This document shows, in pieces, positions 1 through 64,000 of a stretch of 64,000 bases of DNA (position 1 is the first letter of the stretch; every line of letters begins with the position of its first letter). Location: assembly GCA_015478725.1 (NCBI GenBank), contig JADMIG010000015.1, positions 1-64,000 on the forward strand, read 5' to 3'. A program made the position numbers and the translations under genes. Below the pieces are notes generated by a model. That model saw only the letters and a list, made by a program, of their open reading frames with translations. It was not told the DNA's origin and did no database searches. Source of the stretch: Chloroflexota bacterium. GTDB taxonomy: Bacteria; Chloroflexota; Limnocylindria; Limnocylindrales; CSP1-4.

Positions 1-872
1 CCGACTTCAGCCGCGCCACCTTCGGCCTCACCTCGATCCGCCTCGACCGCTGGGGTGGCTTCGTCTTCCTCTCGTTCACCGCTGAGGGTCCGTCGCTCGG
101 CGATCAGCTCGGCGACCTCGTCGATCACTTCGCCCGGTTCGACGTCGCCGGCCTGCGGGTCGCGAAGTCGGCGTCGTACGACGTGGACGCGAACTGGAAG
201 TTCGTCGCCGAGAACTACAGCGAGTGCTACCACTGCCCGGGCCTCCATCCCCAGCTCAATCGCCTCACCCCGTACGACCTGGGAGCGGACTTCGACCCGA
301 ACGGCGAGTGGCAGGGCGGCTGGATGCAGCTCGTCGACAGTGCCGAGACGATGGCCCTCCACGGCGGCGGCCGGAACGGACGGCCGGCCATGGCCGGCGC
401 CACGGCGGACGACGAGCGGCGGATCACCTACTACCTGGTCTGGCCCAACGTCTTCCTGTCCATCCACCCGGACTACCTGCTCGTCCATCGGCTCACGCCG
501 ATGGGTCCCGGCAGGACCCGCATCGACTGCGACTGGCTGTTCGAGCCGGCGACGATGGCGCGGCCCGATTTCGACCCGACCGATGCGATCGAGTTCTGGG
601 ACCTGACGAACCGCCAGGATTGGCACGTCTGCGAGCTCCAGCAGCGGGGCACCGGCTCGCGCTCGTGGACGGCCGGTCGCTACTCGAGCGAGGAACCGTC
701 GGTCCACGCGTTCGACCTGATGGTCATCGACCGCCATGCGGGCGACGGCATCGTCTCGAGTCGCACGGTGGGCGAGCGCTCCGGCGCTCCGATCCAGCTC
801 GAACGCGAGGACGCGCCGAAGGTGGCGGCGGGCAGGCGGCGCGTCGCGGGCCACGCGGCGGCGCGGGTCTGA
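1..872 (+). CDS. Rieske-type ring-hydroxylating/demethylating oxygenase alpha subunit, C-terminal part
   Basis: The gene enters from outside the window (reading frame begins at base 3) and stops at 872. The N-terminal Rieske [2Fe-2S] domain is cut off. What remains is the catalytic domain: the mononuclear iron site is visible as ENYSECYHCPGLHPQL, with two His ligands (codons at 231-233 and 246-248) four residues apart, and the segment FWDLTNRQDW near the C-terminus that supplies the Asp ligand in this family. The ECYHC spelling is typical of the subgroup with choline monooxygenase, glycine betaine and carnitine oxygenases rather than naphthalene dioxygenases. The substrate cannot be decided. 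The protein is cytoplasmic and would need a separate reductase, which is not in the window. Confidence 0.9.
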   Translation, partial: DFSRATFGLTSIRLDRWGGFVFLSFTAEGPSLGDQLGDLVDHFARFDVAGLRVAKSASYDVDANWKFVAENYSECYHCPGLHPQLNRLTPYDLGADFDPNGEWQGGWMQLVDSAETMALHGGGRNGRPAMAGATADDERRITYYLVWPNVFLSIHPDYLLVHRLTPMGPGRTRIDCDWLFEPATMARPDFDPTDAIEFWDLTNRQDWHVCELQQRGTGSRSWTAGRYSSEEPSVHAFDLMVIDRHAGDGIVSSRTVGERSGAPIQLEREDAPKVAAGRRRVAGHAAARV

Positions 873-903
873 ACCGTTCCTGGGGGCCGGCCCCGCCGAT
901 GGT

Positions 904-2991
904 TCAGACGAGGCGTCGCGGGATCGTCTCGCTCCAGGTCCGCTGGAAGAACGACGCCCCGTCGAGGTCCACGTCGAGCTCGACCCGCATCGCGAAATCG
1001 GTCGCCGTCGACGTCGTCAGCCCGTCCGCACGGACGTCGATCCGGCAGCCGTCCTGGCGGAGCCGGTAGATCACCTCGGTCCGCATCGTGGCCCGTGCCG
1101 GATCGGCGTCGGAGGCGGTCATCTCGAGCAGTTCCGACGAGTAGATCGCGCTGCCGTCCGGCAGGGTCGTCTCCGCACCGCTCGAGGTCGTCACCGTGAT
1201 GGTGCCGGCGAGCACGTCGTCGACGATCCGCCACATGGGCGGGTCCTCGCGATCCACGGTGGCGATCGCGGGCAGTCCGGCCGGCGTCGTCTTCAGCGCC
1301 GGTGTCGCGAGGGAGCCATCGCCGGGCGGGATCGTCGGGAGGACGAGGCGTGAGGCGTCGAGGTGGATGCCGAGCTCGCCCGGGAACGGCGACGGCCAGA
1401 TGACCGGCCAGTAGCTCGAGGCGACCGAGAGGCGGATCCGGTGACCCGGCGCGAACCGGTAGCCCGCCGCCCGGAGCCGGACGTGGACCTCACAGGCGCG
1501 GCCCGGCTCGAGAGGCTCGGGGGCCTCATGGGAGCCGCGGTGGGTGAGGTTGAGGATGCCGGCCGTGACCTGCGCGGCGGTCCCATCCGGCGCGACGTCA
1601 GCCAGCCGGACGACCACGGTCGCGATCGCCATGGACGCCTCCACCGTGAGCACCGCGACCGGCATCCCGAGGATGACGAGTGGCTCCGCCAGCGGCGCGC
1701 CGGTGTACGTCGGGACGAGACCGTCGTTGGACCGCAGGTCGCGACCGAGGCCGTTCGGCAGACCACCCGCGCCCCACGACAGGGCCGCGCCCGTGCCGGT
1801 CGTCGCCCGGTGCGGAAAGCGGTCGACAGCCGGTTCCGTCGGGGGCGCCGTCGGGGGCGCTGCCGCCGCGAGCCGGCCGCTGAGGGGCTGCCCTCCGCGA
1901 GCCAGCCAGAGCGTCACATCGGTCGCACCCGGCGGCGGGAACGATGGCTCGCTCCGCCAGGCGCCCGGCCAGGTCTCCGGGAAGGGCTCGGGCCGGGCGA
2001 AGTCGCGGACGAAGCAGGTCAGCGCCGGCTCGGCCTCCCAGCCGTTGTCGATCTCCTTCAGCCAGCGGTCGAAGAAGCGGACGAACTCGTGGAGCCAGTC
2101 CAGGTTCGGGCCCGGGTACGCGTCGTCCGGGAACGAATGGACCCAGTTCCCGACGAGCGCCCGCATCGGCGCGCTGACGCAGCGCTCGAGCATCCGCAGC
2201 GCGGGATCGACGTAGCCGTCCATCCAGCCGGCGATGAGGAACGTCGGGATCGAGAGCGCGCTCCAGTCCGGGGCGAGCGAGCCCTGCCGCCAGTACGGCC
2301 CGTCGTGCTGCTGGCGGAGCCATTCGAACGACCAGACCGGCGTCCCTGCGAGGCGCTCCCGCCATTCGTCGAGCCAGCCGTCACCGCGGAAGCCCGGTCT
2401 TGCCGGGAGTGCGTTGCTGCCGACCATGCTCACCGCGTACTGGCTCAGCTCGCTGGCCGTGACGCAGCCGCCCACGTAGTGGACGTCGTCCGTGTAGCGG
2501 TCGTCGGTCGCATACATCGGGACGATCGCCCGGAGGTGCGGCGGGCGGAGCTTCGCAACCTGGATCGCCGTGAAGCCGCCATAGCTGATGCCCCACATGC
2601 CGACGTTCCCGGTGCACCAGGGCTGGGCCGCCAGCCACTCCACGGCGTCGTAACCGTCGAGAGTCTCCTCCGCCGTGTACTCGTCGCGGGCGATGCCCGG
2701 GCTGCTGCCGGTCCCCCGGACGTCGAGCCGGCAGAGCGCGTAGCCGCGCGCCGCCAGCCATCCGCCGCGCGCCTCGTCGTCCGCCCACCGCCAGTCGTCC
2801 TTGCGGTAGGGGATCATCTCGAGGATCGCCGGGAAGCGCTCGTCCGGGGCGTCGGGACGGGGGACCGGCAACCACAGACTGGCGCTCAGCAGCAGGCCGT
2901 CCCTGACGGGGATCCCGACCTCCCGCCGCGGCTCGGCGGCATGGTGGGGCTGGGACGCGGGGCGCGGGTCCGGGTCGCGGGCGGAGGCCAT
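904..2991 (-). CDS. CocE/NonD family hydrolase (X-Pro dipeptidyl-peptidase S15-like)
   Basis: A 695-aa alpha/beta hydrolase. The nucleophile elbow GISYGGF puts the catalytic Ser near residue 136. The upstream LDVRGTGSS and the VGNWVHSFP segment (likely catalytic His region) match the CocE/S15 fold, and the C-terminal ~250 residues look like the jelly-roll domain of this family. Members cleave esters or Xaa-Pro peptides, so the substrate is unknown. The frame is open further upstream, to 3102, but the ATG at 2991 follows the stop of the upstream phosphohydrolase by 10 nt and the extra residues are low-complexity shadow, so I chose 2991. It is probably co-transcribed with that gene. No signal peptide is visible, so it is probably cytoplasmic. 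Peptidase activity would fit the divergent peptide-family importer, but this is inference. Confidence 0.88.
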   Translation of the reverse strand: MASARDPDPRPASQPHHAAEPRREVGIPVRDGLLLSASLWLPVPRPDAPDERFPAILEMIPYRKDDWRWADDEARGGWLAARGYALCRLDVRGTGSSPGIARDEYTAEETLDGYDAVEWLAAQPWCTGNVGMWGISYGGFTAIQVAKLRPPHLRAIVPMYATDDRYTDDVHYVGGCVTASELSQYAVSMVGSNALPARPGFRGDGWLDEWRERLAGTPVWSFEWLRQQHDGPYWRQGSLAPDWSALSIPTFLIAGWMDGYVDPALRMLERCVSAPMRALVGNWVHSFPDDAYPGPNLDWLHEFVRFFDRWLKEIDNGWEAEPALTCFVRDFARPEPFPETWPGAWRSEPSFPPPGATDVTLWLARGGQPLSGRLAAAAPPTAPPTEPAVDRFPHRATTGTGAALSWGAGGLPNGLGRDLRSNDGLVPTYTGAPLAEPLVILGMPVAVLTVEASMAIATVVVRLADVAPDGTAAQVTAGILNLTHRGSHEAPEPLEPGRACEVHVRLRAAGYRFAPGHRIRLSVASSYWPVIWPSPFPGELGIHLDASRLVLPTIPPGDGSLATPALKTTPAGLPAIATVDREDPPMWRIVDDVLAGTITVTTSSGAETTLPDGSAIYSSELLEMTASDADPARATMRTEVIYRLRQDGCRIDVRADGLTTSTATDFAMRVELDVDLDGASFFQRTWSETIPRRLV

Positions 2992-3001
2992 GGCTGGCTG
3001 A

Positions 3002-4240
3002 TCAGGGGACGATGGCGAATGCGGCTCGGGCGACCCGCACGGTGGCGTCGTCGAGCAGGTAGGCCACCTCGTACGCACCCGGCGGCAGCGGCCAGCGCCC
3101 ACCGGCAGGGGACTGGTCGACGACGGCTGACGACGCGCCTAGGCGCACGGTGCCGGCGACTCGCGCGCCGGTGTGGGCCCAGATGAGATGGGCATCGGCG
3201 AGGTCCTCGGCGGGAGCGCGGAAGACCGCGATCCAGTCCCAGCGGTTGCCGGGTCCGCCGGTCCAGCCGACCTCGATCTCCTCGCCGACCCGGTAGGACG
3301 GCTGGGTCACGCGAAGGTGGACGGGGTCGCCCGGGTCGCCCGGGTCGCGGATCTCCGTCGTTGCGAGTCGCCGGTCGACCGCCACGAGGACCGGCATCGG
3401 CGCGGGCGAGACCTGGAATGTGGAGACCACCGCGCGGTGGTCCGACGGCCACGGCTCGACGCCAATCGCCACGTCGGGGCGCCCCACCTCGCCGACGATC
3501 CGGCTGTCAATCGTCGTGGACGGCCCCGCAGCGTAGATGACATCGATACGGTCCTCGGGTTCGCCATGACCCGGGCCATGGCCGTCGATGGCCGGTCGCG
3601 CCGCCCACCACGTGAGCCCGGGTTCGACGACCGGATCCGGATGGATGTCGCGCCACGTGTCGCGGAATCCCGCGTCCTCGATCGCCCGGCTCACCGGCCA
3701 CTCGATGGGGGCACGGAGGTGCGTCCGCAGGCCGACCGACGCCGCGGTCCAGTCCAGGTGCGACGGCGCGTTGAAGTCGCCCGCAAGGAACACCGGGATC
3801 CCGGCCGCGGCCAGGCGGGGCAGCACGGCGAGGTGCCGCTCGAGCACCGGCAGGCGGATGCGGCGTTCGAGGATGACCACCTCCGCCGGACTGCCGCCCG
3901 CTGCTGCGAGATGCGGGCCGTACGGTTCGGCTGGCAGGTGGACGTTCGCGACCGCGACGATCCGCCCGGGCCGGATCTCCACAAAGACGAAGACCCCGTC
4001 GCCGGCCGCAGGCTCCAGGATCGGATGGCGCGACAGGACGTGGGTGCGAGCCGAGGCAAATCCCCAGCCGAGGGCGTCGGCGATGCGGGCGGTATTGCCC
4101 ATCGCTTCCTCGAGCGCGACGATGTCCGAGTCCGCCCACCGGATCGCCTCGACGACCTTCGCGAGGTCCACGCCGACTCCGCCGTCCTCGATGTTGAAGA
4201 CCATCACGCGAACGATGATCGGCTCCTCCAACGGTTCCAT
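3002..4240 (-). CDS. Endonuclease/exonuclease/phosphatase (EEP) family protein
   Basis: A 412-aa protein. The first ~270 residues carry the EEP/DNase I-like metal-site motifs in order: FNIEDGG (Asn16), a Glu in ALEEA (about 44-45), GDFNAPSH, DRIDVIY and the terminal SDHRAV. The last ~130 residues are a separate beta-rich domain (from about VHLRVTQPSYRVGEE) that resembles an Ig/SKICH-like accessory domain. The family includes nucleases, inositol polyphosphatases and sphingomyelinases; the substrate is not predictable. There is no signal peptide. The ATG at 4240 is preceded by TAGAAT only 6 nt upstream, which predicts a leaderless mRNA. It heads a two-gene operon with the CocE hydrolase and is divergent from the ABC importer. 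Confidence 0.85.
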   Translation of the reverse strand: MEPLEEPIIVRVMVFNIEDGGVGVDLAKVVEAIRWADSDIVALEEAMGNTARIADALGWGFASARTHVLSRHPILEPAAGDGVFVFVEIRPGRIVAVANVHLPAEPYGPHLAAAGGSPAEVVILERRIRLPVLERHLAVLPRLAAAGIPVFLAGDFNAPSHLDWTAASVGLRTHLRAPIEWPVSRAIEDAGFRDTWRDIHPDPVVEPGLTWWAARPAIDGHGPGHGEPEDRIDVIYAAGPSTTIDSRIVGEVGRPDVAIGVEPWPSDHRAVVSTFQVSPAPMPVLVAVDRRLATTEIRDPGDPGDPVHLRVTQPSYRVGEEIEVGWTGGPGNRWDWIAVFRAPAEDLADAHLIWAHTGARVAGTVRLGASSAVVDQSPAGGRWPLPPGAYEVAYLLDDATVRVARAAFAIVP

Positions 4241-4246
4241 TCGTAG

Positions 4247-4252
4247 ATTCTA
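4247..4252 (-). promoter_or_regulatory. Predicted -10 hexamer (TAGAAT) for leaderless transcription of the EEP gene
   Basis: On the minus strand TAGAAT is followed by 6 nt and then the ATG at 4240, so transcription would begin at or next to the start codon. The same arrangement recurs at several other genes in the window. No clear -35 element was seen. Confidence 0.55.
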
Positions 4253-4343
4253 CGGATCACCCACGATGGGGTGCCGGATCCGAGTCCCGTATCGTGAACC
4301 GATCGCCGCAACGCTCCACATGTGTGGCATAGTGCCGCACGCG

Positions 4344-6248
4344 ATGACCTCGATGTCCGCCCGGTTCCTTCGCCTCTGTGCCGCGGGCGCGCTGGCGGCC
4401 GCCGCACTCCTGCCCTCGGTCACCCCCGCCGCCGCAAGCACGCTCACCCTGCGCGTGGGGACGACCCAGGATCTCGACGCGATGAACCCGTGGAACACGG
4501 CGCTCGAGGTGGGCTACGAGGTCTTCACCCTGAACTACGACCTCCTCGTCGGGTTCGGACCCACCCTCGAGCCGATCCCCGGCTACGCCAGCTCGTGGAC
4601 CCGGCAGGCCGCAGCGGACGGCAAGTCGTTCACCTGGACGTTCAAGATCCGCGACGGGATGAAGTGGTCGGACGGCCAGCCGGCGACGGCCGAGGACGCC
4701 CGCTGGACCCTCCAGTTCGTGCTCGATGCGGCCAACGGCGGCAACAGCATCGGGCTCGGCTACATCGATCCGGACCTCAAGAACGCGGGGGTCACGAAGA
4801 TCGCGGCGCCAGATCCCACGACACTCGTGATCACCAACACGGATCCGAGCAACCGGATCCTCCAGATGTACATCCCGATCCTGCCCGAGCACGTCTGGAA
4901 GGGTCAGACCCTCAAGTCCATTCCGACGTTCACGAACGACCCGCCGGTCGTCGGGACCGGTCCCTACCAGGCCGTCGAATGGAAGACCGGCCAGTACGTC
5001 CGGCTCGTCCGCAATCCCTACTACTGGGGCAAGCGCGGGGCGGCCGACGAGGTCGTGCTCCAGTTCTTCAAGAATCCCGACACGATGGTCCAGGCCCTCA
5101 AGAGCGGCCAGATCGACTACGCGTCCGGCGTCAACGCGGCCCAGTTCGACAACCTCAAGACGGTCCCCGGGATGGTCGCGGTCGCCGGCACCACGAACGG
5201 CTGGACCGAGCTCGACTTCAACTGCTACGGGAAGGACATCCCGGGCGGAGGGGCCTCGACCAAGGCCCTCCGCGATCCCGCCTTCCGCGACGCGCTCGGG
5301 TATGCGATCGACAAGAACCTCCTCATCTCGAAGGTCCTCGGTGGGTACGGGACGCCCGGGACGACCCAGGTGCCGCCGTTCCAGACCCGCTGGCACGTCG
5401 AGCCCGACAACCCGCGGACGTTCGACATCGGACTGGCGAAGCAGAAGCTCGACGCCGCCGGTTACGTCCTGAACGCCTCCGGACAGCGGCTCGACAAGCA
5501 GGGCAAGCCGCTCAAGCTGCGGCTCTACATGCCCAACTCCGACGCGACCTACCCAAAGGACGCCCAGTTCATCAAGGACTGGTTCAGCCAGCTTGGCATC
5601 GCGATCACGACCCAGATCTTCGACAGCGGGACGCTGACGACGCTCGAGCTTCCGCCGACCAAGGACGCCCCGACACAGACGGCCGCCTGGGACATGATCA
5701 TCTGGGGTTGGACGGGCTACGCAGACCCCAACCCGTTGCTCCAGATCTTCACCACCGGCGCGATCGGGTCCACGAGCGACAGCCTCTACTCCAACCCGAC
5801 GTACGACCAGCTGTTCACGGCGCAGAACGCGGCGACCACGTATGACCAGCGCCACCAGCTCATGGCGCAGATGCAGAACATCTTCTACAACGACGCGCCG
5901 TATCACATCCTCTACTACCCGAGCACCCTGGACGTCCACCGGACGGACAAGTTCGGCGGCTGGCAGAACCAGCCCGCGAACGGCGTCCCGCTGTTCGGCT
6001 ACGGGTCGCTCGATTACACCCTGCTGACCGACGCGAATGCGGCAACGCCGGCCCCGAGTGTTGCGGTGAGCGCCGGCCCGAGCGCCTCGGGCGGCAGCGC
6101 CTCGCCGGCGCCCGTCGTTCCTGGCGGCACCTCGAGTGGCAGCCCCCTGCCGCTCGTCGCCGGGATCGCCGTGGTCGTAGCGCTCCTCGTGGGCGTGTTG
6201 CTCATGACCAGACGTCGCCGGGCGGCGACCGGGGAGGACGACGAGTGA
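4344..6248 (+). CDS. ABC importer solute-binding protein, family 5 (peptide/nickel type), C-terminally membrane-anchored
   Basis: A 634-aa extracytoplasmic binding protein. A Sec signal (MTSMSARFLRLCAAG..., cleavage near AAAS) precedes mature sequence beginning LTLRVGTTQDLDAMNPWN, typical of DppA/OppA family-5 receptors. There is no lipobox. Instead the C-terminus has a Ser/Pro/Gly-rich linker (about 570-600), a hydrophobic helix (PLVAGIAVVVALLVGVLLM) and an RRRR stop-transfer, so the protein is tethered from its C-terminus, as in many archaea and a minority of Gram-positive-type bacteria. The frame extends far upstream, but the ATG at 4344 (or 4353) sits directly before the signal peptide. 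It is the first gene of a five-gene importer operon. Ligand: oligopeptides or related solutes, not resolved. Confidence 0.9.
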   Translation: MTSMSARFLRLCAAGALAAAALLPSVTPAAASTLTLRVGTTQDLDAMNPWNTALEVGYEVFTLNYDLLVGFGPTLEPIPGYASSWTRQAAADGKSFTWTFKIRDGMKWSDGQPATAEDARWTLQFVLDAANGGNSIGLGYIDPDLKNAGVTKIAAPDPTTLVITNTDPSNRILQMYIPILPEHVWKGQTLKSIPTFTNDPPVVGTGPYQAVEWKTGQYVRLVRNPYYWGKRGAADEVVLQFFKNPDTMVQALKSGQIDYASGVNAAQFDNLKTVPGMVAVAGTTNGWTELDFNCYGKDIPGGGASTKALRDPAFRDALGYAIDKNLLISKVLGGYGTPGTTQVPPFQTRWHVEPDNPRTFDIGLAKQKLDAAGYVLNASGQRLDKQGKPLKLRLYMPNSDATYPKDAQFIKDWFSQLGIAITTQIFDSGTLTTLELPPTKDAPTQTAAWDMIIWGWTGYADPNPLLQIFTTGAIGSTSDSLYSNPTYDQLFTAQNAATTYDQRHQLMAQMQNIFYNDAPYHILYYPSTLDVHRTDKFGGWQNQPANGVPLFGYGSLDYTLLTDANAATPAPSVAVSAGPSASGGSASPAPVVPGGTSSGSPLPLVAGIAVVVALLVGVLLMTRRRRAATGEDDE

Positions 6249-6311
6249 CCGATCGGGCCGGACCTGCCGACCGATCGGGGAGCCAGCGGGGCCGCGACAG
6301 CGCGGCCCCGC
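6246..6311 (+). terminator. Intercistronic hairpins between binding-protein and permease genes
   Basis: A perfect 11-bp stem (6286-6296 with 6301-6311, loop ACAG) lies between the binding-protein stop (6248) and the permease start (6341). Just upstream, the self-complementary CCGATCGG occurs twice (within 6246-6256 and 6269-6279) and could form a second stem. There is no T-tract, so an mRNA-stabilising or partially terminating hairpin that keeps the binding protein more abundant than the permeases is more likely than a full terminator. Confidence 0.6.
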
Positions 6312-6340
6312 CCCACTGACCGACCCGGCGCTCCTCACAG

Positions 6341-7315
6341 ATGGGCAGCCGGTTCCTCGGCCGGAAGCTCCTGCAGATGATCTTCACGATCGCGATGATC
6401 GTGATCCTCAATTTCCTGCTCTTTCGGCTCATGCCAGGGTCACCCGAGAGGATCCTGTTCCGGAACCCTAACGTGACCCCAGCCGTGCTCGCCGATGCCC
6501 GGGCGCGCTGGGGACTCGACAAGCCGCTCATCCCGGACCAGCTCATCGCCTACGTCGAGTCGACCCTCCAAGGTGACCTCGGCTACTCGTTCAAGTACCA
6601 GGGGCAGGCCGTCACGGACGTCATCGGCCAGGCGATCTGGCCGACGCTCATCCTGTTCGGGCTCGGCGAGGTCATCGCGATCGTCGTGGGCCTCGGGCTC
6701 GGTGCGTACGCCGGCTGGAAGCGAGGCGGGATCGTCGACTACCTGGGCAACGGCGTCTCCCTGGTCCTCTATGCAATGCCGTACTTCGTCATCGGCATGG
6801 CGCTCGTACTCATCTTCGCGACGGCGCTCAGATGGTTCCCGACGAGCGGGATGCTGCGGATCGGGGCGGACTACGCGTCCTGGGTCAACCAGCTCGTGGA
6901 CTTCCTCGCTCACCTCGCTCTCCCCCTGGCCACGGTCTCGATCGGGCTGATCGGCCAGTACTCGATCCTCATGCGGTCGTCCATCATCGAGACGCTCGGC
7001 GAGGACTACGTGACCACCGCCCGCGCCAAGGGCCTCACCTCCGGGCGCATCCTCCGATCCCACGCGTTCCCCAACGCGATGCTGCCCGCGGTCACCCTGA
7101 TCGCCATCAACCTGGGATACGTGGTGGCCGGCGCGGTGACCGTCGAGTACGTCTTCGCGTGGCCGGGTCTGGGCTCGCTGACCGTCGACGCACTCGCCGC
7201 TCGCGACTACCCGGTCCTGCAGGGGATCTTCCTGCTCCTCAGCATCGCCGTGGTGGTGGCGAACTTCGTGGCGGATCTCATCTACGGGTACCTCGATCCG
7301 CGGGTCCGCGCGTGA
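6341..7315 (+). CDS. ABC importer permease, DppB/OppB type
   Basis: A 324-aa inner-membrane permease with about six helices. The first helix starts at residue ~10, followed by the long extracytoplasmic stretch with GSPERILF typical of DppB. The EAA loop that docks the ATPase is visible as EDYVTTARAKGLTSGRILRSHAFPNAMLP. It follows the binding-protein gene by 92 nt and overlaps the next permease by 4 nt (GTGA), which indicates translational coupling. Confidence 0.92.
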   Translation: MGSRFLGRKLLQMIFTIAMIVILNFLLFRLMPGSPERILFRNPNVTPAVLADARARWGLDKPLIPDQLIAYVESTLQGDLGYSFKYQGQAVTDVIGQAIWPTLILFGLGEVIAIVVGLGLGAYAGWKRGGIVDYLGNGVSLVLYAMPYFVIGMALVLIFATALRWFPTSGMLRIGADYASWVNQLVDFLAHLALPLATVSIGLIGQYSILMRSSIIETLGEDYVTTARAKGLTSGRILRSHAFPNAMLPAVTLIAINLGYVVAGAVTVEYVFAWPGLGSLTVDALAARDYPVLQGIFLLLSIAVVVANFVADLIYGYLDPRVRA

Positions 7316-8262
7316 GTGCAACCGTCGCCCCGCTCCCCGATCTCCGCGGCAGCCGCCTGCGGTCGCGGATCCGCAGCCTGCGGACATTCGCCCAGCGCTT
7401 CGCCACCCGCCCGGACGGGATCATCGGCGCGGTCATCCTCGCCATCTTCGCCGTGCTGGCGATCGCGCCGCAGGTCTTCGTCGGGCCGCTGCAGACGGCG
7501 ACCACAGCGCCTGGCACGGCCTTCCAGGCGCCATCCGGTGTCTTTCTCCTCGGCACGGACGACCTCGGACGGGACATGCTCAACCTGACCGTCCACGGGA
7601 CACGCGTGTCCATGCTGATCGGCCTGCTCGCCACGGTCGTGACGATCCTCGTCGGAGCGGTCGTCGGGATCGTCTCCGGCTACGTCGGCGGCTGGGCGGA
7701 CAACCTGCTCATGCGGATCACGGACTTCTTCCTCGTCCTGCCGACCTTCGTCCTGGCCCTGATCCTCGCTCCGATCATCCTCGAGCTCGTGCCGGCCGAC
7801 ATCGACTTCTTCGGGATCCGGACGACGCTCTGGGTGATCATCGTCGTCATCGGCCTCACGAGCTGGGCCTCCACCGCCCGGATCATCCGGTCGCAGACGC
7901 TGTCGGTGAAGCAGCGGGCATTCGTCGACCGGGCCCGCGTGATCGGGAGCGGGTCGGGGCACATCATGCGTCGCCACATCCTGCCGAATGTCCTCACCCT
8001 GCTCGTCGCCAACGCGGTGATCGTCTTCGCCGGGGCGATCCTCACCGAGACGACCCTCTCGTTCATCGGGCTCGGCGATCCGTTCCAGCCGTCATGGGGC
8101 CAGCTCCTCAACGCAGCCCAGGACTCGGGAGCGCCCGGACTCGGGGCCTGGTGGGATATCGTCCCGCCGGCGGCCTGCGTGGTCATGGTGATCCTCGCCT
8201 TCACCCTCGTCGGGTCCGCCCTGGACGACGTCCTCAACCCGCGACTCCGGGTCCGCCGATGA
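7312..8262 (+). CDS. ABC importer permease, DppC/OppC type
   Basis: A 316-aa permease starting at a GTG that overlaps the stop of the preceding gene (GTGA). It has the DppC hallmarks: a short cytoplasmic N-terminus, a helix near residues 40-60, the segment LLGTDDLGRDM after helix 1, and the EAA loop (KQRAFVDRARVIGSGSG...HILPNVL). It pairs with the DppB-type permease to form the membrane channel and is coupled to the downstream ATPase by a 4-nt ATGA overlap. The frame is open well upstream of 7312, but that part lies inside the previous gene. Confidence 0.92.
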   Translation: MSATVAPLPDLRGSRLRSRIRSLRTFAQRFATRPDGIIGAVILAIFAVLAIAPQVFVGPLQTATTAPGTAFQAPSGVFLLGTDDLGRDMLNLTVHGTRVSMLIGLLATVVTILVGAVVGIVSGYVGGWADNLLMRITDFFLVLPTFVLALILAPIILELVPADIDFFGIRTTLWVIIVVIGLTSWASTARIIRSQTLSVKQRAFVDRARVIGSGSGHIMRRHILPNVLTLLVANAVIVFAGAILTETTLSFIGLGDPFQPSWGQLLNAAQDSGAPGLGAWWDIVPPAACVVMVILAFTLVGSALDDVLNPRLRVRR

Positions 8263-9467
8263 GCGGGACGAACGCAGCGCAGCGACCGGCGCCCGATGCG
8301 GCCGATGCGGCCGACGCGCCCGATGCGGCCGACGCGCCCGATGCGGCCGGCAGCCTGGCGGCTGCGCGTGGCCGGCGCCGATGGCCCCTCCCGAAGCAGG
8401 CGGATCCGAACGCACCGCTGCTCGTCGTGGAGCACCTGACCACCCGCTTCAGGATGGCCGGGGGCTCGATCACCGCCGTCGACGACGTGAGCTTCACGCT
8501 GCGCGACGGCGAGGCCCTCGGGATCGTCGGCGAGTCGGGCTGCGGAAAGACCACGACCGCGCTGTCCCTCGTCCGCCTCTTGCCCGCCAACGGGCGGATT
8601 GGCAAGAACAGTCGGATCAGGCTGTTCGGGATCGATCTCGCCGCGAAGTCCGAGGATGCCCTCCGGCGCTACCGCTGGCGGGAGATCTCGATCATCTTCC
8701 AGGGCGCGATGAACGCGCTCAACCCGGTCCGCCGCGTGGAGGAGCAGATCGCCGAGCCGGTGGAGCTGCGGCTGGGGATCCCGCGGAACGCGGCACTCCG
8801 CCGCGCGGGCGAGCTGCTCGAGCTCGTCGGGATCCCGAAACGACGCGGTCGCGCCTACCCCCACGAGCTGTCGGGCGGGATGCGCCAGCGGGTGATGATC
8901 GCGATGGCGCTCGCCTGCGACCCGGCCATCATCATCGGCGACGAGCCCACCACGGCCCTCGACGTCATGGTCCAGGCGCAGATCCTCGAGCTCCTCGAGC
9001 GGCTCCGCCGAGATCTGGGGCTGTCGCTCATCCTCATCACCCACGACCTCTCGGTCATCGCCGAGACGTGCGACCGGGTGATGGTCATGTACGCCGGCCG
9101 GATCGCCGAGGAGGGCACGGTCGACGAGGTCTTCCGTCGCCCTCGCCATCCGTACACGCAGAAGCTCCTCGGCGCCTTCCCGAACATCCACACCGACCGG
9201 CGGAGCCTCGAGGTCATCCCCGGCTCACCGCCGGACCTCCGGCACCCGCCGACCGGCTGCCGGTTCCACCCGCGCTGTGCCTTCGCGATGGCGGTCTGTT
9301 CGACCGAGGCCCCGCCCGAGGTGGCATTGCCGGATGGCGGCCGGATCGCGTGCCACCTCTATCCGAACGGCGGCGACGGGATCCCGGTCACCGCGCCGAC
9401 GGTCGACGCGATCGGCGCCGTGGCGACGTCGGGCGGCGCCGAGCGCGCGGCCGGAGACCGAGCATGA
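8259..9467 (+). CDS. ABC importer ATPase, DppD/OppD type
   Basis: A 402-aa nucleotide-binding subunit. It shows Walker [11 protein letters not shown]-loop in [12 protein letters not shown], signature LSGGMRQR, Walker [13 protein letters not shown] and switch His in LITHDLSV. The C-terminal oligopeptide/dipeptide domain has the Cys-rich GCRFHPRC...C motif of this subfamily, which in some members binds a [4Fe-4S] cluster. The N-terminal ~45 residues are an Ala/Asp/Pro low-complexity leader built from 9-bp repeats that is absent from typical homologues. The start is the ATG in the ATGA overlap with the permease; it overlaps the next ATPase gene in the same way. Confidence 0.93.
8295..8348 (+). 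repeat. Six tandem 9-bp repeats inside the ATPase N-terminus
   Basis: Six in-frame units of GATGCGGCC or its variant GACGCGCCC encode DAA/DAP triplets ([18 protein letters not shown]). Units 3 and 5 are the variant. Slippage would change length by three residues without a frameshift. Confidence 0.85.
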
Positions 9468-10567
9468 GCGCCGAGCGAGCCGCTGCGCCGCCCGCCGCGC
9501 TGCCCGCCGCTGCCGACCGGGAGCTCCTCCGGCTCGAGGGCCTCGAGGTCCACTTCCCGATCCGGAGCGGGCTCCTCGACGTCCTCCGCCGTCGGCCCAG
9601 GGGCGTCATCCGGGCGGTGGACGGGATCGACCTCTCGATCCGGCGCGGTGAGGTCCTCGCCCTCGTCGGCGAGTCGGGCTCGGGCAAGACGACGACCGGC
9701 CGGGTCATCGTCAAGCTGACTCGGCAGACCGCCGGACGGGTCATCTTCGACGGCGAGGATGTGAGCGATCGCTGGGGCGTCGCCCGCCTGCGGAGCTATC
9801 GGCGGCGCGTCCAGATCATCTTCCAGGATCCGTATGAGACGCTCAACCCGAAGCAGACGGTCTACGACTTCGTGGCCGAGCCACTCCAGGTGAACCACCT
9901 CACGCGGTCCAGTGCGGAGCAGGAGGACCGGGTCCTCGCCGCGCTCGACGCCGCCGGCCTGCGGCCCGCCCGCGACTTCGCGTTCCGTTTCCCGCACGAG
10001 CTGTCCGGCGGCCAGCGCCAGCGGGTCGTCATCGCCGGGGCGCTGGTCATGGATCCCGAGCTGGTCGTCGCCGACGAACCGGTGTCCATGCTCGACGTTT
10101 CGATCCGGACCGAGCTCCTCCGGCTCATGCTCGACCTGCGCGAGGCCCGCGGCCTGACGTACCTGTTCATCACCCACGACCTGTCGCTCGCCTGGGTCCT
10201 GGCCGACCGGATCGCCGTCATGTACCTCGGCAGGATCATGGAGATCGGGTCGGCCGAGGCGGTCATCAAGCGGCCTCGCAACCCGTACACGAAGGCGCTG
10301 GTCAGCGTCTCACCCACCCCCGAGCCCGCCGACGACGCGCTCCGCGCGGCGCGGGTGATCCTGTCCGGCGAGACGCCGGACGCGGCCGCGATCCCGTCCG
10401 GCTGCCGGTTCCACACCCGCTGCCCGGTCGCCTTCGATCGCTGCTCGGTCGAGGAGCCGCCGTTGTTCGACGTCGGCGGCGGCCAGCAGGCTGCGTGCTG
10501 GCTGGCCGAAGGGAATCGCGACGCAGGACCCTATGCCCCGAGCGCCGGATCCTCGAAGACCGGCTGA
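9464..10567 (+). CDS. ABC importer ATPase, DppF/OppF type
   Basis: A 367-aa second ATPase of the importer. It shows Walker A GESGSGKTT, signature LSGGQRQR, Walker B VVADEPVSMLD and FITHDLSL. Like DppF it has the C-terminal extension with GCRFHTRCP and a later Cys pair. ATGA overlap with the preceding ATPase. Its last 37 bp overlap the end of the convergent amidohydrolase gene, so the last residues (after about AEGNRDAG) are probably not constrained. Confidence 0.92.
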   Translation: MSAERAAAPPAALPAAADRELLRLEGLEVHFPIRSGLLDVLRRRPRGVIRAVDGIDLSIRRGEVLALVGESGSGKTTTGRVIVKLTRQTAGRVIFDGEDVSDRWGVARLRSYRRRVQIIFQDPYETLNPKQTVYDFVAEPLQVNHLTRSSAEQEDRVLAALDAAGLRPARDFAFRFPHELSGGQRQRVVIAGALVMDPELVVADEPVSMLDVSIRTELLRLMLDLREARGLTYLFITHDLSLAWVLADRIAVMYLGRIMEIGSAEAVIKRPRNPYTKALVSVSPTPEPADDALRAARVILSGETPDAAAIPSGCRFHTRCPVAFDRCSVEEPPLFDVGGGQQAACWLAEGNRDAGPYAPSAGSSKTG

Positions 10568-12183
10568 CCTTCGACGAACGTCGCGATGACCCGGGCGTCG
10601 CCGATCTCGCCGGCGGCGCGGTCGAACAGGTCCCGGTCGAGGACGACCAGATCGGCCAGCCTGCCGACCGTCAGCGAGCCTGTCTCATCGTCCTGGTGCT
10701 GGACGTAGGCCGAACCGAGGGTGAACGCGCGGACCGCCTCCTCGAGGGAGATCCGCTCGTCGGGGAGCAGCGGCGGCTTCGCGCCTCGCGCGTCCTCGGA
10801 GACGCGGTTCACCGCGACCTCCATCTCGAGCAACGGGTCGGGGGTGGAGACGCTCCAGTCGCTGCCCATCGCGAGGCGCGCGCCCGCCCGCAGGAGCGAC
10901 CCGAATGGATACTGCCAGGCGGCGCGCTCCGGGCCAAGGAACGGGATGGTCAATTCGTCCATCTGTGGCTCATGGCAGGCCCAGTACGGCTGGGCGTTCG
11001 CGGTCACGTCGAGCGCAGCGAAACGCGGCACGTCGGCCGGATGGATCACCTGGATGTGGGCGATGTGATGGCGCCCGTCGGTGCGCCCGTTCGCCGCCAG
11101 CGCCGCCTCGAAGGCGTCGAGGGCCTCCCGGACGGCCCGCTCGCCGATCGCATGGACGTGCACCTGGAAGCCCTCCGCGTCCAGACGGGTCACGGCCTGT
11201 CGCAGCAGCCCGGGCTCGACGAACGAGATCCCGCGGTTGTCCGTCGGCCGGCCGTCGACGCCGAGGTAGGGCTCGAGCACCGCCGCGCTGAAGTTCTCGA
11301 GGACGCCGTCCTGCATGATCTTCACGCTCGTGGGCCGGAACCGGCCGATCGTGCCCTCGGCGCGTGCGGCGACGAGCTCCTCGATCTGCTCGAGACCGCG
11401 CTGGCGGTTCCACCAGAGCGCGGCGACCACCCGGCCCGTCAGCTCGCCCCGGCCGGCCACCGCGCGGTAGGCGGCCCGCGCCCCGGGCTCGACCCACGCG
11501 TCCTGCCAGCTCGTCACGCCCAGTGCGTGCAGGTACGCCTGTCCGACGAGGAGTCCCCGCTCCAGCTCGTTCGCCGAGTCGGGCGGGACGATCCGCTCGA
11601 CGAGCCGGATGGCGCCCTCGTGGAGCGCCCCGGTCGGCGTCCCGTCGGCGTCGCGCTCGATCCGGCCGTCGATTGGATCCGGGGTCGATGCAGTGACCCC
11701 GGACAGCTCGAGCGCCCGGCTGTTCACCCAGGCGCCGTGCCCGTCGCGATTCTCGAGGAAGACCGGTCGGTCCGCCACGACCCGGTCGAGATCGTCGCGC
11801 CGGGGCGTCCCACCCGGGAAGTCTTCCATGGACCAGCCGCCGCCGCGAATCCAGGCCTCCGCCGGGTTCGCGACCGCGTAGTCGCGCACGATGCGCAGGT
11901 AGGTCTCGAGGCCGTGCGACTCGTGCAGCTCGCAGCGGAGCCGGGCCAGGCCGCTCGAAACCGGGTGGACGTGGGCGTCCTGGAAGCCGGGCAGCACCGT
12001 CCGACCGCGGAGCTCGATGACCCGCGTCCGGGCGCCGATGAGCGATGCCACGCTCGCGTTCGAACCAACGGCCACGATCCGCCCTGCGCTGACCGCAAGA
12101 GCCTGGGCAAGCGGCCGCTTCGGATCGACGGTGTGGAGTGCGCCACCGTGCAGGACGAGGTCGGCGGCTCGAGCGTCGGACAC
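10531..12183 (-). CDS. Amidohydrolase family protein (YtcJ-like, metallo-dependent hydrolase)
   Basis: A 550-aa cytoplasmic amidohydrolase of the YtcJ/NfdA subgroup. The N-terminal beta-sandwich (LVLHGGALHTVD) leads to the first metal pair DAHVHP. The TIM barrel continues with HVHAIGERAV, HHIAHIQ and a catalytic Asp in AMGSDWSVS, and the C-terminal ADLVVLDRDLF closes the sandwich. Members hydrolyse N-acyl or N-formyl substrates, and the specificity is not predictable here. It starts at GTG 12183, with GGGAGG 7 nt upstream, and converges on the importer operon with overlapping 3' ends. Acting on imported acyl-peptides or amides is possible but unproven. Confidence 0.88.
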   Translation of the reverse strand: MSDARAADLVLHGGALHTVDPKRPLAQALAVSAGRIVAVGSNASVASLIGARTRVIELRGRTVLPGFQDAHVHPVSSGLARLRCELHESHGLETYLRIVRDYAVANPAEAWIRGGGWSMEDFPGGTPRRDDLDRVVADRPVFLENRDGHGAWVNSRALELSGVTASTPDPIDGRIERDADGTPTGALHEGAIRLVERIVPPDSANELERGLLVGQAYLHALGVTSWQDAWVEPGARAAYRAVAGRGELTGRVVAALWWNRQRGLEQIEELVAARAEGTIGRFRPTSVKIMQDGVLENFSAAVLEPYLGVDGRPTDNRGISFVEPGLLRQAVTRLDAEGFQVHVHAIGERAVREALDAFEAALAANGRTDGRHHIAHIQVIHPADVPRFAALDVTANAQPYWACHEPQMDELTIPFLGPERAAWQYPFGSLLRAGARLAMGSDWSVSTPDPLLEMEVAVNRVSEDARGAKPPLLPDERISLEEAVRAFTLGSAYVQHQDDETGSLTVGRLADLVVLDRDLFDRAAGEIGDARVIATFVEGQPVFEDPALGA

Positions 12184-12255
12184 GGATGGGCCTCCCTGCC
12201 GGCCTCCTGGCTCATCCGGGTCCGTCAGCGACGCGCGGGCGGACCCGTGGATCCG

Positions 12256-12936
12256 TCAGCCGGCCCGGGCCTTCCAGCGCACGGCGAGGACGACGGTGAT
12301 GAAGCCGTAGACGAGGAGGATGACGAGGCCCACCACGGCACCGCTCGCGGCCGCGTCGCCAGCGTTCCGGGCACCGGTCGCCGCCGCGAGGCCAAGGAGG
12401 AAGCCGAGGACGCCGTAGATGAGGCCGATGACACGACCCCAGCCGCTGCCTCGCCAGGCGCCGATGCCGGCAAGGATCTCGATGAGGCCGATGATGACGA
12501 TCAACACGCCGAAGGCGGCGACGGCTCCACCCACGAAGTCACCGAATCCCGGGACCCCGGCCTGATCTCCGGCGTTCTTGACGACCGCCCCGCCGAGGAC
12601 GATGAAGACCCCGCCGACTGTCGCCAGGAGGCCGAGGATCATGAGCAGCAGGGCAGCCACCTTGGCAAGCCCCGTCGATGGCCGACGGACGTCGGCCTGA
12701 GGCGGCGCGACCCACCCGCTGACCGGCGCCGCGGCGCCCGGGTTCACCCAGCCGGCCGGGGCGGACTGGGCCGTCGGAGCGGGGGCGGGCTGGATCCACG
12801 GCGCGGGTGCCGGAGGGGCGGCCGGAGCCGACGGAGCCGGAGCCGGCTGGGTCCACGTGCTCGGCGGAGGTGGGGCCGGTTGTCCGGCTTCGGGCGGCGG
12901 CTCGCCATTCGTCGGGTTCGAGGGCTGGTCGTCCAC
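12256..12936 (-). CDS. Small four-helix membrane protein with Pro/Ala-rich cytoplasmic N-terminus
   Basis: A 226-aa protein of unknown function. I chose the GTG at 12936 because GGGAGG lies 7 nt upstream; the frame is open to 13005. The first ~90 residues are Pro/Ala/Gln-rich (repeated APAP and WIQPAPAP-like units). Four hydrophobic helices follow: about KVAALLLMILGLLATVGGVFIVLGG, VGGAVAAFGVLIVIIGLIEILAGI, VIGLIYGVLGFLLGLAAA and AVVGLVILLVYGFITVVLAV. The layout resembles small DUF4064-like or Tic20-like integral proteins with disordered tails. TACACT about 28 nt before the RBS is a possible -10. Confidence 0.7.
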   Translation of the reverse strand: MDDQPSNPTNGEPPPEAGQPAPPPPSTWTQPAPAPSAPAAPPAPAPWIQPAPAPTAQSAPAGWVNPGAAAPVSGWVAPPQADVRRPSTGLAKVAALLLMILGLLATVGGVFIVLGGAVVKNAGDQAGVPGFGDFVGGAVAAFGVLIVIIGLIEILAGIGAWRGSGWGRVIGLIYGVLGFLLGLAAATGARNAGDAAASGAVVGLVILLVYGFITVVLAVRWKARAG

Positions 12937-13019
12937 GCATCGTCCTCCCGTCGCAGGCCTGGTCGACGCGAGTGTAGTCGCCACGGGAAGACGTTTGGAG
13001 CCCATCCGGAAGGCCGGTG

Positions 13020-14144
13020 TCAGATCCCGGTCGCCGATCCAAAGATCCGGGCGAGCTCGAATGCCGGCGTCTCGGCGAGCTGATCGTAGCGGCAGGACGC
13101 CGGGTCGCGATCCGGGCGCCAGCGGCGGAAGGTCGCCCCGTGGCGGAACCGGTCTCCCTGGAGATGGTCGAAGGCGACCTCACAGACGAGCTCCGGGCGG
13201 AGCGCCTCCCAGGACAGGTCCTTGCCGCGGTTCCAGCGGCTCGTCGCACCGGGGATGCGCTGTCCGCTCTCGGCCGCTGCCTCCGCCCATTCGGCCCAAC
13301 CGGCCCACGGATGTCCGGTGAGCGCGTCGGTGCGGTACGGGTGGAGAAACTCGACGAGATCGGCGCGTCGCTCCATTGTGAACGACGACGTGACGCCGAC
13401 GTGATGAAGCGTTCCCGCGGCGTCGAATAGTCCGAGGAGCAATGATCCGATGAGCGTGCCGGGGCCGTTGGCGTGCCACCGGAAGCCGCCGACGACGCAG
13501 TCCGCGGTGCGTGCATGCTTGAGCTTGAGCATCGCGCGACGTCCGGCCTGATACGGGGCATCGAGCCGTTTCGCGATGACACCGTCCAGACCGGCCCCCT
13601 CGAAGCGGTCGAACCAGTCGGTGGCGATCCCCCGGTCACGCGTGGCAGGGGTCAGATGGATCGGGGCGACCGCATCGCGCAGCGCTTCGTCGAGCCGGCC
13701 TCGGCGTTCCCCCTGGGGTAGCGAACGCATGTCGTCACCGTCGAGAGCGAGGAGATCCCAGGCGACGAAGCTCGCCGGCGTCTCCGCCGCGAGCCGGGCG
13801 ACCCGCGAGGCGGCCGGGTGGATCCGGAGGAGGAGCGCCTCGAAGTCGAGGCCGTTCGGTCCGGCGATCACGACCTCTCCGTCGAGGACGGCTCGGTCCG
13901 GCAGCTCCGCGCGGAGCGGAGCGGCGAGCTCCGGAAAGTAGCGGTCGAGCGGCTTGAGGTCGCGGCTCTGGATGAGCACGTCGTCGCCGTCGCGGAACAC
14001 GATCGCCCGGAAACCGTCCCATTTCGGCTCGAAGAGCCAGCCCTCGTCGACCGGCAGCGCGCCCGCCGGCTTGGCGAGCATCGGCTCCAGCGGTGGCTGG
14101 AACGGCAGGCGGGAGAGCGCGACCCTCGGCACGGTTGGCGCCAC
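13020..14144 (-). CDS. ATP-dependent DNA ligase (LigC/LigD ligase-domain type)
   Basis: A 374-aa ATP-dependent polynucleotide ligase containing only adenylation and OB-fold domains, with no polymerase or phosphoesterase domain as in LigD. The adenylated Lys is in FEPKWDGFRA (Lys41). Further nucleotidyltransferase motifs are DGEVVI, FVAWDLLALDG, GVIAKRLDAPY and MLKLKHARTADCVV. It ends with the OB domain motif RPELVCEVAFDH. The size and motif order match the LigC proteins of mycobacteria and many soil bacteria, which act in Ku-linked or excision repair. No ku gene is in the window. It starts at GTG 14144 with TATGCT 6 nt upstream, predicting a leaderless mRNA. Confidence 0.9.
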   Translation of the reverse strand: MAPTVPRVALSRLPFQPPLEPMLAKPAGALPVDEGWLFEPKWDGFRAIVFRDGDDVLIQSRDLKPLDRYFPELAAPLRAELPDRAVLDGEVVIAGPNGLDFEALLLRIHPAASRVARLAAETPASFVAWDLLALDGDDMRSLPQGERRGRLDEALRDAVAPIHLTPATRDRGIATDWFDRFEGAGLDGVIAKRLDAPYQAGRRAMLKLKHARTADCVVGGFRWHANGPGTLIGSLLLGLFDAAGTLHHVGVTSSFTMERRADLVEFLHPYRTDALTGHPWAGWAEWAEAAAESGQRIPGATSRWNRGKDLSWEALRPELVCEVAFDHLQGDRFRHGATFRRWRPDRDPASCRYDQLAETPAFELARIFGSATGI

Positions 14145-14577
14145 GCAGGGAGCATAGCGGGCCTCGCCCTTCGAGCGACCGGCACGAGATCGGGGTCATG
14201 CCCCATGGAGGTCGGGGCGCGCGCTGAGCGCCGGGCCGCGGGGACCCCCGATCTCATCAGCCCGCGGCGCCAATCGATCCCGACGGACCGTTACGCGACG
14301 ATCATCCCCGGAGCCGGAGCGGCCGCCTATGTCGCTGGGGCGGCGCCTGGCGGGATTCAGCGCAGATCGATCCGAGATGAACGTATGCGCCCGATCCGAC
14401 CATCCGGGCCGCGATGGTCCACCGAGCGCAGCGCTCGGGCACGGCACCGACCGGGAGTTTCCTCCGTAAGGGTCTGCCGGAGGAGATATGCGCCGCCGCC
14501 GGCTCGCCCGTGCGTCACGCGCTCGCTGGGCGCGGTCGGCGCCGCAACCTCCACCATCGTCCCGTCGAGCGACCGGG
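14145..14577. other. Intergenic region between DNA ligase and UspA genes
   Basis: No credible gene is seen in 433 bp. It holds the predicted leaderless -10 of the ligase (TATGCT on the minus strand, 14151-14156), a compact perfect hairpin CCGAGCG-CAG-CGCTCGG (14422-14438) that could end the minus-strand uspA transcript, although it has no T-tract, and a second stem (14460-14466 with 14478-14484, 11-nt loop) whose 3' arm reads CGGAGGA. Confidence 0.5.
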
Positions 14578-14979
14578 TCAGCGAGCGACGACCACCGTCG
14601 CGTGGGCGTGGTTCACGACGTGCTCGGACACACTCCCGAGAAGGATCCGGTCGAGGGAACCGAGCTCGCGGCTGCCGACGACGATCGTGTCGAAGGCGCC
14701 CTCCTCGGCGATCCGCTCGATCGTCCGCGCCGGATCGCCGGCGGGCTCGATGAGCTCCGCCTCGACCCCCTGCTCGCGGAGCAGCTTCCGCGCCTCGAGC
14801 AGTTCCCGTGCGTGCACGGAGGCGTCATCCCAGGGGTCCACCGGGACACGCCCCGAGTGGACGGGAATGACGCTGATGACGCTCATCGTGGCGCCGAACG
14901 CGCGAGCCATGTCGGCTGCGGTCGCGAGCGCGGTGCGAGCGGGTTCCGTACCGTCGTAGGCAACGAGGATCTTGCGCAT
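14578..14979 (-). CDS. Universal stress protein, UspA family
   Basis: A 133-aa single-domain Usp. It has the beta1 motif MRKILVAYDGTEPA and the C-terminal ATP-binding loop VVGSRELGSLDRILLGSVSEHVV (G-2x-G-9x-G-S pattern), so it should be of the ATP-binding class. The open frame extends to 15105, but the ATG at 14979 begins exactly at the domain and has GAGAGGAG upstream, 9 nt away. It is monocistronic, between DNA ligase and bL25. Confidence 0.9.
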   Translation of the reverse strand: MRKILVAYDGTEPARTALATAADMARAFGATMSVISVIPVHSGRVPVDPWDDASVHARELLEARKLLREQGVEAELIEPAGDPARTIERIAEEGAFDTIVVGSRELGSLDRILLGSVSEHVVNHAHATVVVAR

Positions 14980-15159
14980 GGTCGTGGACTCCTCTCGATG
15001 AGGAGCGGCCGGTTTGTGGTCCGCTCCACCTCGAAGCGTCGTCGAATCGCGCCGCCGCGGCATCGGCGGGACGTCACCTCGCCACAGTCCGAACGGCTCC
15101 ATCACGCCGGAACCGCGCCAGACCCGGCGCGATGGGTCCCGCGCGCCTGCTGCGTGCGC

Positions 15160-15813
15160 TCAGTCGGTCGTGGCGCCCTCGGCGGCGTCGCCCTCGGGCT
15201 CCGCAGGCGCGCCTTCGGCGGCCGTCTCGGCCACCGGAGCCACTTCCTCCTCGAGTCGCGGCGGAAGGACCCGCGCGGCGACCTCGTCCGGGTCCGTGAC
15301 GAGGGTCACATCCGCCGGGATCGTGAGGTCGCGGACGTGGATCGCCGCGTCGAAATCGCCGAGGGCGGCGATCGGCAGCTCGATGTGATCGGGCAGATGG
15401 TCGGGCAGCGCGCGCACGCGGAGGTGATCGAGGTGGCTCAGCGTCCCGCCGAGCTTCGTCACCGCCTCGGACTCACCCACGACGGTGACCCGGACGTCCA
15501 CGGTGAGCTCTTCGGTCATCCGGACGAGGAACAGGTCGACGTGCAGCGGGCGCTGGCGGACCGGATCCACCTGGACGCCCTGGACGAGTGCCGGGTGCGC
15601 CTTCCGGCCGTCGATCGAGACGTCGATGAGCGTCGTCGCGCCCACGTGCCGCCGAAGGAGCTCGAACTCGTGAGCGTCGATCGATACGGATGCGGAGGCC
15701 ACGCCGTGCCCGTAGAGGACCGCGGGCAGCCTGCCGGCACGTCGGAGGCGGGCGACCTTCTTGCCGATGACGTCGCGATGCGTCGCGGCGAGGGTCGGGC
15801 GGGCGGTGGTCAT
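15160..15813 (-). CDS. rplY: Ribosomal protein bL25 (Ctc/TL5 type, long form)
   Basis: A 217-aa two-domain bL25 of the general-stress Ctc type. The N-terminal 5S rRNA-binding domain has VARLRRAGRLPAVLYGHG and HVDLFLV. The C-terminal TL5 domain (VPVVGESEAV-like strand, LPDHLPDHIELPI, GDFDAAIHVRDLTIP) ends in an acidic Ala/Glu tail (about 190-217). The frame is open to 16011, but the ATG at 15813 matches the family N-terminus (TTARPTLAATHRD) and has a weak GAGG upstream. In most genomes bL25 neighbours pth; pth is not here. It is divergent from the response regulator. Confidence 0.92.
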   Translation of the reverse strand: MTTARPTLAATHRDVIGKKVARLRRAGRLPAVLYGHGVASASVSIDAHEFELLRRHVGATTLIDVSIDGRKAHPALVQGVQVDPVRQRPLHVDLFLVRMTEELTVDVRVTVVGESEAVTKLGGTLSHLDHLRVRALPDHLPDHIELPIAALGDFDAAIHVRDLTIPADVTLVTDPDEVAARVLPPRLEEEVAPVAETAAEGAPAEPEGDAAEGATTD

Positions 15814-15987
15814 CTCGGCTGGACCTCGTATGGTGCGGGAGCGGATGGGCGGCGACTCGACGGCGAGGAGCGGCTCGCCGGGCGCCCGTGGCCGGGACAC
15901 GGTACCACAGCCTCGCTCCCGGTCCCGACGACCTCGCTCCCGAGCCGCTCCCGAGCCTCGCCGGGCGACCCCCGCCGCGAGCCGGTG

Positions 15988-15993
15988 TAGCAT
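15988..15993 (+). promoter_or_regulatory. Predicted -10 hexamer (TAGCAT) for leaderless response-regulator mRNA
   Basis: TAGCAT is followed by exactly 7 nt and then ATG at 16001, and there is no Shine-Dalgarno sequence in between. Confidence 0.5.
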
Positions 15994-16000
15994 CGCCGCC

Positions 16001-16699
16001 ATGTCCGCCACGATCCTCGTCGTCGAGGATGAGTTCGCCGTCGCCCGAGGGATCCAGTACGCCCTCCAGCAGGAGGGCTATCAGGTCGCCCTCGCCCGGT
16101 CCGGCGAGGAGGGACTCGACCTCGCGATCAACCAGGCGCCGGACCTCGTCGTCCTCGACATCCGCCTCCCGGGCATGGACGGCCTCGAGGTCCTGCGCCG
16201 GCTCAGGGCCTCCGGGTCCAAGGCGCCGGTCCTCGTCCTCACGGCCCGCGACGACGAGGTGGACAAGGTCATCGGCCTCGAGCTCGGCGCGGACGACTAC
16301 CTCACGAAACCGTACGGCCTTCGCGAGCTCCTCAGCCGGATCAAGGCCCTCCTCCGCCGCGCGTACGGCGACCTTGCCGACGCCGCCGGCGGACGCGTCA
16401 TCCGGCATCACGACCTGCTCATCGATCTCGAGCGGCGGCGCGTCCAGCGCGGCCAGCGGCGCATCGCCCTGACGCCGACCGAGTTCGAAATCCTCCGCCA
16501 TCTGGCGAGCCGCCCGGGGCGTGTGTACACCCGTCCCGAGCTGCTCGAGCTCCTCCGCGACTACGAGGCGCTCGACCAGGACGAGAAGACGATCAACGTC
16601 CACATCAGCCACCTGCGGGAGAAGATCGAGGACGATCCGGCGGTCCCGACGTTCGTCCTCACGGTCCGAGGTGTGGGCTACGCCTTCGCCGAGCGCTAG
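16001..16699 (+). CDS. OmpR/PhoB-family response regulator
   Basis: A 232-aa two-domain regulator. The receiver domain has the acidic pair ED (9-11), phospho-acceptor Asp53 (VVLDIRLPG), Thr81 region (VLTARDD) and Lys103 (YLTKPYG). The C-terminal winged helix spans about 135-230, with LTPTEFEILRHLASRPGRVYTR, the recognition region NVHISHLREKIED and VRGVGYAF. It is translationally entwined with the sensor kinase that follows and with an HtrA protease, suggesting an envelope-stress circuit. It is divergent from rplY and has a predicted leaderless start. Confidence 0.93.
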   Translation: MSATILVVEDEFAVARGIQYALQQEGYQVALARSGEEGLDLAINQAPDLVVLDIRLPGMDGLEVLRRLRASGSKAPVLVLTARDDEVDKVIGLELGADDYLTKPYGLRELLSRIKALLRRAYGDLADAAGGRVIRHHDLLIDLERRRVQRGQRRIALTPTEFEILRHLASRPGRVYTRPELLELLRDYEALDQDEKTINVHISHLREKIEDDPAVPTFVLTVRGVGYAFAER

Positions 16700-18275
16700 A
16701 CGGCTCGTCCGGCGGATCGCGCCCCGGTCGCTCCAGGCGCGACTGACGATCGCTGCGGTCGCCGTCGTGGCCCTGACCCTGACGATCGTCGGGCTCGTCG
16801 TCGTCAATCGGACGGACGACTACTTCTTCCAGCAGACGCAGGTCGACCTCGAGTCCCGCGTCGCCACCGTCCAGGCGTTCGTCGCGGTGGCGATCAACCA
16901 GGCGAGCGTCGACGACCTCGTCGTGTCGCCGACGAACGTCGTCAATCCGGCGGTCGCCCGGGCGCTGACGGACACCGGCAACCAGCAGCTGCTCGCCGAC
17001 GGGATCGCCCAGGCGAACGTGCTCGTCACCGTGGGCCAGGTCACCCGCGACAGCGCCGGGCACGTCAACGTGGTGCCCGCGACCGGCGGCACCTTCCAGA
17101 TCCTCCGCTCGGCGAAACCGCGCACCGGACAGGCGCCGGACGCCATCACCACGACGCCCCGGGCGGTCCCCGAGCTCGCCGGCACGATCCACGAATACGC
17201 CTTCCAGGTGACGCTCTCGGATCCGTACACCTACCGGGCGAGCGCCGTGGCGAATGTCGTCGGTCTCCTCGCGGTCGTCGGTCTCCTCGCCCTCGGGTTC
17301 GCCGTCGTCATCGCCTCGATCGCCGCGCAGCGCTTCACCGCCCCGATCCGACGGCTCACGGACGCCTCGCGGGCGATCGCCGCGGGCGACTACACGAGTC
17401 GCGTCCCGGCCGCCCTCGCGCTCACCGGTGCCTCGGAGATCGCCGAGCTGTCGCGCCAGTTCAACGCGATGGCGGCACAGCTCGGGGAGAGTGTCGACAT
17501 CATCCGTCGTGACCGCGATCGGAGCCGCGACTTCCTCGCCGATGTGTCGCACGAGCTGCGGACGCCCATCGCGGCGATCCGGACGTTCATCGAGCTGCTC
17601 CGCGAGGGCGCCATCGACGATCCGGCGGCCCGCGATGAGTTCCTCGAGTCGAGCCGCGCCCAGCTCGAGCGCCTCGACTGGCTGGCGCAGAACCTCCTCG
17701 ACCTCTCGAAGCTCGACTCCGGCCTGGCGCTTCTCGACGTCCGCCCGGAGGACCTCCGCGCTTGCGTGGAATCCGCGGTCGAGCAGGCCGAACCGGCGGC
17801 CGGGCGAAGGAACATCGGCCTCTCCCTGGACCTGCCGGCCGAGCCGGTCCTCGTCCCGCACGATCCGCAGCGTGTCGGCCAGGTCGTCACGAACCTCGTC
17901 GGGAATGCGATCAAGTTCAACCCGCGGGGCGGTCGGGTCATGGTGTCCGTCCGCGCCCAGAGCGACGGCTCGGCCCGGATCGCGGTGACGGATACCGGCG
18001 TCGGGATCGACGCGTCCGAGCTGCCGCGGATCTTCGAGCGCTTCTATCGCGGCTCGCGCGAGAACGAGGCGCGGAGCAGCGGCAGCGGCCTCGGCCTGGC
18101 GATCGTCAAGTCGATCGTCGACATGCACGGCGGCCGGATCGCCGTCGACAGCCGGATCGGGCGCGGAACCACATTCACGGTCACACTACCGGCTGACGGT
18201 GCGCCGCCGCACTCGAACGTGGCGGATTCTTCACCGGCGCCCGAACCGGGCCTGAATCCTGTGCCGTCACCCTGA
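16671..18275 (+). CDS. Sensor histidine kinase
   Basis: About 534 aa, inner-membrane. Helix 1 is at about 24-46 (LTIAAVAVVALTLTIVGLVVV), then a ~160-residue extracytoplasmic sensor region, helix 2 (VVGLLAVVGLLALGFAVVIASI), HAMP (RFTAPIRRLTDASRAIAAGDY), HisKA with phospho-His near residue 294 (DVSHELRTP), and HATPase_c with N-box NLVGNAIKFNP, DTGVGID and GSGLGLAIVK. The start is uncertain: GTG 16671, overlapping the regulator by 29 nt, is the only in-frame start codon close to the end of the regulator. It partners the upstream response regulator. Confidence 0.88.
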   Translation: MWATPSPSARRLVRRIAPRSLQARLTIAAVAVVALTLTIVGLVVVNRTDDYFFQQTQVDLESRVATVQAFVAVAINQASVDDLVVSPTNVVNPAVARALTDTGNQQLLADGIAQANVLVTVGQVTRDSAGHVNVVPATGGTFQILRSAKPRTGQAPDAITTTPRAVPELAGTIHEYAFQVTLSDPYTYRASAVANVVGLLAVVGLLALGFAVVIASIAAQRFTAPIRRLTDASRAIAAGDYTSRVPAALALTGASEIAELSRQFNAMAAQLGESVDIIRRDRDRSRDFLADVSHELRTPIAAIRTFIELLREGAIDDPAARDEFLESSRAQLERLDWLAQNLLDLSKLDSGLALLDVRPEDLRACVESAVEQAEPAAGRRNIGLSLDLPAEPVLVPHDPQRVGQVVTNLVGNAIKFNPRGGRVMVSVRAQSDGSARIAVTDTGVGIDASELPRIFERFYRGSRENEARSSGSGLGLAIVKSIVDMHGGRIAVDSRIGRGTTFTVTLPADGAPPHSNVADSSPAPEPGLNPVPSP

Positions 18276-18335
18276 TGACCACATGACGGACTGCCGTCCA
18301 CCCTGTCACCCGCGGATCATCGAGGCGACCATCGC

Positions 18336-19832
18336 ATGACCGATCAACGATCCCCCAACCCCGACCTTCCACCGACCGGGTCCACACCGGTCGACCCGGC
18401 GGCGCCCGCACCACCCACCTGGTCCCCGGCATGGTCGCCCGCGAGCGACGAGTCCACGACCGCCACGCCGAACCCGGCCACGCCGAACCCGGCGACGGCA
18501 CCGAACCCGGCCGCGGCCTGGGTGCCGAACCCCGCGACGAGCTTCTCCCCGGCCCCACACCCCACGACGGACTGGGAGCGGACCGCCCGGGCCGCGTCCA
18601 TCCCGGGCCCCACCCCCGGCTCCTGGTTCGAACCGGCCCCGGCGCCGATCGCCACGGTCCCGGCGAGGTCCACGGCCCACGGCGGCGGATCGATCGGCGT
18701 CGTCCTCGCCGCGGCCATCGGGGCCGCCGTCCTGGCGTCCGGCGGCACGTACCTCGCCCTCGATGCGAGCGGCGCCCTCGACCGGCCGGTGACGACCATC
18801 GCGGCCACCGGGCAGACCACCGGCGCGACCACGACACCGGCAGCGACGACGCCGACGGGAGGCTACGACGGTTCGTCGGCCATCGTCGCTGCCGCCGCGA
18901 AGGCCGGGCCGGCGGTCGTCCAGATCACCTCGACCGCGGGCATCAACCCGAACACACTCGGCGCGCTCCCCCAGACCGGCGTCGGCTCAGGGATCATCTT
19001 CGACTCGCACGGCTGGATCCTCACGAATCACCATGTCGTCGCCGGCTCGGACAAGCTCGTCGTGGCGCTCCCCGACGGGCGGACGTTCCCTGGCAAGATC
19101 TACGGCGTCGACACGCTCACGGACCTCGCCATCGTGAAGATCGACGCGACCGGGCTTCCCGTCGCGACGATGGGCGACTCGAGCTCCCTCAAGGTGGGCC
19201 AGCTCGCGATCGCCATCGGCAGCCCGCTCGGAACGTACACGAACACCGTCACGAGCGGCATCGTGTCGGCACTCGGCCGCTCGATCACCGTCCAGAGCGG
19301 CACGCTCAACAATCTCATCCAGACGGACACCGCGATCAACCCCGGCAACAGCGGCGGGCCGCTGCTCGATGCGGCCGGCAACGTCATCGGCATCGACACG
19401 GCGGAGGCCACGAACGCCCAGGGGATCGGCTTCGCGATCCCGATCAACATCGCCAAGCCGCTCCTCCAGCAGGCGCTCGCCGGTGAGGCGCTCGCCAGGC
19501 CGTGGATCGGCATCCGGTACGAGCCGATAACGCCGGCCCTCGTCCAGTCGAACAAGCTCCCGATCGGTCACGGCGCGCTCGTCAGCGGCGGCCAGGACGC
19601 CAACGGTCAGACGACCCCGGGCGTCGTCGCCGGCAGCCCGGCGGACAAGGCCGGCATCAGGGACGGCGACATCATCACGAGCATCGAAGGCCAGGCGATC
19701 GACAGCCTCCACCCGCTCGACGCCGTCATCACCCAGTTCGCCCCCGGGCGCACGGTGACGGTCGAGGTCTACCGCAACGGCACGACGATGAAGGTCCAGG
19801 TGACGCTCGGGACCCGACCGGCGAACCTCTGA
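18336..19832 (+). CDS. HtrA/DegP-type serine protease with PDZ domain, membrane-anchored
   Basis: A 498-aa envelope protease or chaperone. A ~115-residue Pro/Thr/Ala-rich cytoplasmic tail with NPAT repeats precedes one membrane helix (about 119-141). The trypsin-like domain has His233 (LTNHHVV), Asp263 (TDLAIVK) and Ser339 (NPGNSGGP), the full catalytic triad. One PDZ domain follows (about 400-495; GSPADKAGIRDGDIITSIEG). It lies 60 bp after the histidine kinase gene on the same strand, so the kinase or regulator likely controls it or senses the same stress, like CpxAR/DegP or MprAB/PepD. The 3' end is 30 bp from convergent folB, with a shared hairpin. Confidence 0.93.
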   Translation: MTDQRSPNPDLPPTGSTPVDPAAPAPPTWSPAWSPASDESTTATPNPATPNPATAPNPAAAWVPNPATSFSPAPHPTTDWERTARAASIPGPTPGSWFEPAPAPIATVPARSTAHGGGSIGVVLAAAIGAAVLASGGTYLALDASGALDRPVTTIAATGQTTGATTTPAATTPTGGYDGSSAIVAAAAKAGPAVVQITSTAGINPNTLGALPQTGVGSGIIFDSHGWILTNHHVVAGSDKLVVALPDGRTFPGKIYGVDTLTDLAIVKIDATGLPVATMGDSSSLKVGQLAIAIGSPLGTYTNTVTSGIVSALGRSITVQSGTLNNLIQTDTAINPGNSGGPLLDAAGNVIGIDTAEATNAQGIGFAIPINIAKPLLQQALAGEALARPWIGIRYEPITPALVQSNKLPIGHGALVSGGQDANGQTTPGVVAGSPADKAGIRDGDIITSIEGQAIDSLHPLDAVITQFAPGRTVTVEVYRNGTTMKVQVTLGTRPANL

Positions 19833-19862
19833 GTCGAGGGCTCCCGATCCGCCTCTCGGCGG

Positions 19863-20246
19863 TCAGCTCGGACGGCGGTCCTTTCCGGACCGCCGTCGCC
19901 ATATCTCCACCCCGGCCCAGGCGAGCGTGCCCTCGATCGGCGGCTCGAGCTTGCGGACCCGGATCCCGACCTCGCCGATCGGGAACTCGGCGAGGATCTC
20001 GTGGGCGAGTGCCTCGGCGAGCGCCTCGATGAGGCGGAAGCTCGTCGATTCGACGATCTGACGGCAGACCTCGAACACAGCCCCGTAGTCGATCGTCCGG
20101 CGAAGGTCGTCCTCGACGCCAGCCGGCTGGAGGTTGACGACGAGCTCGACGTCGACGGCGAACGGCTGCGCCTGGATCTGCTCCCGTTCGTGGACGCCGT
20201 GGCGGCCGAGGAACCGCATGTCGTGGAGGACGATCCGGTCGCTCAT
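19863..20246 (-). CDS. folB: Dihydroneopterin aldolase
   Basis: A 127-aa FolB, cytoplasmic, folate pathway. It converts 7,8-dihydroneopterin to 6-hydroxymethyl-7,8-dihydropterin. Family motifs: the start DRIVLHDMRFLGRHGVHEREQ, the central DYGAVFEVCRQIVES, the Glu/Leu-rich LIEALAEALAHEIL, and VRVRKLEPPI near the end (here GIRVRKLEPPI). The frame is open to 20477, but the ATG at 20246 overlaps the folP stop by 4 nt and begins the domain. FolK, which often follows or is fused, is absent. Confidence 0.93.
   Translation of the reverse strand: MSDRIVLHDMRFLGRHGVHEREQIQAQPFAVDVELVVNLQPAGVEDDLRRTIDYGAVFEVCRQIVESTSFRLIEALAEALAHEILAEFPIGEVGIRVRKLEPPIEGTLAWAGVEIWRRRSGKDRRPS
19871..19897. terminator. 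Perfect 11-bp hairpin at the htrA/folB convergence
   Basis: GACGGCGGTCC (19871-19881) pairs with GGACCGCCGTC (19887-19897) around loop TTTCC. It is 38 nt past the htrA stop and inside the last codons of folB. There is no long T-tract on either side, so termination efficiency is uncertain. It can serve both directions. Confidence 0.6.
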
Positions 20247-21181
20247 CGATCCTCCGGGCCGGCCGTCCGCCAGCCACGGACGACCGCGTCGGCCATCCGG
20301 GCTGCCCGGACGTTCGGCCCGACGTCGTGGACGCGGACGATGTCGACGCCGGCCCGGACCGCGAGGGCCGTCGTCGCGAGGGTGGCCTCGAGCCGTTCGT
20401 CCACCGGGAGATCGAGGACCTTGCCGAGGGTCGACTTCCTCGAGGTCCCGAGGAGGACGGGCCGACCGAGGAGGCACAGCCGATCGAGATCGGCGAGGAG
20501 GGCGATGTTGTGGTGCGGTGTCTTGCCGAAGCCGAAGCCCGGGTCGACGAGGATCGACTCGACCGGGACGCCCGCCGCGACGGTCCGCTCGACGGCGGCC
20601 TCGAGCTCGGCGAGGATCTCGACGATGAGGTTCGCGTAGCGCGCCTCGGCTCGGTTGTGCATGAGCACGATCGGCACGCCGCGCTCGGCCGCGAGGCGCC
20701 CGAGCGCGCCCTCGGGCGCGACGCCCCAGACATCGTTGAGGAGCGAGGCGCCGGCGTCGAGCGCCGCGGCCGCGACGGATGGCTTCGTCGTGTCGACGCT
20801 CAACGGCAGGTCCGGGAACGCATCATGGATCGCGGCAACGACCGGGACGACCCGCCGACGTTCCTCGGCCTCGTCGACCATCGCATGGCCCGGCCGCGTC
20901 GACTCGCCGCCCACGTCGAGGAAGTCCGCCCCTTCGGCGACCATCCGCCGCACCGTCTCGAGCGCTCGCTCGACGACCGCCGCCTCGTCCGGCCGCGGGG
21001 CGCGAGTCGGCATCCCCGCGAGGAGCCCGTCTCCGGAGAACGAATCCGGCGTGACGTTGAGGATGCCCATGACGTACGTCCGCTCGCCCCAGTCGAAACG
21101 GCGGCCGCCGATCGTCACGGAGGGAAGCGGCCGGTCCGCCCGTCCGGTGATGCCGGAGGCGGCGCTCGATCGGTGGGTCAT
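20243..21181 (-). CDS. folP: Dihydropteroate synthase
   Basis: A 312-aa FolP. It condenses 6-hydroxymethyl-dihydropterin diphosphate with p-aminobenzoate and is the sulfonamide target. Signature loops: GILNVTPDSFSGDG (about 39-52), DVGGESTRPGH (89-99), SVDTTKPSVA, LLNDVWG, VLMHNR, DPGFGFGKTPHHN, LLGTSRKSTLG and VRVHDV at the end. The ATG at 21181 overlaps the folC stop (ATGA) and the end overlaps folB in the same way, so folC-folP-folB is a translationally coupled operon. An extended open frame to 21850 is shadow of folC. Confidence 0.95.
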   Translation of the reverse strand: MTHRSSAASGITGRADRPLPSVTIGGRRFDWGERTYVMGILNVTPDSFSGDGLLAGMPTRAPRPDEAAVVERALETVRRMVAEGADFLDVGGESTRPGHAMVDEAEERRRVVPVVAAIHDAFPDLPLSVDTTKPSVAAAALDAGASLLNDVWGVAPEGALGRLAAERGVPIVLMHNRAEARYANLIVEILAELEAAVERTVAAGVPVESILVDPGFGFGKTPHHNIALLADLDRLCLLGRPVLLGTSRKSTLGKVLDLPVDERLEATLATTALAVRAGVDIVRVHDVGPNVRAARMADAVVRGWRTAGPEDR

Positions 21182-22536
21182 CCGGCGCTCTCCTGCGGGT
21201 CGTGGAGCTGCGGGTCGTCGACCAGTCTGGCGCGCACCGCCCCGACAAGATAGAGCGAGCCGGCGACCACGACCGGACCGCGCGCCGCGACGAGGGCGCG
21301 GTCGAGCGCAGACCGCGCGTCCGGCTCGACGACGATCGATCGATCGCCAGGCACGGCCGCCCAGATCGCGGCCAGGCGCTCCGCTCCCATCGCCCGGGGA
21401 ACCTCGAGGGTCGTGCAGATGACGCGTGCGTCGCGCATGGACTCGGCCCGGGCGAGCGCGGCGGCGATCCCGGCGACGTCCTTGTCCGCCATGGCCGCCA
21501 TGACGATCGCGAGCGGCGGCCGCCGATCGGGCGGTTCGTCGCCGCCGGTGAGGAACGGGCGGAGATCGTCGAGTGCCGTCGCGAGAGCCGCGGCGCCCGC
21601 GGGATTGTGCGCACCGTCGAGGACGACGTCGCGGCCCTCCACCTCGACGATCTCGAGCCGACCGGGCCAACGCGCAGCCGCATAGCCGGCGCGCCGGGCG
21701 GCCTCCGGCACCGTCGCGATGCCGGCCGCCTCGAGGGCGTCGAGCGTCGCGTCGGCGACCGCCGCGTTCGCCGCCTGGTGACGACCGCGGAGCCCGATCC
21801 GCGTCGTGCCGAGCCCGACGAGCTCGACGACGATCCCGTCGCGGTCCCATCCGATGAGCGGCGCGGGGGCCACCTCGTGGAGTGGCACGCCGAGCCGCCG
21901 GGCCCGGCGCCGGATGACCTCCAGTGCATCTCCGACCGCGCCGGTCACCGCTCGGTCACCACGCTCGACGATCGCCGCCTTCTCGCGGGCGATGTGACGG
22001 ATCGTGGGCCCAAGCCGATCCATGTGGTCGAGGTCGACGTTCGTCACGACCGCCACGCCGCCGTCCCAGGCGTGCGTCGCGTCGAGGCGCCCCCCGAGGC
22101 CCACCTCGACGAGAGCGAGGTCCACCCGCTCCTCCGCGAACCATCGGAAGATCGCGGCGGTGAGGAGTTCGAACTCCGTCGGTTCGCCATATCGGCGGGC
22201 GACGCGGGCGGCGACGGCGTCGACCTCGGCGATGAGGCGCGCGAATGTCGCCGGCTCCACCGGGACGCCATCGATCTCGAGTCGTTCTCGATAGCTCACG
22301 AGGTGCGGTTTCGGGGTGGATCCCACCCGCTGACCGGCGGCGCGAAGGGCGGAGCCGGCGAGCGCAAGCACGCTGCCCTTGCCGTTCGTGCCGGCGACGA
22401 GCGCGCCGCGGAACGCTCGCTGCGGATCGTCGAGCTCGCGAAGGATGGCCCGCGTCCGGCCGAGTCCGAGGTGGATCCCGAAGCGTCCGCGCTCCCCGAG
22501 CGCGCGCACGGCCTCCGCATAGCTGAGGACCGTCAT
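21178..22536 (-). CDS. folC: Folylpolyglutamate synthase / dihydrofolate synthase
   Basis: A 452-aa Mur-ligase-family enzyme that adds Glu to dihydropteroate and folates. The ATP loop is VAGTNGKGSV (49-55). The Mg/Lys region VGLGGRLDATHAWDGGVAVVTNVDLDHMDRLG and IAREKAAIV, the folate-binding loops, and DGAHNPAGAAAL in the C-terminal domain are all present. The ATG at 22536 fits the family N-terminus (SYAEAVRAL); the frame extends to 22677 without similarity. It is 13 nt downstream of a small Cys-containing gene and overlaps folP by 4 nt. Confidence 0.95.
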   Translation of the reverse strand: MTVLSYAEAVRALGERGRFGIHLGLGRTRAILRELDDPQRAFRGALVAGTNGKGSVLALAGSALRAAGQRVGSTPKPHLVSYRERLEIDGVPVEPATFARLIAEVDAVAARVARRYGEPTEFELLTAAIFRWFAEERVDLALVEVGLGGRLDATHAWDGGVAVVTNVDLDHMDRLGPTIRHIAREKAAIVERGDRAVTGAVGDALEVIRRRARRLGVPLHEVAPAPLIGWDRDGIVVELVGLGTTRIGLRGRHQAANAAVADATLDALEAAGIATVPEAARRAGYAAARWPGRLEIVEVEGRDVVLDGAHNPAGAAALATALDDLRPFLTGGDEPPDRRPPLAIVMAAMADKDVAGIAAALARAESMRDARVICTTLEVPRAMGAERLAAIWAAVPGDRSIVVEPDARSALDRALVAARGPVVVAGSLYLVGAVRARLVDDPQLHDPQESAG

Positions 22537-22549
22537 CGCCGGGGGGCGC

Positions 22550-22804
22550 TCACTCGTCCGAGAGGTCGTCCTCGTAGAAGACACACTGGTTGAAGCGTGG
22601 CGTGAGGCACACGTCGTTGACGAAGCCCTGCTCCATGTGGACGCCGCCGCGGAGCTGGCAGCGCGACACGTTCGCATCCTGCCGGATGAGCGCCTTGAGG
22701 AGATGCGGTGCCTGGATCGGGATCGCGCCGCGCGATCCGGTCATGTAGAAATGTGGGCAGACGTTCCGTCGGAGGTTCGGCAGCCCGAACCCGCCGCGCG
22801 GCAT
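22550..22804 (-). CDS. Small conserved-looking protein with four cysteines
   Basis: About 84 aa, function unknown. Four Cys are spaced widely (near residues 16, 49, 68 and 74) in contexts such as NVCPHFYMTG, VSRCQLRGG, DVCLTPRF and QCVFYEDD, and could bind a metal or an Fe-S cluster. The start is uncertain: ATG 22804 begins the ordered sequence, but no Shine-Dalgarno is visible and the frame is open to 23185 (a further ATG is at 22921). It lies 13 nt upstream of folC and is probably in the same transcript. No membrane segment is seen. Confidence 0.5.
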   Translation of the reverse strand: MPRGGFGLPNLRRNVCPHFYMTGSRGAIPIQAPHLLKALIRQDANVSRCQLRGGVHMEQGFVNDVCLTPRFNQCVFYEDDLSDE

Positions 22805-23194
22805 CACGGGGAGCGGTGGGTACCCGGGCAGCCGGACCCGGTCGGTCGATCGGGCGCCCGCGCGCCCGGGCGCCACTCGAGCGGCGCCATCCGGGACGCC
22901 GTCCGGTGCGATCGGGTCCATGGGCGTGGCCGACGTGGGTCCGGCGGAGACACGGGCGATGGGCCCGACGCCGAAGCCGGGTCGACCCACCGGACGAGAC
23001 GACCGTTCGGGCCTGGGTTCGCGTGCCTGCACTCCCGTCCTCGTGCGAATGCGCGTGGAAGACGGCACGCGCGACGGCTGCAGAGTACATCGCGCCGGTC
23101 CCATCCGACAGAAGTCCGGTGCCGCCCGACACCAGGGTGGCCAGAGATCGACCGTCCGGGCCGGCCCGTTCGGGAGGTGCGACAATGGCCGCCG
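22805..23194. other. Divergent intergenic region before the Ig-domain gene
   Basis: About 390 bp if the short start of the Cys protein is right; overlapping open frames here are GC-rich shadows. Near the right end are GGGAGG (23172-23177), which is 7 nt before an out-of-frame ATG at 23185, and GACAAT (23181-23186), which is 8 nt before the chosen ATG at 23195 and could be its -10. Confidence 0.4.
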
Positions 23195-24406
23195 ATGAGC
23201 GACCGTCGCAGCTCGCGCCCCTCCCAGGTCCGGCCTCGTCCGCCGTCGACCGGGCGACCGTCGTCGCCGAAGGTGGTCCCCCGTGGCTCATCGCCATACC
23301 GCGTATCCCCGCACAAACGCGTCGAGCGCGGTTCCGGACTTCCCCTTGTCGCCCGGCTCCTCCTGGCCGTCGCGGTCATCGCTCTCGGCGGCGTCATCCT
23401 CTACAGCGCGACCGGCCAGATCGGCAAGCTCGTGGGGGGTCTCGGCTCGGCGATGTCGAACATCCTCGCGAGCAGCGGTCCGTCGCCGTCGGTGGTGCCG
23501 TCGGCCGGCCCGATCGCCGGTGCTCCGACACTCGTCGCCCCGTCGAACTCCTACACGAACACCCCGACGGTCAATGTCAGCGGCACCGTCCCGCTGGGAA
23601 TCCTCGGCTCGAGCGGCTACACCATCTCGCTCTACGACACCCTCCAGGGCAAGAAGCCGGCACTCGTCCGCGACCAGATCGCGATCCCGGCGACGGCGAC
23701 GTTCACGATCGCCGGGGTGACCCTGTCCAAGGGCAGCAATGTCTTCACCGCGACGATCGTCGGCCCGGGCGGGGAGAGCGCCGCGTCCGGTCCGGTGACG
23801 TATGTGCTCGACACCGCCAAGCCGAAGGTGACGATCGTCAGCCCGCAGGACGGCACGACGGTCAACGGCACGTCCGTCGCGATCGTCGGCAAGACGCAGG
23901 CCGCCAGCAGTGTCCTTGCCCAGAACGCGAACAATCACACCTCCGTCTCCACGACCGCGGACGGAGCCGGGAACTTCACCGTCACCGTGGCGATCACGCC
24001 GGGCAACAACGTCGTGACGCTGACCGTCACGGATCCCGCGTCGAACGTGACGACCGCGTCCCTCACGCTCGTTCGCGGCTCCGGCAAGCTCACCGTGTCC
24101 CTCACCTCCACGCTCTACACGTTCAGCTCGGCGAAGGGCGCGAATCTCACCTTCACCGCCGTCCTCACGGATCCGGATGGCGCGCCGATCGCGTCCCAGG
24201 CCCTGACGTTCACGGTCACCCTCGCCGGCGTCCCGCCGGACATCCAGGTCCGGACGACGGATGCCAAGGGCGCGGCCAGCGTCGTCTCGGCCGTCGCGCC
24301 GCACGCAGCCGATCTCGGAGTCGGCAAGCAGGGCACGATCACGGTCGCGGCCGACACGACGTTCGGGCACATCCAGAAGACGATCGTCGTCAACACGGCC
24401 CAGTAG
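23195..24406 (+). CDS. Membrane-anchored or secreted protein with Ig-like domains
   Basis: About 403 aa. A basic Pro/Ser-rich N-terminus (about 1-45) precedes one hydrophobic helix (LPLVARLLLAVAVIALGGVILY), so it is a type II membrane or signal-anchor protein. The exterior has two or three bacterial Ig-like repeats: APTLVAPSNSYTNTPTVNVSGTVP, KPKVTIVSPQDGTTVNGTSVAIVGKTQ, and a final domain with LTFTAVLTDPDGAPIASQALTFTV. These resemble glucodextranase-B/Big-type modules, suggesting a structural or adhesive role. The best Shine-Dalgarno (23172-23177) serves a different frame, so this start (ATG 23195) is tentative. Unknown function. Confidence 0.75.
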   Translation: MSDRRSSRPSQVRPRPPSTGRPSSPKVVPRGSSPYRVSPHKRVERGSGLPLVARLLLAVAVIALGGVILYSATGQIGKLVGGLGSAMSNILASSGPSPSVVPSAGPIAGAPTLVAPSNSYTNTPTVNVSGTVPLGILGSSGYTISLYDTLQGKKPALVRDQIAIPATATFTIAGVTLSKGSNVFTATIVGPGGESAASGPVTYVLDTAKPKVTIVSPQDGTTVNGTSVAIVGKTQAASSVLAQNANNHTSVSTTADGAGNFTVTVAITPGNNVVTLTVTDPASNVTTASLTLVRGSGKLTVSLTSTLYTFSSAKGANLTFTAVLTDPDGAPIASQALTFTVTLAGVPPDIQVRTTDAKGAASVVSAVAPHAADLGVGKQGTITVAADTTFGHIQKTIVVNTAQ

Positions 24407-24421
24407 GGCCGGGCGAGGCGA

Positions 24422-24449
24422 GGTCCGCTCCGCCACGGGACGGCGGACC
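24422..24449 (+). terminator. Hairpin after the Ig-domain gene
   Basis: GGTCCGC (24422-24428) pairs with GCGGACC (24443-24449), 16 nt past the stop codon, with a 14-nt loop that can itself form a short CCG/CGG stem. It is followed by TTG rather than a T-tract, so it is a candidate only. Confidence 0.4.
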
Positions 24450-24490
24450 GTTGCGGTGCCGTTGCGTTGGACAGCCGCGGGGGTCGCAGC

Positions 24491-24496
24491 TACCAT
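24491..24496 (+). promoter_or_regulatory. Predicted -10 hexamer (TACCAT) for leaderless zinc-ribbon gene
   Basis: TACCAT, then 6 nt, then ATG 24503, with no Shine-Dalgarno. Confidence 0.5.
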
Positions 24497-24502
24497 CGCG
24501 GC

Positions 24503-24823
24503 ATGCCGATGTGGCGCTGCCCCCACTGCGAGACCCCACAGGCAGAGACGGCGCGCTGCTGGGTGTGTCATCGATCCAGCACCAGCTGCGCCACCTGCCG
24601 CCATTTCCGGGACGCCGTCGCCGCCAACCTCGGCTATTGCGGACTCGATCGAGCCCGGACGCCACTCCGGGGAGACGAGGTCCGGGCGTGCTGGGAACCC
24701 GGGCTCCGCGCCGGCGCGCTCGAGGATCCCGAGGCCCCGGATCCGTGGCCGGGCCCCAGCGGCGCCGGTCTCCCGATCCCGATCCCGATCGAAGCCCGGC
24801 TCTTCGCGGACCCGGATCTCTGA
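24503..24823 (+). CDS. Small zinc-ribbon protein
   Basis: A 106-aa protein. The N-terminus MPMWRCPHCETPQAETARCWVC gives a CxxC-(13)-CxxC zinc ribbon. A second Cys-rich part (SCATCRHFRD...YCGLDR...ACW) could hold another metal or cluster, and the tail is Pro-rich. Function unknown. The ATG at 24503 was chosen because it starts the ribbon and has a -10-like TACCAT 6 nt before it. It converges on the PASTA kinase gene with a 36-bp gap. Confidence 0.65.
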   Translation: MPMWRCPHCETPQAETARCWVCHRSSTSCATCRHFRDAVAANLGYCGLDRARTPLRGDEVRACWEPGLRAGALEDPEAPDPWPGPSGAGLPIPIPIEARLFADPDL

Positions 24824-24859
24824 GGGGCGGCCCCACGGCCTGCCGGTCGATGATCGGGA

Positions 24860-26707
24860 TCAGGGGCAGCTGATCGACGTCGGCGGATCCTCGAAAGTGA
24901 GGCCGATGGACATTCCGGGCGGCTCGCTCGACCCCGCGGCCGGCGTCTGGGCGACGACCTTGCCGGATGGAGGTCCGGAGAACGAACCGAGCGTGTATCC
25001 GTCCGCCGATATCGCCGCGGACGCCTCCGCGAATGTCTTGCAGCTGTAGTTCCCGACCGTCCCGAAGGTGGGCGTCGGCTGCGGGGTGGCGGTCGGCGGA
25101 GGCGTGGGGGCCGTCGTCGGTGTGGGTGACGGTGGGATCGTCGGCGTCGGCGATTCACTCGGACTCGGCGCTGGGCTCGTCGCTGGCCCGGTCGAGACGA
25201 CGTAGTTGACGCTCGTCCCTCGCGACACCTGGATCCCCGCGCGTGGGTCCTGACTGACCACCGAGCCGGCCGGGATGATGGTGTCCGATACCACCGACCG
25301 CGTCCCGACGGTGAGATTGTCCGCGACGATCGCCTGGAGGGCGGCGGATTCCGGTTGGGCTCGAAGATCGGGGACGGCGACGGTCGCGCCGGGCGCCGCG
25401 ATCGTCACGTTGACGACCTGGCCCTTCGCGACGACGGTGCCGATCGGAATGTCCTGGGACAGGATCGTGTTCGGCGGCTGGTTGCTCGTCGAATCCGTCC
25501 TGTTCCTCACGAGACTCAGGCCGAGGGCGATCGCCTGGCCGTTCGCGGTGTCGAACAGCTCGCCGGTGAACTGGGGGACGGTCACCTGCGACGTCGTGAC
25601 CGCCGGTGTCGCACTGAGGACGCGGAACACGATGAACGCCACGAGCGCGAGGACCGCGAGGCCGAGGAGCCCGGCGACCCACGGCCATGGCCCGCCACGA
25701 CGATCGTCATCGTCCGGGTCGTCATCGACGATCGCGGCCGGCCCACCTCGCGGGCTCCGGGACGCCGTGGCACCGGGAGGCGACACGAGCGGGCCGGCGA
25801 GCGGGCGGGCGAGCGCGACCGGCAAGACCACCGTCGGCGAGTCCGACGTGACCGCCGATGCGGCTGCGGCGATCGGCGCCGCCGATCCCGCGAGGAAGGC
25901 CTCGAGCGCGTCGGCCATCGCCGCCGCGGACGGGAAGCGGTCCGCGGGATCACGTTCGAGCGCACGTCGGTCCAGCGCGGCGATCGACGCCGGGATGCCG
26001 GACATGACGGCCGACGGATCCGGCGTGGGGCCCTGGAGTCGGGCCACCGCGATCGCCGCCGCACCGTCGCCCTCGAATGGGCGACGGCCGGTGAGGGCTT
26101 CGTAGAGGACGATGCCGAGCGAGAAGATGTCCGACGCCGCGGTCGTCTGCTCGCCGCGCGCCTGCTCGGGACTGAAGTAGTGGACCGAGCCCAGGGTCAG
26201 GCCGGGCAGCGTCATCTGGGCCTCGGCGATCGCGCGGGCGATCCCGAAGTCGGTGACCTTCACCCGGCCGTCCGTCGCGACGAGGATGTTGCCGGGCTTC
26301 ACGTCGCGGTGGACGATGCCCCGGGCATGGGCGGCGGAAAGGGCCCGTGCGACCTCGGCCGTGAGACGCGCCGCCTGCCGGACGCCGAGCGGCCCGTTGC
26401 GCCGGATGATCGTCGCGAGATCCTCGCCGTCGACGAGCTCCATGACGATGTACGGGCCGTGCTCGTCCTGGCCGAAGTCGTAGACGGACACGATGTTCGG
26501 ATCGTTGAGCGACGCGGCCGCCTGTGCCTCGTGGCGGAAGCGAACGCCGAAATCCGGGTCGCGACCGTACTCGGGCCGGAGGACCTTCACCGCGACATCC
26601 CGGTCGAGCTGGGAGTCGTGCGCGCGGTAGATCGTCGCCATCCCGCCTTGGCCCAGGAGCTCCATGAGCCGATATCGTCCGCCGAGGACGCTGCCGATCT
26701 CCGCCAA
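24860..26707 (-). CDS. PknB/StkP-type Ser/Thr protein kinase with PASTA domains
   Basis: A 615-aa transmembrane kinase. The catalytic domain (about 10-275) has GQGGMA (19-24), Lys41 (VAVKVL), HRDVKPGN (Asp135), DFG (153-155) and SPEQARGE, all catalytic residues intact. A disordered acidic linker leads to one helix (about 341-363). The exterior carries two PASTA repeats (VTVPQFTGEL..., VAVPDLRAQ...), a Thr/Pro/Ser-rich stretch (about 510-550), and a diverged third module with two Cys (YSCKTF and ISCP). Such kinases sense muropeptides and regulate growth or cell wall synthesis. It starts at TTG 26707 with GGAGAG 8 nt upstream, and TACGAT at 26752-26757 is a possible -10. No dedicated phosphatase or penicillin-binding-protein neighbour is here. 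Confidence 0.93.
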   Translation of the reverse strand: MAEIGSVLGGRYRLMELLGQGGMATIYRAHDSQLDRDVAVKVLRPEYGRDPDFGVRFRHEAQAAASLNDPNIVSVYDFGQDEHGPYIVMELVDGEDLATIIRRNGPLGVRQAARLTAEVARALSAAHARGIVHRDVKPGNILVATDGRVKVTDFGIARAIAEAQMTLPGLTLGSVHYFSPEQARGEQTTAASDIFSLGIVLYEALTGRRPFEGDGAAAIAVARLQGPTPDPSAVMSGIPASIAALDRRALERDPADRFPSAAAMADALEAFLAGSAAPIAAAASAVTSDSPTVVLPVALARPLAGPLVSPPGATASRSPRGGPAAIVDDDPDDDDRRGGPWPWVAGLLGLAVLALVAFIVFRVLSATPAVTTSQVTVPQFTGELFDTANGQAIALGLSLVRNRTDSTSNQPPNTILSQDIPIGTVVAKGQVVNVTIAAPGATVAVPDLRAQPESAALQAIVADNLTVGTRSVVSDTIIPAGSVVSQDPRAGIQVSRGTSVNYVVSTGPATSPAPSPSESPTPTIPPSPTPTTAPTPPPTATPQPTPTFGTVGNYSCKTFAEASAAISADGYTLGSFSGPPSGKVVAQTPAAGSSEPPGMSIGLTFEDPPTSISCP

Positions 26708-26891
26708 GTGGTCGTCTCTCCGTGGTGGGCGTGCGCTCAGGTGGCGCCCGCATCGTACCGTACGGCCACTGTCCGACCGGATGGCCCGCTCTCGACGGAC
26801 GAGCGCCGCTCGCCGTGACGCGTTCGGCGGCTACCCGCGATCGGGCGAGGCGCATCCCACTTCGATCCGGACGCTCGCCCGGCGCCTTCGG

Positions 26892-27770
26892 TCAGGGGTC
26901 GAGGGTTCGGAGGTAGTCGCGGAACTCCGGACCGAGATCCGGTCGCGCCATGGCGAGCTCGACGGACGCCTTGAGCCAGCCCATCGTGGTCCCCGCGTCG
27001 TATCTCGTCCCCTCGAACTCGTAGGCGTAGACCGGCTGCTCGGCCATGAGCGCCTCGATCGCGTCGGTGAGCTGGATCTCGCCGCCTGCACCCCGCTGCG
27101 TCTGCTCGAGCTTGTCGAAGATCTTCGGCGTGAGCACGTAGCGGCCGATGATCGCGAGGTTCGAAGGTGCCTCGCCGGGGGGCGGTTTCTCGATGACGGC
27201 GCCCACCCGATGGAGCCGGCCATGGTCGAGCTCGTCGCCTGCCGGCTCGGGCCGGATGACCCCGTATCGATCCGTCTGATCGGGCGGGACCTCCATGACC
27301 GCGATGACCGAGGCATGGGTCTCGTTGTAGGCCTGGATGAGCTGGCCGATGCACGGTCGGTCGCCGACCACGACGTCGTCCGAGAGGATCACCGCGAACG
27401 GCTCGTGGCCGACGAGTTCCTTCGCCATCAGGACGGCATGGCCGAGTCCGAGCTGCTCCTTCTGGCGGACATACGCGACCTGGGCGAGGTCGGTGATGTG
27501 CCGGATCCGGCGGAGCATCTCGACGTCGCCGCGCTCCTCGAGGAGGTGCTCGAGCTCGAACGAGAGGTCGAAATGGTCCTCGATCGCCCGCTTCTGGCTC
27601 GACGTGACGATGATGACCTGCTCGATGCCGGCGGCGACGGCCTCTTCGACCGCGTACTGGATGACCGGCTTGTCGACGAGCGGCAGCATCTCCTTCGGCT
27701 GCGCCTTCGTCGCGGGCAGGAACCTGGTCCCCCAGCCCGCGGCGGGGAAGACGGCTTTCCGGATGCGCAT
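26892..27770 (-). CDS. galU: UTP--glucose-1-phosphate uridylyltransferase
   Basis: A 292-aa GalU making UDP-glucose for envelope glycans. It shows the nucleotide-binding FPAAGWGTRFLPATKAQPKEMLPLVDKPVIQY at the N-terminus, LGLGHAVL, the metal Asp region ILSDDVVVG, EKPPPGEAPSN, GRYVLTP and the end-motif GTRYDAGTTMGWL. The ATG at 27770 starts the family; the frame is open to 27989. The promoter appears to be its own (TATACT at 27813-27808 on the minus strand, about 38 nt before the ATG) with an overlapping palindrome. Confidence 0.95.
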   Translation of the reverse strand: MRIRKAVFPAAGWGTRFLPATKAQPKEMLPLVDKPVIQYAVEEAVAAGIEQVIIVTSSQKRAIEDHFDLSFELEHLLEERGDVEMLRRIRHITDLAQVAYVRQKEQLGLGHAVLMAKELVGHEPFAVILSDDVVVGDRPCIGQLIQAYNETHASVIAVMEVPPDQTDRYGVIRPEPAGDELDHGRLHRVGAVIEKPPPGEAPSNLAIIGRYVLTPKIFDKLEQTQRGAGGEIQLTDAIEALMAEQPVYAYEFEGTRYDAGTTMGWLKASVELAMARPDLGPEFRDYLRTLDP

Positions 27771-27807
27771 CGGACCTCGGGAGGTGGGGTCGACGGAGTC
27801 GCCGGCA

Positions 27808-27836
27808 AGTATACCCGGGGGTCGTCGGACGACCCC
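27808..27836 (-). promoter_or_regulatory. galU promoter -10 (TATACT) with adjacent 19-bp palindrome
   Basis: On the minus strand TATACT (27813-27808) is a good -10. The 17-nt spacer and the -35 position coincide with a perfect palindrome of 9-bp arms about one central base (27818-27836, GGGGTCGTC/GACGACCCC). It could be an operator for galU or a hairpin ending the upstream membrane-protein transcript (stop at 27859). Confidence 0.5.
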
Positions 27837-27858
27837 GATCGGCAGCCGAGCCGGCGTG

Positions 27859-28935
27859 TCAGCGCTCCGAGGTCGCCGATTCCTCCGTCGCGGGATTGCT
27901 CCGCTCCTGCCGGCTCGTCGCGATTCGCAGCCCCGTGAACGGGACGCGGATCTCGCGGAAGACCTCGATCGAGACGAGGAATCCCGCAAGCAGGAGGAGC
28001 ACCGCGACGAGCTTCCCCGCCTGGAAGAGCTCCGTCGACCCGAACCGGTTCAGGGTGTCCGTGCTGCTCGCGACGAGGGCGCCGAGCGCGATGAGGATCG
28101 TCGCCGGCACGCGCGAATGGAGCCGGCCATGGAGGAGCGCATCGATCGCGCCCGGGAGCGACGCCACGAAATTGACGACGATCGCCACGGGCGCGATGAG
28201 GAGATTGAAGAGGAATTCGTCTCCCTTCTGCCCCGGGTCGAGCGAGTAGGCGAGGACACGGCGCTTCGGCATGAAGACATACGCCGAGAAGAGGGCGCCG
28301 AGGATGAGCGCCAGGCCGCCGGTGATGTTGAGGAACGGGGTCAGCAGTCGGATCGAACCCGGAAGGGCGGTCCCGGTGGGGATGTTCGTCAGCGGGTCCA
28401 GGCTGTAGCCGGGAGCCGGGAGCGCCGTCACCGCCATGAGCCCGACGCTGAGGACCGTCGCTCCCACGACGCCGATCGCGGCAATGCGCGGCCAGGCCCG
28501 ATCGCTGAAATAGGACTCGAAGGCCACGGCCACGGCAAGGCCGAGGCCGGCGACGAGGTAGACGGCGGGCGCGACGCCCGACCCCGGGTACTCGTACTTG
28601 GCCTGGGTGAGGATCGTGAAGACCCCGGCAAGGAGCAGACATGCCGCGTACGTGTAGGAGAACCGGGTCCGGGCGAGGAGGAAGGCGGTCCCGAGACCGA
28701 GCCAGCCGGCCGCCCAGATCGCTCCGGTGAGATACCAGAGCCGGTAGAGCAGCTCGTTCCACCCGGCCGCACCGGCGATGGCCTCACAGCCGGACGCGAC
28801 CGCGAAGAAGACCATCCCCACGGCCCAGACCGCCTGGAACGTCTTGCGCCGCTCACGCCATTGATCGATGAGGGCAAGCGCGAAGAGGGCGGCCACGAGC
28901 GCCGTGATCGCCGGGAGCAGGATGGTGAGCTTCAC
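27859..28935 (-). CDS. Polytopic membrane protein of unknown function
   Basis: A 358-aa protein with about nine or ten hydrophobic helices, starting ILLPAITALVAALFALALI and continuing AVGMVFFAVASG, GAIWAAGWLGLGTAFLLA, AACLLLAGVFTIL, YLVAGLGLAVAVAF, IAAIGVVGATVLSVGLMAV, LNITGGLALILGALFSAYVF and later segments, with a hydrophilic C-tail. No catalytic motif recognised. The alternating short loops with Arg/Trp resemble 7TM-type or histidine-kinase N-terminal sensor modules, but there is no output domain. It follows the small Cys protein by 24 nt, so they are likely co-transcribed. Confidence 0.7.
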   Translation of the reverse strand: MKLTILLPAITALVAALFALALIDQWRERRKTFQAVWAVGMVFFAVASGCEAIAGAAGWNELLYRLWYLTGAIWAAGWLGLGTAFLLARTRFSYTYAACLLLAGVFTILTQAKYEYPGSGVAPAVYLVAGLGLAVAVAFESYFSDRAWPRIAAIGVVGATVLSVGLMAVTALPAPGYSLDPLTNIPTGTALPGSIRLLTPFLNITGGLALILGALFSAYVFMPKRRVLAYSLDPGQKGDEFLFNLLIAPVAIVVNFVASLPGAIDALLHGRLHSRVPATILIALGALVASSTDTLNRFGSTELFQAGKLVAVLLLLAGFLVSIEVFREIRVPFTGLRIATSRQERSNPATEESATSER

Positions 28936-28959
28936 GATCGACCCTCGGCCCGTCGGGCG

Positions 28960-29313
28960 TCAGGCCGGCACGAACTCGTGCGCGTCCCGATGGAAACCGT
29001 CGCACAGGCCCCATCGTTCGTCCGACCCTGGGATCCGGACCGGCCGCATGATCTCGCGAACGCGCCCGCGCCGGCAGAAGAGGTGGCCGCGCCGCCCCAT
29101 CCACGCGCGGACACACGCCTCGTTCGAATGAAACTGGAAGGGGCCGGGATTGAGGGCCGGCCGCTCGGACCAGTCGGCGGGCCGCTCGGTCGCGACGATG
29201 TCGAGGAGGTTGATCCGCCACGGCGTGCCATCGATGAGCCCGCGACAGCCGTCGCACCGCCGCGCGACGGTGTCCGTGACGATCGTCCGGATCGAGACAC
29301 CCATCAGCTCCAT
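28960..29313 (-). CDS. Small CxxC protein of unknown function
   Basis: A 117-aa cytoplasmic protein. RRCDGCRGLIDGTPWRINLLD looks like half of a zinc-binding site, with further Cys in SNEACVRAWM, HLFCRR and WGLCDGF completing a possible metal site. The ATG at 29313 (or 29304) was chosen because TACGCT lies 7 nt before it; the longer frame to 29445 looks non-coding. First gene of a two-gene unit with the polytopic membrane protein. Confidence 0.6.
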   Translation of the reverse strand: MELMGVSIRTIVTDTVARRCDGCRGLIDGTPWRINLLDIVATERPADWSERPALNPGPFQFHSNEACVRAWMGRRGHLFCRRGRVREIMRPVRIPGSDERWGLCDGFHRDAHEFVPA

Positions 29314-29320
29314 CGGGCGT

Positions 29321-29326
29321 AGCGTA
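29321..29326 (-). promoter_or_regulatory. Predicted -10 hexamer (TACGCT), leaderless CxxC-protein gene
   Basis: On the minus strand TACGCT, 7 nt, then ATG 29313. No Shine-Dalgarno is present. Confidence 0.5.
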
Positions 29327-29368
29327 CCAAACGTCCGGGTGGTGGTCCCAAGGGGCCGCGGGGACCCG

Positions 29369-30196
29369 CTATCGGCGGAGGTAGCCCGGCAGGGCGAGCT
29401 CTGGGCCACGCCACGGGGAGACCTCGGTGGTGGACCAGCGCCCATAGAAGTTCAGGAAGTGGAGCCCGCTCGCGAGGAGCACGTCGCGCGCGACCGGCAG
29501 GTGGTCGGCGTCGATCCGAACACCGACGACGGTGCGCCCATCGAGCAGCGCCGCCTCGTACGCCCGAAAGTCGGGCGTCTGATCCATCGTCGTGAACTGG
29601 ATCATCCGGACGAGCCGGGACAGCGGACCCGGCCTCGCCCCGAGTCGCTCGAATTGCTCGCCCCCGGGTCCGCCGATCACGACCACCCCGGAGGCGGGGA
29701 GGCCAGCGCCCGCCAGCGCCGCAACCCCCGCCGCGACCTCGGTCTTCGTGTCGGCGATGGCGAGGAGGTAGTTCGTCGGGTAGGTGATGGATCCCGCTCC
29801 GCGCGACGGTCCCGCGCGGACCGCGCCGACCGGACTCGCCGAGGATGCGCCAGCCGCGTCCGCGATCGACGATTCCAGGGGAGGCCCGCAATCCGTCGTC
29901 GTGGCGGCGAGTCCGGCGGCTCGCTCGATCGCCTCACCTGCGAGGAGGCCGACCGCTGTTCCCGCCAGGCCGCCGACGGCCGCGCCGATCGGTCCCGCGA
30001 CGGCCGTACCGATGGCGAGTCCGGCTGCCATGCCGAGGCCCGTCTCCACGGCCTCGAAGATCCGGTCCTCCACGGGCCGGCCCATGATGATGCCCGGTTC
30101 GCCGGCCTCGCCGGCACGCTCCGGCTCGCCGGGGATCGGCAGCCGCCGCCCGGCTGCGGTCCCGGGGGGCTCGGGCGACAACGACGACTGCGGCAT
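29369..30196 (-). CDS. Glycine-zipper-containing protein of unknown function
   Basis: About 275 aa. Residues ~45-85 (GLGMAAGLAIGTAVAGPIGAAVGGLAGTAVGLLAGEAIE) form a Gly/Ala-rich hydrophobic stretch of the glycine-zipper kind, usually membrane-interacting. The C-terminal ~140 residues (TNYLLAIADTKTEVAAGVAALAGAGLPASGVVVIGG onward) look like a compact alpha/beta domain that may be related to YflT-like stress modules. The start is ATG 30196; TTG 30205 is also possible. No Shine-Dalgarno visible. No operon partners. Confidence 0.6.
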   Translation of the reverse strand: MPQSSLSPEPPGTAAGRRLPIPGEPERAGEAGEPGIIMGRPVEDRIFEAVETGLGMAAGLAIGTAVAGPIGAAVGGLAGTAVGLLAGEAIERAAGLAATTTDCGPPLESSIADAAGASSASPVGAVRAGPSRGAGSITYPTNYLLAIADTKTEVAAGVAALAGAGLPASGVVVIGGPGGEQFERLGARPGPLSRLVRMIQFTTMDQTPDFRAYEAALLDGRTVVGVRIDADHLPVARDVLLASGLHFLNFYGRWSTTEVSPWRGPELALPGYLRR

Positions 30197-30346
30197 GGTT
30201 GCCAACGATCGAACGCCACCGTGAAGGGTTTGGCGAGTGCCAAATGGCCCCTCTCCGCCGGTGGGCGACCGCCCGACGATCGGCTGCGAACCCCCCGGTC
30301 GCCGGGGAGCCCGCGCGGGCGGATCAGGCGCGGCTTCGGTGGCCGG

Positions 30347-31105
30347 TCACAACCAGCGGGCCTGCGTCCCCGATGACGAGCTCGGGGCCGTAGTGGCATC
30401 GCCGGCGTACCGGGCGACGAACGATTCCCAGACCTTGGATCCGGCCCGGTACGAGTAATAGGCGACGCCTTGGGCGTTCGTCTTCACGCTCGTGTGCGGC
30501 GAGAACGTCGTCCACCGCCCGTTGATCTTGCGGGAGAGCCAGATGCCGAGCGTCTTGCCGGCGAGCGCCGGCCGCGTCTGGAACCGGATGGTCACCCAGG
30601 CGCCACCCTTGACCACCTTGGTCGACGCCGCGAAGCCTGTCTGGGTACGGCCGACGGCTGTGTCGCTGGCGATGGCGAGCGCAGCCTTCGCGCCGCTGCC
30701 GATCGGGAAGGTGCCGCTCGTGGCGGCGGTCAGGCCGCGGCTCGTGGCGATGAGGGTGTAACCGCTGCCCGGGTGGTTGATCGAGAGGTTGCTGAACGTG
30801 GCGATGCCGTGGACGGCAGCGACGGTGAGCCTGCCCGACAGCGTCCCGCCGCCCGGGTTCGTCCCGATCGCGAGGGTCACGCTCGCCGAGCTCGCGGTGG
30901 CGACGTTGCCGCCCGCATCCTCGATCCTGACCGTGACCGGCGGGCTGATCGGTGCGCCGGCCGCCGTGCTCGTGGGTTGCACACCGAAGGCGAGTCGGGC
31001 AACCGGGCCAACGACGACCGCACCGGCCGCCGCCGGGAGCAGCGACGCGAGGAGCGCCGCGCCGGCAAGGGCACCGACGAGGCGCCGTCCAAGTGGAAGG
31101 TTCAT
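30347..31105 (-). CDS. Secreted Ig-like domain protein
   Basis: A 252-aa exported protein. The signal peptide MNLPLGRRLVGALAGAALLASLLPAAAGA is cleaved near residue 29. One module (about 35-125: ARLAFGVQPTSTAAG...) is a Big/invasin-like Ig repeat common in surface proteins of GC-rich soil bacteria. The C-terminal ~110 residues (KVVKGGAWVTIRFQTRP..., GIWLSRKINGRWT) form a second beta-rich module. The ATG at 31105 has AGAGG 8 nt upstream; the frame runs to 31366 without plausible coding. A structural or adhesive role is likely. Confidence 0.75.
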   Translation of the reverse strand: MNLPLGRRLVGALAGAALLASLLPAAAGAVVVGPVARLAFGVQPTSTAAGAPISPPVTVRIEDAGGNVATASSASVTLAIGTNPGGGTLSGRLTVAAVHGIATFSNLSINHPGSGYTLIATSRGLTAATSGTFPIGSGAKAALAIASDTAVGRTQTGFAASTKVVKGGAWVTIRFQTRPALAGKTLGIWLSRKINGRWTTFSPHTSVKTNAQGVAYYSYRAGSKVWESFVARYAGDATTAPSSSSGTQARWL

Positions 31106-31423
31106 GGCGATACCTCTACGGGATGAGAAGCGCCGCGAGGCGCAGTGAATGGCCGTGGCCGCCACCGCTGACGACCGGATGGTCACGATCGTCCCACGGG
31201 TCCATGAGCGGACCGTGAATCTCTGGTGACCACGGCGCGACCGGGCGCGATCGTCGCCGGACGCTGCTCGCTCCACCAGCTGCATGGCCAGCCGGACAGA
31301 AGACGCCGGTCGTGGCGATGGAGCCATTCGGCAGGGTCTCTTGGGGCCGAACGAGGGAGTAGTCACGGCCCGCCGTGGGCTAGCTTGGCCGTTGCCCGAT
31401 CGGTTTGGTCACCAGGAGCCTCA
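31106..31423. other. Divergent promoter region, Ig-like protein and cupredoxin genes
   Basis: 318 bp without a credible gene. It contains the RBS of the minus gene (near 31113) and AGGAG (31413-31417), 6 nt before the cupredoxin ATG. I could not identify convincing -35/-10 pairs. Confidence 0.4.
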
Positions 31424-31942
31424 ATGCGCGATGGACGAGCATCCCTCGGACGCCTGGCAGCGATCTTCGCCAGCGCGATCGTGCTGATCGGCGGGTGCTC
31501 CGGAGCGGGCGGGTCGGCGACGATGACCGATCCGACCATCGCGGCGACCTCCGCCCCCAGCCTCTCCGGAGCCGGCGGAGGGTCGGCCACACCCCAGGTC
31601 TCGGCCGACGCCACCCTCTCGCCCGGTTCCCCCAGCGCCTCGGCAGGCGCCGACGGGAGCGGTGTCGTCATCATCACGGCGAAGGATGTTGCGTTCGTGC
31701 CGACGCAGGTGAACGTGCCGGCCGGGAAACCCTTCACCATCCGGTTCGAGAATCAGGACCCCGTGCCTCACAACGTGGCCATCTTCCGGGGCGCCGACGC
31801 CTCGGGCACGCAGCTCTTCCGGGGCGAGATCTTCGCCGGGCCGCGGACCGTCGACTACCGGGTACCGGCCCTGAAGCCCGGCAGCTACTTCTTCTACTGC
31901 GAAGTGCACCCCACCATGACCGGGACGATCACCACCAGGTGA
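31424..31942 (+). CDS. Cupredoxin-domain lipoprotein
   Basis: A 172-aa lipoprotein. The signal ends at lipobox IGGC (LIGGCSG), followed by a Ser/Ala/Gly-rich linker (about 27-80). The cupredoxin fold shows a complete type-1 copper set: His in VPHNVAIF and Cys, His and Met in YCEVHPTM. It resembles plastocyanin-like or CoxB-like soluble domains and should bind copper outside the membrane, for electron transfer or copper handling. The ATG at 31424 has AGGAG 6 nt upstream. The stop overlaps the GTG start of the next gene (GTGA), so the two are coupled. Confidence 0.88.
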   Translation: MRDGRASLGRLAAIFASAIVLIGGCSGAGGSATMTDPTIAATSAPSLSGAGGGSATPQVSADATLSPGSPSASAGADGSGVVIITAKDVAFVPTQVNVPAGKPFTIRFENQDPVPHNVAIFRGADASGTQLFRGEIFAGPRTVDYRVPALKPGSYFFYCEVHPTMTGTITTR

Positions 31943-33081
31943 AGGGCACCGCGCTCCGGATGGCCGGACCGCTCGTCGCGGTGGTTGTGGCAGTCGCCGC
32001 GTGCGGCTCGCCCGCTGCCGGGACCGCCACGCCGGGGGCCGCGGCTTCGAACCCGGCGTCGAGCCCGGCCACATCCCCTGGCGGCGGGAACGCGACGCCC
32101 ATCCCGAGCGTCACCGTCACGCCGTTCCCGGCCGGCAGCAACAGCGTCACGGTCACGCCGATCCCGGCCGGCAGCAACAGCGTCGCCGCGCCGTTCGCCG
32201 GCACGCTCCTCATCGCCGATCCTGGCAACGGCCGCCTCCTCGTCATCTCGAACAGCGGCCGGATCCTCTGGAAGTTCCCGGTTGCCGGGAGCCTGCCCAA
32301 GGGCCAGTCGTTCGCGGCGGACGACGCCGTGATCTCGCCGGATGGCAAGACGATCGTCGCCAACGACGGAATCCACCAGGTGATCGACCGGATCGACATC
32401 GCCACCCGGAAGGTGATCTGGCAGTACGGCACGTACGATCGGCCCGGCTCGGGGAAGGGCCAGCTCCACACGCCGGACAACGCCTTTCCCCTCGCCAACG
32501 GCGACATCAGGGTGGCCGACATCGTGAACTGCCGGATCCTCCAGATCGCCCCGGACAAGACGATCCGCCGGATGTGGGGGCGGACCGGCGTCTGCGTCCC
32601 GAACGCCCCGTACACCTACGGCGCACCGAACGGCGACACGCCGCTCCCCGACGGCGGCGTCCTCATCACCCAGATCCGGGGCTCGCGGGTCACCCGGCTC
32701 AACGCCGCCGGCAAGGTCATCTTCGACCTTCACGTCCCGCTCTACTACCCCTCCGACGCGCAGCTCGACGCGCGGGGGAACATCATCGTCGTCGACTACC
32801 ACAACCCCGGCGCGGTCATCTCCATCACCCCGCAGGGCCAGCTCCTCTGGCGCTATGCCCCGACGAGCGGCCCCGGCCGACTCAACCACCCGAGCCTCGC
32901 CACACCGCTGCCGAACGGACTCGTCTCGATCAACGACGACTTCCGCCACCGGATCGTGGTGATCGATCCACGGACCCTGCGGATCGTCTGGCAGTACGGC
33001 CAGACGGATCGTCCGGGGACGGCGCCGGGATACCTCAACAACCCCGACGGCCACCAGCCACTCCCGCCGGGCCTGTTCTGA
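31939..33081 (+). CDS. Beta-propeller (PQQ/NHL-like) lipoprotein
   Basis: About 380 aa. It starts at GTG 31939, which overlaps the cupredoxin stop. The signal ends at VAAC (lipobox), then a Thr/Pro/Ser linker contains a 36-bp duplication. The folded part has blades with repeated strands such as LLIADPGNGRLLVISNSGRILWKF, RKVIWQYGTYDRPG and RIVWQYGQTDRPG, as in PQQ-like or arylsulfotransferase-type propellers. No cofactor or catalytic residue was identified. The coupling suggests a paired envelope redox or binding role with the cupredoxin. Confidence 0.78.
   Translation: MKGTALRMAGPLVAVVVAVAACGSPAAGTATPGAAASNPASSPATSPGGGNATPIPSVTVTPFPAGSNSVTVTPIPAGSNSVAAPFAGTLLIADPGNGRLLVISNSGRILWKFPVAGSLPKGQSFAADDAVISPDGKTIVANDGIHQVIDRIDIATRKVIWQYGTYDRPGSGKGQLHTPDNAFPLANGDIRVADIVNCRILQIAPDKTIRRMWGRTGVCVPNAPYTYGAPNGDTPLPDGGVLITQIRGSRVTRLNAAGKVIFDLHVPLYYPSDAQLDARGNIIVVDYHNPGAVISITPQGQLLWRYAPTSGPGRLNHPSLATPLPNGLVSINDDFRHRIVVIDPRTLRIVWQYGQTDRPGTAPGYLNNPDGHQPLPPGLF
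32107..32178 (+). repeat. Two tandem 36-bp repeats in the propeller lipoprotein linker
   Basis: 32107-32142 and 32143-32178 are nearly identical (two differences seen), encoding SVTVTPFPAGSN and SVTVTPIPAGSN; a partial third unit (SVAAPF) follows. They lengthen the flexible linker between lipid anchor and propeller. Confidence 0.85.
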
Positions 33082-33206
33082 CCCCGCCGGGGGCGGACGA
33101 GGAGCGATTCCTCGCGCCGGGCCCAGGGCGCCACGGTCGGCTCGCCCATGAAGGCGATCTCGTCGCGGTCGATCCACAGCTCCGGGGCGGCGTCAACGGC
33201 CCGTCT

Positions 33207-34151
33207 TCAGAATTGTCGGGGCGGGCCGCCTGCCGGGAGAAGAGCGGCGGCGAGCTCCCGGAAGGCTCCCAGTGCCGGGTCGGACGACGGATCGGCCCGC
33301 ACCTGGATGCAGACCTGGTCTGCGCCAGCGTCGAGGTGGGCGCGGATGCGCCTGACGATCGCGTCGACGTCGCCCCAGGCGATGACCGCGTCGATGAGGC
33401 GGTCGCTGCCGTCACCCGCGAGGTCCGCATCGCCCCAGCCCAGGCGCCGCAGGTTGTTCGCGTAGTTGGGCAGCGCGAGGTAGCTCTTCGCAAAGGCCCG
33501 CCCGATCCGGCGCCCCTCGGCCGGGTCGGTCGTGAGCACGGCCGTCTGCTCGACGACGAGGCACGGCTCGGGGCCGAGATGCCGACGGGCGAAGGGGGTG
33601 TGCTCGACGGGGACGAAGTAGGGGTGCGCGCCGTCGGCCCGCTCGGCGGCGAGCTCGAGCATGCGCGGCCCGAGCGCGGCGAGGACGAGCGGGACGGGTG
33701 GGTCGGGCTCCGGCGCGCCGTACTGCGTCGCGGCCATCGCGTCGAGGTAGGCGCGCATCGTCTCGACCGGCCGACCATAGGTCCCGCCGCGGGTGGCGAC
33801 CGAGGGTGCATGGCTCACCCCGACGCCCAGGACAAAGCGGCCGGGGTATGCCTCGCCGAGCGCCTTGGCACCGGTGGCCATGGCCATCGGATCGCGGGCG
33901 TGGATGTTGGCGATGCCCGATGCGACGGCGAGTCGCGTGGTCGCGACGAGGAGGATCGCCGCGTGGCTGAAGATCTCCTTGTTGCCGAGGGTCTCCGGGA
34001 TCCAGACGACCGGGTACCCGAGCGACTCGAGCTCGCGCGCCGCCGCTCCCGCGTCTGCCCCTGACAGGCGCTGGAGAGCCCAGCTCCACACCCCGATCGG
34101 CCCAAGCGCCTGTGCCAGCCGGCGCCCGCCGTACCTGCCGGTGCTGCTCAT
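33207..34151 (-). CDS. LLM-class (luciferase-like) F420-dependent oxidoreductase
   Basis: A 314-aa TIM-barrel protein of the bacterial luciferase family. It shows PIGVWSWALQR, the WIPETLGNKEIFSHAAILLVATTRLAVASGIANIHARDP segment (strand and cofactor-phosphate region), FVLGVGVSHAPSV and LAALGPRMLELAAERADG. The HAPSV segment is shared with F420-using Mycobacterium/Chloroflexota TIGR03620-type members, so F420 is likelier than FMN. The substrate is unknown. The ATG at 34151 has GGGAGGAG about 12 nt upstream. Monocistronic. Confidence 0.87.
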   Translation of the reverse strand: MSSTGRYGGRRLAQALGPIGVWSWALQRLSGADAGAAARELESLGYPVVWIPETLGNKEIFSHAAILLVATTRLAVASGIANIHARDPMAMATGAKALGEAYPGRFVLGVGVSHAPSVATRGGTYGRPVETMRAYLDAMAATQYGAPEPDPPVPLVLAALGPRMLELAAERADGAHPYFVPVEHTPFARRHLGPEPCLVVEQTAVLTTDPAEGRRIGRAFAKSYLALPNYANNLRRLGWGDADLAGDGSDRLIDAVIAWGDVDAIVRRIRAHLDAGADQVCIQVRADPSSDPALGAFRELAAALLPAGGPPRQF

Positions 34152-34452
34152 CGACGGATCGGCTCCTCCCGACGATCGGCTGCCGCGAGGTGTGCCAGCT
34201 CGATCGCTCGTGGAAGCTTACCGATTCGCACGACGAGGCCGTACCTGGGCTTCTCGACCGCCCTGGCCTTGGCCGGCTCGAACCTGGCTGCTGACCAGGA
34301 GCGCGCCTCTGGCTGCGGGCCGCCGATGTGGGCGAGTGCGCAGGATGGAACGGGCCGCCAAACTACTGTCAATAGCCGGCGTCGGACGTGGTGGGCGTGC
34401 TCGCAGCGGGTCGCATTTCGACAGGCATCGAGACACAACCGTCGCCCGGTCG
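34152..34452. other. Intergenic region, no gene seen
   Basis: About 300 bp between the isocitrate lyase stop and the LLM oxidoreductase start. Open frames here are short and arginine-rich without family features. I saw no clear terminator for isocitrate lyase. Confidence 0.4.
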
Positions 34453-36747
34453 CTATGCCAGCTGCGGCGTCGGCTTCCGGATCAACTCCGCGAGCTTCTC
34501 CCCGTCGGGTCGGACGAGCTCGCCGACGCGCTCGCGGTCGACGTCCGCGACGATGATCTGCCCGATCTCGGACCGCACGACCGTGAAGATGCCGAGGTCG
34601 CGCATCCGCTCCGACTGCGCGTGGTTGTCCTGCGTCGGGGTGAGATAGTGCAGCGAACCGGCGCGATAGCGATGAATGAGGAAGAGCTGGACGAGCGTCA
34701 TCAGCCGCCGCCGGCGGATCGACGGTGCGGTGTGCTGGTCACGGATCGAGAGGATGCTGCGGCCACGGCGATCCACGATGCTGGCGAAGATCACGGTGGC
34801 GAGCACCTCGCCCGGGTCATCGAGCACCCGCAGCTCGAGGAGGTCTGATCCTGCGGTATGCGGCCGCAGCTCGACGCGGATCCGCCCCGGCCGCTCCCAG
34901 TGGTTCGCCCACGTCGCAAGCCATTCCTCGAGCAGCCCCGTCGGCACTTCGGTCTGGACGAGATGCTGGTGTTGCGTCGAGCCCTTGCCCATCGCCTTCG
35001 TCGCGGCGGTTCGCCCGGAGGCGGCCATGAGTGCCGCGTCGAGCCGGTCTCCGCCAACGAGGGATTGTGGGGTGCGGTACGGGGACTCGAGCAGTCGGAA
35101 CTTCCGCTGGAGGCGGGCGAGGGCGAGCATCCCGTCCTCGCGCAGCGCCGTGGCGAACTCCTCGGCGGCGAGGCCATCGATCTGATGGCCCCCGTAGGTG
35201 ATGAAGTTGAACACGAAGCCGAGCTTCCCGAGCTCCTCGGGAAAGCGCCGCATCGCGTCGTCGCTCAGGCCGGTGGTGTCCCAGTTGAACGACGGCGACA
35301 GGTTGTACGCGAGCATCTTGTCGGGATAGGCGGCATGGATCGCCGCCGCGAATCTGGCGGCATCGGCGAGGTCCGCGGTCTTCGTCTCCATCCACAGCAG
35401 GTCGGCGAACGGCGCGGCCGCGAGCGACTTGGCGATCGCATAGTCGATCCCGCCCCTGACCTGGTAGTAGCCATCGGGGGTCTTGGGCAGCTCGGGATCC
35501 CAGGCGATCCGGATGCCGAGCGAGTCGGCCTTCTCGCGGACCTCGGAGAAGGACGCCCGGCTGGCGAAGGCGCCCCACTCCTCGAGGGTCATAGCGAACC
35601 GCTCGCCCTCGCCGATCCGTCGGCCGAGGACCTCGCCAACCGCCTCACCGTACGTCTTGAGACCCGCTTCGGCCTGCCAGATCTCGGCGTATCCGGTGTC
35701 GATGGCGTCGAGCAGGTTCTCGAGGGCGGTTCCGCCGCCGGCCTCGCGGGCGATCTGGGCGTTCCGCTCGATCAGCGCCATGAGCCCGACCCGCTCGAGC
35801 CAGGCCCTGGCCTTGCGCAACTCCTCGTCGGGTACCGCGAACAACAGGTGACCGCGGATCTCGTCGAGCCCGAGGCCGTGGAGCGTCTCTTGGATCGCGA
35901 GGAAGCCGACCCGGTAGCTCGGCAGCTCGAGGTTCGTCGCCCCGAGGATGAACGGCTGGTCTCGTTCGTCGCTGCGGTTGTCGAGGAACGTCGCGGCCTC
36001 GGCATCGGTGCGAGCGACGACGATGCCCGGCACCCGCATGATGTCGAGCTGCAGGCGCGCGGCATTGAGCCGCTTGTTCTGCTCGTCCTGGGCGACGAGC
36101 ACCTTGCCGCTCTGGTGGCCGCATTTCTTGGCGCCCGGCTTCTGGTCCTCGATGTGATAGCCCGGCACCCCGGCCTCGACGAAGCGCCGGACGAGGTTGC
36201 GCACGTGCGCGTCGCCGCCATGGCCCGTATCCGCGTCGGCGATGATGAACGGCCGGAAGTCGACTTCCGGCGTGGCTTGGCGCTCCGCCTCGTCCAGCTG
36301 GGCACGGGCAAAATGCTGGTTCTTGTCGGCGCTGAGGAGGGCGCGCACCAAGCCCGCCGCTTCGTCGGGAACCTGGCTCAGCGGATAGCTCGCAAGGTCC
36401 GGGCCCGGGTCCTCGGTAGGCGACCCCTTCGCCGAGGTGGCCCAACCGCCGAGGTAGATGGCTTCGATCCCCAGCCGCTTCATCACCACGGCCTGACCGG
36501 GTGAGTAGGGACCGAACGTCGTGATCTGGCGGCCCTGCGCGAACAACTCGCGAAGTCGGGCATAGAAGCCCTCGGCGGCCATTCGGGCGACCGTGTAGTC
36601 CGCCGCGATCGTGCCCTGCTGGGCGGCGACCTCGCGCGGGGTATGGAGGCGGACGATGCCTTCGAAGCGGGACAGTGCGAACCACTCGCGGGCGGCCGCG
36701 ACCTGTGTCTCGAACGAGTTCATCGCGGGCATGGACAAGGCGTTCAT
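34453..36747 (-). CDS. aceA: Isocitrate lyase, long ICL2-type
   Basis: A 764-aa glyoxylate-cycle enzyme cleaving isocitrate to glyoxylate and succinate. The signature KKCGH (207-211, catalytic Cys209), [10 protein letters not shown] (169-178), HIEDQKPG and the C-terminal catalytic-domain segment [10 protein letters not shown] are intact. At 764 residues it matches mycobacterial ICL2 (about 766) rather than ICL1 (about 430). The extra C-terminal part ending [34 protein letters not shown]...[14 protein letters not shown] resembles the ICL2 regulatory domain, which in mycobacteria binds acetyl-CoA (family knowledge). ATG 36747 is preferred; ATGs at 36732 and 36723 are alternatives. It is 10 nt downstream of a 63-aa Cys-rich gene. 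Malate synthase is not nearby. Confidence 0.94.
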
Positions 36748-36757
36748 CGTCCGCTCG

Positions 36758-36949
36758 TCACTCGTTCTCGTGGTCGCGCGGGCAGTCGTACGGGCACTCG
36801 CACGCCGCCAGATAGCTGTACGGTCGCCGTGCGGGCTCGCCGAGCGAGCCCTCGCTCTCGAGGGCGAACCCTCGGAGCCACCGCTGGGCGGGTTCCTGAG
36901 CGCCGACCGTCTGCCCGATCGGCTGCTGTAGATCGATCCTGCGTTCCAT
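36758..36949 (-). CDS. 63-aa Cys-rich protein preceding isocitrate lyase
   Basis: A short gene supported by AAGGA 6 nt before ATG 36949 and by its position, 10 nt upstream of the isocitrate lyase start. The product begins [16 protein letters not shown], contains [18 protein letters not shown], and ends [18 protein letters not shown]. The CxCPxDCxxDHxNE ending could bind a metal. It is soluble, with no signal. It may be a small partner or regulator of the lyase or a leader-type gene; neither is established. First gene of the predicted operon. Confidence 0.6.
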
Positions 36950-36980
36950 GGCGGATCCTTCATCGCGGGCTGGAGCGGCA

Positions 36981-37010
36981 ACCGTACGATGTGCTCGATC
37001 ATCCGTCCAA
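36981..37010 (-). promoter_or_regulatory. Predicted promoter of the Cys-protein/isocitrate lyase operon
   Basis: On the minus strand: -35 TTGGAC (37010-37005), 18-nt spacer, -10 TACGGT (36986-36981). The predicted start site is near 36974, about 25 nt before ATG 36949. Confidence 0.6.
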
Positions 37011-37029
37011 TCGAATCTACTATCGTTGG

Positions 37030-37048
37030 TGATCAGCATTGTTGATCA
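37030..37048. promoter_or_regulatory. LysR-type operator dyad
   Basis: TGATCA (37030-37035) and TGATCA (37043-37048) are separated by 7 bp, in the divergent region. The centre (37039) is about 65 bp upstream of the predicted isocitrate lyase operon start (36974), the classic recognition site of LysR regulators. The same site lies at the predicted start region of the lysR gene, which would fit autoregulation. Confidence 0.65.
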
Positions 37049-37066
37049 TCACCCGGAGGCGCCACC

Positions 37067-37990
37067 ATGCTCCTCGCCCAGATCGAAGGGTTCATCGAGA
37101 TCGCCCGCCAGGGCAACATGCGACGCGCCGCCTTCGCCCTCTCGATCAGCCAGCCGGCGCTCACCGCACGGCTCCAGGCGCTCGAGGAGGAGCTCGCCAC
37201 GGCGCTCTTTCGGCGAACACACTCGGGCATGGTCCTGACGCCCGCAGGACGGGCCTTCCTGCCCCACGCCGATCGCGCGATCGAGGCGATCCGCAGTGGC
37301 AGCTCACTGGTCCGCGAGCTCGAGCACGGCGTCATCGGCGAGCTCGCGCTCGCTGTTGCTCCCGCGGTCAGCGCCTACGTCCTGCCGGAGATCCTCGTCC
37401 GCTTCACCGAGCGACATCCGGACGTTCGCCTGCTCGTGCGGACCGGCCATTCGGAGGAGATCGTCGAGCTCGTGGCTCGCGGCGAGGTCGAGCTCGGGAT
37501 CGTCAGACAGCTCAGGGACGCGCGCGTCCGCAGCCGTCCGCTCTACGAGGACGAGCTCGTCCTCGTCGTCCCGCCGGACCATCCGTTCGCCCGGGCGGGG
37601 AGGGTCGACGTAGCGGAGATCAGCCACGCTCAGCTCATCCTGTTCGACCGGACGTCAAGCTACTACGAGGTCACGAACGCCCTGTTCCGCATCGCCGGCG
37701 TCGTTCCACGCGGGGTCACCGAGGTCGACAATATCGAGGCGGCAAAGCGAATGGTCGAGCGCGGGCTCGGCGTCGCGCTGCTCCCCGGGACGGCGGTCGC
37801 CGACGCGCTCTCCGCAGGCTCGCTGCGGGAGATCGAGCTCGTCGGCGCAGTGACGATCCGACGGCAGATCGTGGCGGTCGAGCGGCTCGGATCCCGCCCC
37901 AGCTCACCGTTCCTCGACACCCTGTGGGGACTCCTCAACCGTATCCCGGAGATCATCCCGCGGGCGCTGCCGATTGTCGCAACCGACTGA
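37067..37990 (+). CDS. LysR-family transcriptional regulator
   Basis: A 307-aa LTTR. The N-terminal winged HTH (about 1-60) reads FIEIARQGNMRRAAFALSISQPALTARLQALEEELATALFRRT. The effector domain (about 90-295) has two alpha/beta lobes with ELALAVAPAVSAYVLPEIL and VERGLGVALLP. GGAGG lies 7 nt before ATG 37067. It is divergent from the isocitrate lyase operon with a TGATCA-N7-TGATCA dyad between them, so it is inferred to activate or repress that operon in response to carbon source. Confidence 0.92.
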   Translation: MLLAQIEGFIEIARQGNMRRAAFALSISQPALTARLQALEEELATALFRRTHSGMVLTPAGRAFLPHADRAIEAIRSGSSLVRELEHGVIGELALAVAPAVSAYVLPEILVRFTERHPDVRLLVRTGHSEEIVELVARGEVELGIVRQLRDARVRSRPLYEDELVLVVPPDHPFARAGRVDVAEISHAQLILFDRTSSYYEVTNALFRIAGVVPRGVTEVDNIEAAKRMVERGLGVALLPGTAVADALSAGSLREIELVGAVTIRRQIVAVERLGSRPSSPFLDTLWGLLNRIPEIIPRALPIVATD

Positions 37991-38241
37991 GGTCGCGACC
38001 CCGGGCGTCCCGACCGTCCCCACCGGGGCGCCGGTGTCATCGCCCGGCCAAAGGGATCTACGTGGCGCGGACGACCGGCTCCACGCTCCTTAGCGCGATC
38101 GGGAGCCGCCCTGTCCATCCGCCGGCGTGTCCCCGCTCTACCGGATCGGGTTCCGCCTCACGATTGCGGTCAGCTGAAGCGCCCCGCGGTCGTTGACTCG
38201 CTCAGCGGATGGCCCGGTTTCGGGCACCGGCGAGCCGCGGG

Positions 38242-38895
38242 TCACGCAGCGGGCCGCTCGTACAGCACGAGCTGCCAGATGAGCGTGGTGCGGTGGAGTC
38301 GCTTGACGAGGCCATGGGCGGCAAGAATCGCGTCGACGTCAACGGCGCGATGGACATACACGCGAAATGGCGACCGCGAGAGCCGCAGCTGGGCGTTCAG
38401 GATTGCGGTGCCCACCCGCCCGAGCCATGAGTCGCGCGGGAAGATGAGGCCATACCGACGACGCGCCAGGTTCGCCGATCGACCGACGAGAGCGACCATG
38501 TCCTCGTAGCAGCAGATGACCCGGTCAAGGGCGACAAGGTCCGCGGGCTGGACCGCATCTGCGAGCGCGACGAAGTCGCCGACGAGGTAGCGGACGCGGT
38601 CGCCATGGCCCTGCCGATCGGCCTCCTCCCTCGCGACCGAGATGTAGGCGCGAGATGCGTCAACGTCGACTGCGGCGGCCGCCCCGGAGCGCAGGAGCTC
38701 GTGGTGGACCGCGCCCACGCCGCCACCGATTTCGAGGACGGTCTGCCCGTCGATGCCCCCCGCTGCGAGCGCCTCGATCAGGGCGCGAGTCAAACCCACC
38801 GAGCCCTTCTGTCGGTAGGCCCGAAGATCCTGGGCCGCGTGGCGGTCGTTGAACTGGCGATCGAACGGGGAGTCGCCGGGTGAGCAGCAGTCCAT
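38242..38895 (-). CDS. Class I SAM-dependent methyltransferase
   Basis: A 217-aa Rossmann-fold methyltransferase. Motif I VLEIGGGVGAVHHELL (about 54-69), an acidic motif-II position (AVDVDASRAYISVA) and VALDRVICCYEDM are visible. The N-terminus FDRQFNDRHAAQDLRAYRQKG and the insertion pattern resemble BchM-like/MdmC-like small methyltransferases, but the substrate is unknown. The ATG at 38895 has TAGGAT 7 nt upstream, predicting a leaderless mRNA. No co-transcribed partner is obvious; a lipoprotein gene upstream ends 54 bp away in transcription order. Confidence 0.8.
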   Translation of the reverse strand: MDCCSPGDSPFDRQFNDRHAAQDLRAYRQKGSVGLTRALIEALAAGGIDGQTVLEIGGGVGAVHHELLRSGAAAAVDVDASRAYISVAREEADRQGHGDRVRYLVGDFVALADAVQPADLVALDRVICCYEDMVALVGRSANLARRRYGLIFPRDSWLGRVGTAILNAQLRLSRSPFRVYVHRAVDVDAILAAHGLVKRLHRTTLIWQLVLYERPAA

Positions 38896-38902
38896 CGCGC
38901 CG

Positions 38903-38908
38903 ATCCTA
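38903..38908 (-). promoter_or_regulatory. Predicted -10 hexamer (TAGGAT), leaderless methyltransferase gene
   Basis: On the minus strand TAGGAT, 7 nt, then ATG 38895; no Shine-Dalgarno. Confidence 0.5.
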
Positions 38909-38949
38909 GCAGCCGCTCCGGTCGCGGCCGCCGTCGGCCCAGCCAGCCG

Positions 38950-39849
38950 TCAGCCGCCCGAGGGTGGCTGCCCCTGTCCGATGCCCTCGACAAGCTCGTC
39001 GCAGATCTGGGCCATCGTTGCCGGCAGGGTGCAGGTCACCTTGAGCGCCGACGGGGCAGTCTGGCCGCTGCCGCCGGCCTCGGTGCCCGGATCGAATACG
39101 AGGAACCCGAACGCCCGATACCGGCCACCCGACGGCTCGCCCGTCCCGGCCACGCCCGGCGGGTCGGCGAAGACCGCGGAGCGGGGCCTGGGTCGGGTGA
39201 CCTGCTCCCCGATCGGCGGTCTCGTCGGGCACGAGAGCCCCGGTTGGGCGAACAGGTTCCACGCCTCGGGAAACAGGCCGCACGCCATCGACGCGACACA
39301 GCCGACGCACGCGCCACCGGAGGAGACGGTGACCGCCTGCTCGTCGAGCGACGGGCTCGCCGACGGGGAGAGTTGTCCTGGCGGCGTGATCGCCATGCGG
39401 GCCGAGCCGTCGACGCCGACGGCGGCCTCGCAGTGCCAGTCCTTCGGGCCGAGGAGGGTGAGGGTTCCGTTGCCGTAGTAGGTGACCTGCGCGGCCACGT
39501 CGTGCGTCACGGTCGCCGTCATCGTCGTAGGGACCGGGGGCATCGTCTCGCCGGGCAGCCCGAAGCTCGTCGGGCAGGGCACCTCGGGGATGCGTGCCGT
39601 GTGGGCCGGCTCGGGCGTGGGCGCGCCGAGGCCGGCTGTCGTGCCCGGACTGGGCGACGTTGCGCCTGGCACACGGGATGGTACGGAGGAAGCCGCCGCA
39701 CTCCGGAGCAGTGCTGTCGGGGCCGCGCTCCCGCAGGCGACCACAATCAGGGCGACGGCCGCCAGCAGGACGGCGACGCGATCGGAGAGCCGCCCGCGAC
39801 CACTCGCGTGCCGGGAAGCCCACGCCGATCGCCGCTCGCTGGAGTTCAC
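38950..39849 (-). CDS. Lipoprotein of unknown function (DUF4850-like)
   Basis: About 299 aa. Signal sequence RVAVLLAAVALIVVAC ends in a VVAC lipobox, then a Ser/Pro/Thr-rich linker. The folded part has six or more Cys (EVPCPTSFG, DWHCEAAVG, CVGCVASMACG, LSCPTRP, VTCTLP, QICDELV), suggesting disulfides outside the cell. GPKDWHCEAAVGVDGSARM resembles a conserved stretch of actinobacterial DUF4850-type proteins (recollection, not searched). The start is uncertain: GTG 39849 is chosen over TTG 39873. Confidence 0.65.
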   Translation of the reverse strand: MNSSERRSAWASRHASGRGRLSDRVAVLLAAVALIVVACGSAAPTALLRSAAASSVPSRVPGATSPSPGTTAGLGAPTPEPAHTARIPEVPCPTSFGLPGETMPPVPTTMTATVTHDVAAQVTYYGNGTLTLLGPKDWHCEAAVGVDGSARMAITPPGQLSPSASPSLDEQAVTVSSGGACVGCVASMACGLFPEAWNLFAQPGLSCPTRPPIGEQVTRPRPRSAVFADPPGVAGTGEPSGGRYRAFGFLVFDPGTEAGGSGQTAPSALKVTCTLPATMAQICDELVEGIGQGQPPSGG

Positions 39850-40017
39850 CGTCCGATGGTACGGCCAGCACAACCCCGGTGGAGGCCGATCGGGACGCCG
39901 CTCACCTTCATCAGGCCCGCGTCGTCAGGCGGACGCCTGGAGACTCCCCCTGATCCGCTCTGCCCACTGTCCTGGAGTGCCTGACTGCACTGGGAGACGC
40001 TTCGGTCCGGCTCGCCG

Positions 40018-40770
40018 TCAGGGCGCGAGGCGGTGAGCGAGCTCGTCGCGCGCGATGACCCCGCGGGGCCCGGCGAGGACCACGCGACCCCGGTCCAGCA
40101 CCATCACGCCGTCGGCGAGATCCAGGGCGAACTGCAGGTGCTGCTCGACCAGCAGCAGGGCTGCGCCCTGCGCATATCCGCTGAGCGCCGCCAGAATCTC
40201 GTCGACCACGCCGTGCCAGACGCCCTCGGTCGGCTCGTCCATGATCAGGATCCGCGGCCGGGCGAGCAGAGCTCGTGCGATGGCCAGCATCTTGCGCTCG
40301 CCGCCACTCATGGTCCCGGCCTGCTGGCCGACGCGGCTGGCGAGCTTCGGAAACAGCTCGAACGCCTCCTCGATCCTGGCCGCGCTGCCCTTCGGACCGG
40401 CGCGAAGGCCGAGCAGCAGGTTCTCCCTCACGGTGAGACTCGCGAACACGCCCTGCTCCTGGGGGACGTAGCCCACGCCTCGACGGACGAGGCTCGCCGG
40501 CGGATGTCCGGCAACGTCCGTCCCGTCCAGGGTCACACGGCCCGCGGTGGGTCGGTTGTAGCCCATCAACGTCCGGAGCAGCGTGGTCTTGCCGGCGCCG
40601 TTGCGTCCAACGATCGCGATGGTCCCGACTCGCGGCACCGAGACGTCGACCCCGAACAGCACCTGGCTACCTCGATACCCACCGGATATGCCCTCGGCAC
40701 GGAGCACCGCCGGTGACTCGCCGACGGCGGGCACAACGGCCGACACAGAAGATGCGAAGAGGTCAGGCAC
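40018..40770 (-). CDS. livF: Branched-chain amino acid/amide-type ABC importer ATPase LivF
   Basis: A 250-aa LivF/UrtE-type ATPase: Walker A GRNGAGKTT, signature MSGGERKM, Walker B ILIMDEPTEG, switch LVEQHL. Compared with canonical LivF, Walker B runs EPTEGVWHGVVDE. The last gene of the importer operon. It overlaps livG by 8 nt. It would energise the LivH/LivM channel together with LivG. Confidence 0.93.
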   Translation of the reverse strand: MPDLFASSVSAVVPAVGESPAVLRAEGISGGYRGSQVLFGVDVSVPRVGTIAIVGRNGAGKTTLLRTLMGYNRPTAGRVTLDGTDVAGHPPASLVRRGVGYVPQEQGVFASLTVRENLLLGLRAGPKGSAARIEEAFELFPKLASRVGQQAGTMSGGERKMLAIARALLARPRILIMDEPTEGVWHGVVDEILAALSGYAQGAALLLVEQHLQFALDLADGVMVLDRGRVVLAGPRGVIARDELAHRLAP

Positions 40771-41512
40771 GGGTGAGGTAGACCTCCTGCACGTGCGCGT
40801 CGGCTTCGATCTCGGCCGGCGTACCCGTGGCGATGACCCGGCCCTGGTGGAGCACGCTGATCCGGTCGCAGAGACCGCGGATGAAGTCCAGGTCGTGCTC
40901 CACGATGAGAATGCCGCAGCTCTCCCGCGCCGCCCGGATCCGCGCTCCGGTTGTCAGGCGCTCCTCGTGACTCATGCCCGCGGTAGGCTCGTCGAGGAGC
41001 AGGACGGTGGGGCGCAGAGCCATCGCCATCGCGATCTCCAGCCACTGCCGCTGTCCGTGCGACAGCTCGCGGGCAAGCTGGCTCCGAGCTTCGGTGAGAT
41101 GGAAAGCCTCGAGCAGGTGGTCGATCCTCTCGGCGCATTGAGCCCGCGTTCGGGACAGCAGCAGGGATCGGAGCGGCGTCGTGGACTGGACCGCGAGCAG
41201 CAGGTTGTCGACGACCGTCTGGTCCAGGTAGACGCGGGCGAGCTGGAACTTGATCGAGATCCCCGCCCGCACCCGGGTCGATGGCTTGGCGTGCGTCACG
41301 TCGCGACCCTCCAGTCGCACAGACCCGGACGTGGCGGCGGTCCGACCCGAGATGACGTGGAGCAGCGTGCTCTTGCCGGAGCCGTTCGGTCCGATGAGGC
41401 CGACGACCTCACCGACATTCACGTCAAGGTCGGCGCTCTCCAGGGCGACGAGGGCACCGAAGGTCTTGCGGATGGCGCGAACCTCGAGCGCGGCCGCGTG
41501 CTCATCAGGCAC
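40763..41512 (-). CDS. livG: Branched-chain amino acid/amide-type ABC importer ATPase LivG
   Basis: A 249-aa LivG/UrtD-type ATPase: Walker A GPNGSGKST, signature LSHGQRQW (HGQ instead of GGQ, seen in UrtD/LivG), Walker B VLLLDEPTAGMSHEE and IVEHDLDFI. The Met-Ser-His after EPTAG is characteristic of UrtD-like members. The start GTG 41512 overlaps the livM stop by 8 nt; the frame is open further upstream but inside livM. Confidence 0.93.
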   Translation of the reverse strand: MPDEHAAALEVRAIRKTFGALVALESADLDVNVGEVVGLIGPNGSGKSTLLHVISGRTAATSGSVRLEGRDVTHAKPSTRVRAGISIKFQLARVYLDQTVVDNLLLAVQSTTPLRSLLLSRTRAQCAERIDHLLEAFHLTEARSQLARELSHGQRQWLEIAMAMALRPTVLLLDEPTAGMSHEERLTTGARIRAARESCGILIVEHDLDFIRGLCDRISVLHQGRVIATGTPAEIEADAHVQEVYLTRA

Positions 41513-42533
41513 CGCCGCCTCCCGGCGCGGAGCCGCGCGTACCGGCCGATGCAGCCCGCCGGACGCGACGCGGCGCGCGACGGCCGAGCAGGCCACCGGG
41601 CAGATACAGGATCGTGCCGAGGAGCAGCGCGCCGAGGACCACGGGCCAGAGTTGCGGGAGAACCTCCTGCACGCGTCCCCCGAAGACCTTAACCACGCCC
41701 ATCCCGAGCAGCGGCCCGATCAGCGTCCCGCGCCCACCGAGGACGACCCACAGCAGCACCTGCGTTGACAGGGCCACGCCCAGGAAGCCCGGGGAGACGA
41801 ACCCCTCCTCCAGAGCGTAGATCCCGCCGGCCATCCCTGCCAGGCCGGATGTCAGCGTGAACACAAGGATCTGGACCGACGTCCGCCGGTAGCCCAGGAA
41901 CTCGGCCCGTTCACCGTCGTCGCGGACGGCGCGCATGACGAGCCCGAACTGAGAACGGTTGAGCAGGTGGCCGGCGGCAAGAGCCAGCGCGAACAGCACC
42001 AGAATCGCGTAGTACATGGACGGGCCGTTGGAGAGGTCCAGTGGACCCAGCGTCGGGGCCGGGACGCCCGGAATCCCATTCGCGCTGCCGAGCACGTCCC
42101 AGCCGGAGGCGAGCTGCTCGGCAGCGTAGCCAAGGGCGAGGGTCACGAGGGCCACGTACAGCTCGCCGACCCTCGAGCCGACGAACAGGAACAGCCCCAC
42201 GAGGACGCCGGCAAGAGCGCCGGCAGCCAACCCGACGACGGACGCCAGGACCAGGTCGGTCATGCCGGCGTGGACTGCCAGCATCCCGACGGCGTAGGCG
42301 CCCGTGCCGAAGAACACCGCCTGCCCGAGCGTGAAGATCCCCGTGGACCCCCAGGCGAGGTCCGCGCTGAGGGCGAGGATGCCCAGGATCAGCGCTTGGG
42401 TGAGGACAATGACGTAGTAGTCGAGCCCCACCAGGGCAAAGACCGGCGGGACGATGGCCAGCAGGCCGACGAGGAGAACGACGACGACGCCTCCGTGCCG
42501 ACCTGCCAACCAGGTGCGCGGTCTCAGCCGCAC
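41505..42533 (-). CDS. livM: LivM-type ABC permease
   Basis: A 342-aa permease with about nine helices (GGVVVVLLVGLLAIVPPVFALV, IVLTQALILGILALSADLAWG, GQAVFFGTGAYAVGMLAV and so on). The cytoplasmic motif REDGERAEFLGYR-like (here RDDGERAEFLGYRRTSVQILVFTLTSGLAGMAGGIYAL) is typical of LivM/UrtC. The GTG at 42533 overlaps the binding-protein stop by 10 nt, coupling them. The longer frame to 42665 is inside the binding-protein gene. Confidence 0.9.
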   Translation of the reverse strand: MRLRPRTWLAGRHGGVVVVLLVGLLAIVPPVFALVGLDYYVIVLTQALILGILALSADLAWGSTGIFTLGQAVFFGTGAYAVGMLAVHAGMTDLVLASVVGLAAGALAGVLVGLFLFVGSRVGELYVALVTLALGYAAEQLASGWDVLGSANGIPGVPAPTLGPLDLSNGPSMYYAILVLFALALAAGHLLNRSQFGLVMRAVRDDGERAEFLGYRRTSVQILVFTLTSGLAGMAGGIYALEEGFVSPGFLGVALSTQVLLWVVLGGRGTLIGPLLGMGVVKVFGGRVQEVLPQLWPVVLGALLLGTILYLPGGLLGRRAPRRVRRAASAGTRGSAPGGGGA

Positions 42534-43744
42534 TGACCCGTGGGATCGATAGCGCCGAGATCCTGGAGGATCTTGACCGAGGCGTCCGCCTGCATCTGGC
42601 CAAGCCGCATCTTGAGCGTGCAGTGGCGGGTGGCAGGCTTGAAGGCCGCGGGGCCGCCGACGCACTCGGTCAGCGACGCCGAATCCATAGCGGCATTCAC
42701 CTTGGCGAGGTCGAGCGAGCCGGCCTTCTCCACCGCGACCTTCCAGAGATGCAGGCCACGGTACCAGGCCGGGCTGTTGAACGTCGCGGCGAAGACGCCG
42801 TCCGGATACTTCGCCTTGAACTCGGCTACCTTCTTCACGGTGAAGTCATCGTTGCCGCCGCTGGCGAAATAGTCCTGCGCGCAGAGGATGCCGGCCACAT
42901 CGGGGCCGAAGAGCGCGTTGACGCCCTCGTCGTAGAGAGAGGCGAGGTGTAGTCCCGTGTACCCACCACCGACGACGCCCTTCACGAACTGGACCGACGT
43001 CGGCAGCACGGTCACGTCGAAGATGGCGTCCGCCTTGGCGGCGAGGGCCTTGGTGACGAGCGGCGACGCGTCGGTCGCGTTGAGCGGGAGGTAGTCCTCG
43101 CCAACGATCGTGCCGCCAGCGGCCTCGACCTTCGCCCGGACCTCTTTCAGCATGTTCCGCGGGTAGAGATAGTCCGCCCCGCAGAGATAGAAGGACTTGG
43201 CGCCCTTGGACATCGCGTAGGCGACCGTCGGGTCGACCTGCTGGTTGGGCACGGCGCCGTCACTCCAGACATTCGGGGTGCACTCGCCGCCCTCGTAGGA
43301 GGCCGGCCAGATGTAGATGGTCTTTCCCGTCGTGGCGATGATCCCCTTGATCGCCTCGCGCATGTTGCTCGCGACACCGCCGATGACGACGTCGACCTTG
43401 TCCTTCTCGACCAGCTGCCGGGCGACCGTCGCCCCGACCGCCGGGTCGGTCGCGCTGTCAACGAGGACCATCTGGAGCTGGCGGCCGAGCACGCCGCCCG
43501 CCGCGTTGATCTCGTCGATGGTGAACTGGGCGACCTGCTGGTTAGACTTGCCGACGACGCCGAAGGCGCCGGTGATGTCGGTGAGGACGCCCACCTTGAT
43601 CGGGCCGGACGATCCCGCGCCGGGCGAACAGGCCGCCAATACGCTGCTGAGCGACCCGCCGAGACCGAGCGCCGCGCCACCCAGAGCCAATCCCTTCAGC
43701 ACCTGGCGCCGCGACAGGTCCCGGGTCATCCGATCGTTGCTCAT
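42524..43744 (-). CDS. AmiC/UrtA-like solute-binding protein, predicted Tat-exported lipoprotein
   Basis: A 406-aa periplasmic-binding protein type I. The leader has the twin-arginine motif SRRQVLKG and then lipobox LAAC (SVLAACSPG), so it is predicted as a Tat-exported lipoprotein. The mature domain matches amide/urea receptors (AmiC, UrtA, FmdD) rather than leucine receptors: ITGAFGVVGKSNQQVAQFTIDEINAAGG, IWPASYEGGECTPNVWSDGAVPNQQ and FYLCGADYLYPRNM. Short-chain amides, urea or acetylated amines are plausible ligands. Purine-rich GGGAG/GAGG lies 4-8 nt before ATG 43744. It lies between the two permease genes. Confidence 0.9.
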   Translation of the reverse strand: MSNDRMTRDLSRRQVLKGLALGGAALGLGGSLSSVLAACSPGAGSSGPIKVGVLTDITGAFGVVGKSNQQVAQFTIDEINAAGGVLGRQLQMVLVDSATDPAVGATVARQLVEKDKVDVVIGGVASNMREAIKGIIATTGKTIYIWPASYEGGECTPNVWSDGAVPNQQVDPTVAYAMSKGAKSFYLCGADYLYPRNMLKEVRAKVEAAGGTIVGEDYLPLNATDASPLVTKALAAKADAIFDVTVLPTSVQFVKGVVGGGYTGLHLASLYDEGVNALFGPDVAGILCAQDYFASGGNDDFTVKKVAEFKAKYPDGVFAATFNSPAWYRGLHLWKVAVEKAGSLDLAKVNAAMDSASLTECVGGPAAFKPATRHCTLKMRLGQMQADASVKILQDLGAIDPTGQCG

Positions 43745-43774
43745 CGCACCTCTCCCTTTGTGTCTGTGGTTCCG

Positions 43775-44626
43775 TTATCTGCTGACCAATCCCGTCGGCC
43801 GCAGCCGCATGAACACAATCGCCCCGAGGATCACGACGACCTGGGCGGCGACCGGGCCGATCAGGGCCGGCACGAGGCCGGCCGGGATCCCGATCGCGAT
43901 GGCGCCGAGAAGCGGCCCCTCCAAGGAGCCGAGCCCGCCGACCATGACCGCGATGAACATCGGGACGAGGTTGTCGAGCCCGAGGTCGGGATAGAGCGTC
44001 AGGTTGGGGACGATGAGCGCCCCGGCGAACCCGGCCAGGCCGGCGCCGACCGCGTAGGTCCCCGCGTACATCCGGCTCGTGGAGATTCCCGTCGCCTCGG
44101 CCAGCTCCCGGTTGTCCAAGGTCGCTCGGACGCGGAGCCCGAGCGAGCTGCGGCCCAGGGCGATGTAGGCGGCCACCACCACGACGATCGTCACGCCGAT
44201 GATGACGAGTCGCCATGCCGGGAGGCTCGCCCCGAGGAGGTCGAAGCTCCCGTGAAGCGGGGCTGGGACCGGGGCACCCTGGGAGGTCATCATCGCCCGG
44301 ACCACCTCCCGGATGACGAAGCCGACGGCGAACGTGGCCAGCAGCGCTCCCGCCGGGCTGGCGTAGAAGCGCCGGATGACCAGCCGCTCCAGGAGCAGCC
44401 CGAACGCCCCGACGACGATGGGTGCCAGGAGGATGCCCAGGAGGACGCTCCCGAACCACGTGTAGGTCAGGAACGCGGTCACGGCTCCCAGCAGCACGAA
44501 TTCGCCCTGGCAGAGGTTGAAGATCCGCATCATCCCGACGATTACGGCCATGCCGAGCACGAGCAGGAGGAGAATCGACGTCACGCTGAGCGTGTCGAAG
44601 ATCACCCGGACCAGAGTTGGGCTCAC
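43775..44626 (-). CDS. livH: LivH-type ABC permease
   Basis: A 283-aa permease with about eight helices (LSVTSILLLLVLGMAVIVGMMRIFNLCQGEFVLLGAVTAF...). The cytoplasmic loop RVRATLDNRELAEATGISTSRMYAGTYAVGAGLAGFAGAL is the LivH/UrtB ATPase-docking region. It starts at GTG 44626. First gene of the operon livH, binding protein, livM, livG, livF, 30 bp upstream of the binding-protein gene. The first position of the permease differs from urea operons, where the receptor gene leads. Confidence 0.93.
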   Translation of the reverse strand: MSPTLVRVIFDTLSVTSILLLLVLGMAVIVGMMRIFNLCQGEFVLLGAVTAFLTYTWFGSVLLGILLAPIVVGAFGLLLERLVIRRFYASPAGALLATFAVGFVIREVVRAMMTSQGAPVPAPLHGSFDLLGASLPAWRLVIIGVTIVVVVAAYIALGRSSLGLRVRATLDNRELAEATGISTSRMYAGTYAVGAGLAGFAGALIVPNLTLYPDLGLDNLVPMFIAVMVGGLGSLEGPLLGAIAIGIPAGLVPALIGPVAAQVVVILGAIVFMRLRPTGLVSR

Positions 44627-45018
44627 GGACGCGATGGCCTCATGTGGGTTCGCCCATCATCTTGAGCGTGTCGCCAGGTCGGCCGCCTGCGCGCTGGACC
44701 TGCGCCTGGTGGTCGTTGAGCGCTTGGTGGAGCATTGCGCCTGCCATCCCGCCGTTTGGCTGATCTCATTGCAGTAGGGCCGAGACCCCGACGCTCGCCA
44801 CTTGGACCAGAAACCAGGGCGGCTGATCCGGATCGAGCCCTGCAATCGCAACCTCCTCCATGGCCCCGCGCCGAATCCTGGTCGCGCGGGGCGCACGGGG
44901 TCCGATCTTCCCCGATGCCATCGAAGTCTGGCGGCCGTCAGCACGACGGCAATCCGTCGAATGACGGATGTAGGCGCTCATCCTTGGGTCCGGCCGGACG
45001 GTTGGCGAACCTGTTCAG
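44627..45018. other. Region between importer operon and its regulator
   Basis: About 390 bp without a credible gene. The 19-bp operator-like element (44952-44970) lies here, some 330 bp before livH. No convincing -10 was found for livH on the minus strand: TTCGAT at 44925-44920 is weak. A long leader is possible. Confidence 0.45.
44952..44970. promoter_or_regulatory. 19-bp operator-like element, copy 1 (livH side)
   Basis: ATCCGTCGAATGACGGATG contains a perfect dyad ATCCGTC-GAAT-GACGGAT (44952-44969). It differs at only two of 19 positions from the element at 46209-46227 on the other side of the LuxR-type regulator gene. Probable binding site of that regulator. Confidence 0.65.
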
Positions 45019-46146
45019 TCAGCCGCCGGCCTGGCCGCCGAGCTCCGCATCGCTGGATCGGACCCGGAGGAGCCCCTGCTCGACCGCGAACGCAGCCGCG
45101 CCGGCCCGGCTCGGCAGGCCCAACTTCTGGAAAACGCGCTCCAGGTGCGTCGCCACGGTCCTCGGACTCAGTCCGAAGTGAAGGGCGATCTCCCCGTTCG
45201 AGAGGCCACACGCCACGAGCGTCAGGACGTCGAGCTCGCGAGCGGTCAGCGCGTACGGAAGCACTGTGGCCGAGGCGGTCAGGAGGGCGACGTCTTCGAG
45301 GCCAGACGGATTGGCTCGGACCCGGAAGATCTCAACGCGCTGCCAGCCGTGCGCTGGGTCGAGCCAGAGGAAGCGCCGGCGAGCCTGCTGGCGCGCCAGC
45401 AGCTGGCGAGCGAGGTCGACTAGTGGCGGTGTCGAGCCGAGCACAGGGCCTACGCTCCGGCCCTTGAGCTCCACGAGCTCTCCGGACTGGGTGACCGCGG
45501 CGGCAGAGGCACCCGCCTCCGCCAGCGACGCGAGCCAACCAGCCGAGCGGGTCGCATCCGTCACGAGGGCGAGCAGGCTCCCGAGTTCGTCAAAGAGCGC
45601 TAGCGTATCGTCGGTCGGCGTCGTGCTCGTCGTCGTGTTCAGGTTCAGCACACCGGTGTAGCGCCCGTCCTCGGTGAACAGGCAGGCCGTCATCCCCTCG
45701 TCGTAGCCGGCCGGGCTGAAGACGTGACGAGGCGCATAGGTAGCCCGGTAGTCGAACGGCGCAGAGCCCCACCGCAGCGGCCGGCGGATCTTGTGAGCGC
45801 GACGAAAGCCGATATCACCGGCGGCGTTCAGGTACGCGAGCGTCGAGTCGGCGTATCCCTCGTTCGCCAGCGTCCGGTGGGTCCGACCGATCGGGTCCCA
45901 GATCGAGAAGGCGGCGGCGGCGAATGGGACGAGATCGGCGACGGCCTCCAGGATGCGCGCCGCGAGTTCGTCGGGCGGCCTCGGCTCGGCAAGCCCCCTG
46001 GCGACGCGCGCCAGTACCGCGATCTCGCGGGCGACGGTTCCGCTTGCCCCCGATCCGGTCGTGGCCTCCACCGCGGGCGCCTCGCAGTCTCCGCTGGCGC
46101 TCCACGGCCGAGCGGATGAGGCGCCATGTATACCATGCTGCGCCAT
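45019..46146 (-). CDS. GAF-domain LuxR-family transcriptional regulator
   Basis: A 375-aa regulator. The N-terminal half (about 40-205) looks like a GAF small-molecule sensor (ILEAVADLVPFAAAAFSIWD...GVLNLNTTTST). The C-terminal LuxR HTH reads LTARELDVLTLVACGLSNGEIALHFGLSPRTVATHLERVFQKLGLPSRAGAA. There is no receiver domain, so it is ligand-controlled rather than phosphorylated. It sits between the amide-type importer and a divergent HDAC-like gene, with a 19-bp element on both sides; it likely controls both in response to substrate. ATG 46146; TACGGC about 27 nt upstream is a possible -10. Confidence 0.87.
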   Translation of the reverse strand: MAQHGIHGASSARPWSASGDCEAPAVEATTGSGASGTVAREIAVLARVARGLAEPRPPDELAARILEAVADLVPFAAAAFSIWDPIGRTHRTLANEGYADSTLAYLNAAGDIGFRRAHKIRRPLRWGSAPFDYRATYAPRHVFSPAGYDEGMTACLFTEDGRYTGVLNLNTTTSTTPTDDTLALFDELGSLLALVTDATRSAGWLASLAEAGASAAAVTQSGELVELKGRSVGPVLGSTPPLVDLARQLLARQQARRRFLWLDPAHGWQRVEIFRVRANPSGLEDVALLTASATVLPYALTARELDVLTLVACGLSNGEIALHFGLSPRTVATHLERVFQKLGLPSRAGAAAFAVEQGLLRVRSSDAELGGQAGG

Positions 46147-46208
46147 CGATCCCGAGTCCCACCCAGGTGGCCGTAGACATCCCGGAGTTCAGGCCGCACC
46201 CATCCAGC

Positions 46209-46227
46209 ATCCGTCGAATGGCCGATG
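46209..46227. promoter_or_regulatory. 19-bp operator-like element, copy 2 (amidohydrolase side)
   Basis: ATCCGTCGAATGGCCGATG matches copy 1 at 17 of 19 positions. Its centre (46218) is about 43 bp upstream of the start site predicted from the -10 at 46249-46254, the position where LuxR-type activators often act (class II). It is also upstream of the divergent luxR-type gene. Confidence 0.6.
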
Positions 46228-46254
46228 GCCGAGCCGTCCCCAGGGCGCTACGGT
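46226..46254 (+). promoter_or_regulatory. Predicted promoter of the acetylpolyamine amidohydrolase-like gene
   Basis: -10 TACGGT (46249-46254) with a poor -35 (TGGCCG, 46226-46231; 17-nt spacer). A weak -35 next to an activator site fits activator dependence. Predicted start near 46261. Confidence 0.5.
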
Positions 46255-46257
46255 CAC

Positions 46258-46301
46258 GGCCAACGAACGGCCGACGAACGGCCAACGAACGGCCGACGGT
46301 T
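46258..46301 (+). repeat. 11-bp tandem repeats in the amidohydrolase leader
   Basis: GGCCAACGAAC, GGCCGACGAAC, GGCCAACGAAC and a partial GGCCGACGGTT run head to tail with 11-bp period. They begin at the predicted transcription start and end 34 nt before the start codon. The period of about one helical turn would suit a phased protein array or a repeated RNA element. Confidence 0.7.
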
Positions 46302-46334
46302 CCGGCACCGACGAGCAGCGACGGGGAGCGCGAG

Positions 46335-47468
46335 ATGACGATGGAGCTACTGCGGACGGGGCTTGCCTACCACCCGCGATTCCTTGCCCACGACACGGGT
46401 CTAGCCCTCGTCAGTGCCCCGGTGCCGGTCGATGGACCGTTTCAGGTGACGCCGCACCCTGAGGGCCCGTATCGTGTGCAGGCGGTTCACCGCACGCTCG
46501 AGATGACAGGGTTGCTCGAGCGGCTCACTCCAGTCGCGTTCGAGATCGTCGACGACGACGTCCTGGCGCTTGTCCACACCGACGGCTACATCGAGCACCT
46601 CAAGATGGCCTGCGCGACTGGAGCATCCGAGGCGGGGTCCTACGTCCCGATTTGCACCGCATCCGAGGAAATCGCCCGCCTCGCCGTCGGAGCCACGATC
46701 GCGACCGTGGACGCGGTCCTTGACGGCACCCTCTCGAACGCCTTCGCTCTGGTCCGACCACCCGGCCATCACGCTCCGGCCGACGCCGCTATGGGGTACT
46801 GCCTCTACAACAACGTGGCCATCGCCGCCCGTCACGCCCGCCAGCGTGGTGTCGAACGGATCGCGATCGTGGACTGGGACGTTCATCATGGCAACGGGAC
46901 CGAGTCCATCTTCCTCGATGATCCGTCCGTTCTGTACATCTCAACCCACCAGGATGCCTGGTATCCGGCCGACACTGGTCAGGCGGAGGTCGTGGGCAAG
47001 GGTGCCGGAATGGGCTTCAACGTGAATATCCCGCTCCCCCCGGGGAGCGGGGATGCGACCTACGCGCGCGCATACGAGCGCCTCGTCGCGCCGATCCTGC
47101 GCGAGTTCCGACCCGACCTCGTCCTCGTGTCGGCCGGCCAGGACCCGAATGCCTACGATCCGATGGGCCGGATGGCCGTCAGCTCGGACGGCTTCCGGAC
47201 GATCGCCCGCCGCGTCCTGGACACCGCCACCGACGTGGCTGGCGGCCGCGTGGCCATAGTGCTCGAGGGCGGGTACGGCGGCTATGCGCCCGTCTGCACA
47301 TGGTCGATCATCGAGGAACTCGCCGGCTGGCGGAGTGGGGTGGAGGACCCATACCGATCATGGTACGGGGCTACTCCGCCCGCGACGCTTGTTGCGCCGG
47401 AGGCGGAGGCGGCACTGGCCCGAGCGGCAGGGATCCAGAGCCGGACCTGGCACGGCGTCTCCGTCTGA
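46335..47468 (+). CDS. Histone deacetylase/acetylpolyamine amidohydrolase family protein
   Basis: A 377-aa zinc amidohydrolase. HDAC-fold signatures: PPGHHAPAD (about 145), the metal pair in DWDVHHGNGTE (Asp182 and His184), Asp270 in SAGQDPNAYDPMG, and the catalytic Tyr314 in EGGYGGY. All catalytic elements are present. Bacterial members remove acetyl or other acyl groups from polyamines, acetoin-like compounds or small amides (family knowledge). The ATG at 46335 has GGGGAG 6 nt upstream; a second ATG follows at 46341. It is divergent from the GAF-LuxR regulator and opposite an AmiC-type importer, suggesting it acts on imported acylated amines or amides. Confidence 0.92.
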   Translation: MTMELLRTGLAYHPRFLAHDTGLALVSAPVPVDGPFQVTPHPEGPYRVQAVHRTLEMTGLLERLTPVAFEIVDDDVLALVHTDGYIEHLKMACATGASEAGSYVPICTASEEIARLAVGATIATVDAVLDGTLSNAFALVRPPGHHAPADAAMGYCLYNNVAIAARHARQRGVERIAIVDWDVHHGNGTESIFLDDPSVLYISTHQDAWYPADTGQAEVVGKGAGMGFNVNIPLPPGSGDATYARAYERLVAPILREFRPDLVLVSAGQDPNAYDPMGRMAVSSDGFRTIARRVLDTATDVAGGRVAIVLEGGYGGYAPVCTWSIIEELAGWRSGVEDPYRSWYGATPPATLVAPEAEAALARAAGIQSRTWHGVSV

Positions 47469-47703
47469 GCGTCGGATCGCCGCGCTGCGGGCTCAGAGAC
47501 TGTGAACCACTTGTTCCGAGCGTGCCGACGGTCTCGCGACGCCGGCGAGCGAACGCAGCGAGAAGCTCCCGGGGTGGACGACCCATCGGACTCGGATCAT
47601 TTGCCCAGACGAACGACCGGAGATCTCCTCGAACCGCCGTGGTCTGGCGCCCAGTCGCTCGCGGGCACCGGAGCGGCCCGAAGAGGGGTCCCGTCGAACC
47701 AGA

Positions 47704-48027
47704 TCAGCGCTGTGGGCGACCACCGGGTCGGTCCCAGCCCTGGGCCACGATCCATGGCCCGGACACGTTCAAGCGGACCCGCCCTTCGTGCACGTCGCCG
47801 ACCGCCGAGGCCGGCACGTAGAGCCTCGCCTGCAAGAGGCCCCGAGCGACGACGAGCGTCGCCTCGCCGACCTCGGCGATCGTTCCGAGCCGGACGTCCT
47901 CGCTGTCGGACACGAGCCAGCCCCGCTCGAGATCGACGAAGCGGAACGTGCGCCGAGGTTCGATCGGGCCGCCGACGATCGGCGCGCGCGCCGCCCCACC
48001 CCGTCGCCGCTGCGGTCGCCACGCCAT
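47704..48027 (-). CDS. Small PRC-barrel-like protein (DUF2171-like)
   Basis: About 107 aa. FVDLERGWLVSDSEDVRLGTIAEVGEATLVVARGLLQARLYVPASAVGDVHEGRVRLNVS matches the pattern of DUF2171/PRC-barrel modules (VxDxxGxxIGxV...YVPxxAVxDVxxxRVxLxV), which bind other macromolecules or act in stress. A basic N-terminus of ~27 residues precedes it. ATG 48027 or GTG 48036 is the start. No partner is evident. Confidence 0.65.
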   Translation of the reverse strand: MAWRPQRRRGGAARAPIVGGPIEPRRTFRFVDLERGWLVSDSEDVRLGTIAEVGEATLVVARGLLQARLYVPASAVGDVHEGRVRLNVSGPWIVAQGWDRPGGRPQR

Positions 48028-48289
48028 GCGCGTCACCCGGGTCCACCGATCCGACCGAGGGTGCCGTGGAAGCGGGCATGCCCTCGTCCTGCGACGGACT
48101 GTAGTCCCGGACCGCCGTGGTCACAACGGCGGCGAGCGTCCGGCTCTTGCGCCAGGCGGACTGGCCAGCCCTTCGCTGCCTCAGCCGCGGCCGGCGCGGA
48201 CGATCGCGTGCTCGAGTTCGACCCCGCCGCTCCGGGTCGACGTGAACGAGGCGGAGATCCGCCAGACGCTCCGACCGTCAGCGTCGGCA
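48028..48289. other. Intergenic region, no gene seen
   Basis: About 260 bp between the DUF2171-like start and a doubtful small gene. Frames are open on both strands but without family features. Confidence 0.3.
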
Positions 48290-48595
48290 ATGTCCCCTGC
48301 AAGGTCGGCGTCGTACGGTCGCCCCACCAGGAGCGAAGCCATCATTACCAGCGCTGCCCCGATCCGCCCCGCCGACCCTCGCGAATGCGTCGAGACGTTC
48401 GCTTGGCGCGGTCTTCGCTTCCACGTCGTCACCGCTGAGCCGCTGACCGCCGAGCAGATCGACGCGATCGGACGGACCGTACCCAGGGTGACGCGGGTGG
48501 GGATGTTCGCCCAGGTCGTCGCGATGATCCTCGGGCGCCACGTCCGGATCCGAACCGAGCGCCCATCGCCCGACATCAGGTTCGAGGTGGGCTGA
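48290..48595 (+). CDS. Possible small gene of unknown function
   Basis: About 101 aa if ATG 48290 is used; the start is not secure. The C-terminal 65 residues (ETFAWRGLRFHVVTAEPLTAEQIDAIGRTVPRVTRVGMFAQVVAMILGRHVRIRTERPSPDIRFEVG region) have strongly GC-rich third positions and look like a real folded domain, whereas residues 1-35 do not. No Shine-Dalgarno seen. No family recognised. Confidence 0.35.
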   Translation: MSPARSASYGRPTRSEAIITSAAPIRPADPRECVETFAWRGLRFHVVTAEPLTAEQIDAIGRTVPRVTRVGMFAQVVAMILGRHVRIRTERPSPDIRFEVG

Positions 48596-48770
48596 GCGGC
48601 CCACTTCGGCGATCCGACCGCGAGGAGGCGAGCGCGAGGGCTTCCTCGACAGGCGCCGCTGGCCGACCCTTCCGTCACTACACCCTGCGCGGCCTGCTCC
48701 ATTGCGCGTGTGGCACCCGGGCGGCGGCGCCACGACGGAGGGCACCGCCGCGGGGTGGGAGAATGGACGG

Positions 48771-49124
48771 GTGAAGGCGAAGCTGGTCGCGTTCGGAGAT
48801 CTCCGGATCGAGGGCGAGCGGTACACCTCCGACGTGGTGATCGAGGGCGGACGGGTCCGCCGACGGCGGAAAGGCCCCTCGAAGCCGCTGCGCGACCAGT
48901 TCGGGCACACGCCGCTGTCGGTCGCCGAAGACATCCCCTGGGGTGGCCAGCGGCTCATCGTCGGAACGGGCGCCGATGGCGCGCTCCCCATCACCCCGGA
49001 GGTCGGCGAGGAAGCGCAGCGACGGGGGATCGCGATCGATGCCCTCCCGACCGGCGACGCCTGCCGCCTGCTCGCTGATCTCACGCCGAGGGACGTGTAC
49101 GCGATCCTCCACGTCACGTGCTGA
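48771..49124 (+). CDS. Mth938-like domain protein
   Basis: A 117-aa single-domain protein of the Mth938/DUF498 family (relatives include NDUFAF3 and AAMDC). Motifs: VVIEGGRVRRRRKGPSKP, LIVGTGADGALPITPEV, and DACRLLADLTPRDVYAILHVTC at the end. The biochemical role in bacteria is unknown. GTG 48771 is preceded by GGGAG, 9 nt away; the frame is open to 48702 without domain sequence. Confidence 0.82.
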   Translation: MKAKLVAFGDLRIEGERYTSDVVIEGGRVRRRRKGPSKPLRDQFGHTPLSVAEDIPWGGQRLIVGTGADGALPITPEVGEEAQRRGIAIDALPTGDACRLLADLTPRDVYAILHVTC

Positions 49125-49313
49125 GCGGCCGGTCACGGCACGATGGCTTCTCTATGAAGCCGCTCGCCACACCATGGCAACGTCGTGTGGCTCCGACCTG
49201 TCGACCATTGCGGGGGCTGAACGTCGCCACCCCGTGGCCTCACTGTTCATCACGCTGCGGGGCGCTCAGGTCCGGGCCTTCGAGGTCCCGATCGCCCGGG
49301 TCGGCCAACCTCG

Positions 49314-49763
49314 TCAGTGCAGGCTCCGCAGGTTGCCGACGATGCTCGTGACGACGCGCCGCGGGCCGTGCAGCGCGAGCCCGAGGAGGACCGGCACGGC
49401 GGCCTCCACGCGCCCGGCATATTCCTCGTACGTCGAGCTGTCGCGGGCGGCGGAGTTGAAGTCGAGGACCAGCAGCCCGCGAGCCAGCGCGCCACGCCGA
49501 AGGCCGGCAAGCTCCGCGGCGGGGGCGGCGAGCACGGGCACGGTGGCCTCCACGATGGCGGGATGCAGCTCGCCCTCGGGATCGGTCAGGTCATGGCCCA
49601 GTGAAACGATGCCCCGAGCGCCGAGGGTCGCGCCGAGCACGACCGCGATGTTGGCGACCTGCCAGCGTGGCAGGGCATCGTCGACGACAATCACTACCCG
49701 GGATGGGACGGCCTCCGCCGTAGGCGTCTCCGCCGCGCCCGGTCGTCCCGGTCGACTCCACAT
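49314..49763 (-). CDS. DUF2000-family protein
   Basis: A 149-aa protein with VVIVVDDALPRWQVANIAVVLGATLGARGIVSLGHDLTDPEG and ALARGLLVLDFNSAARDSSTYEEYAGRV, typical of DUF2000, a PTH2-like alpha/beta fold of unknown function. The ATG at 49763 was chosen because it gives the family N-terminus plus a short leader; the frame continues to 50771 as shadow. Divergent from the nucleoside phosphorylase-like gene with 12 bp between starts. Confidence 0.8.
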   Translation of the reverse strand: MWSRPGRPGAAETPTAEAVPSRVVIVVDDALPRWQVANIAVVLGATLGARGIVSLGHDLTDPEGELHPAIVEATVPVLAAPAAELAGLRRGALARGLLVLDFNSAARDSSTYEEYAGRVEAAVPVLLGLALHGPRRVVTSIVGNLRSLH

Positions 49764-49775
49764 CTCCGAGGCTTC

Positions 49776-50621
49776 ATGCACGCAGCGCATCGTGACAGGC
49801 CCAGCGAAACCGTGGCGGCACCGGACGCGGACGAGGCACGGCCGAGCGCGCCGATCGTCGAGCGCAGCGACCTCGCCGAACCGTCCGCATTCACGCCCGA
49901 GAGCCTGCTCCGTGAGGCGCGCCGGCAGAAGGGGCTCCCCGCCTCGGATGTTCCGCGAGTGTGCGTCCTCGATCCCGACGGGGACATCGTCCGCGACCTC
50001 ATCGGGTCGGGTCGTGCCCGCCAGGATCCCGACTGGGCCTGTTACCACACGCTGCTCCACCTGGTCGATGCCGACGGCCTCCGATACGGGATCATCGGTG
50101 GAGCGGTGGGCGCCTCGTTCGCGGTCCTCGTCGCCGAAGAGCTGTTCGCATCCGGTTGCCAGTTCCTCGTGAGCGTGACCTCTGCCGGCCAGATCCTCGA
50201 GCTTCGGGCGCCGCCCTACTTCGTCCTCATCGAGCGGGCCCTCCGCGATGAAGGCACGAGCTACCACTACCTGCCGCCAGCGCGCTACGTCGAGGCCGAC
50301 TCCACCCTGATCGATCTCGTCGGGACGGCCCTGCGCGGCGTCGACGTCGTCATCGAGCGCGGCAGCACATGGACGACCGATGCCCCGTTTCGCGAAACCG
50401 CGACCGAGATCGCCGAACGGCGGAGCGAGGGCGTCCTCGCGGTCGAGATGGAGGCGGCCGCCCTCTATGCCTTTGCCCGTGCGCGTGGGCGTTCGGTCGT
50501 CTGCTTTGCGCACATCACGAACCGGATGGGCCAAGCGGAGCGCGACTTCGAGAAGGGGGACGCGAGTGGGGCGCGCGAAGCGTTGCTGCTCATCGAGGCC
50601 GTCGCGCTGGCACTGCCGTGA
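49776..50621 (+). CDS. Nucleoside phosphorylase/hydrolase superfamily protein
   Basis: A 281-aa cytoplasmic PNP/UDP superfamily protein. YGIIGGAVGASFAVLVAEELFASGC supplies the N-terminal phosphate/ribose region, FLVSVTSAGQI the central strand, and LAVEMEAAALYAFA the Met-Glu-x-Glu-like ribose-binding region, with the base-binding Asp position in ITNRMG less clear. It may be a uridine-phosphorylase-like enzyme with unusual specificity. ATG 49776; no Shine-Dalgarno visible. Confidence 0.78.
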   Translation: MHAAHRDRPSETVAAPDADEARPSAPIVERSDLAEPSAFTPESLLREARRQKGLPASDVPRVCVLDPDGDIVRDLIGSGRARQDPDWACYHTLLHLVDADGLRYGIIGGAVGASFAVLVAEELFASGCQFLVSVTSAGQILELRAPPYFVLIERALRDEGTSYHYLPPARYVEADSTLIDLVGTALRGVDVVIERGSTWTTDAPFRETATEIAERRSEGVLAVEMEAAALYAFARARGRSVVCFAHITNRMGQAERDFEKGDASGAREALLLIEAVALALP

Positions 50622-50731
50622 GTCCCGCCTCTTGGAGTTCACCCGATAGGCAGGTGTGGCTTCGTCATTCCCATAGCCGCACGATGGCGAGATGGTGGCT
50701 GCACCAGGACTGCAGTGCCACCAGGCAGCGG

Positions 50732-53647
50732 TCAAATCGCGAGGCTCGGCAGGTCGATCCGAGTCGGCCACGGTCCCGGCGCCCGACCATCCTGGGGACG
50801 GCCGAGGAGGTAGCCCTGGCCATATCCGATCGCGAGTCCCCGCAGCGCCCTGAGCTCGGCCGTGGTCTCGATCCCCTCGGCGATGAGGTGGACCTTGCCC
50901 TTCACCGCGAAGTAGCCGATCCCGGCGATGAGCGCCTGGCGGGCGGGATCGGCGTCGATCCCGCGGATGAGCCCGATGTCGAGCTTCACGAAGTCGGGCG
51001 CGAGCTCGAGGATGTGGCGGAGGCTGGCATACCCGGCGCCGGCATCGTCGACCGCGAGGCGGACGGACGGCCCGAGCGCCGCGAGCTCGTGGCGGAGCGC
51101 CCCGTAGTCGTCGATCCCGACGTGCTCGGTGACCTCGAGGACGATCCCTCGCTCGCTCCCCGCGAGGAGCGCCCGGAGCGCCTCCGATCCGATGAGCGCC
51201 GGCGAGGCGTTGAGGCTGAGGTACGCCCCGGGCGGGAGGACCGCCGCCACCTCGAGGGCGGCGCCGAGTGTGGCCGTCTCGAGCTCGATCCCGAGCCCCG
51301 CCCGGGCGGCGAGGGCGAAGACGGCCTCGGGCGGGGTGCCGTTGTCAAAGCGGCTGAGGGCCTCGTAGCCGACGACCGCCCCGCTGTGGAACTCGACGAT
51401 CGGCTGGAAGAACGGGCTGAAGGCCGCCGCGTCGAGGATCGCCTGGACGGCGGCCCGGGCGCCGTCCTCGCGATGGCGGGCCGCGAGCCCGGGAGCGACG
51501 AGCGCCCCGACGATCGCACCGAACGTCGCGAGAGCCGGCAGGCGCTCGATGATCCGCTCCGCGTTGTGCGCCTCGTGGACGCCGACGCCGATTACGCCGA
51601 CGACACCGTGGGGACCCTTGAGCGGAGCATACCCGGCGGTGTGGACGCCAGTCGCCGTGATCGTCACGCCGTAGGCGCCGTCCTCGGGCCGGGCCTGCCA
51701 GGCTTCGACCCACGGCCCGGTTGCGGCCCGCTCGCGAAGGTAGCCCGCCCGGGCGTCGGGGATCGCGGTCCCGGCGGTGAGCACGAGTCCCATCCGCCCC
51801 GTCACGGCGAGGATCCGCCCGTGGTCGCCCCCGAGCCCGATCACCAAGGCCGAGTCGATCTCCGGAAGCCCGACGATCTCGGCGCAGGCGGCGGCGGCGA
51901 TCGCCTCGGGCGCATCGGCCGGATCGATCCGGCCGAGGGCGGATTCGATCATCTGCCGCTCGCGGGCATCGCGCGCGAGAGCGCTCTCGAGGGCGCGCTC
52001 CCGGGTCACGTCCCGGTCGGTCTGCATGTAGCCGATGAGCTGCCCGGCGGCGTCGCGGATGCCGGAGATGACCGCCTCGACCTCGAAGAGCGTTCCGTCT
52101 CTGCGACGGTTGACGATCGAGCCGGACCAGGTCCGACCCGCCCGGACCGAGGCCCAGAGCTCCGACCAGAACGCGGGCTCATGGCGGCCGCTGTCGACGA
52201 TCCCCGCATAGCGACCGACGATCTCGGCGGGCTCATAGCCATAGGCGCGGCTGAACGCTCCGTTGACGTACGTGACGATGCTGTCGAGGTCGTGCATCCA
52301 GATCGAGTCGGCCGTCTGCTCGATCGCCGAGACCAGGCGCGTTCGCTCTGCGCCCGCCGCGATCCGTTCCGTGATGTCCTCGATGACCGCGACAAAGACC
52401 GGCGGCACCTCGGTGGCGAGGAGATGGACGCGCACCTCGACGGGGTACGTGGAGCCGTCCTTGCGGCAATGGAGCGTCTCGAAGGCGACCTGGTCGCGCG
52501 CGCCGGTCCTGAGCGGGGCCAGCAGATCGGCGAACGAGGCCGGGGTCAGCTCGGTCTTGAGCTCGAGGGGCGTCATCGCGCGGAGCTCGTCGAGCGAGTA
52601 GCCAAGGTTCCGGAGGGCGCCGGCGTTCGCTCCGGTGAAGCGCAGGGTCCCGGCGTCGAAGACATAGATCTCGCTGGCTAGCTCATCGAGCAGCCGGGCC
52701 AGCCGCGTCTGCTGCGCCTCGAGCTGGACTCGCTCGGTGATGTCCTGGACCGTGCCGACCATCCGGACCGGGCGACCCGACGAGTCGCGGATCGCCTCGC
52801 CGTCCTCGTGCACGAGCCGCACGGTACCGTCGGGTCGGATGATCCGGTGGGTGAGGGAGTAGGGGAGACCGTCCTCGCGCGAGCGACGGTCCGCCGCGTC
52901 CATGCCGGCTCGGTCCTCCGGGTGGACGAACGCGTGCAGCGCCTCGTTCGTCCCGCCGAACGTGCCCGGCTCGAGGCCATAGATCCGGCAATGCTCATCG
53001 GACCAGCGGACTGCATCCGACGCAAAGTCCCACTCCCAGCTCCCGATGTGAGCGATCCGCTGGGCCTCGGCGAGGCTGCGCTCGCTGCGGCGGAGTCCCT
53101 CTTCGGCCGCCCCACGAGCCGCGCGGGTCCGCAGCATCGTGATCCCGAACGCGAGGTCGTCGGCGAGACCGCTGAGCAGCTCCACGTCATCGGCGGTGAA
53201 CGCATTCAGCGTGGTCGCGTAGATCGTGAGCACTCCGAACGGACCGTCATCGGCTCGCAGGGGCAGCGCGAGGGAGGAGGCGAAGCCGTGGCTGATCGCC
53301 TGCTCCCTCCACGGGGCGAGCTCGGGATCGGTGAGGAAGTTCCGGCCGATGACGGGGCGGCCGGTGCGGATCGCCGACCCGGTTGGTCCATGGCCGAGCG
53401 GGGTGTCTGCCCAGGTGATCGTGATCGATCCGAGGTACCCGGCCTCGGCTCCGGCCTGGGCGACCGGGCGGACGGTCCGCTCCGGATCATCCTCGGCGAG
53501 CCCGACCCAGGCGAGTCGATAGCCAGCCTCGTCGACCGCGATCCGGCAGATCGAGTCGAGCAGCTCCGCCTCGTCCTCGGCCCGCAGCAGGGCGCGCTGG
53601 GCCGAGCGGAGGACGACGAAGGCACGCTCGCGATCGACCCGATTCAT
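50732..53647 (-). CDS. Multi-sensor c-di-GMP phosphodiesterase (GAF-PAS-PAS-PAS-GAF-EAL)
   Basis: A 971-aa cytoplasmic signalling protein with no membrane helix. Order: GAF (about 20-170), PAS with PAC (about 190-315), two more PAS modules (about 320-440 and 445-565), a second GAF-like module (about 585-715), and EAL (about 730-960). The EAL domain keeps YEALSRF (about 761), LNAS, EVTEH, DDAGAGYASL, KLDIGL, EGIET and GQGYLLGRP, so c-di-GMP hydrolysis to pGpG is expected. There is no GGDEF domain, which is unusual for such large sensors. No neighbouring cyclase is present. ATG 53647. Confidence 0.93.
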   Translation of the reverse strand: MNRVDRERAFVVLRSAQRALLRAEDEAELLDSICRIAVDEAGYRLAWVGLAEDDPERTVRPVAQAGAEAGYLGSITITWADTPLGHGPTGSAIRTGRPVIGRNFLTDPELAPWREQAISHGFASSLALPLRADDGPFGVLTIYATTLNAFTADDVELLSGLADDLAFGITMLRTRAARGAAEEGLRRSERSLAEAQRIAHIGSWEWDFASDAVRWSDEHCRIYGLEPGTFGGTNEALHAFVHPEDRAGMDAADRRSREDGLPYSLTHRIIRPDGTVRLVHEDGEAIRDSSGRPVRMVGTVQDITERVQLEAQQTRLARLLDELASEIYVFDAGTLRFTGANAGALRNLGYSLDELRAMTPLELKTELTPASFADLLAPLRTGARDQVAFETLHCRKDGSTYPVEVRVHLLATEVPPVFVAVIEDITERIAAGAERTRLVSAIEQTADSIWMHDLDSIVTYVNGAFSRAYGYEPAEIVGRYAGIVDSGRHEPAFWSELWASVRAGRTWSGSIVNRRRDGTLFEVEAVISGIRDAAGQLIGYMQTDRDVTRERALESALARDARERQMIESALGRIDPADAPEAIAAAACAEIVGLPEIDSALVIGLGGDHGRILAVTGRMGLVLTAGTAIPDARAGYLRERAATGPWVEAWQARPEDGAYGVTITATGVHTAGYAPLKGPHGVVGVIGVGVHEAHNAERIIERLPALATFGAIVGALVAPGLAARHREDGARAAVQAILDAAAFSPFFQPIVEFHSGAVVGYEALSRFDNGTPPEAVFALAARAGLGIELETATLGAALEVAAVLPPGAYLSLNASPALIGSEALRALLAGSERGIVLEVTEHVGIDDYGALRHELAALGPSVRLAVDDAGAGYASLRHILELAPDFVKLDIGLIRGIDADPARQALIAGIGYFAVKGKVHLIAEGIETTAELRALRGLAIGYGQGYLLGRPQDGRAPGPWPTRIDLPSLAI

Positions 53648-54079
53648 GGCGCCGCAGGTCTCGGCTCGCCCGGCGTCGATGCCGCTCCCGCGATCGCGCT
53701 CGGGGCCGTCTGATCCTTCCGCTTGTGCTCCCCGCGGCGGGGCCCGGCTCCGAGCCCGCTCACACCACGCCTCCCGGGTCTCGCACGTCCATGGCCCGGC
53801 GATCGTACCTGAGACAGCGCCGGGACGGCGGGGAGGAGGCCGGCCCGGCGGCGTTGTGACCGGCCAGCGGGAGGTTGACGTGCGTGCTCAGCGGCCGATG
53901 CGCTTCGTCTCACTATGGCAACATCGTGATGGACGCGCCGTGGCGCCGACGCAATCGAACACGCTGGGCGGCATCAGGCCGTTCGTCCGACTCGATCGTC
54001 ACAGCGAGCGACGCGCTCGGGCATTCTGCAGGCGGGTCGTTGACGCCGCCTGGCCAGGGTCGGATAGTGGCGACCGCAT
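53648..54079. other. Divergent intergenic region, no gene seen
   Basis: About 430 bp between the EAL gene and the D-2-hydroxyacid dehydrogenase gene. Open frames here are Arg-rich and lack family features. It contains an 18-bp stretch (53911-53928) matching 49170-49187 at 16 of 18 positions; meaning unclear. Confidence 0.4.
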
Positions 54080-55111
54080 ATGACCCCCACCGGCCGAACC
54101 TCGCGTCCAGCCGCCCTGGTCGACCTGCTCATCACCCCCGCGTTCCCGACGCCCCTCGTGGAACGCCTGGCCGCGGGGTTCACGTTCGAGCAGGTGCAAC
54201 CCGACGTCGACACGGCGAGGGCGGAGCTGCTGGCCAGGGTCGGAAGAGCCCGGGCCCTCTGCTCGACGGGCGCCGATCGGATCGACGCAGAGTTGCTCGA
54301 TGCCGCTCCGGAGCTCTTGGTCGTGGCCAACTTCGGGGTCGGCTATGACGGTGTCGACGTAGTCGCGGCGGCCGACCGTGGCGTGTGGGTCGCGAACACC
54401 CCGGACGTGCTGACTGAGAGCACGGCCGACGTCGCACTGCTCCTCCTGCTCGGGACGCTGCGCCGAGCTGGCGAGGGCTTCGAGCATGTCCGCCACGGCC
54501 GCTGGAAAGCGAGCGACCCGGGCGCCTTCTGGGGCGTGGATCCGGGCGGGCTCACGCTTGGAATCCTGGGCATGGGTCGCATCGGCCAAGCGCTCGCCGC
54601 GCGGGTGGCGCCACTCGGCATGCGCACCATCTACCACAACCGAACCCGTCTCGCGGCGGAGCGCGAGGCGGAGCTGGCCGCCACCTGGGTGCCCCTCGAC
54701 GAGCTCCTCGAACGCGCCGACGTGGTGAGCCTGCACGTGCCGCTCTCGGCCGAGACACGCGGTCTGATCGGGCGGCCGCAGCTGGCTCGCATGCGGCGCG
54801 GCGTGTTCATCATCAACACCGCCCGCGGCGCGCTTGTGGACGAGGCCGCGCTCATCGAGGCCCTCGGATCGGGCCATGTCGCGGGCGTGGGGCTCGACGT
54901 CTTCGCGCGGGAGCCGCGGGTCCCGCGCGCCCTGCGCGAGCACCCCGGCGCCTTCCTCCTGCCGCACCTGGGGAGCGCGACGCGGCGCACCCGCGAGGCG
55001 ATGATGCGCCTCTGCCTCGAGAATGCGGTGGCCGTCCTGCGCGGCGGGCGACCGTCGACGCCCGTCAACGAGCCGCGCCCCGACCGCGCGAGGGCCCGGG
55101 CGCGTCGATGA
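54080..55111 (+). CDS. D-isomer-specific 2-hydroxyacid dehydrogenase
   Basis: A 343-aa NAD(P)-dependent oxidoreductase of 2-keto/2-hydroxyacids. NAD-fold motif GILGMGRIGQ (161-169), catalytic Arg249 (NTARGALVD), Glu278 (FAREP) and His296 (LPHLGSAT) are all in place. Closest in style to glyoxylate/hydroxypyruvate/2-ketogluconate reductases (family knowledge). It converges on the FGGY kinase gene, with 47-bp overlapping ends. Its neighbours suggest a role in sugar-acid metabolism. ATG 54080; residues before ~15 may not be authentic. Confidence 0.92.
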   Translation: MTPTGRTSRPAALVDLLITPAFPTPLVERLAAGFTFEQVQPDVDTARAELLARVGRARALCSTGADRIDAELLDAAPELLVVANFGVGYDGVDVVAAADRGVWVANTPDVLTESTADVALLLLLGTLRRAGEGFEHVRHGRWKASDPGAFWGVDPGGLTLGILGMGRIGQALAARVAPLGMRTIYHNRTRLAAEREAELAATWVPLDELLERADVVSLHVPLSAETRGLIGRPQLARMRRGVFIINTARGALVDEAALIEALGSGHVAGVGLDVFAREPRVPRALREHPGAFLLPHLGSATRRTREAMMRLCLENAVAVLRGGRPSTPVNEPRPDRARARARR

Positions 55112-56669
55112 GCCGGCGATAGAGCTCGGCCTGCCGACCGCGCGCCTCCAGGTACCGGGCGTGCCGAGCAGGGTCCGCCTGCACTTGCCGTGACGGTGGT
55201 GGGGCCACCGACGCAACGTCCGTGATCGCGCCGCACCCCGCCAGCGCCAGCAGGGCGGCTCCCCGGCTCGAGGCCTCCCAGACGAGGGACATCTCGACGG
55301 GACGGCCCAGGACGTCGGCGATGATGCCGACCCACAGTGGGGAGCGCCGCAGGGCGCCGCCCGCGGCCGTCACGTGAGCCGGTCGGGACAGGGCCCGCGT
55401 GAGCCGCTCGTCGACCTCGGCGAAGCGGAAGGCGATCGCCTCGAGGAAACCGCGGTAGATCTCGGCGGCGCTCGTGTCGAGACGGAGGCCGGCAAGCGCC
55501 CCGCGCGCGGTGTCGTGGTAGCCGACGCCGCGTTCTCCAGCCAGGAAAGGCAGGACGGAAAGCTCGCCGGCGGCCGGTTCGAGCAGCGCCGCCTCCCGCT
55601 GGAGTGCAGCCGGGGAGCGCCGGAGGAGCTTGGCGAGCGCCGCCACGACCCCGCCACCTTCACTCAGCTGCCCGCCCAGCAGCGACCGGTCACGCCCCAG
55701 CCGGTACCCGAACAGGCCGGCGGGGATGGGGGCCGCCGGCTCGGGCAGGAGGACCCGCAAGGCGCCGGACGTTCCGATCATCAGCGCCGCCCGGTCGGGC
55801 GCCGTGCAGCCGAGCCCAACGTTGCCGCAAGCGCCGTCCCCCCAGGCCGGGAACCAGGCGACGTGGGCCAGCGCCGGCCACCGGAGCGCGGCGGCGGCGC
55901 GCAGGTGACCGATCGGCCGGTCGTCGTCGACGATGGCGGGCAGCTCCCGTTCGTCGAGCCCGAGGAGGTCGAGGAGGTCGATCGCCCAGCGGTCGGTCCG
56001 CCGATCGAACAGTCCGGTCCCGGAGGCCATCGTCATGCCGATCGGGGCCTCCCCCGTGAGGCGCTCCAGGAGCAGCTCGGGGAAGCCGGCCCAGGAGCGG
56101 ACGGCCGGGTTCGCGGCACGCAGGCGACGGATCCTCGCCGGCCAGTAGCCGGCGTGCAGCGGGGCGCCCGTCAGCTGAAGGAGCGTGGGAGGATCGACGG
56201 CCCGCGCCAGGAGAGCCGCCTCGGCGGCGGCGCTCGTGTCGGCCCACGAATGGAGCGGCGTCAGCGGACGGCCCTGGCCGTCAAGTCCGATGAGGCTGTG
56301 GAAGAAGCAGGAGATACCGCCCGCGACGGCGTCGGCGAGAAGGTCGCCAGCCCGCGCTACGAGTCCGTCCAGGACGCTCGCCGTGAGGTCCAGGAGCCGT
56401 TCCGCGGCGATGGTCACCCCGCCGTCGCGACCGGTCTCCCAGGCGTAGCCCAGCTGGACGTGACAGCCGTCGACCGGCCGGCCGTCGGCGGCGAAGAGGC
56501 CGGCTCGCACCGACGAGCTACCGATATCGAGCGCCACCACGAGCGGCCGGCCGGCGCTCGTGGCCGGGGCGTGCTGCCGGGCCGGACCGCCCGCGCCCCC
56601 GGTACGTCGGTGCCGCGACCCACCGAGGGATCGCGGCACCGGGAGGATCTCGCCATCCGCGGCGGGCAC
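55065..56669 (-). CDS. FGGY-family carbohydrate kinase
   Basis: About 534 aa (xylulokinase/gluconokinase type). LVVALDIGSSSVRAGLFAADG is the phosphate-1 motif; FFHSLIGLDGQGRPLTPLHSWAD resembles gluconokinase sugar-contact segments; ALMIGTSGALRVLLPEP and VTAAGGALRRSPLWVGIIADVLGRPV match the phosphate-2/adenosine motifs. The substrate sugar or polyol is not resolved. The start is uncertain: GTG 56669 (14 nt after the binding-protein stop) or GTG 56639; about 45 residues of non-domain sequence precede the first strand. It is co-transcribed with the binding protein. Confidence 0.88.
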   Translation of the reverse strand: MPAADGEILPVPRSLGGSRHRRTGGAGGPARQHAPATSAGRPLVVALDIGSSSVRAGLFAADGRPVDGCHVQLGYAWETGRDGGVTIAAERLLDLTASVLDGLVARAGDLLADAVAGGISCFFHSLIGLDGQGRPLTPLHSWADTSAAAEAALLARAVDPPTLLQLTGAPLHAGYWPARIRRLRAANPAVRSWAGFPELLLERLTGEAPIGMTMASGTGLFDRRTDRWAIDLLDLLGLDERELPAIVDDDRPIGHLRAAAALRWPALAHVAWFPAWGDGACGNVGLGCTAPDRAALMIGTSGALRVLLPEPAAPIPAGLFGYRLGRDRSLLGGQLSEGGGVVAALAKLLRRSPAALQREAALLEPAAGELSVLPFLAGERGVGYHDTARGALAGLRLDTSAAEIYRGFLEAIAFRFAEVDERLTRALSRPAHVTAAGGALRRSPLWVGIIADVLGRPVEMSLVWEASSRGAALLALAGCGAITDVASVAPPPSRQVQADPARHARYLEARGRQAELYRRLIDAPGPSRGRGAAR

Positions 56670-56683
56670 AGCGGTGCCCGTCG

Positions 56684-58006
56684 CTACTGGCAGGCCCCGC
56701 TGCTCTTGCACGCGGCCGCGATGGTCGATTGTGCGTTCTGGACGTTGGAGTCGGTCACGAAGACGCTGATCGCGTCCGTGATCGGCGTCAGGAAGGCCGG
56801 GATCGTCGCCGGGCCGTTGGCCTCGCTGGGCACCAACTGGTTGGTGGCGAAGTCCGAGATCGCGCTCTGCGAGTACGCGTCGTAGATGCTCTTGTTGGCG
56901 TCGACCCGGGCAGGGATCGATCCCTTGTGCGGGTTGAACGCGTCCTGGCCCTCCACCGAGCCAAGGGTCTTGAGCCAGTCCAGGGCGGCCTGCTGGTCCT
57001 TGATGTTCTTCGGCAGACCAAAGGTGTCGGTCACGACGATGAAGCTGCCGCTCGTCCCTGGCGCGGGCGCCCATCCGAAGTCCTGGTTCGGCTTCCAGCC
57101 ATTGGCGGTGTAGTAACCCTTCTCCCAGTCACCCATGATGTTCATCGCCGCGGTTCCCTTGAGGACGAGACCGGCGGCCTGATCCCAGGTGAGCGTGGCG
57201 TGATCAGGGTTGACGTACTTGAGGACCCGGGCCATGGTGGTCAGGGCGTCGGTCACCCGAGCGTCCGTCCAGGGAACCGCTCCGGCCCACAGCTTCCGAT
57301 AGTCAGCGGGCCCGAGCTTGGACAGGAGGATGTCCTCGAACAGCTGGAGTGCCTCCCACTTGTCCTTGTCGCCCAGCGCAAGTGGTGTGATCCCCTTGGC
57401 CTTCAGGGCGTCGGCGACCTGGAAGAACTGGTCCCACGTCGTCGGCGGCTGCAGGTTGTTGTCGGTGAAGATCTTCTTGTTGTACCAGAGGACGCCGTTG
57501 CGGTGGACGTTGACCGGCACGGAGTAGATGTCGCCGTTGGAGCTCACCAGGTCAAGGAGCTGCTTGGGGAACTTGTCCATCCAGCCGTTGTCCTTGTAGA
57601 ACTGGGTGAGCGGCTGCATGTAGTTCGTCTTGACCCACGTGTCGATGAGCTCGGCCCCGCCGTGGATCTGGAAGGTATCCGGTGGGTTACCACCGCTCAT
57701 GCGCGTGGCCAGGACCGCCGTCGCATTCGACCCGGCACCCCCGGCTACGACGGCATTGGTGATCTTGATCCCCGGGTAGTTCTTGCTGAAGATCTGTTCG
57801 AGCGCCGCCAGGCCCTCGGCCTCGCCGCCGGCGGTCCAATAGGTGAAGATCTCGAGATTGCCCGAAGCTGCGCCCGATGCTCCGGGCGCCCCCCCGCTCG
57901 CCGAGGCGGCCGGCGATGCGCTGCCTCCCGAGCAGGCACTGAGCAACAGGGCCCCGGCCGTGAACAAGCTGGCCAATCGGGCCCGGGATCGATACTCGAC
58001 GCGCAT
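56684..58006 (-). CDS. Sugar ABC importer solute-binding lipoprotein (family 1)
   Basis: A 440-aa lipoprotein. The signal ends in lipobox LSAC. The mature fold has LEIFTYWTAGGEAEGLAALEQIFSKNYPGIKI, VPVNVHRNGVLWYNKKIF (a pattern common in sugar receptors), AMNIMGDWEKGYY and VTDTFGLPKN. AGGAGG is 4 nt before ATG 58006. First gene of a minus-strand operon with the FGGY kinase, under a promoter overlapped by an inverted repeat (see 58017-58072). Works with the permeases at 58966-60815. Confidence 0.93.
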   Translation of the reverse strand: MRVEYRSRARLASLFTAGALLLSACSGGSASPAASASGGAPGASGAASGNLEIFTYWTAGGEAEGLAALEQIFSKNYPGIKITNAVVAGGAGSNATAVLATRMSGGNPPDTFQIHGGAELIDTWVKTNYMQPLTQFYKDNGWMDKFPKQLLDLVSSNGDIYSVPVNVHRNGVLWYNKKIFTDNNLQPPTTWDQFFQVADALKAKGITPLALGDKDKWEALQLFEDILLSKLGPADYRKLWAGAVPWTDARVTDALTTMARVLKYVNPDHATLTWDQAAGLVLKGTAAMNIMGDWEKGYYTANGWKPNQDFGWAPAPGTSGSFIVVTDTFGLPKNIKDQQAALDWLKTLGSVEGQDAFNPHKGSIPARVDANKSIYDAYSQSAISDFATNQLVPSEANGPATIPAFLTPITDAISVFVTDSNVQNAQSTIAAACKSSGACQ

Positions 58007-58016
58007 GGCTCCTCCT

Positions 58017-58040
58017 ACTGGTCAATCCGGTCTGACCAGT
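58017..58040. promoter_or_regulatory. GntR-type operator, perfect 8+8 bp inverted repeat
   Basis: ACTGGTCA (58017-58024), 8-bp spacer, TGACCAGT (58033-58040). It covers the predicted transcription start of the binding-protein operon and ends 10 nt before its ATG, consistent with repression. TGGTC/GACCA half-sites resemble those of FadR-type regulators. The GntR gene is divergent. Confidence 0.7.
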
Positions 58041-58043
58041 GGT

Positions 58044-58072
58044 ACCGTAAGCCGCACCCATGTCAGTGTCAA
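58044..58072 (-). promoter_or_regulatory. Promoter of the sugar binding-protein/kinase operon
   Basis: On the minus strand: -35 TTGACA (58072-58067), 17-nt spacer, -10 TACGGT (58049-58044). The predicted start (about 58037) lies in the adjacent inverted repeat. Confidence 0.75.
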
Positions 58073-58157
58073 TCCTCGGCCCCGCTTCGGTTGGCCTCCA
58101 GGCGGGGGGCGTGGTCGCGCCATGCACGGCCGGTCGGCGGAGGCCGCGTCGCGTCGG

Positions 58158-58163
58158 TATCGT
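58158..58163 (+). promoter_or_regulatory. Predicted -10 hexamer (TATCGT), leaderless gntR operon
   Basis: TATCGT, 7 nt, then ATG 58171, with no Shine-Dalgarno. No good -35. Confidence 0.5.
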
Positions 58164-58170
58164 CCGTCCC

Positions 58171-58962
58171 ATGAGTCAGTCGTCCGGTCGCTCCCCTGAC
58201 CTCATCGCGGACGATCTCGCCGACGAGATCCTGTCCGGACGGCTGGGTGCGGGCGAGAAGCTCTCGTCCGAGCGCCAACTGGCGCTCCACTACGAGGCGA
58301 GCCGTCCGATCGTGCGCGAGGCGCTCCGGACCCTCGTCGAGCGTGGTCTTGTCGAGGTGGTGGCGGCGCGCGGAACGTTCGTCCGAAGTGATCCGGACAT
58401 GTCGCAGCTCCGCCCGCTCGATCTCCACTACCGGCGCCGCGGGACGACCGCGCGTCAGCTCTCCGAGGCCCGGTCCATGCTGGAGCAGGAGGCGGTTGCG
58501 CTCGCTGCCGAGCGCGCCGATGCGGCCGATATCGCCCGGCTTGAAGGCGCCCTTGAGCGCGTCGAGCACAGTCGGACCCCGCTGGACCGGGTGCGCTACG
58601 ACCTGGGATTCCATCTGGCCCTCGTCGCTGCGAGCCACAACCCCGTCATCGAGGCGATGTTCGCCTCCATCGCGAGCCTCGCGGTCGAGCTGATGGTGCG
58701 CAGCGTCGGCGATCCCGAGGTCGTGCGCCGGAGCGAGCCCTTCCACCGCATCGCCTTCGAGGCGGTCCGGCGGCGCGACGCCGCGGCCGCCCGGGCGGCG
58801 ATCCATGCTCATCTGCGGGTGGCCAGCGAGACGTATGGTCTGGACTTCGATCGGAGTCTCGACACGACCGCCGCGCGGGCGCTGCGGATGGTCGGTTCGG
58901 CGGCCGGACTCGACGAGTTCGTGCGCAGCGTCCTGCCGGACCACGACACTCCGGGGAGTTGA
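58171..58962 (+). CDS. GntR/FadR-family transcriptional regulator
   Basis: A 263-aa regulator. The N-terminal winged HTH (about 9-75) reads LIADDLADEILSGRLGAGEKLSSERQLALHYEASRPIVREALRTLVERGLVEVVAARGTFV. The C-terminal FCD-like ligand domain (about 95-230) includes LDLHYRRRG, ARSMLEQEAVALAAERAD and the metal-His region FHLALVAAS and FHRIAFEAV. It leads the operon gntR-permease-permease-cyclase and likely represses the divergent binding-protein operon via the inverted repeat. The ATG at 58171 is preferred over 58060. Confidence 0.92.
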   Translation: MSQSSGRSPDLIADDLADEILSGRLGAGEKLSSERQLALHYEASRPIVREALRTLVERGLVEVVAARGTFVRSDPDMSQLRPLDLHYRRRGTTARQLSEARSMLEQEAVALAAERADAADIARLEGALERVEHSRTPLDRVRYDLGFHLALVAASHNPVIEAMFASIASLAVELMVRSVGDPEVVRRSEPFHRIAFEAVRRRDAAAARAAIHAHLRVASETYGLDFDRSLDTTAARALRMVGSAAGLDEFVRSVLPDHDTPGS

Positions 58963-58965
58963 GAA

Positions 58966-59931
58966 ATGCGGGATCGGGTCGTGGCGGTCGCGTTGGTCGC
59001 GCCCGCGACGCTCGCCAGCCTCCTCTTCGTCTATGTCTTCATCGCCTGGACCGGGTTCGCCTCCCTGACCGGCTGGAATCAGATCAGGCCACTGCGGAAC
59101 TTCCTGCCAGACTTCCCGCTGGTCGGCCTGGACAACTACCGCTCGCTCTTTGCGACGCCTCGCTTCTGGCCCAACGACATCGTCAACACGGCGGTCTTCA
59201 CCGTCGTGTTCGTCACCGCGTGCCTCGCCGTCGGCCTGCTGCTCGCGATCCTCCTCGATCAGCGGGTGCGTGGCGAGGCGCTCTTCCGCAACATCTTCCT
59301 CCTGCCGATGGCGCTCTCCTTCGTGGTCACCGGCACGATCTGGTCGTGGATCCTGAACCCTCAGACGGGGATCAACCAGCTCGTGGATCCGCTCGGCGCG
59401 GATGTCGCGCGACGGGCGTTGCTGGGCGTCGGGTTCCTGCAGCCGCTCTGGGGCGCCCTCGACGCGCTCCACATCAACATCGTCCGACCCGGCCTCACGG
59501 CAGACCCGCGGGCCGCTCTTGGCGGTGTGGCCATCGCGGCGGTCTGGCAGATGTCGGGCTTTGCGATGGCCATGTTCCTGGCGGGCCTGCGCGGCATCCC
59601 CGAGGAAGTCAGAGAAGCGGCCCGGGTGGACGGCGCCTCCGAGTGGCAGATCTACCGGCGGGTGCTCATCCCGTTGCTGCGGCCGGTCGTGGTGAGCATC
59701 GTCGTCCTGCTCGCGTATGTCGCGCTCAAGATCTTCGACCTCGTCTTCGTCATGACCCGAGGCGGACCCGGCGTGTCGACCGACTTCCCATCGATCTTCC
59801 TGTTCGACAGTGCGTTCGGAGGCAATCTCTGGGCGCGCGGCGCTGCCGTGGCCGTGGTCATGCTCATCGCCTCGGCGGTCGTGGTGCTGCCATACCTCCG
59901 CTCGCAGCTGCGCGCAGAGGCAAGGGGATGA
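58966..59931 (+). CDS. Sugar ABC importer permease (MalF-like)
   Basis: A 321-aa permease with about six helices. It has FIAWTGFASLTGWN after helix 1 and the EAA loop REAARVDGASEWQIYRRVLIPLLRPV. Starts 3 nt after the gntR stop and overlaps the next permease by 4 nt (ATGA). It pairs with the second permease and the lipoprotein receptor of the divergent operon. The ATPase is not encoded nearby. Confidence 0.93.
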   Translation: MRDRVVAVALVAPATLASLLFVYVFIAWTGFASLTGWNQIRPLRNFLPDFPLVGLDNYRSLFATPRFWPNDIVNTAVFTVVFVTACLAVGLLLAILLDQRVRGEALFRNIFLLPMALSFVVTGTIWSWILNPQTGINQLVDPLGADVARRALLGVGFLQPLWGALDALHINIVRPGLTADPRAALGGVAIAAVWQMSGFAMAMFLAGLRGIPEEVREAARVDGASEWQIYRRVLIPLLRPVVVSIVVLLAYVALKIFDLVFVMTRGGPGVSTDFPSIFLFDSAFGGNLWARGAAVAVVMLIASAVVVLPYLRSQLRAEARG

Positions 59932-60815
59932 CCGCCCCTGGCGTCTCGGCTTCCACCGGCCGTCCCGCGCGGCGGCGCCCGAACCCCCGGCGCGTCCTCC
60001 TGTACGTGGTGCTCGGTGCTTTCGCCGTCCTCTTCCTCCTGCCCGCCTACGTCGCGGTCGTCGGGAGCCTCAAGTCGCTCCGCGAGGTGAACACCACCAG
60101 CATCTGGAGCCTGCCCGCGAGCTTCGATCTCCAGGCCTGGGTCGATGCGCTCCGACCGCCCCTCATCAACTCGGGCGGGATCGGGGCCGGCCTCTACAAC
60201 AGCCTCGTGATGACGATCCCTGCCGTCGTCCTGTCGTCCGCCTGGGGCTCCATCAACGGCTTCGTGCTCAGCAAGTGGCGGTTCCGTGGCGCCGACACGT
60301 TGTTCGCCGTCCTGCTCTTCGGGATGTTCATCCCGTACCAGGCGATCCTCATCCCCCTGGTGAACCTGCTCCAGCAGCTGCACCTCTACGACTCGCTCGC
60401 CGGCCTGGCCATCACCCACATCGTCTACGGCATCCCGATCACCACCCTGATCTTCCGCAACTACTACGCGAGCATTCCCGGTGATCTCGTCGAGGCTGCC
60501 AAGGTCGACGGCGCGGGCATCGTGAGCATCTACCGGAGGATCATCCTGCCGCTCTCGGTACCGGGCTTCGTCGTGGTGGGGATCTGGCAGTTCACCAACA
60601 TCTGGAATGAGTTCCTCTTCGCCGTGACCCTCACCAGTTCACCGGCCAGCCAACCTGTCACCGTCGCCCTTCAGAACCTGGCCGGCAGCTTCGCCGCCCT
60701 CTACAACGTCCAGATGGCGGGCGCCATCATGAGCGCCCTGCCGACCCTGGCGGTCTACGTGCTGCTCAGCCGCTACTTCATCCGCGGCCTGCTGGCCGGA
60801 TCGCTCAAGGGCTGA
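59928..60815 (+). CDS. Sugar ABC importer permease (MalG-like)
   Basis: A 295-aa permease with a basic N-terminus and about six helices. The conserved motif AAKVDGAGIVSIYRRIILPLSVPGFVVVGIWQFTNIWNEFLFAV (EAA loop and WNEF) is diagnostic of MalG-type subunits. ATG 59928 overlaps the preceding stop. The frame is open upstream only as shadow. Confidence 0.94.
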   Translation: MTAPGVSASTGRPARRRPNPRRVLLYVVLGAFAVLFLLPAYVAVVGSLKSLREVNTTSIWSLPASFDLQAWVDALRPPLINSGGIGAGLYNSLVMTIPAVVLSSAWGSINGFVLSKWRFRGADTLFAVLLFGMFIPYQAILIPLVNLLQQLHLYDSLAGLAITHIVYGIPITTLIFRNYYASIPGDLVEAAKVDGAGIVSIYRRIILPLSVPGFVVVGIWQFTNIWNEFLFAVTLTSSPASQPVTVALQNLAGSFAALYNVQMAGAIMSALPTLAVYVLLSRYFIRGLLAGSLKG

Positions 60816-60817
60816 GC

Positions 60818-61459
60818 GTGCGCCTGATCGACGTGACCGTGCCACTCCGAGTCGGGATGCCGGCCTACCCGGGGGAGGCGGCACCCCGCTTCCACCTCCT
60901 CAAGTCCCTCGCCCGCGGCGACATCGCCGATGTGAGTGGCGTCGAGATGGCGCTCCACAGCGGCACGCACGTCGACGCGCCCAACCACTTCCTGATCGGT
61001 GCCGCGGGCGTGGACGCCCTGCCGCTCGATGTCCTCGTGGGACCCTGCCGCGTCGTCGACGTCGACGCCGACCCGCACGTCGGGGCGGCTGACCTGGCCT
61101 CCGCGCTCGGCGAGGAGCGGCCGGAGCGGATCCTTCTGCGCACCCGCAACAGTCGGTCGCGTCCCGCCTGCTGGGAGCGGCCTGCGTTCACCCCGGATTT
61201 CGCTGCGCTCGCCGTCGACGGTGCGCGCTGGCTGGTCGCGCGGGGCACCCGGCTGGTGGGCATCGACTACCTGTCGGTCGAGCCGTTCGGCGTAGCAGAG
61301 CCGGCGACGCACCTCGTCCTGCTGGCGGCGGGCGTGGTCATCGTGGAGGGCCTGGATCTCCGCGCGGTCGACGCGGGTTCGTACGAGCTTCTCTGCCTGC
61401 CGCTGCCCATGGCGAGTCGCGACGGCGCGCCCGCGCGCGTCGTGCTGCGGGCGCGTTGA
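60818..61459 (+). CDS. Cyclase-family metal-dependent hydrolase (KynB-like fold)
   Basis: A 213-aa enzyme of the cyclase/kynurenine formamidase fold. The metal motif is HSGTHVDAPNHF (His47, His51, Asp53), with the conserved later segment LVGIDYLSVEPF and VIVEGLDLRAV. Members hydrolyse formamides, lactones or isatin-type amides. Here it is translationally linked to the sugar permeases (GTG 60818, 2 nt after the stop), so a lactone or acyl sugar substrate is a reasonable guess, not a tryptophan pathway role. Confidence 0.88.
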   Translation: MRLIDVTVPLRVGMPAYPGEAAPRFHLLKSLARGDIADVSGVEMALHSGTHVDAPNHFLIGAAGVDALPLDVLVGPCRVVDVDADPHVGAADLASALGEERPERILLRTRNSRSRPACWERPAFTPDFAALAVDGARWLVARGTRLVGIDYLSVEPFGVAEPATHLVLLAAGVVIVEGLDLRAVDAGSYELLCLPLPMASRDGAPARVVLRAR

Positions 61460-61967
61460 AGGATCCTCGGGGCGATCAGGAGGTTCGCCGCGCCTCCCAT
61501 CCGCCGCCCCGTCAGCGGGACGAACCTCGCAATGCGGGCTGGTCGTCCGCGGTTGAGCCCCGCCGCGCGTGGCCATCTGAAAGCCGGAAACGCGAGTGAT
61601 GCCAGAGGCCGGCGATGCGACCACCATCGCGACCGCCCTCGCCTTCATCGCCCGGGTCGAGGCGGCCGCGGGTGCCTTCCCTGCCGTCGACTGGAGCTCA
61701 TGACCGCTGGCGACGTTGGGGATCGCTGGCACCCCGGTCCGGGTGGCGATCCAACGGTGCGACGATCAAGACAAGACGACGACGCGCATCCTCACCTGCG
61801 TTCCGTGGGGTTCATGAGTACAGCCAGTTCAAGCGCAGTCCTCGCCCCGTCGAGATCACCGGCAGCCCGGACCAGACCCCGGCTGACCGTTCACGATCTG
61901 CTCATCGTGCTCGGGCCGTGCGCCGCCATGCTCCGCGTGGAGCCGGGGTCGATTGTGCCGCTGGCCG
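61460..61967. other. Intergenic region after the cyclase gene, possible gene remnant
   Basis: About 500 bp with no full gene. A 34-codon open frame (ATG 61599 to TGA 61703; ALAFIARVEAAAGAFPAVDW) has the look of a coding remnant but no RBS. No terminator was confirmed. Confidence 0.4.
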
Positions 61968-62663
61968 TCATCGACGGTCAGGTTTGTTCGAGGCAGGTGC
62001 GACGGCAGCGAGCCCGGCACGAAAGGCCGCCGCACCACCGTTCGCAGGGTGGCGGACGGCGGCGAGACGCGGTAGGGCCTGGGCAGCATGACGACCGACA
62101 GCGACGACCAGAGCCGGCTGAAGGATCGACATGAGGCGGACAAGGAAGGGTCGCCCGGCCGCGAGCTCGTCCCTCGTCGGGGTCCGGTTCGACAAGGGAG
62201 TCGATCCGACGGGATGCGTCGGGCACACGTTCCACAGGATGGTCTCGTCCTCGAGGTCGAGCTCGGCGAGGATGCGATGGACGATCGACGCCGAGTGCTC
62301 GACGTGGCCACGTCGATCAAGGCTCGACCAGCGCTCCTGCGGGAGCGATCGTTCGGACGTGAAGGCCACCCCAGAGAAGCGACAGCCCGCGTATCCGGCT
62401 GCCTCCCCGACCAGCAGGAGCGCCGGGTGCGGGCGAGCTCGAAGGTGACCTGCCAGATTCGCGAGCCGGATCGCTGGCGCACCTGGTCGGTCGAGGGCTG
62501 GGTCGGCGTCGCGATACGGATTGAACGTCGTTCCGATCTGAGCTCGGGCCAGATCGTCGAGCAAGCGATCGAGAGCGTCCATCGCCTCATAGTAGCCCTG
62601 CGCTCGCCGGAGGAGCGCCTGAGCTTCCTTTCGGAGACCCCTACCCGGGGCCACGCTCCACAC
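61968..62663 (-). CDS. Uracil-DNA glycosylase family protein
   Basis: About 231 aa. TTFNPYRD (about 45-52) and LLVGEAAGYAGCRFSGVAFTSER (about 83-105) match motif A of family-4/5-like UDG-superfamily proteins; AVRHPANGG near the end (about 205-213) is the HPxxxx motif B. Base-excision or nucleotide-salvage repair is expected. GTG 62663 has GGGAG 4 nt upstream; ATG 62582 is an alternative. It lies downstream of the methyltransferase gene on the same strand, possibly co-transcribed. Confidence 0.75.
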   Translation of the reverse strand: MWSVAPGRGLRKEAQALLRRAQGYYEAMDALDRLLDDLARAQIGTTFNPYRDADPALDRPGAPAIRLANLAGHLRARPHPALLLVGEAAGYAGCRFSGVAFTSERSLPQERWSSLDRRGHVEHSASIVHRILAELDLEDETILWNVCPTHPVGSTPLSNRTPTRDELAAGRPFLVRLMSILQPALVVAVGRHAAQALPRLAAVRHPANGGAAAFRAGLAAVAPASNKPDRR

Positions 62664-62666
62664 GAG

Positions 62667-62684
62667 GCTCCCATCGTGTGGGAG
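62667..62684 (-). promoter_or_regulatory. Hairpin sequestering the RBS of the UDG gene
   Basis: CTCCCA and TGGGAG (62668-62673 with 62679-62684) pair around a 5-nt loop. On the minus strand the 3' arm contains the GGGAG that serves GTG 62663, so RNA folding could limit translation. Confidence 0.45.
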
Positions 62685-62720
62685 GAACCTTCGTGGTGGC
62701 CATGACTGCGATTGGCCCCA

Positions 62721-64000
62721 TTACGCCGGCTCCCGCTCGAGGTTGAGAGTGAGCAGACGGCCGAGGATCGCCTCGGCGGCGATGTCGGCCGGCCAACCGT
62801 ACGCGGCCAATACCGCTCGATCGACGTCGGCGTGGGTGTTGGCGAGCCACGTCGGGCGCTCGTTGTAGAGGTTCGTGAGGGTCCGGCGGGCGAGTTCCTC
62901 GGCGGCGAGGCCGGGCGGGTCGAGCCAGCCGTCGCGGAGCTCGACGAGCCGCCGGGCGGCGACCGCGATCGCCTCGCGCTGCTCGTCGGTCGGGCGAGGG
63001 AACGGGAAGGTCTCGAACGTCGTCGTCGGGGTGTAGCGGGGACGCGTTTCGAGCTGGGTCCCCTGCGCGAGCGCCCACAGCTCGTGGATTCGGGAGTGGA
63101 GGACGCCGAACGTGCAATCGTCGTCGCGGGCGATCGCGACGAGCTGGTGGTCCGGAAGGATCTTGCGGTCGAGCCAGACGAACAGCCGGTACTTGGTCAG
63201 GATCGGTGTGCCGATGTAGCGAGCGAACGGCGCGATGGCGGCCCGCATTTCGCCTCGCGCGCGCCAGTGGAGCCACCAGGTATCGGCTCCGATGCCGGCT
63301 TTGGTGCGCTCGGGGCGGACGGTGCGCTGAACGTACTCAAATGGCGCCTCGTACAGGGCGGCCTCCGCTTCGCGCATGTCAACGCCGAAGTCGACGATCC
63401 AGGTGTCGCTGGGCCGCCGTGTGATGTCCATGCCGTTGACCCACGGCCGGACGACAGCGGCGTTGGATCGGCCGTCCGGGTTCGGCGACCGGACCATGTC
63501 GGCGGCTTGGGCGGCGGGTATCTCGAATGACCCGCTCTTCTGATCGCCGATGAAGGCGATGCCAACGTTCTCCGGCAGTCGCCGCGCCACCGTCAGATCA
63601 ACACCGCTCGTCAGGTTGGCGTTGATGCCGCCCACGCCTCGGCCATCGAGTTCCCGTTCGTTCTCGGTGCCGTCGTCCTGACCGACGAAGCTGATGTGAA
63701 CGTTGGCACCTGACAGTACCCACGGCTCATCGGATCGCGCGAAGAAGACGTCGCCGGTCTCCTTGATGCGCTCAAGGACCCGGCGGTTGGCACCTCCTCG
63801 AATCGACTGGGTCGCCAGCAAGCCCGCGCGTTTTGTTGGCCCGGCGGTGATCTGCGCTCGGGCCTTTTCGTGCCAATACGAGGAGAGGTCGCTCATGCCG
63901 GGGAGTCGATCGCCGAAGACCGAGTACAGCGCCTCGACGTAGTCGTTGCCGAGACCGCGACGGAGGAGCTTCGCGCCTAGGAATGGCGGGTTGCCGACGA
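62721..64000 (-). CDS. Type IIG/IIL-like restriction-modification methyltransferase, C-terminal part
   Basis: More than 425 residues, N-terminus outside the window. The frame contains GNPPF (NPPF codons 63981-63992), motif IV of N6-adenine DNA methyltransferases, followed by GAKLLRRGLGNDYVEALYSVFGD, a segment seen in MmeI-like enzymes and related single-chain methylases. The remaining ~390 residues (from ATG-like position 63896 on) form the target-recognition region (DGTENERELDGRGVGGINANLTSGVD, PWVNGMDITRRPSDTWIVDFG, TETFPFPRP-like TFETFPFPRPTDEQ) and a C-terminal helical tail. The nuclease domain, if present, is beyond the edge. The ATG at 63896 is internal, not the start. Confidence 0.85.
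   Translation of the reverse strand, partial: VGNPPFLGAKLLRRGLGNDYVEALYSVFGDRLPGMSDLSSYWHEKARAQITAGPTKRAGLLATQSIRGGANRRVLERIKETGDVFFARSDEPWVLSGANVHISFVGQDDGTENERELDGRGVGGINANLTSGVDLTVARRLPENVGIAFIGDQKSGSFEIPAAQAADMVRSPNPDGRSNAAVVRPWVNGMDITRRPSDTWIVDFGVDMREAEAALYEAPFEYVQRTVRPERTKAGIGADTWWLHWRARGEMRAAIAPFARYIGTPILTKYRLFVWLDRKILPDHQLVAIARDDDCTFGVLHSRIHELWALAQGTQLETRPRYTPTTTFETFPFPRPTDEQREAIAVAARRLVELRDGWLDPPGLAAEELARRTLTNLYNERPTWLANTHADVDRAVLAAYGWPADIAAEAILGRLLTLNLEREPA

Follow-up and report, generated by a model that had tools for sequence, protein, structure and literature searches.

Operator-like dyads on both sides of a GAF-LuxR regulator gene, between a UrtBACDE-like importer operon and a gene for an HDAC-like deacylase

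The window (the whole stretch of DNA that was analysed, 64,000 nucleotides) contains an importer operon, a regulator gene and a deacylase gene, with an operator-like element in the gap on each side of the regulator gene:

40018 to 40770, minus strand: ATPase 2, UrtE-like (profile matches)
40763 to 41518, minus strand: ATPase 1, UrtD-like (start uncertain)
41505 to 42524, minus strand: permease 2, UrtC-like (start uncertain)
42524 to 43744, minus strand: receptor, UrtA/AmiC-like (match to a Tat signal, and a LAAC lipobox)
43775 to 44626, minus strand: permease 1, UrtB-like (profile matches)
44925 to 44930, minus strand: CAGACT, weak candidate -10 of a putative importer promoter, with a spacing like that of the LAL promoters of the family
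44952 to 44969, minus strand: operator-like dyad 1, ATCCGTC-N4-GACGGAT (perfect; importer operon downstream)
45019 to 46146, minus strand: GAF-LuxR transcriptional regulator (GerE, 1.3e-16; an alternative GTG start at 46071 is possible)
46209 to 46226, plus strand: operator-like dyad 2, ATCCGTC-N4-GGCCGAT (five of seven pairs; divergent gap between regulator and HDAC genes)
46249 to 46254, plus strand: TACGGT, candidate -10 of a putative HDAC promoter
46335 to 47468, plus strand: HDAC-superfamily zinc deacylase, HDAH/PA3774/DmhA-like (PF00850, 7.4e-92; PDB matches)

The importer genes (40018-44626, minus strand) are in a UrtBACDE-like order. With a type I receptor, two BPD_transp_2 permeases and two ABC ATPases encoded in one operon, this is a HAAT-type amide/branched-chain importer. 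The UrtABCDE urea importer has the same five-part HAAT layout and is the best named match for all five proteins. However, all five fall below the curated cut-offs of the urea-importer models (NCBIfam TIGR03407-03411): the bit scores and cut-offs are 229/493 for UrtA, 202/250 for UrtB, 172/296 for UrtC, 250/304 for UrtD and 223/286 for UrtE. Also, eight pocket residues are reported to be strictly conserved in urea receptors (PMC10392092), and four of these are changed in our alignment of the window receptor: S122, E146, Y190 and S274 are kept, but W120 is replaced by V, Y141 by W and Q144 by S, and N246 is lost. On both grounds, we rejected a urea system, and urea, which the original prediction had listed among the ligands to try, is disfavoured (PMC10392092).

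The window receptor also shares its fold and a DYxYPR motif with AmiC, the amide receptor of the Pseudomonas amidase operon. Unlike AmiC, which is an antiterminator controller, it is probably an exported Tat lipoprotein that serves the importer. Our receptor search also gave a protein with 39% identity in the genome G086; its gene adjoins an amidase-like gene (L158, on G086:C164). This neighbor hints at amide ligands for the group to which the window receptor belongs.

The deacylase has a Hist_deacetyl domain, zinc ligands, a His-His dyad and a GGY tyrosine, which place it in the HDAC superfamily as an HDAH/HdaH-like (class IIb-like) protein. Residues H145, H146, D182, H184, D270 and Y314 are invariant in the alignment, and we take their zinc-binding and catalytic roles to be those established for the family. 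Its PDB matches are to HDAH (5.8e-83), other HDAH-named entries (3.5e-82) and the ApaH entry 3men (8.8e-38); a search for PDB entry 8tg1 found nothing relevant. The enzyme is nearest to HDAH/PA3774/DmhA/PrpH-type enzymes and HDAC6, and it is far from the acetylpolyamine amidohydrolases. PA3774, a member of the HDAH group, leaves acetylpolyamines uncleaved (PMC4784309). We rejected an acetylpolyamine system because of the clade of the enzyme, HDAH/PA3774-like and not ApaH; this clade disfavours acetylpolyamine, which the original prediction had also listed among the ligands to try (PMC4784309). Bacterial HDAC-like enzymes of sub-cluster 1b can act on small amides, and this sub-cluster (HdaH, dimethoate hydrolase DmhA and propanil hydrolase PrpH) holds the closest bacterial solved relatives of the window enzyme (PMC11532494). 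The window enzyme differs from them in that its gene sits beside a HAAT importer and a LuxR gene; in the text of PMC11532494, we found no mention of an ABC transporter, a gene cluster or genomic context.

The regulator (P0001) has a GerE HTH that scores 60.4 bits, against a cut-off of 23.5, and is of the LuxR/NarL type. The GAF_2 match of its GAF-like N-terminus (19.9 bits) is below the Pfam cut-off of 28.6, and that of an orthologue (31.9 bits) is above it. A structure model built from the one sequence was unusable (pLDDT of 37).

The elements around this gene had been described as two 19-mers that agree at 17 positions, the first of them a perfect dyad, and this description holds. The 19-mers at 44952-44970 and 46209-46227 differ by two mismatches and bracket the single GAF-LuxR gene (45019-46146, minus strand). 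In the first element, 44952-44969 is a perfect 7-4-7 dyad (ATCCGTC GAAT GACGGAT); the 19th base lies outside the symmetry, so the symmetric unit is 18 bp. The second element (46209-46226) reads ATCCGTC GAAT GGCCGAT, and five of its seven arm positions pair. The first element lies 49 bp past the stop codon of the regulator and upstream of the importer, whose first gene starts at 44626 on the minus strand, while the second is within the gap between the regulator (minus strand) and the divergent HDAC gene, which starts at 46335 on the plus strand.

We checked for random occurrence of the motif elsewhere, using pattern searches for all genome-wide tests. With up to three mismatches allowed, 0.03 matches are expected by chance per shuffled 64-kb window; the 3.4-Mb genome has three sites, two of which are the pair described here, and the reversed pattern, searched against the whole genome as a control, had no matches. 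A looser dyad pattern (ATCSGYM-N4-KRCSGAT) occurs at six places in the genome. None of 20,000 dinucleotide shuffles, each applied to both gaps as a pair, produced a perfect dyad in one gap together with a partner in the other that differs at two or fewer positions. These results support a pair of elements that is non-random and resembles LuxR-type operators.

Candidate promoters lie next to both elements. CAGACT (44930-44925, minus strand) is 21 nt from site 1, and TACGGT is 22 nt from site 2, as far as T[CG]TACT lies from the dyad in each of the three relatives described below. Both candidate -10 sequences are weak, and the importer starts about 300 nt from site 1. A sigma-70 promoter scan found nothing, and the importer leader of about 300 nt had no credible riboswitch match in Rfam. 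A 51-codon ORF with a low coding score (44766-44921, minus strand) begins a few nucleotides past the candidate importer -10; it may encode a leader peptide, or may be no gene at all. Past dyad 2 and ahead of the HDAC start codon, GGCCAACGAAC/GGCCGACGAAC units form a short tandem repeat (46256-46300).

The same gene set was sought in related genomes, as the original prediction had proposed. Across 177 genomes of the class, a protein search found relatives of the GAF-LuxR regulator only in G014, G015 and G016, and the close relatives of the receptor (67-71% identity) are in the same three genomes. GAF-LuxR, one or more HDACs and the importer occur together in each of them. The importer proteins are 66-80% identical to those of the window; the HDAC and LuxR proteins are just 34-42% identical (34-36% for the regulator orthologues). 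In G015, the genes run in one direction: LuxR, HDAC, HDAC and then UrtB-, A-, C-, D- and E-like genes. The order in G014 is the same as far as the contig end, so that two of the three relatives have a co-directional single run; in G016, the set is split over two contigs, with UrtA/UrtB and an HDAC end on C734. In the HDAC tree, the window enzyme branches apart from the HDAC pair of G014 and G015, with modest support for its position (0.76), so the HDAC may have been replaced. A scan of a genome collection for the HDAC gave one short irrelevant match, and the conservation of the set was assessed within the phylum.

The exact 19-mer is absent from the orthologous loci, but the 7-4-7 architecture and the outer ATC-G...C-GAT are kept. 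In all three relatives, the gap between the LuxR and HDAC genes contains a perfect 18-bp dyad, ATCGGCA-N4-TGCCGAT (with the sequence ATCGGCAGGTCTGCCGAT, ATCGGCAGAACTGCCGAT or ATCGGCAGGACTGCCGAT), which occurs once per genome. When the gap of G016 is aligned to those of G014 and G015, most of it has diverged, but the dyad is conserved and so is a CGTGT[CG]TACT block that lies 22 nt past it. Our best argument comes from the layout: G015 has one transcription unit and one dyad, and the window has two units and two dyads, which suggests that the dyads serve the importer and the HDAC together. The full set was seen in four genomes only, two of which are very similar in this region. The paired elements are probably a real operator pair at a conserved but rare locus. 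G016 also has a second dyad, ATCGGCAGGGCGACCGAT (G016:C540:1823-1840, L087). It lies in the gap that separates the GAF-LuxR gene from a urease gamma gene in divergent orientation, and after the gamma gene comes one for a urease beta-alpha fusion, whose metal-site motifs are unusual.

The genome's third site (contig C2, 80142) lies directly before the gene for a LAL-type regulator of 962 amino acids with AAA_16 and GerE domains, which is divergent from the gene for a SCO4226-like small protein. A search for ATCSGTCGAATGNCSGAT with at most one mismatch gave matches in 37 of 107 genomes of the family and none in the control. Outside the window's own genome, 21 of 44 sites were automatically flagged as upstream of a LAL gene. 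Perfect-dyad sites are mostly upstream of LAL genes, but no site with five pairs or fewer is, and such single sites are probably due to chance; that dyad 2 of the window has only five pairs counts against the operator reading. In 20 of the 21 LAL boxes that were aligned, the C2 site among them, a TA[CGA]A[CA]T hexamer follows the dyad at 20-23 nt, whereas TA[CGA]ACT has a background frequency of 0.07% at these distances. If the hexamer is the -10, then the LAL dyad is centered near -41.5, which is an activator position. The LAL promoters at L007:8001 and at family loci L041-L084 share a fixed dyad, 20 nt, TA[CG]ACT and a start codon about 10 nt on, which makes them candidates for leaderless promoters with an autoregulatory box.

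Might the window sites belong to the regulon of the C2 LAL-type regulator, and not (or not only) to that of the GAF-LuxR? The third site is this regulator's own promoter box; the window sites have the GAAT core and the GTC/GAC inner arms that mark LAL boxes throughout the family, and the relatives' GAF-LuxR dyads do not share these; and in a sample of 400 genomes of the phylum, exact matches to the LAL box were found only in the window's own family. However, the dyad beside the GAF-LuxR gene in G014-G016 has another sequence, and a search of that locus gave no LAL-type box, so the window dyad needs no LAL. Furthermore, the outer arms of the window sites are ATCC, and nearly all LAL boxes have ATCG. 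The HTH of P0001 is 53% identical to those of the relatives' GAF-LuxR proteins and 35% identical to that of the LAL, so the core common to the window sites and the LAL boxes requires either convergence or LAL binding. We consider a LAL regulon possible, but we doubt it. In favor of the GAF-LuxR reading, H[LV]E is present in just two of seven GerE recognition helices read from the window's genome, that of P0001 and that of the LAL (four further, mostly weaker GerE matches were left out).

Two other explanations are very improbable. The first dyad might act for the regulator gene as a terminator or as a hairpin in its RNA, since it lies just past the stop codon, as does the dyad of the relatives, and its transcript could fold into a stem of 7 bp with a loop of 4 nt; but there is no T tract, a terminator scan found no terminator-like site, there was no Rfam match above chance, the second copy is upstream of both of its neighbors, and the related LAL boxes are promoter-proximal. 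Chance or a historical duplication without function would fit the loss of the exact 19-mer in the relatives and the imperfect second site, but it would not account for the result of the shuffles, for the fact that two of only three sites in the genome fall in these gaps, or for the dyad that each of three relatives has in the corresponding gap.

Most likely, activators of the LuxR family bind the elements and so coordinate the importer and the HDAC, and the adjacent GAF-LuxR is more likely to be the binder, with the LAL as a co-regulator or alternative. The fuller reading, with one site per unit, joint switching and the GAF-LuxR as the likeliest regulator, seems to us somewhat better than even. 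From what was computed (the sites, the conserved gene set, the dyads at orthologous places and the promoter geometry of the LAL boxes), we infer the binder, the activation, the ligand and the reaction as follows. A LuxR-family activator (GerE-type HTH) would bind both 19-bp elements, one per transcription unit, and switch on the UrtBACDE-like ABC importer and the HDAC-superfamily deacylase together. Bound as a dimer to the 7-4-7 dyad just upstream of the -10, it would take the place of a -35 element (class II activation, with a center at about -41.5 to -43.5). This activator would most likely be the GAF-LuxR encoded between the sites, whose GAF-like domain may sense an intracellular signal; the LAL-type LuxR of the genome may use the sites as well or instead. 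A small amide or N-acyl compound would enter through the importer and have its amide bond hydrolyzed by the HDAC. Known LuxR/NarL- and LAL-type regulators with dyad boxes near -41.5 also have a GerE HTH and, as proposed for the window, a dyad about 20 nt upstream of the -10; here, in contrast, the window's sensor is GAF-like, and the half-site ATCSGYM differs between the two regulator types.

The original prediction of a self-contained system that senses, imports and deacylates an amide or acetylated amine thus stands in part. The gene set and the operator-like dyads agree with it, urea and acetylpolyamine do not, and an amide or N-acyl compound is a plausible substrate. We doubt that the system is self-contained, since its core motif also serves as the promoter box of a different regulator, the LAL-type LuxR, throughout the family and at one other place in this genome. 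The locus is a variant of known parts, new in combination, and is probably a small, real uptake-and-deacylation system. In agreement with the original prediction, to which no described system with exactly these parts was known, we found no description of the HDAC-LuxR-importer set in the open-access literature, although this absence is weak evidence.

To our knowledge, most bacterial HDAC-like enzymes lack known substrates. A dedicated importer and regulator beside the HDAC suggest that its substrate is a small amide taken up from outside and not a protein, and the ligand of the receptor could directly name this substrate. The locus also offers an operator code for LuxR-type regulators that can be put to the test, in a family that has received little study. 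More tentatively, and with well under even confidence, we suggest an undescribed LuxR-activated catabolic module in which a dedicated HAAT importer feeds an HDAC-superfamily amidohydrolase, with different importers in the phylum and an operator code in common with a LAL-type regulator. In family f22 of the same phylum (L134, L135 and L136), an HDAC gene directly adjoins, or overlaps with, the gene for the second permease of another HAAT importer. The f22 importer is 26-40% identical to that of the window, and the f22 HDACs branch apart from the window HDAC.
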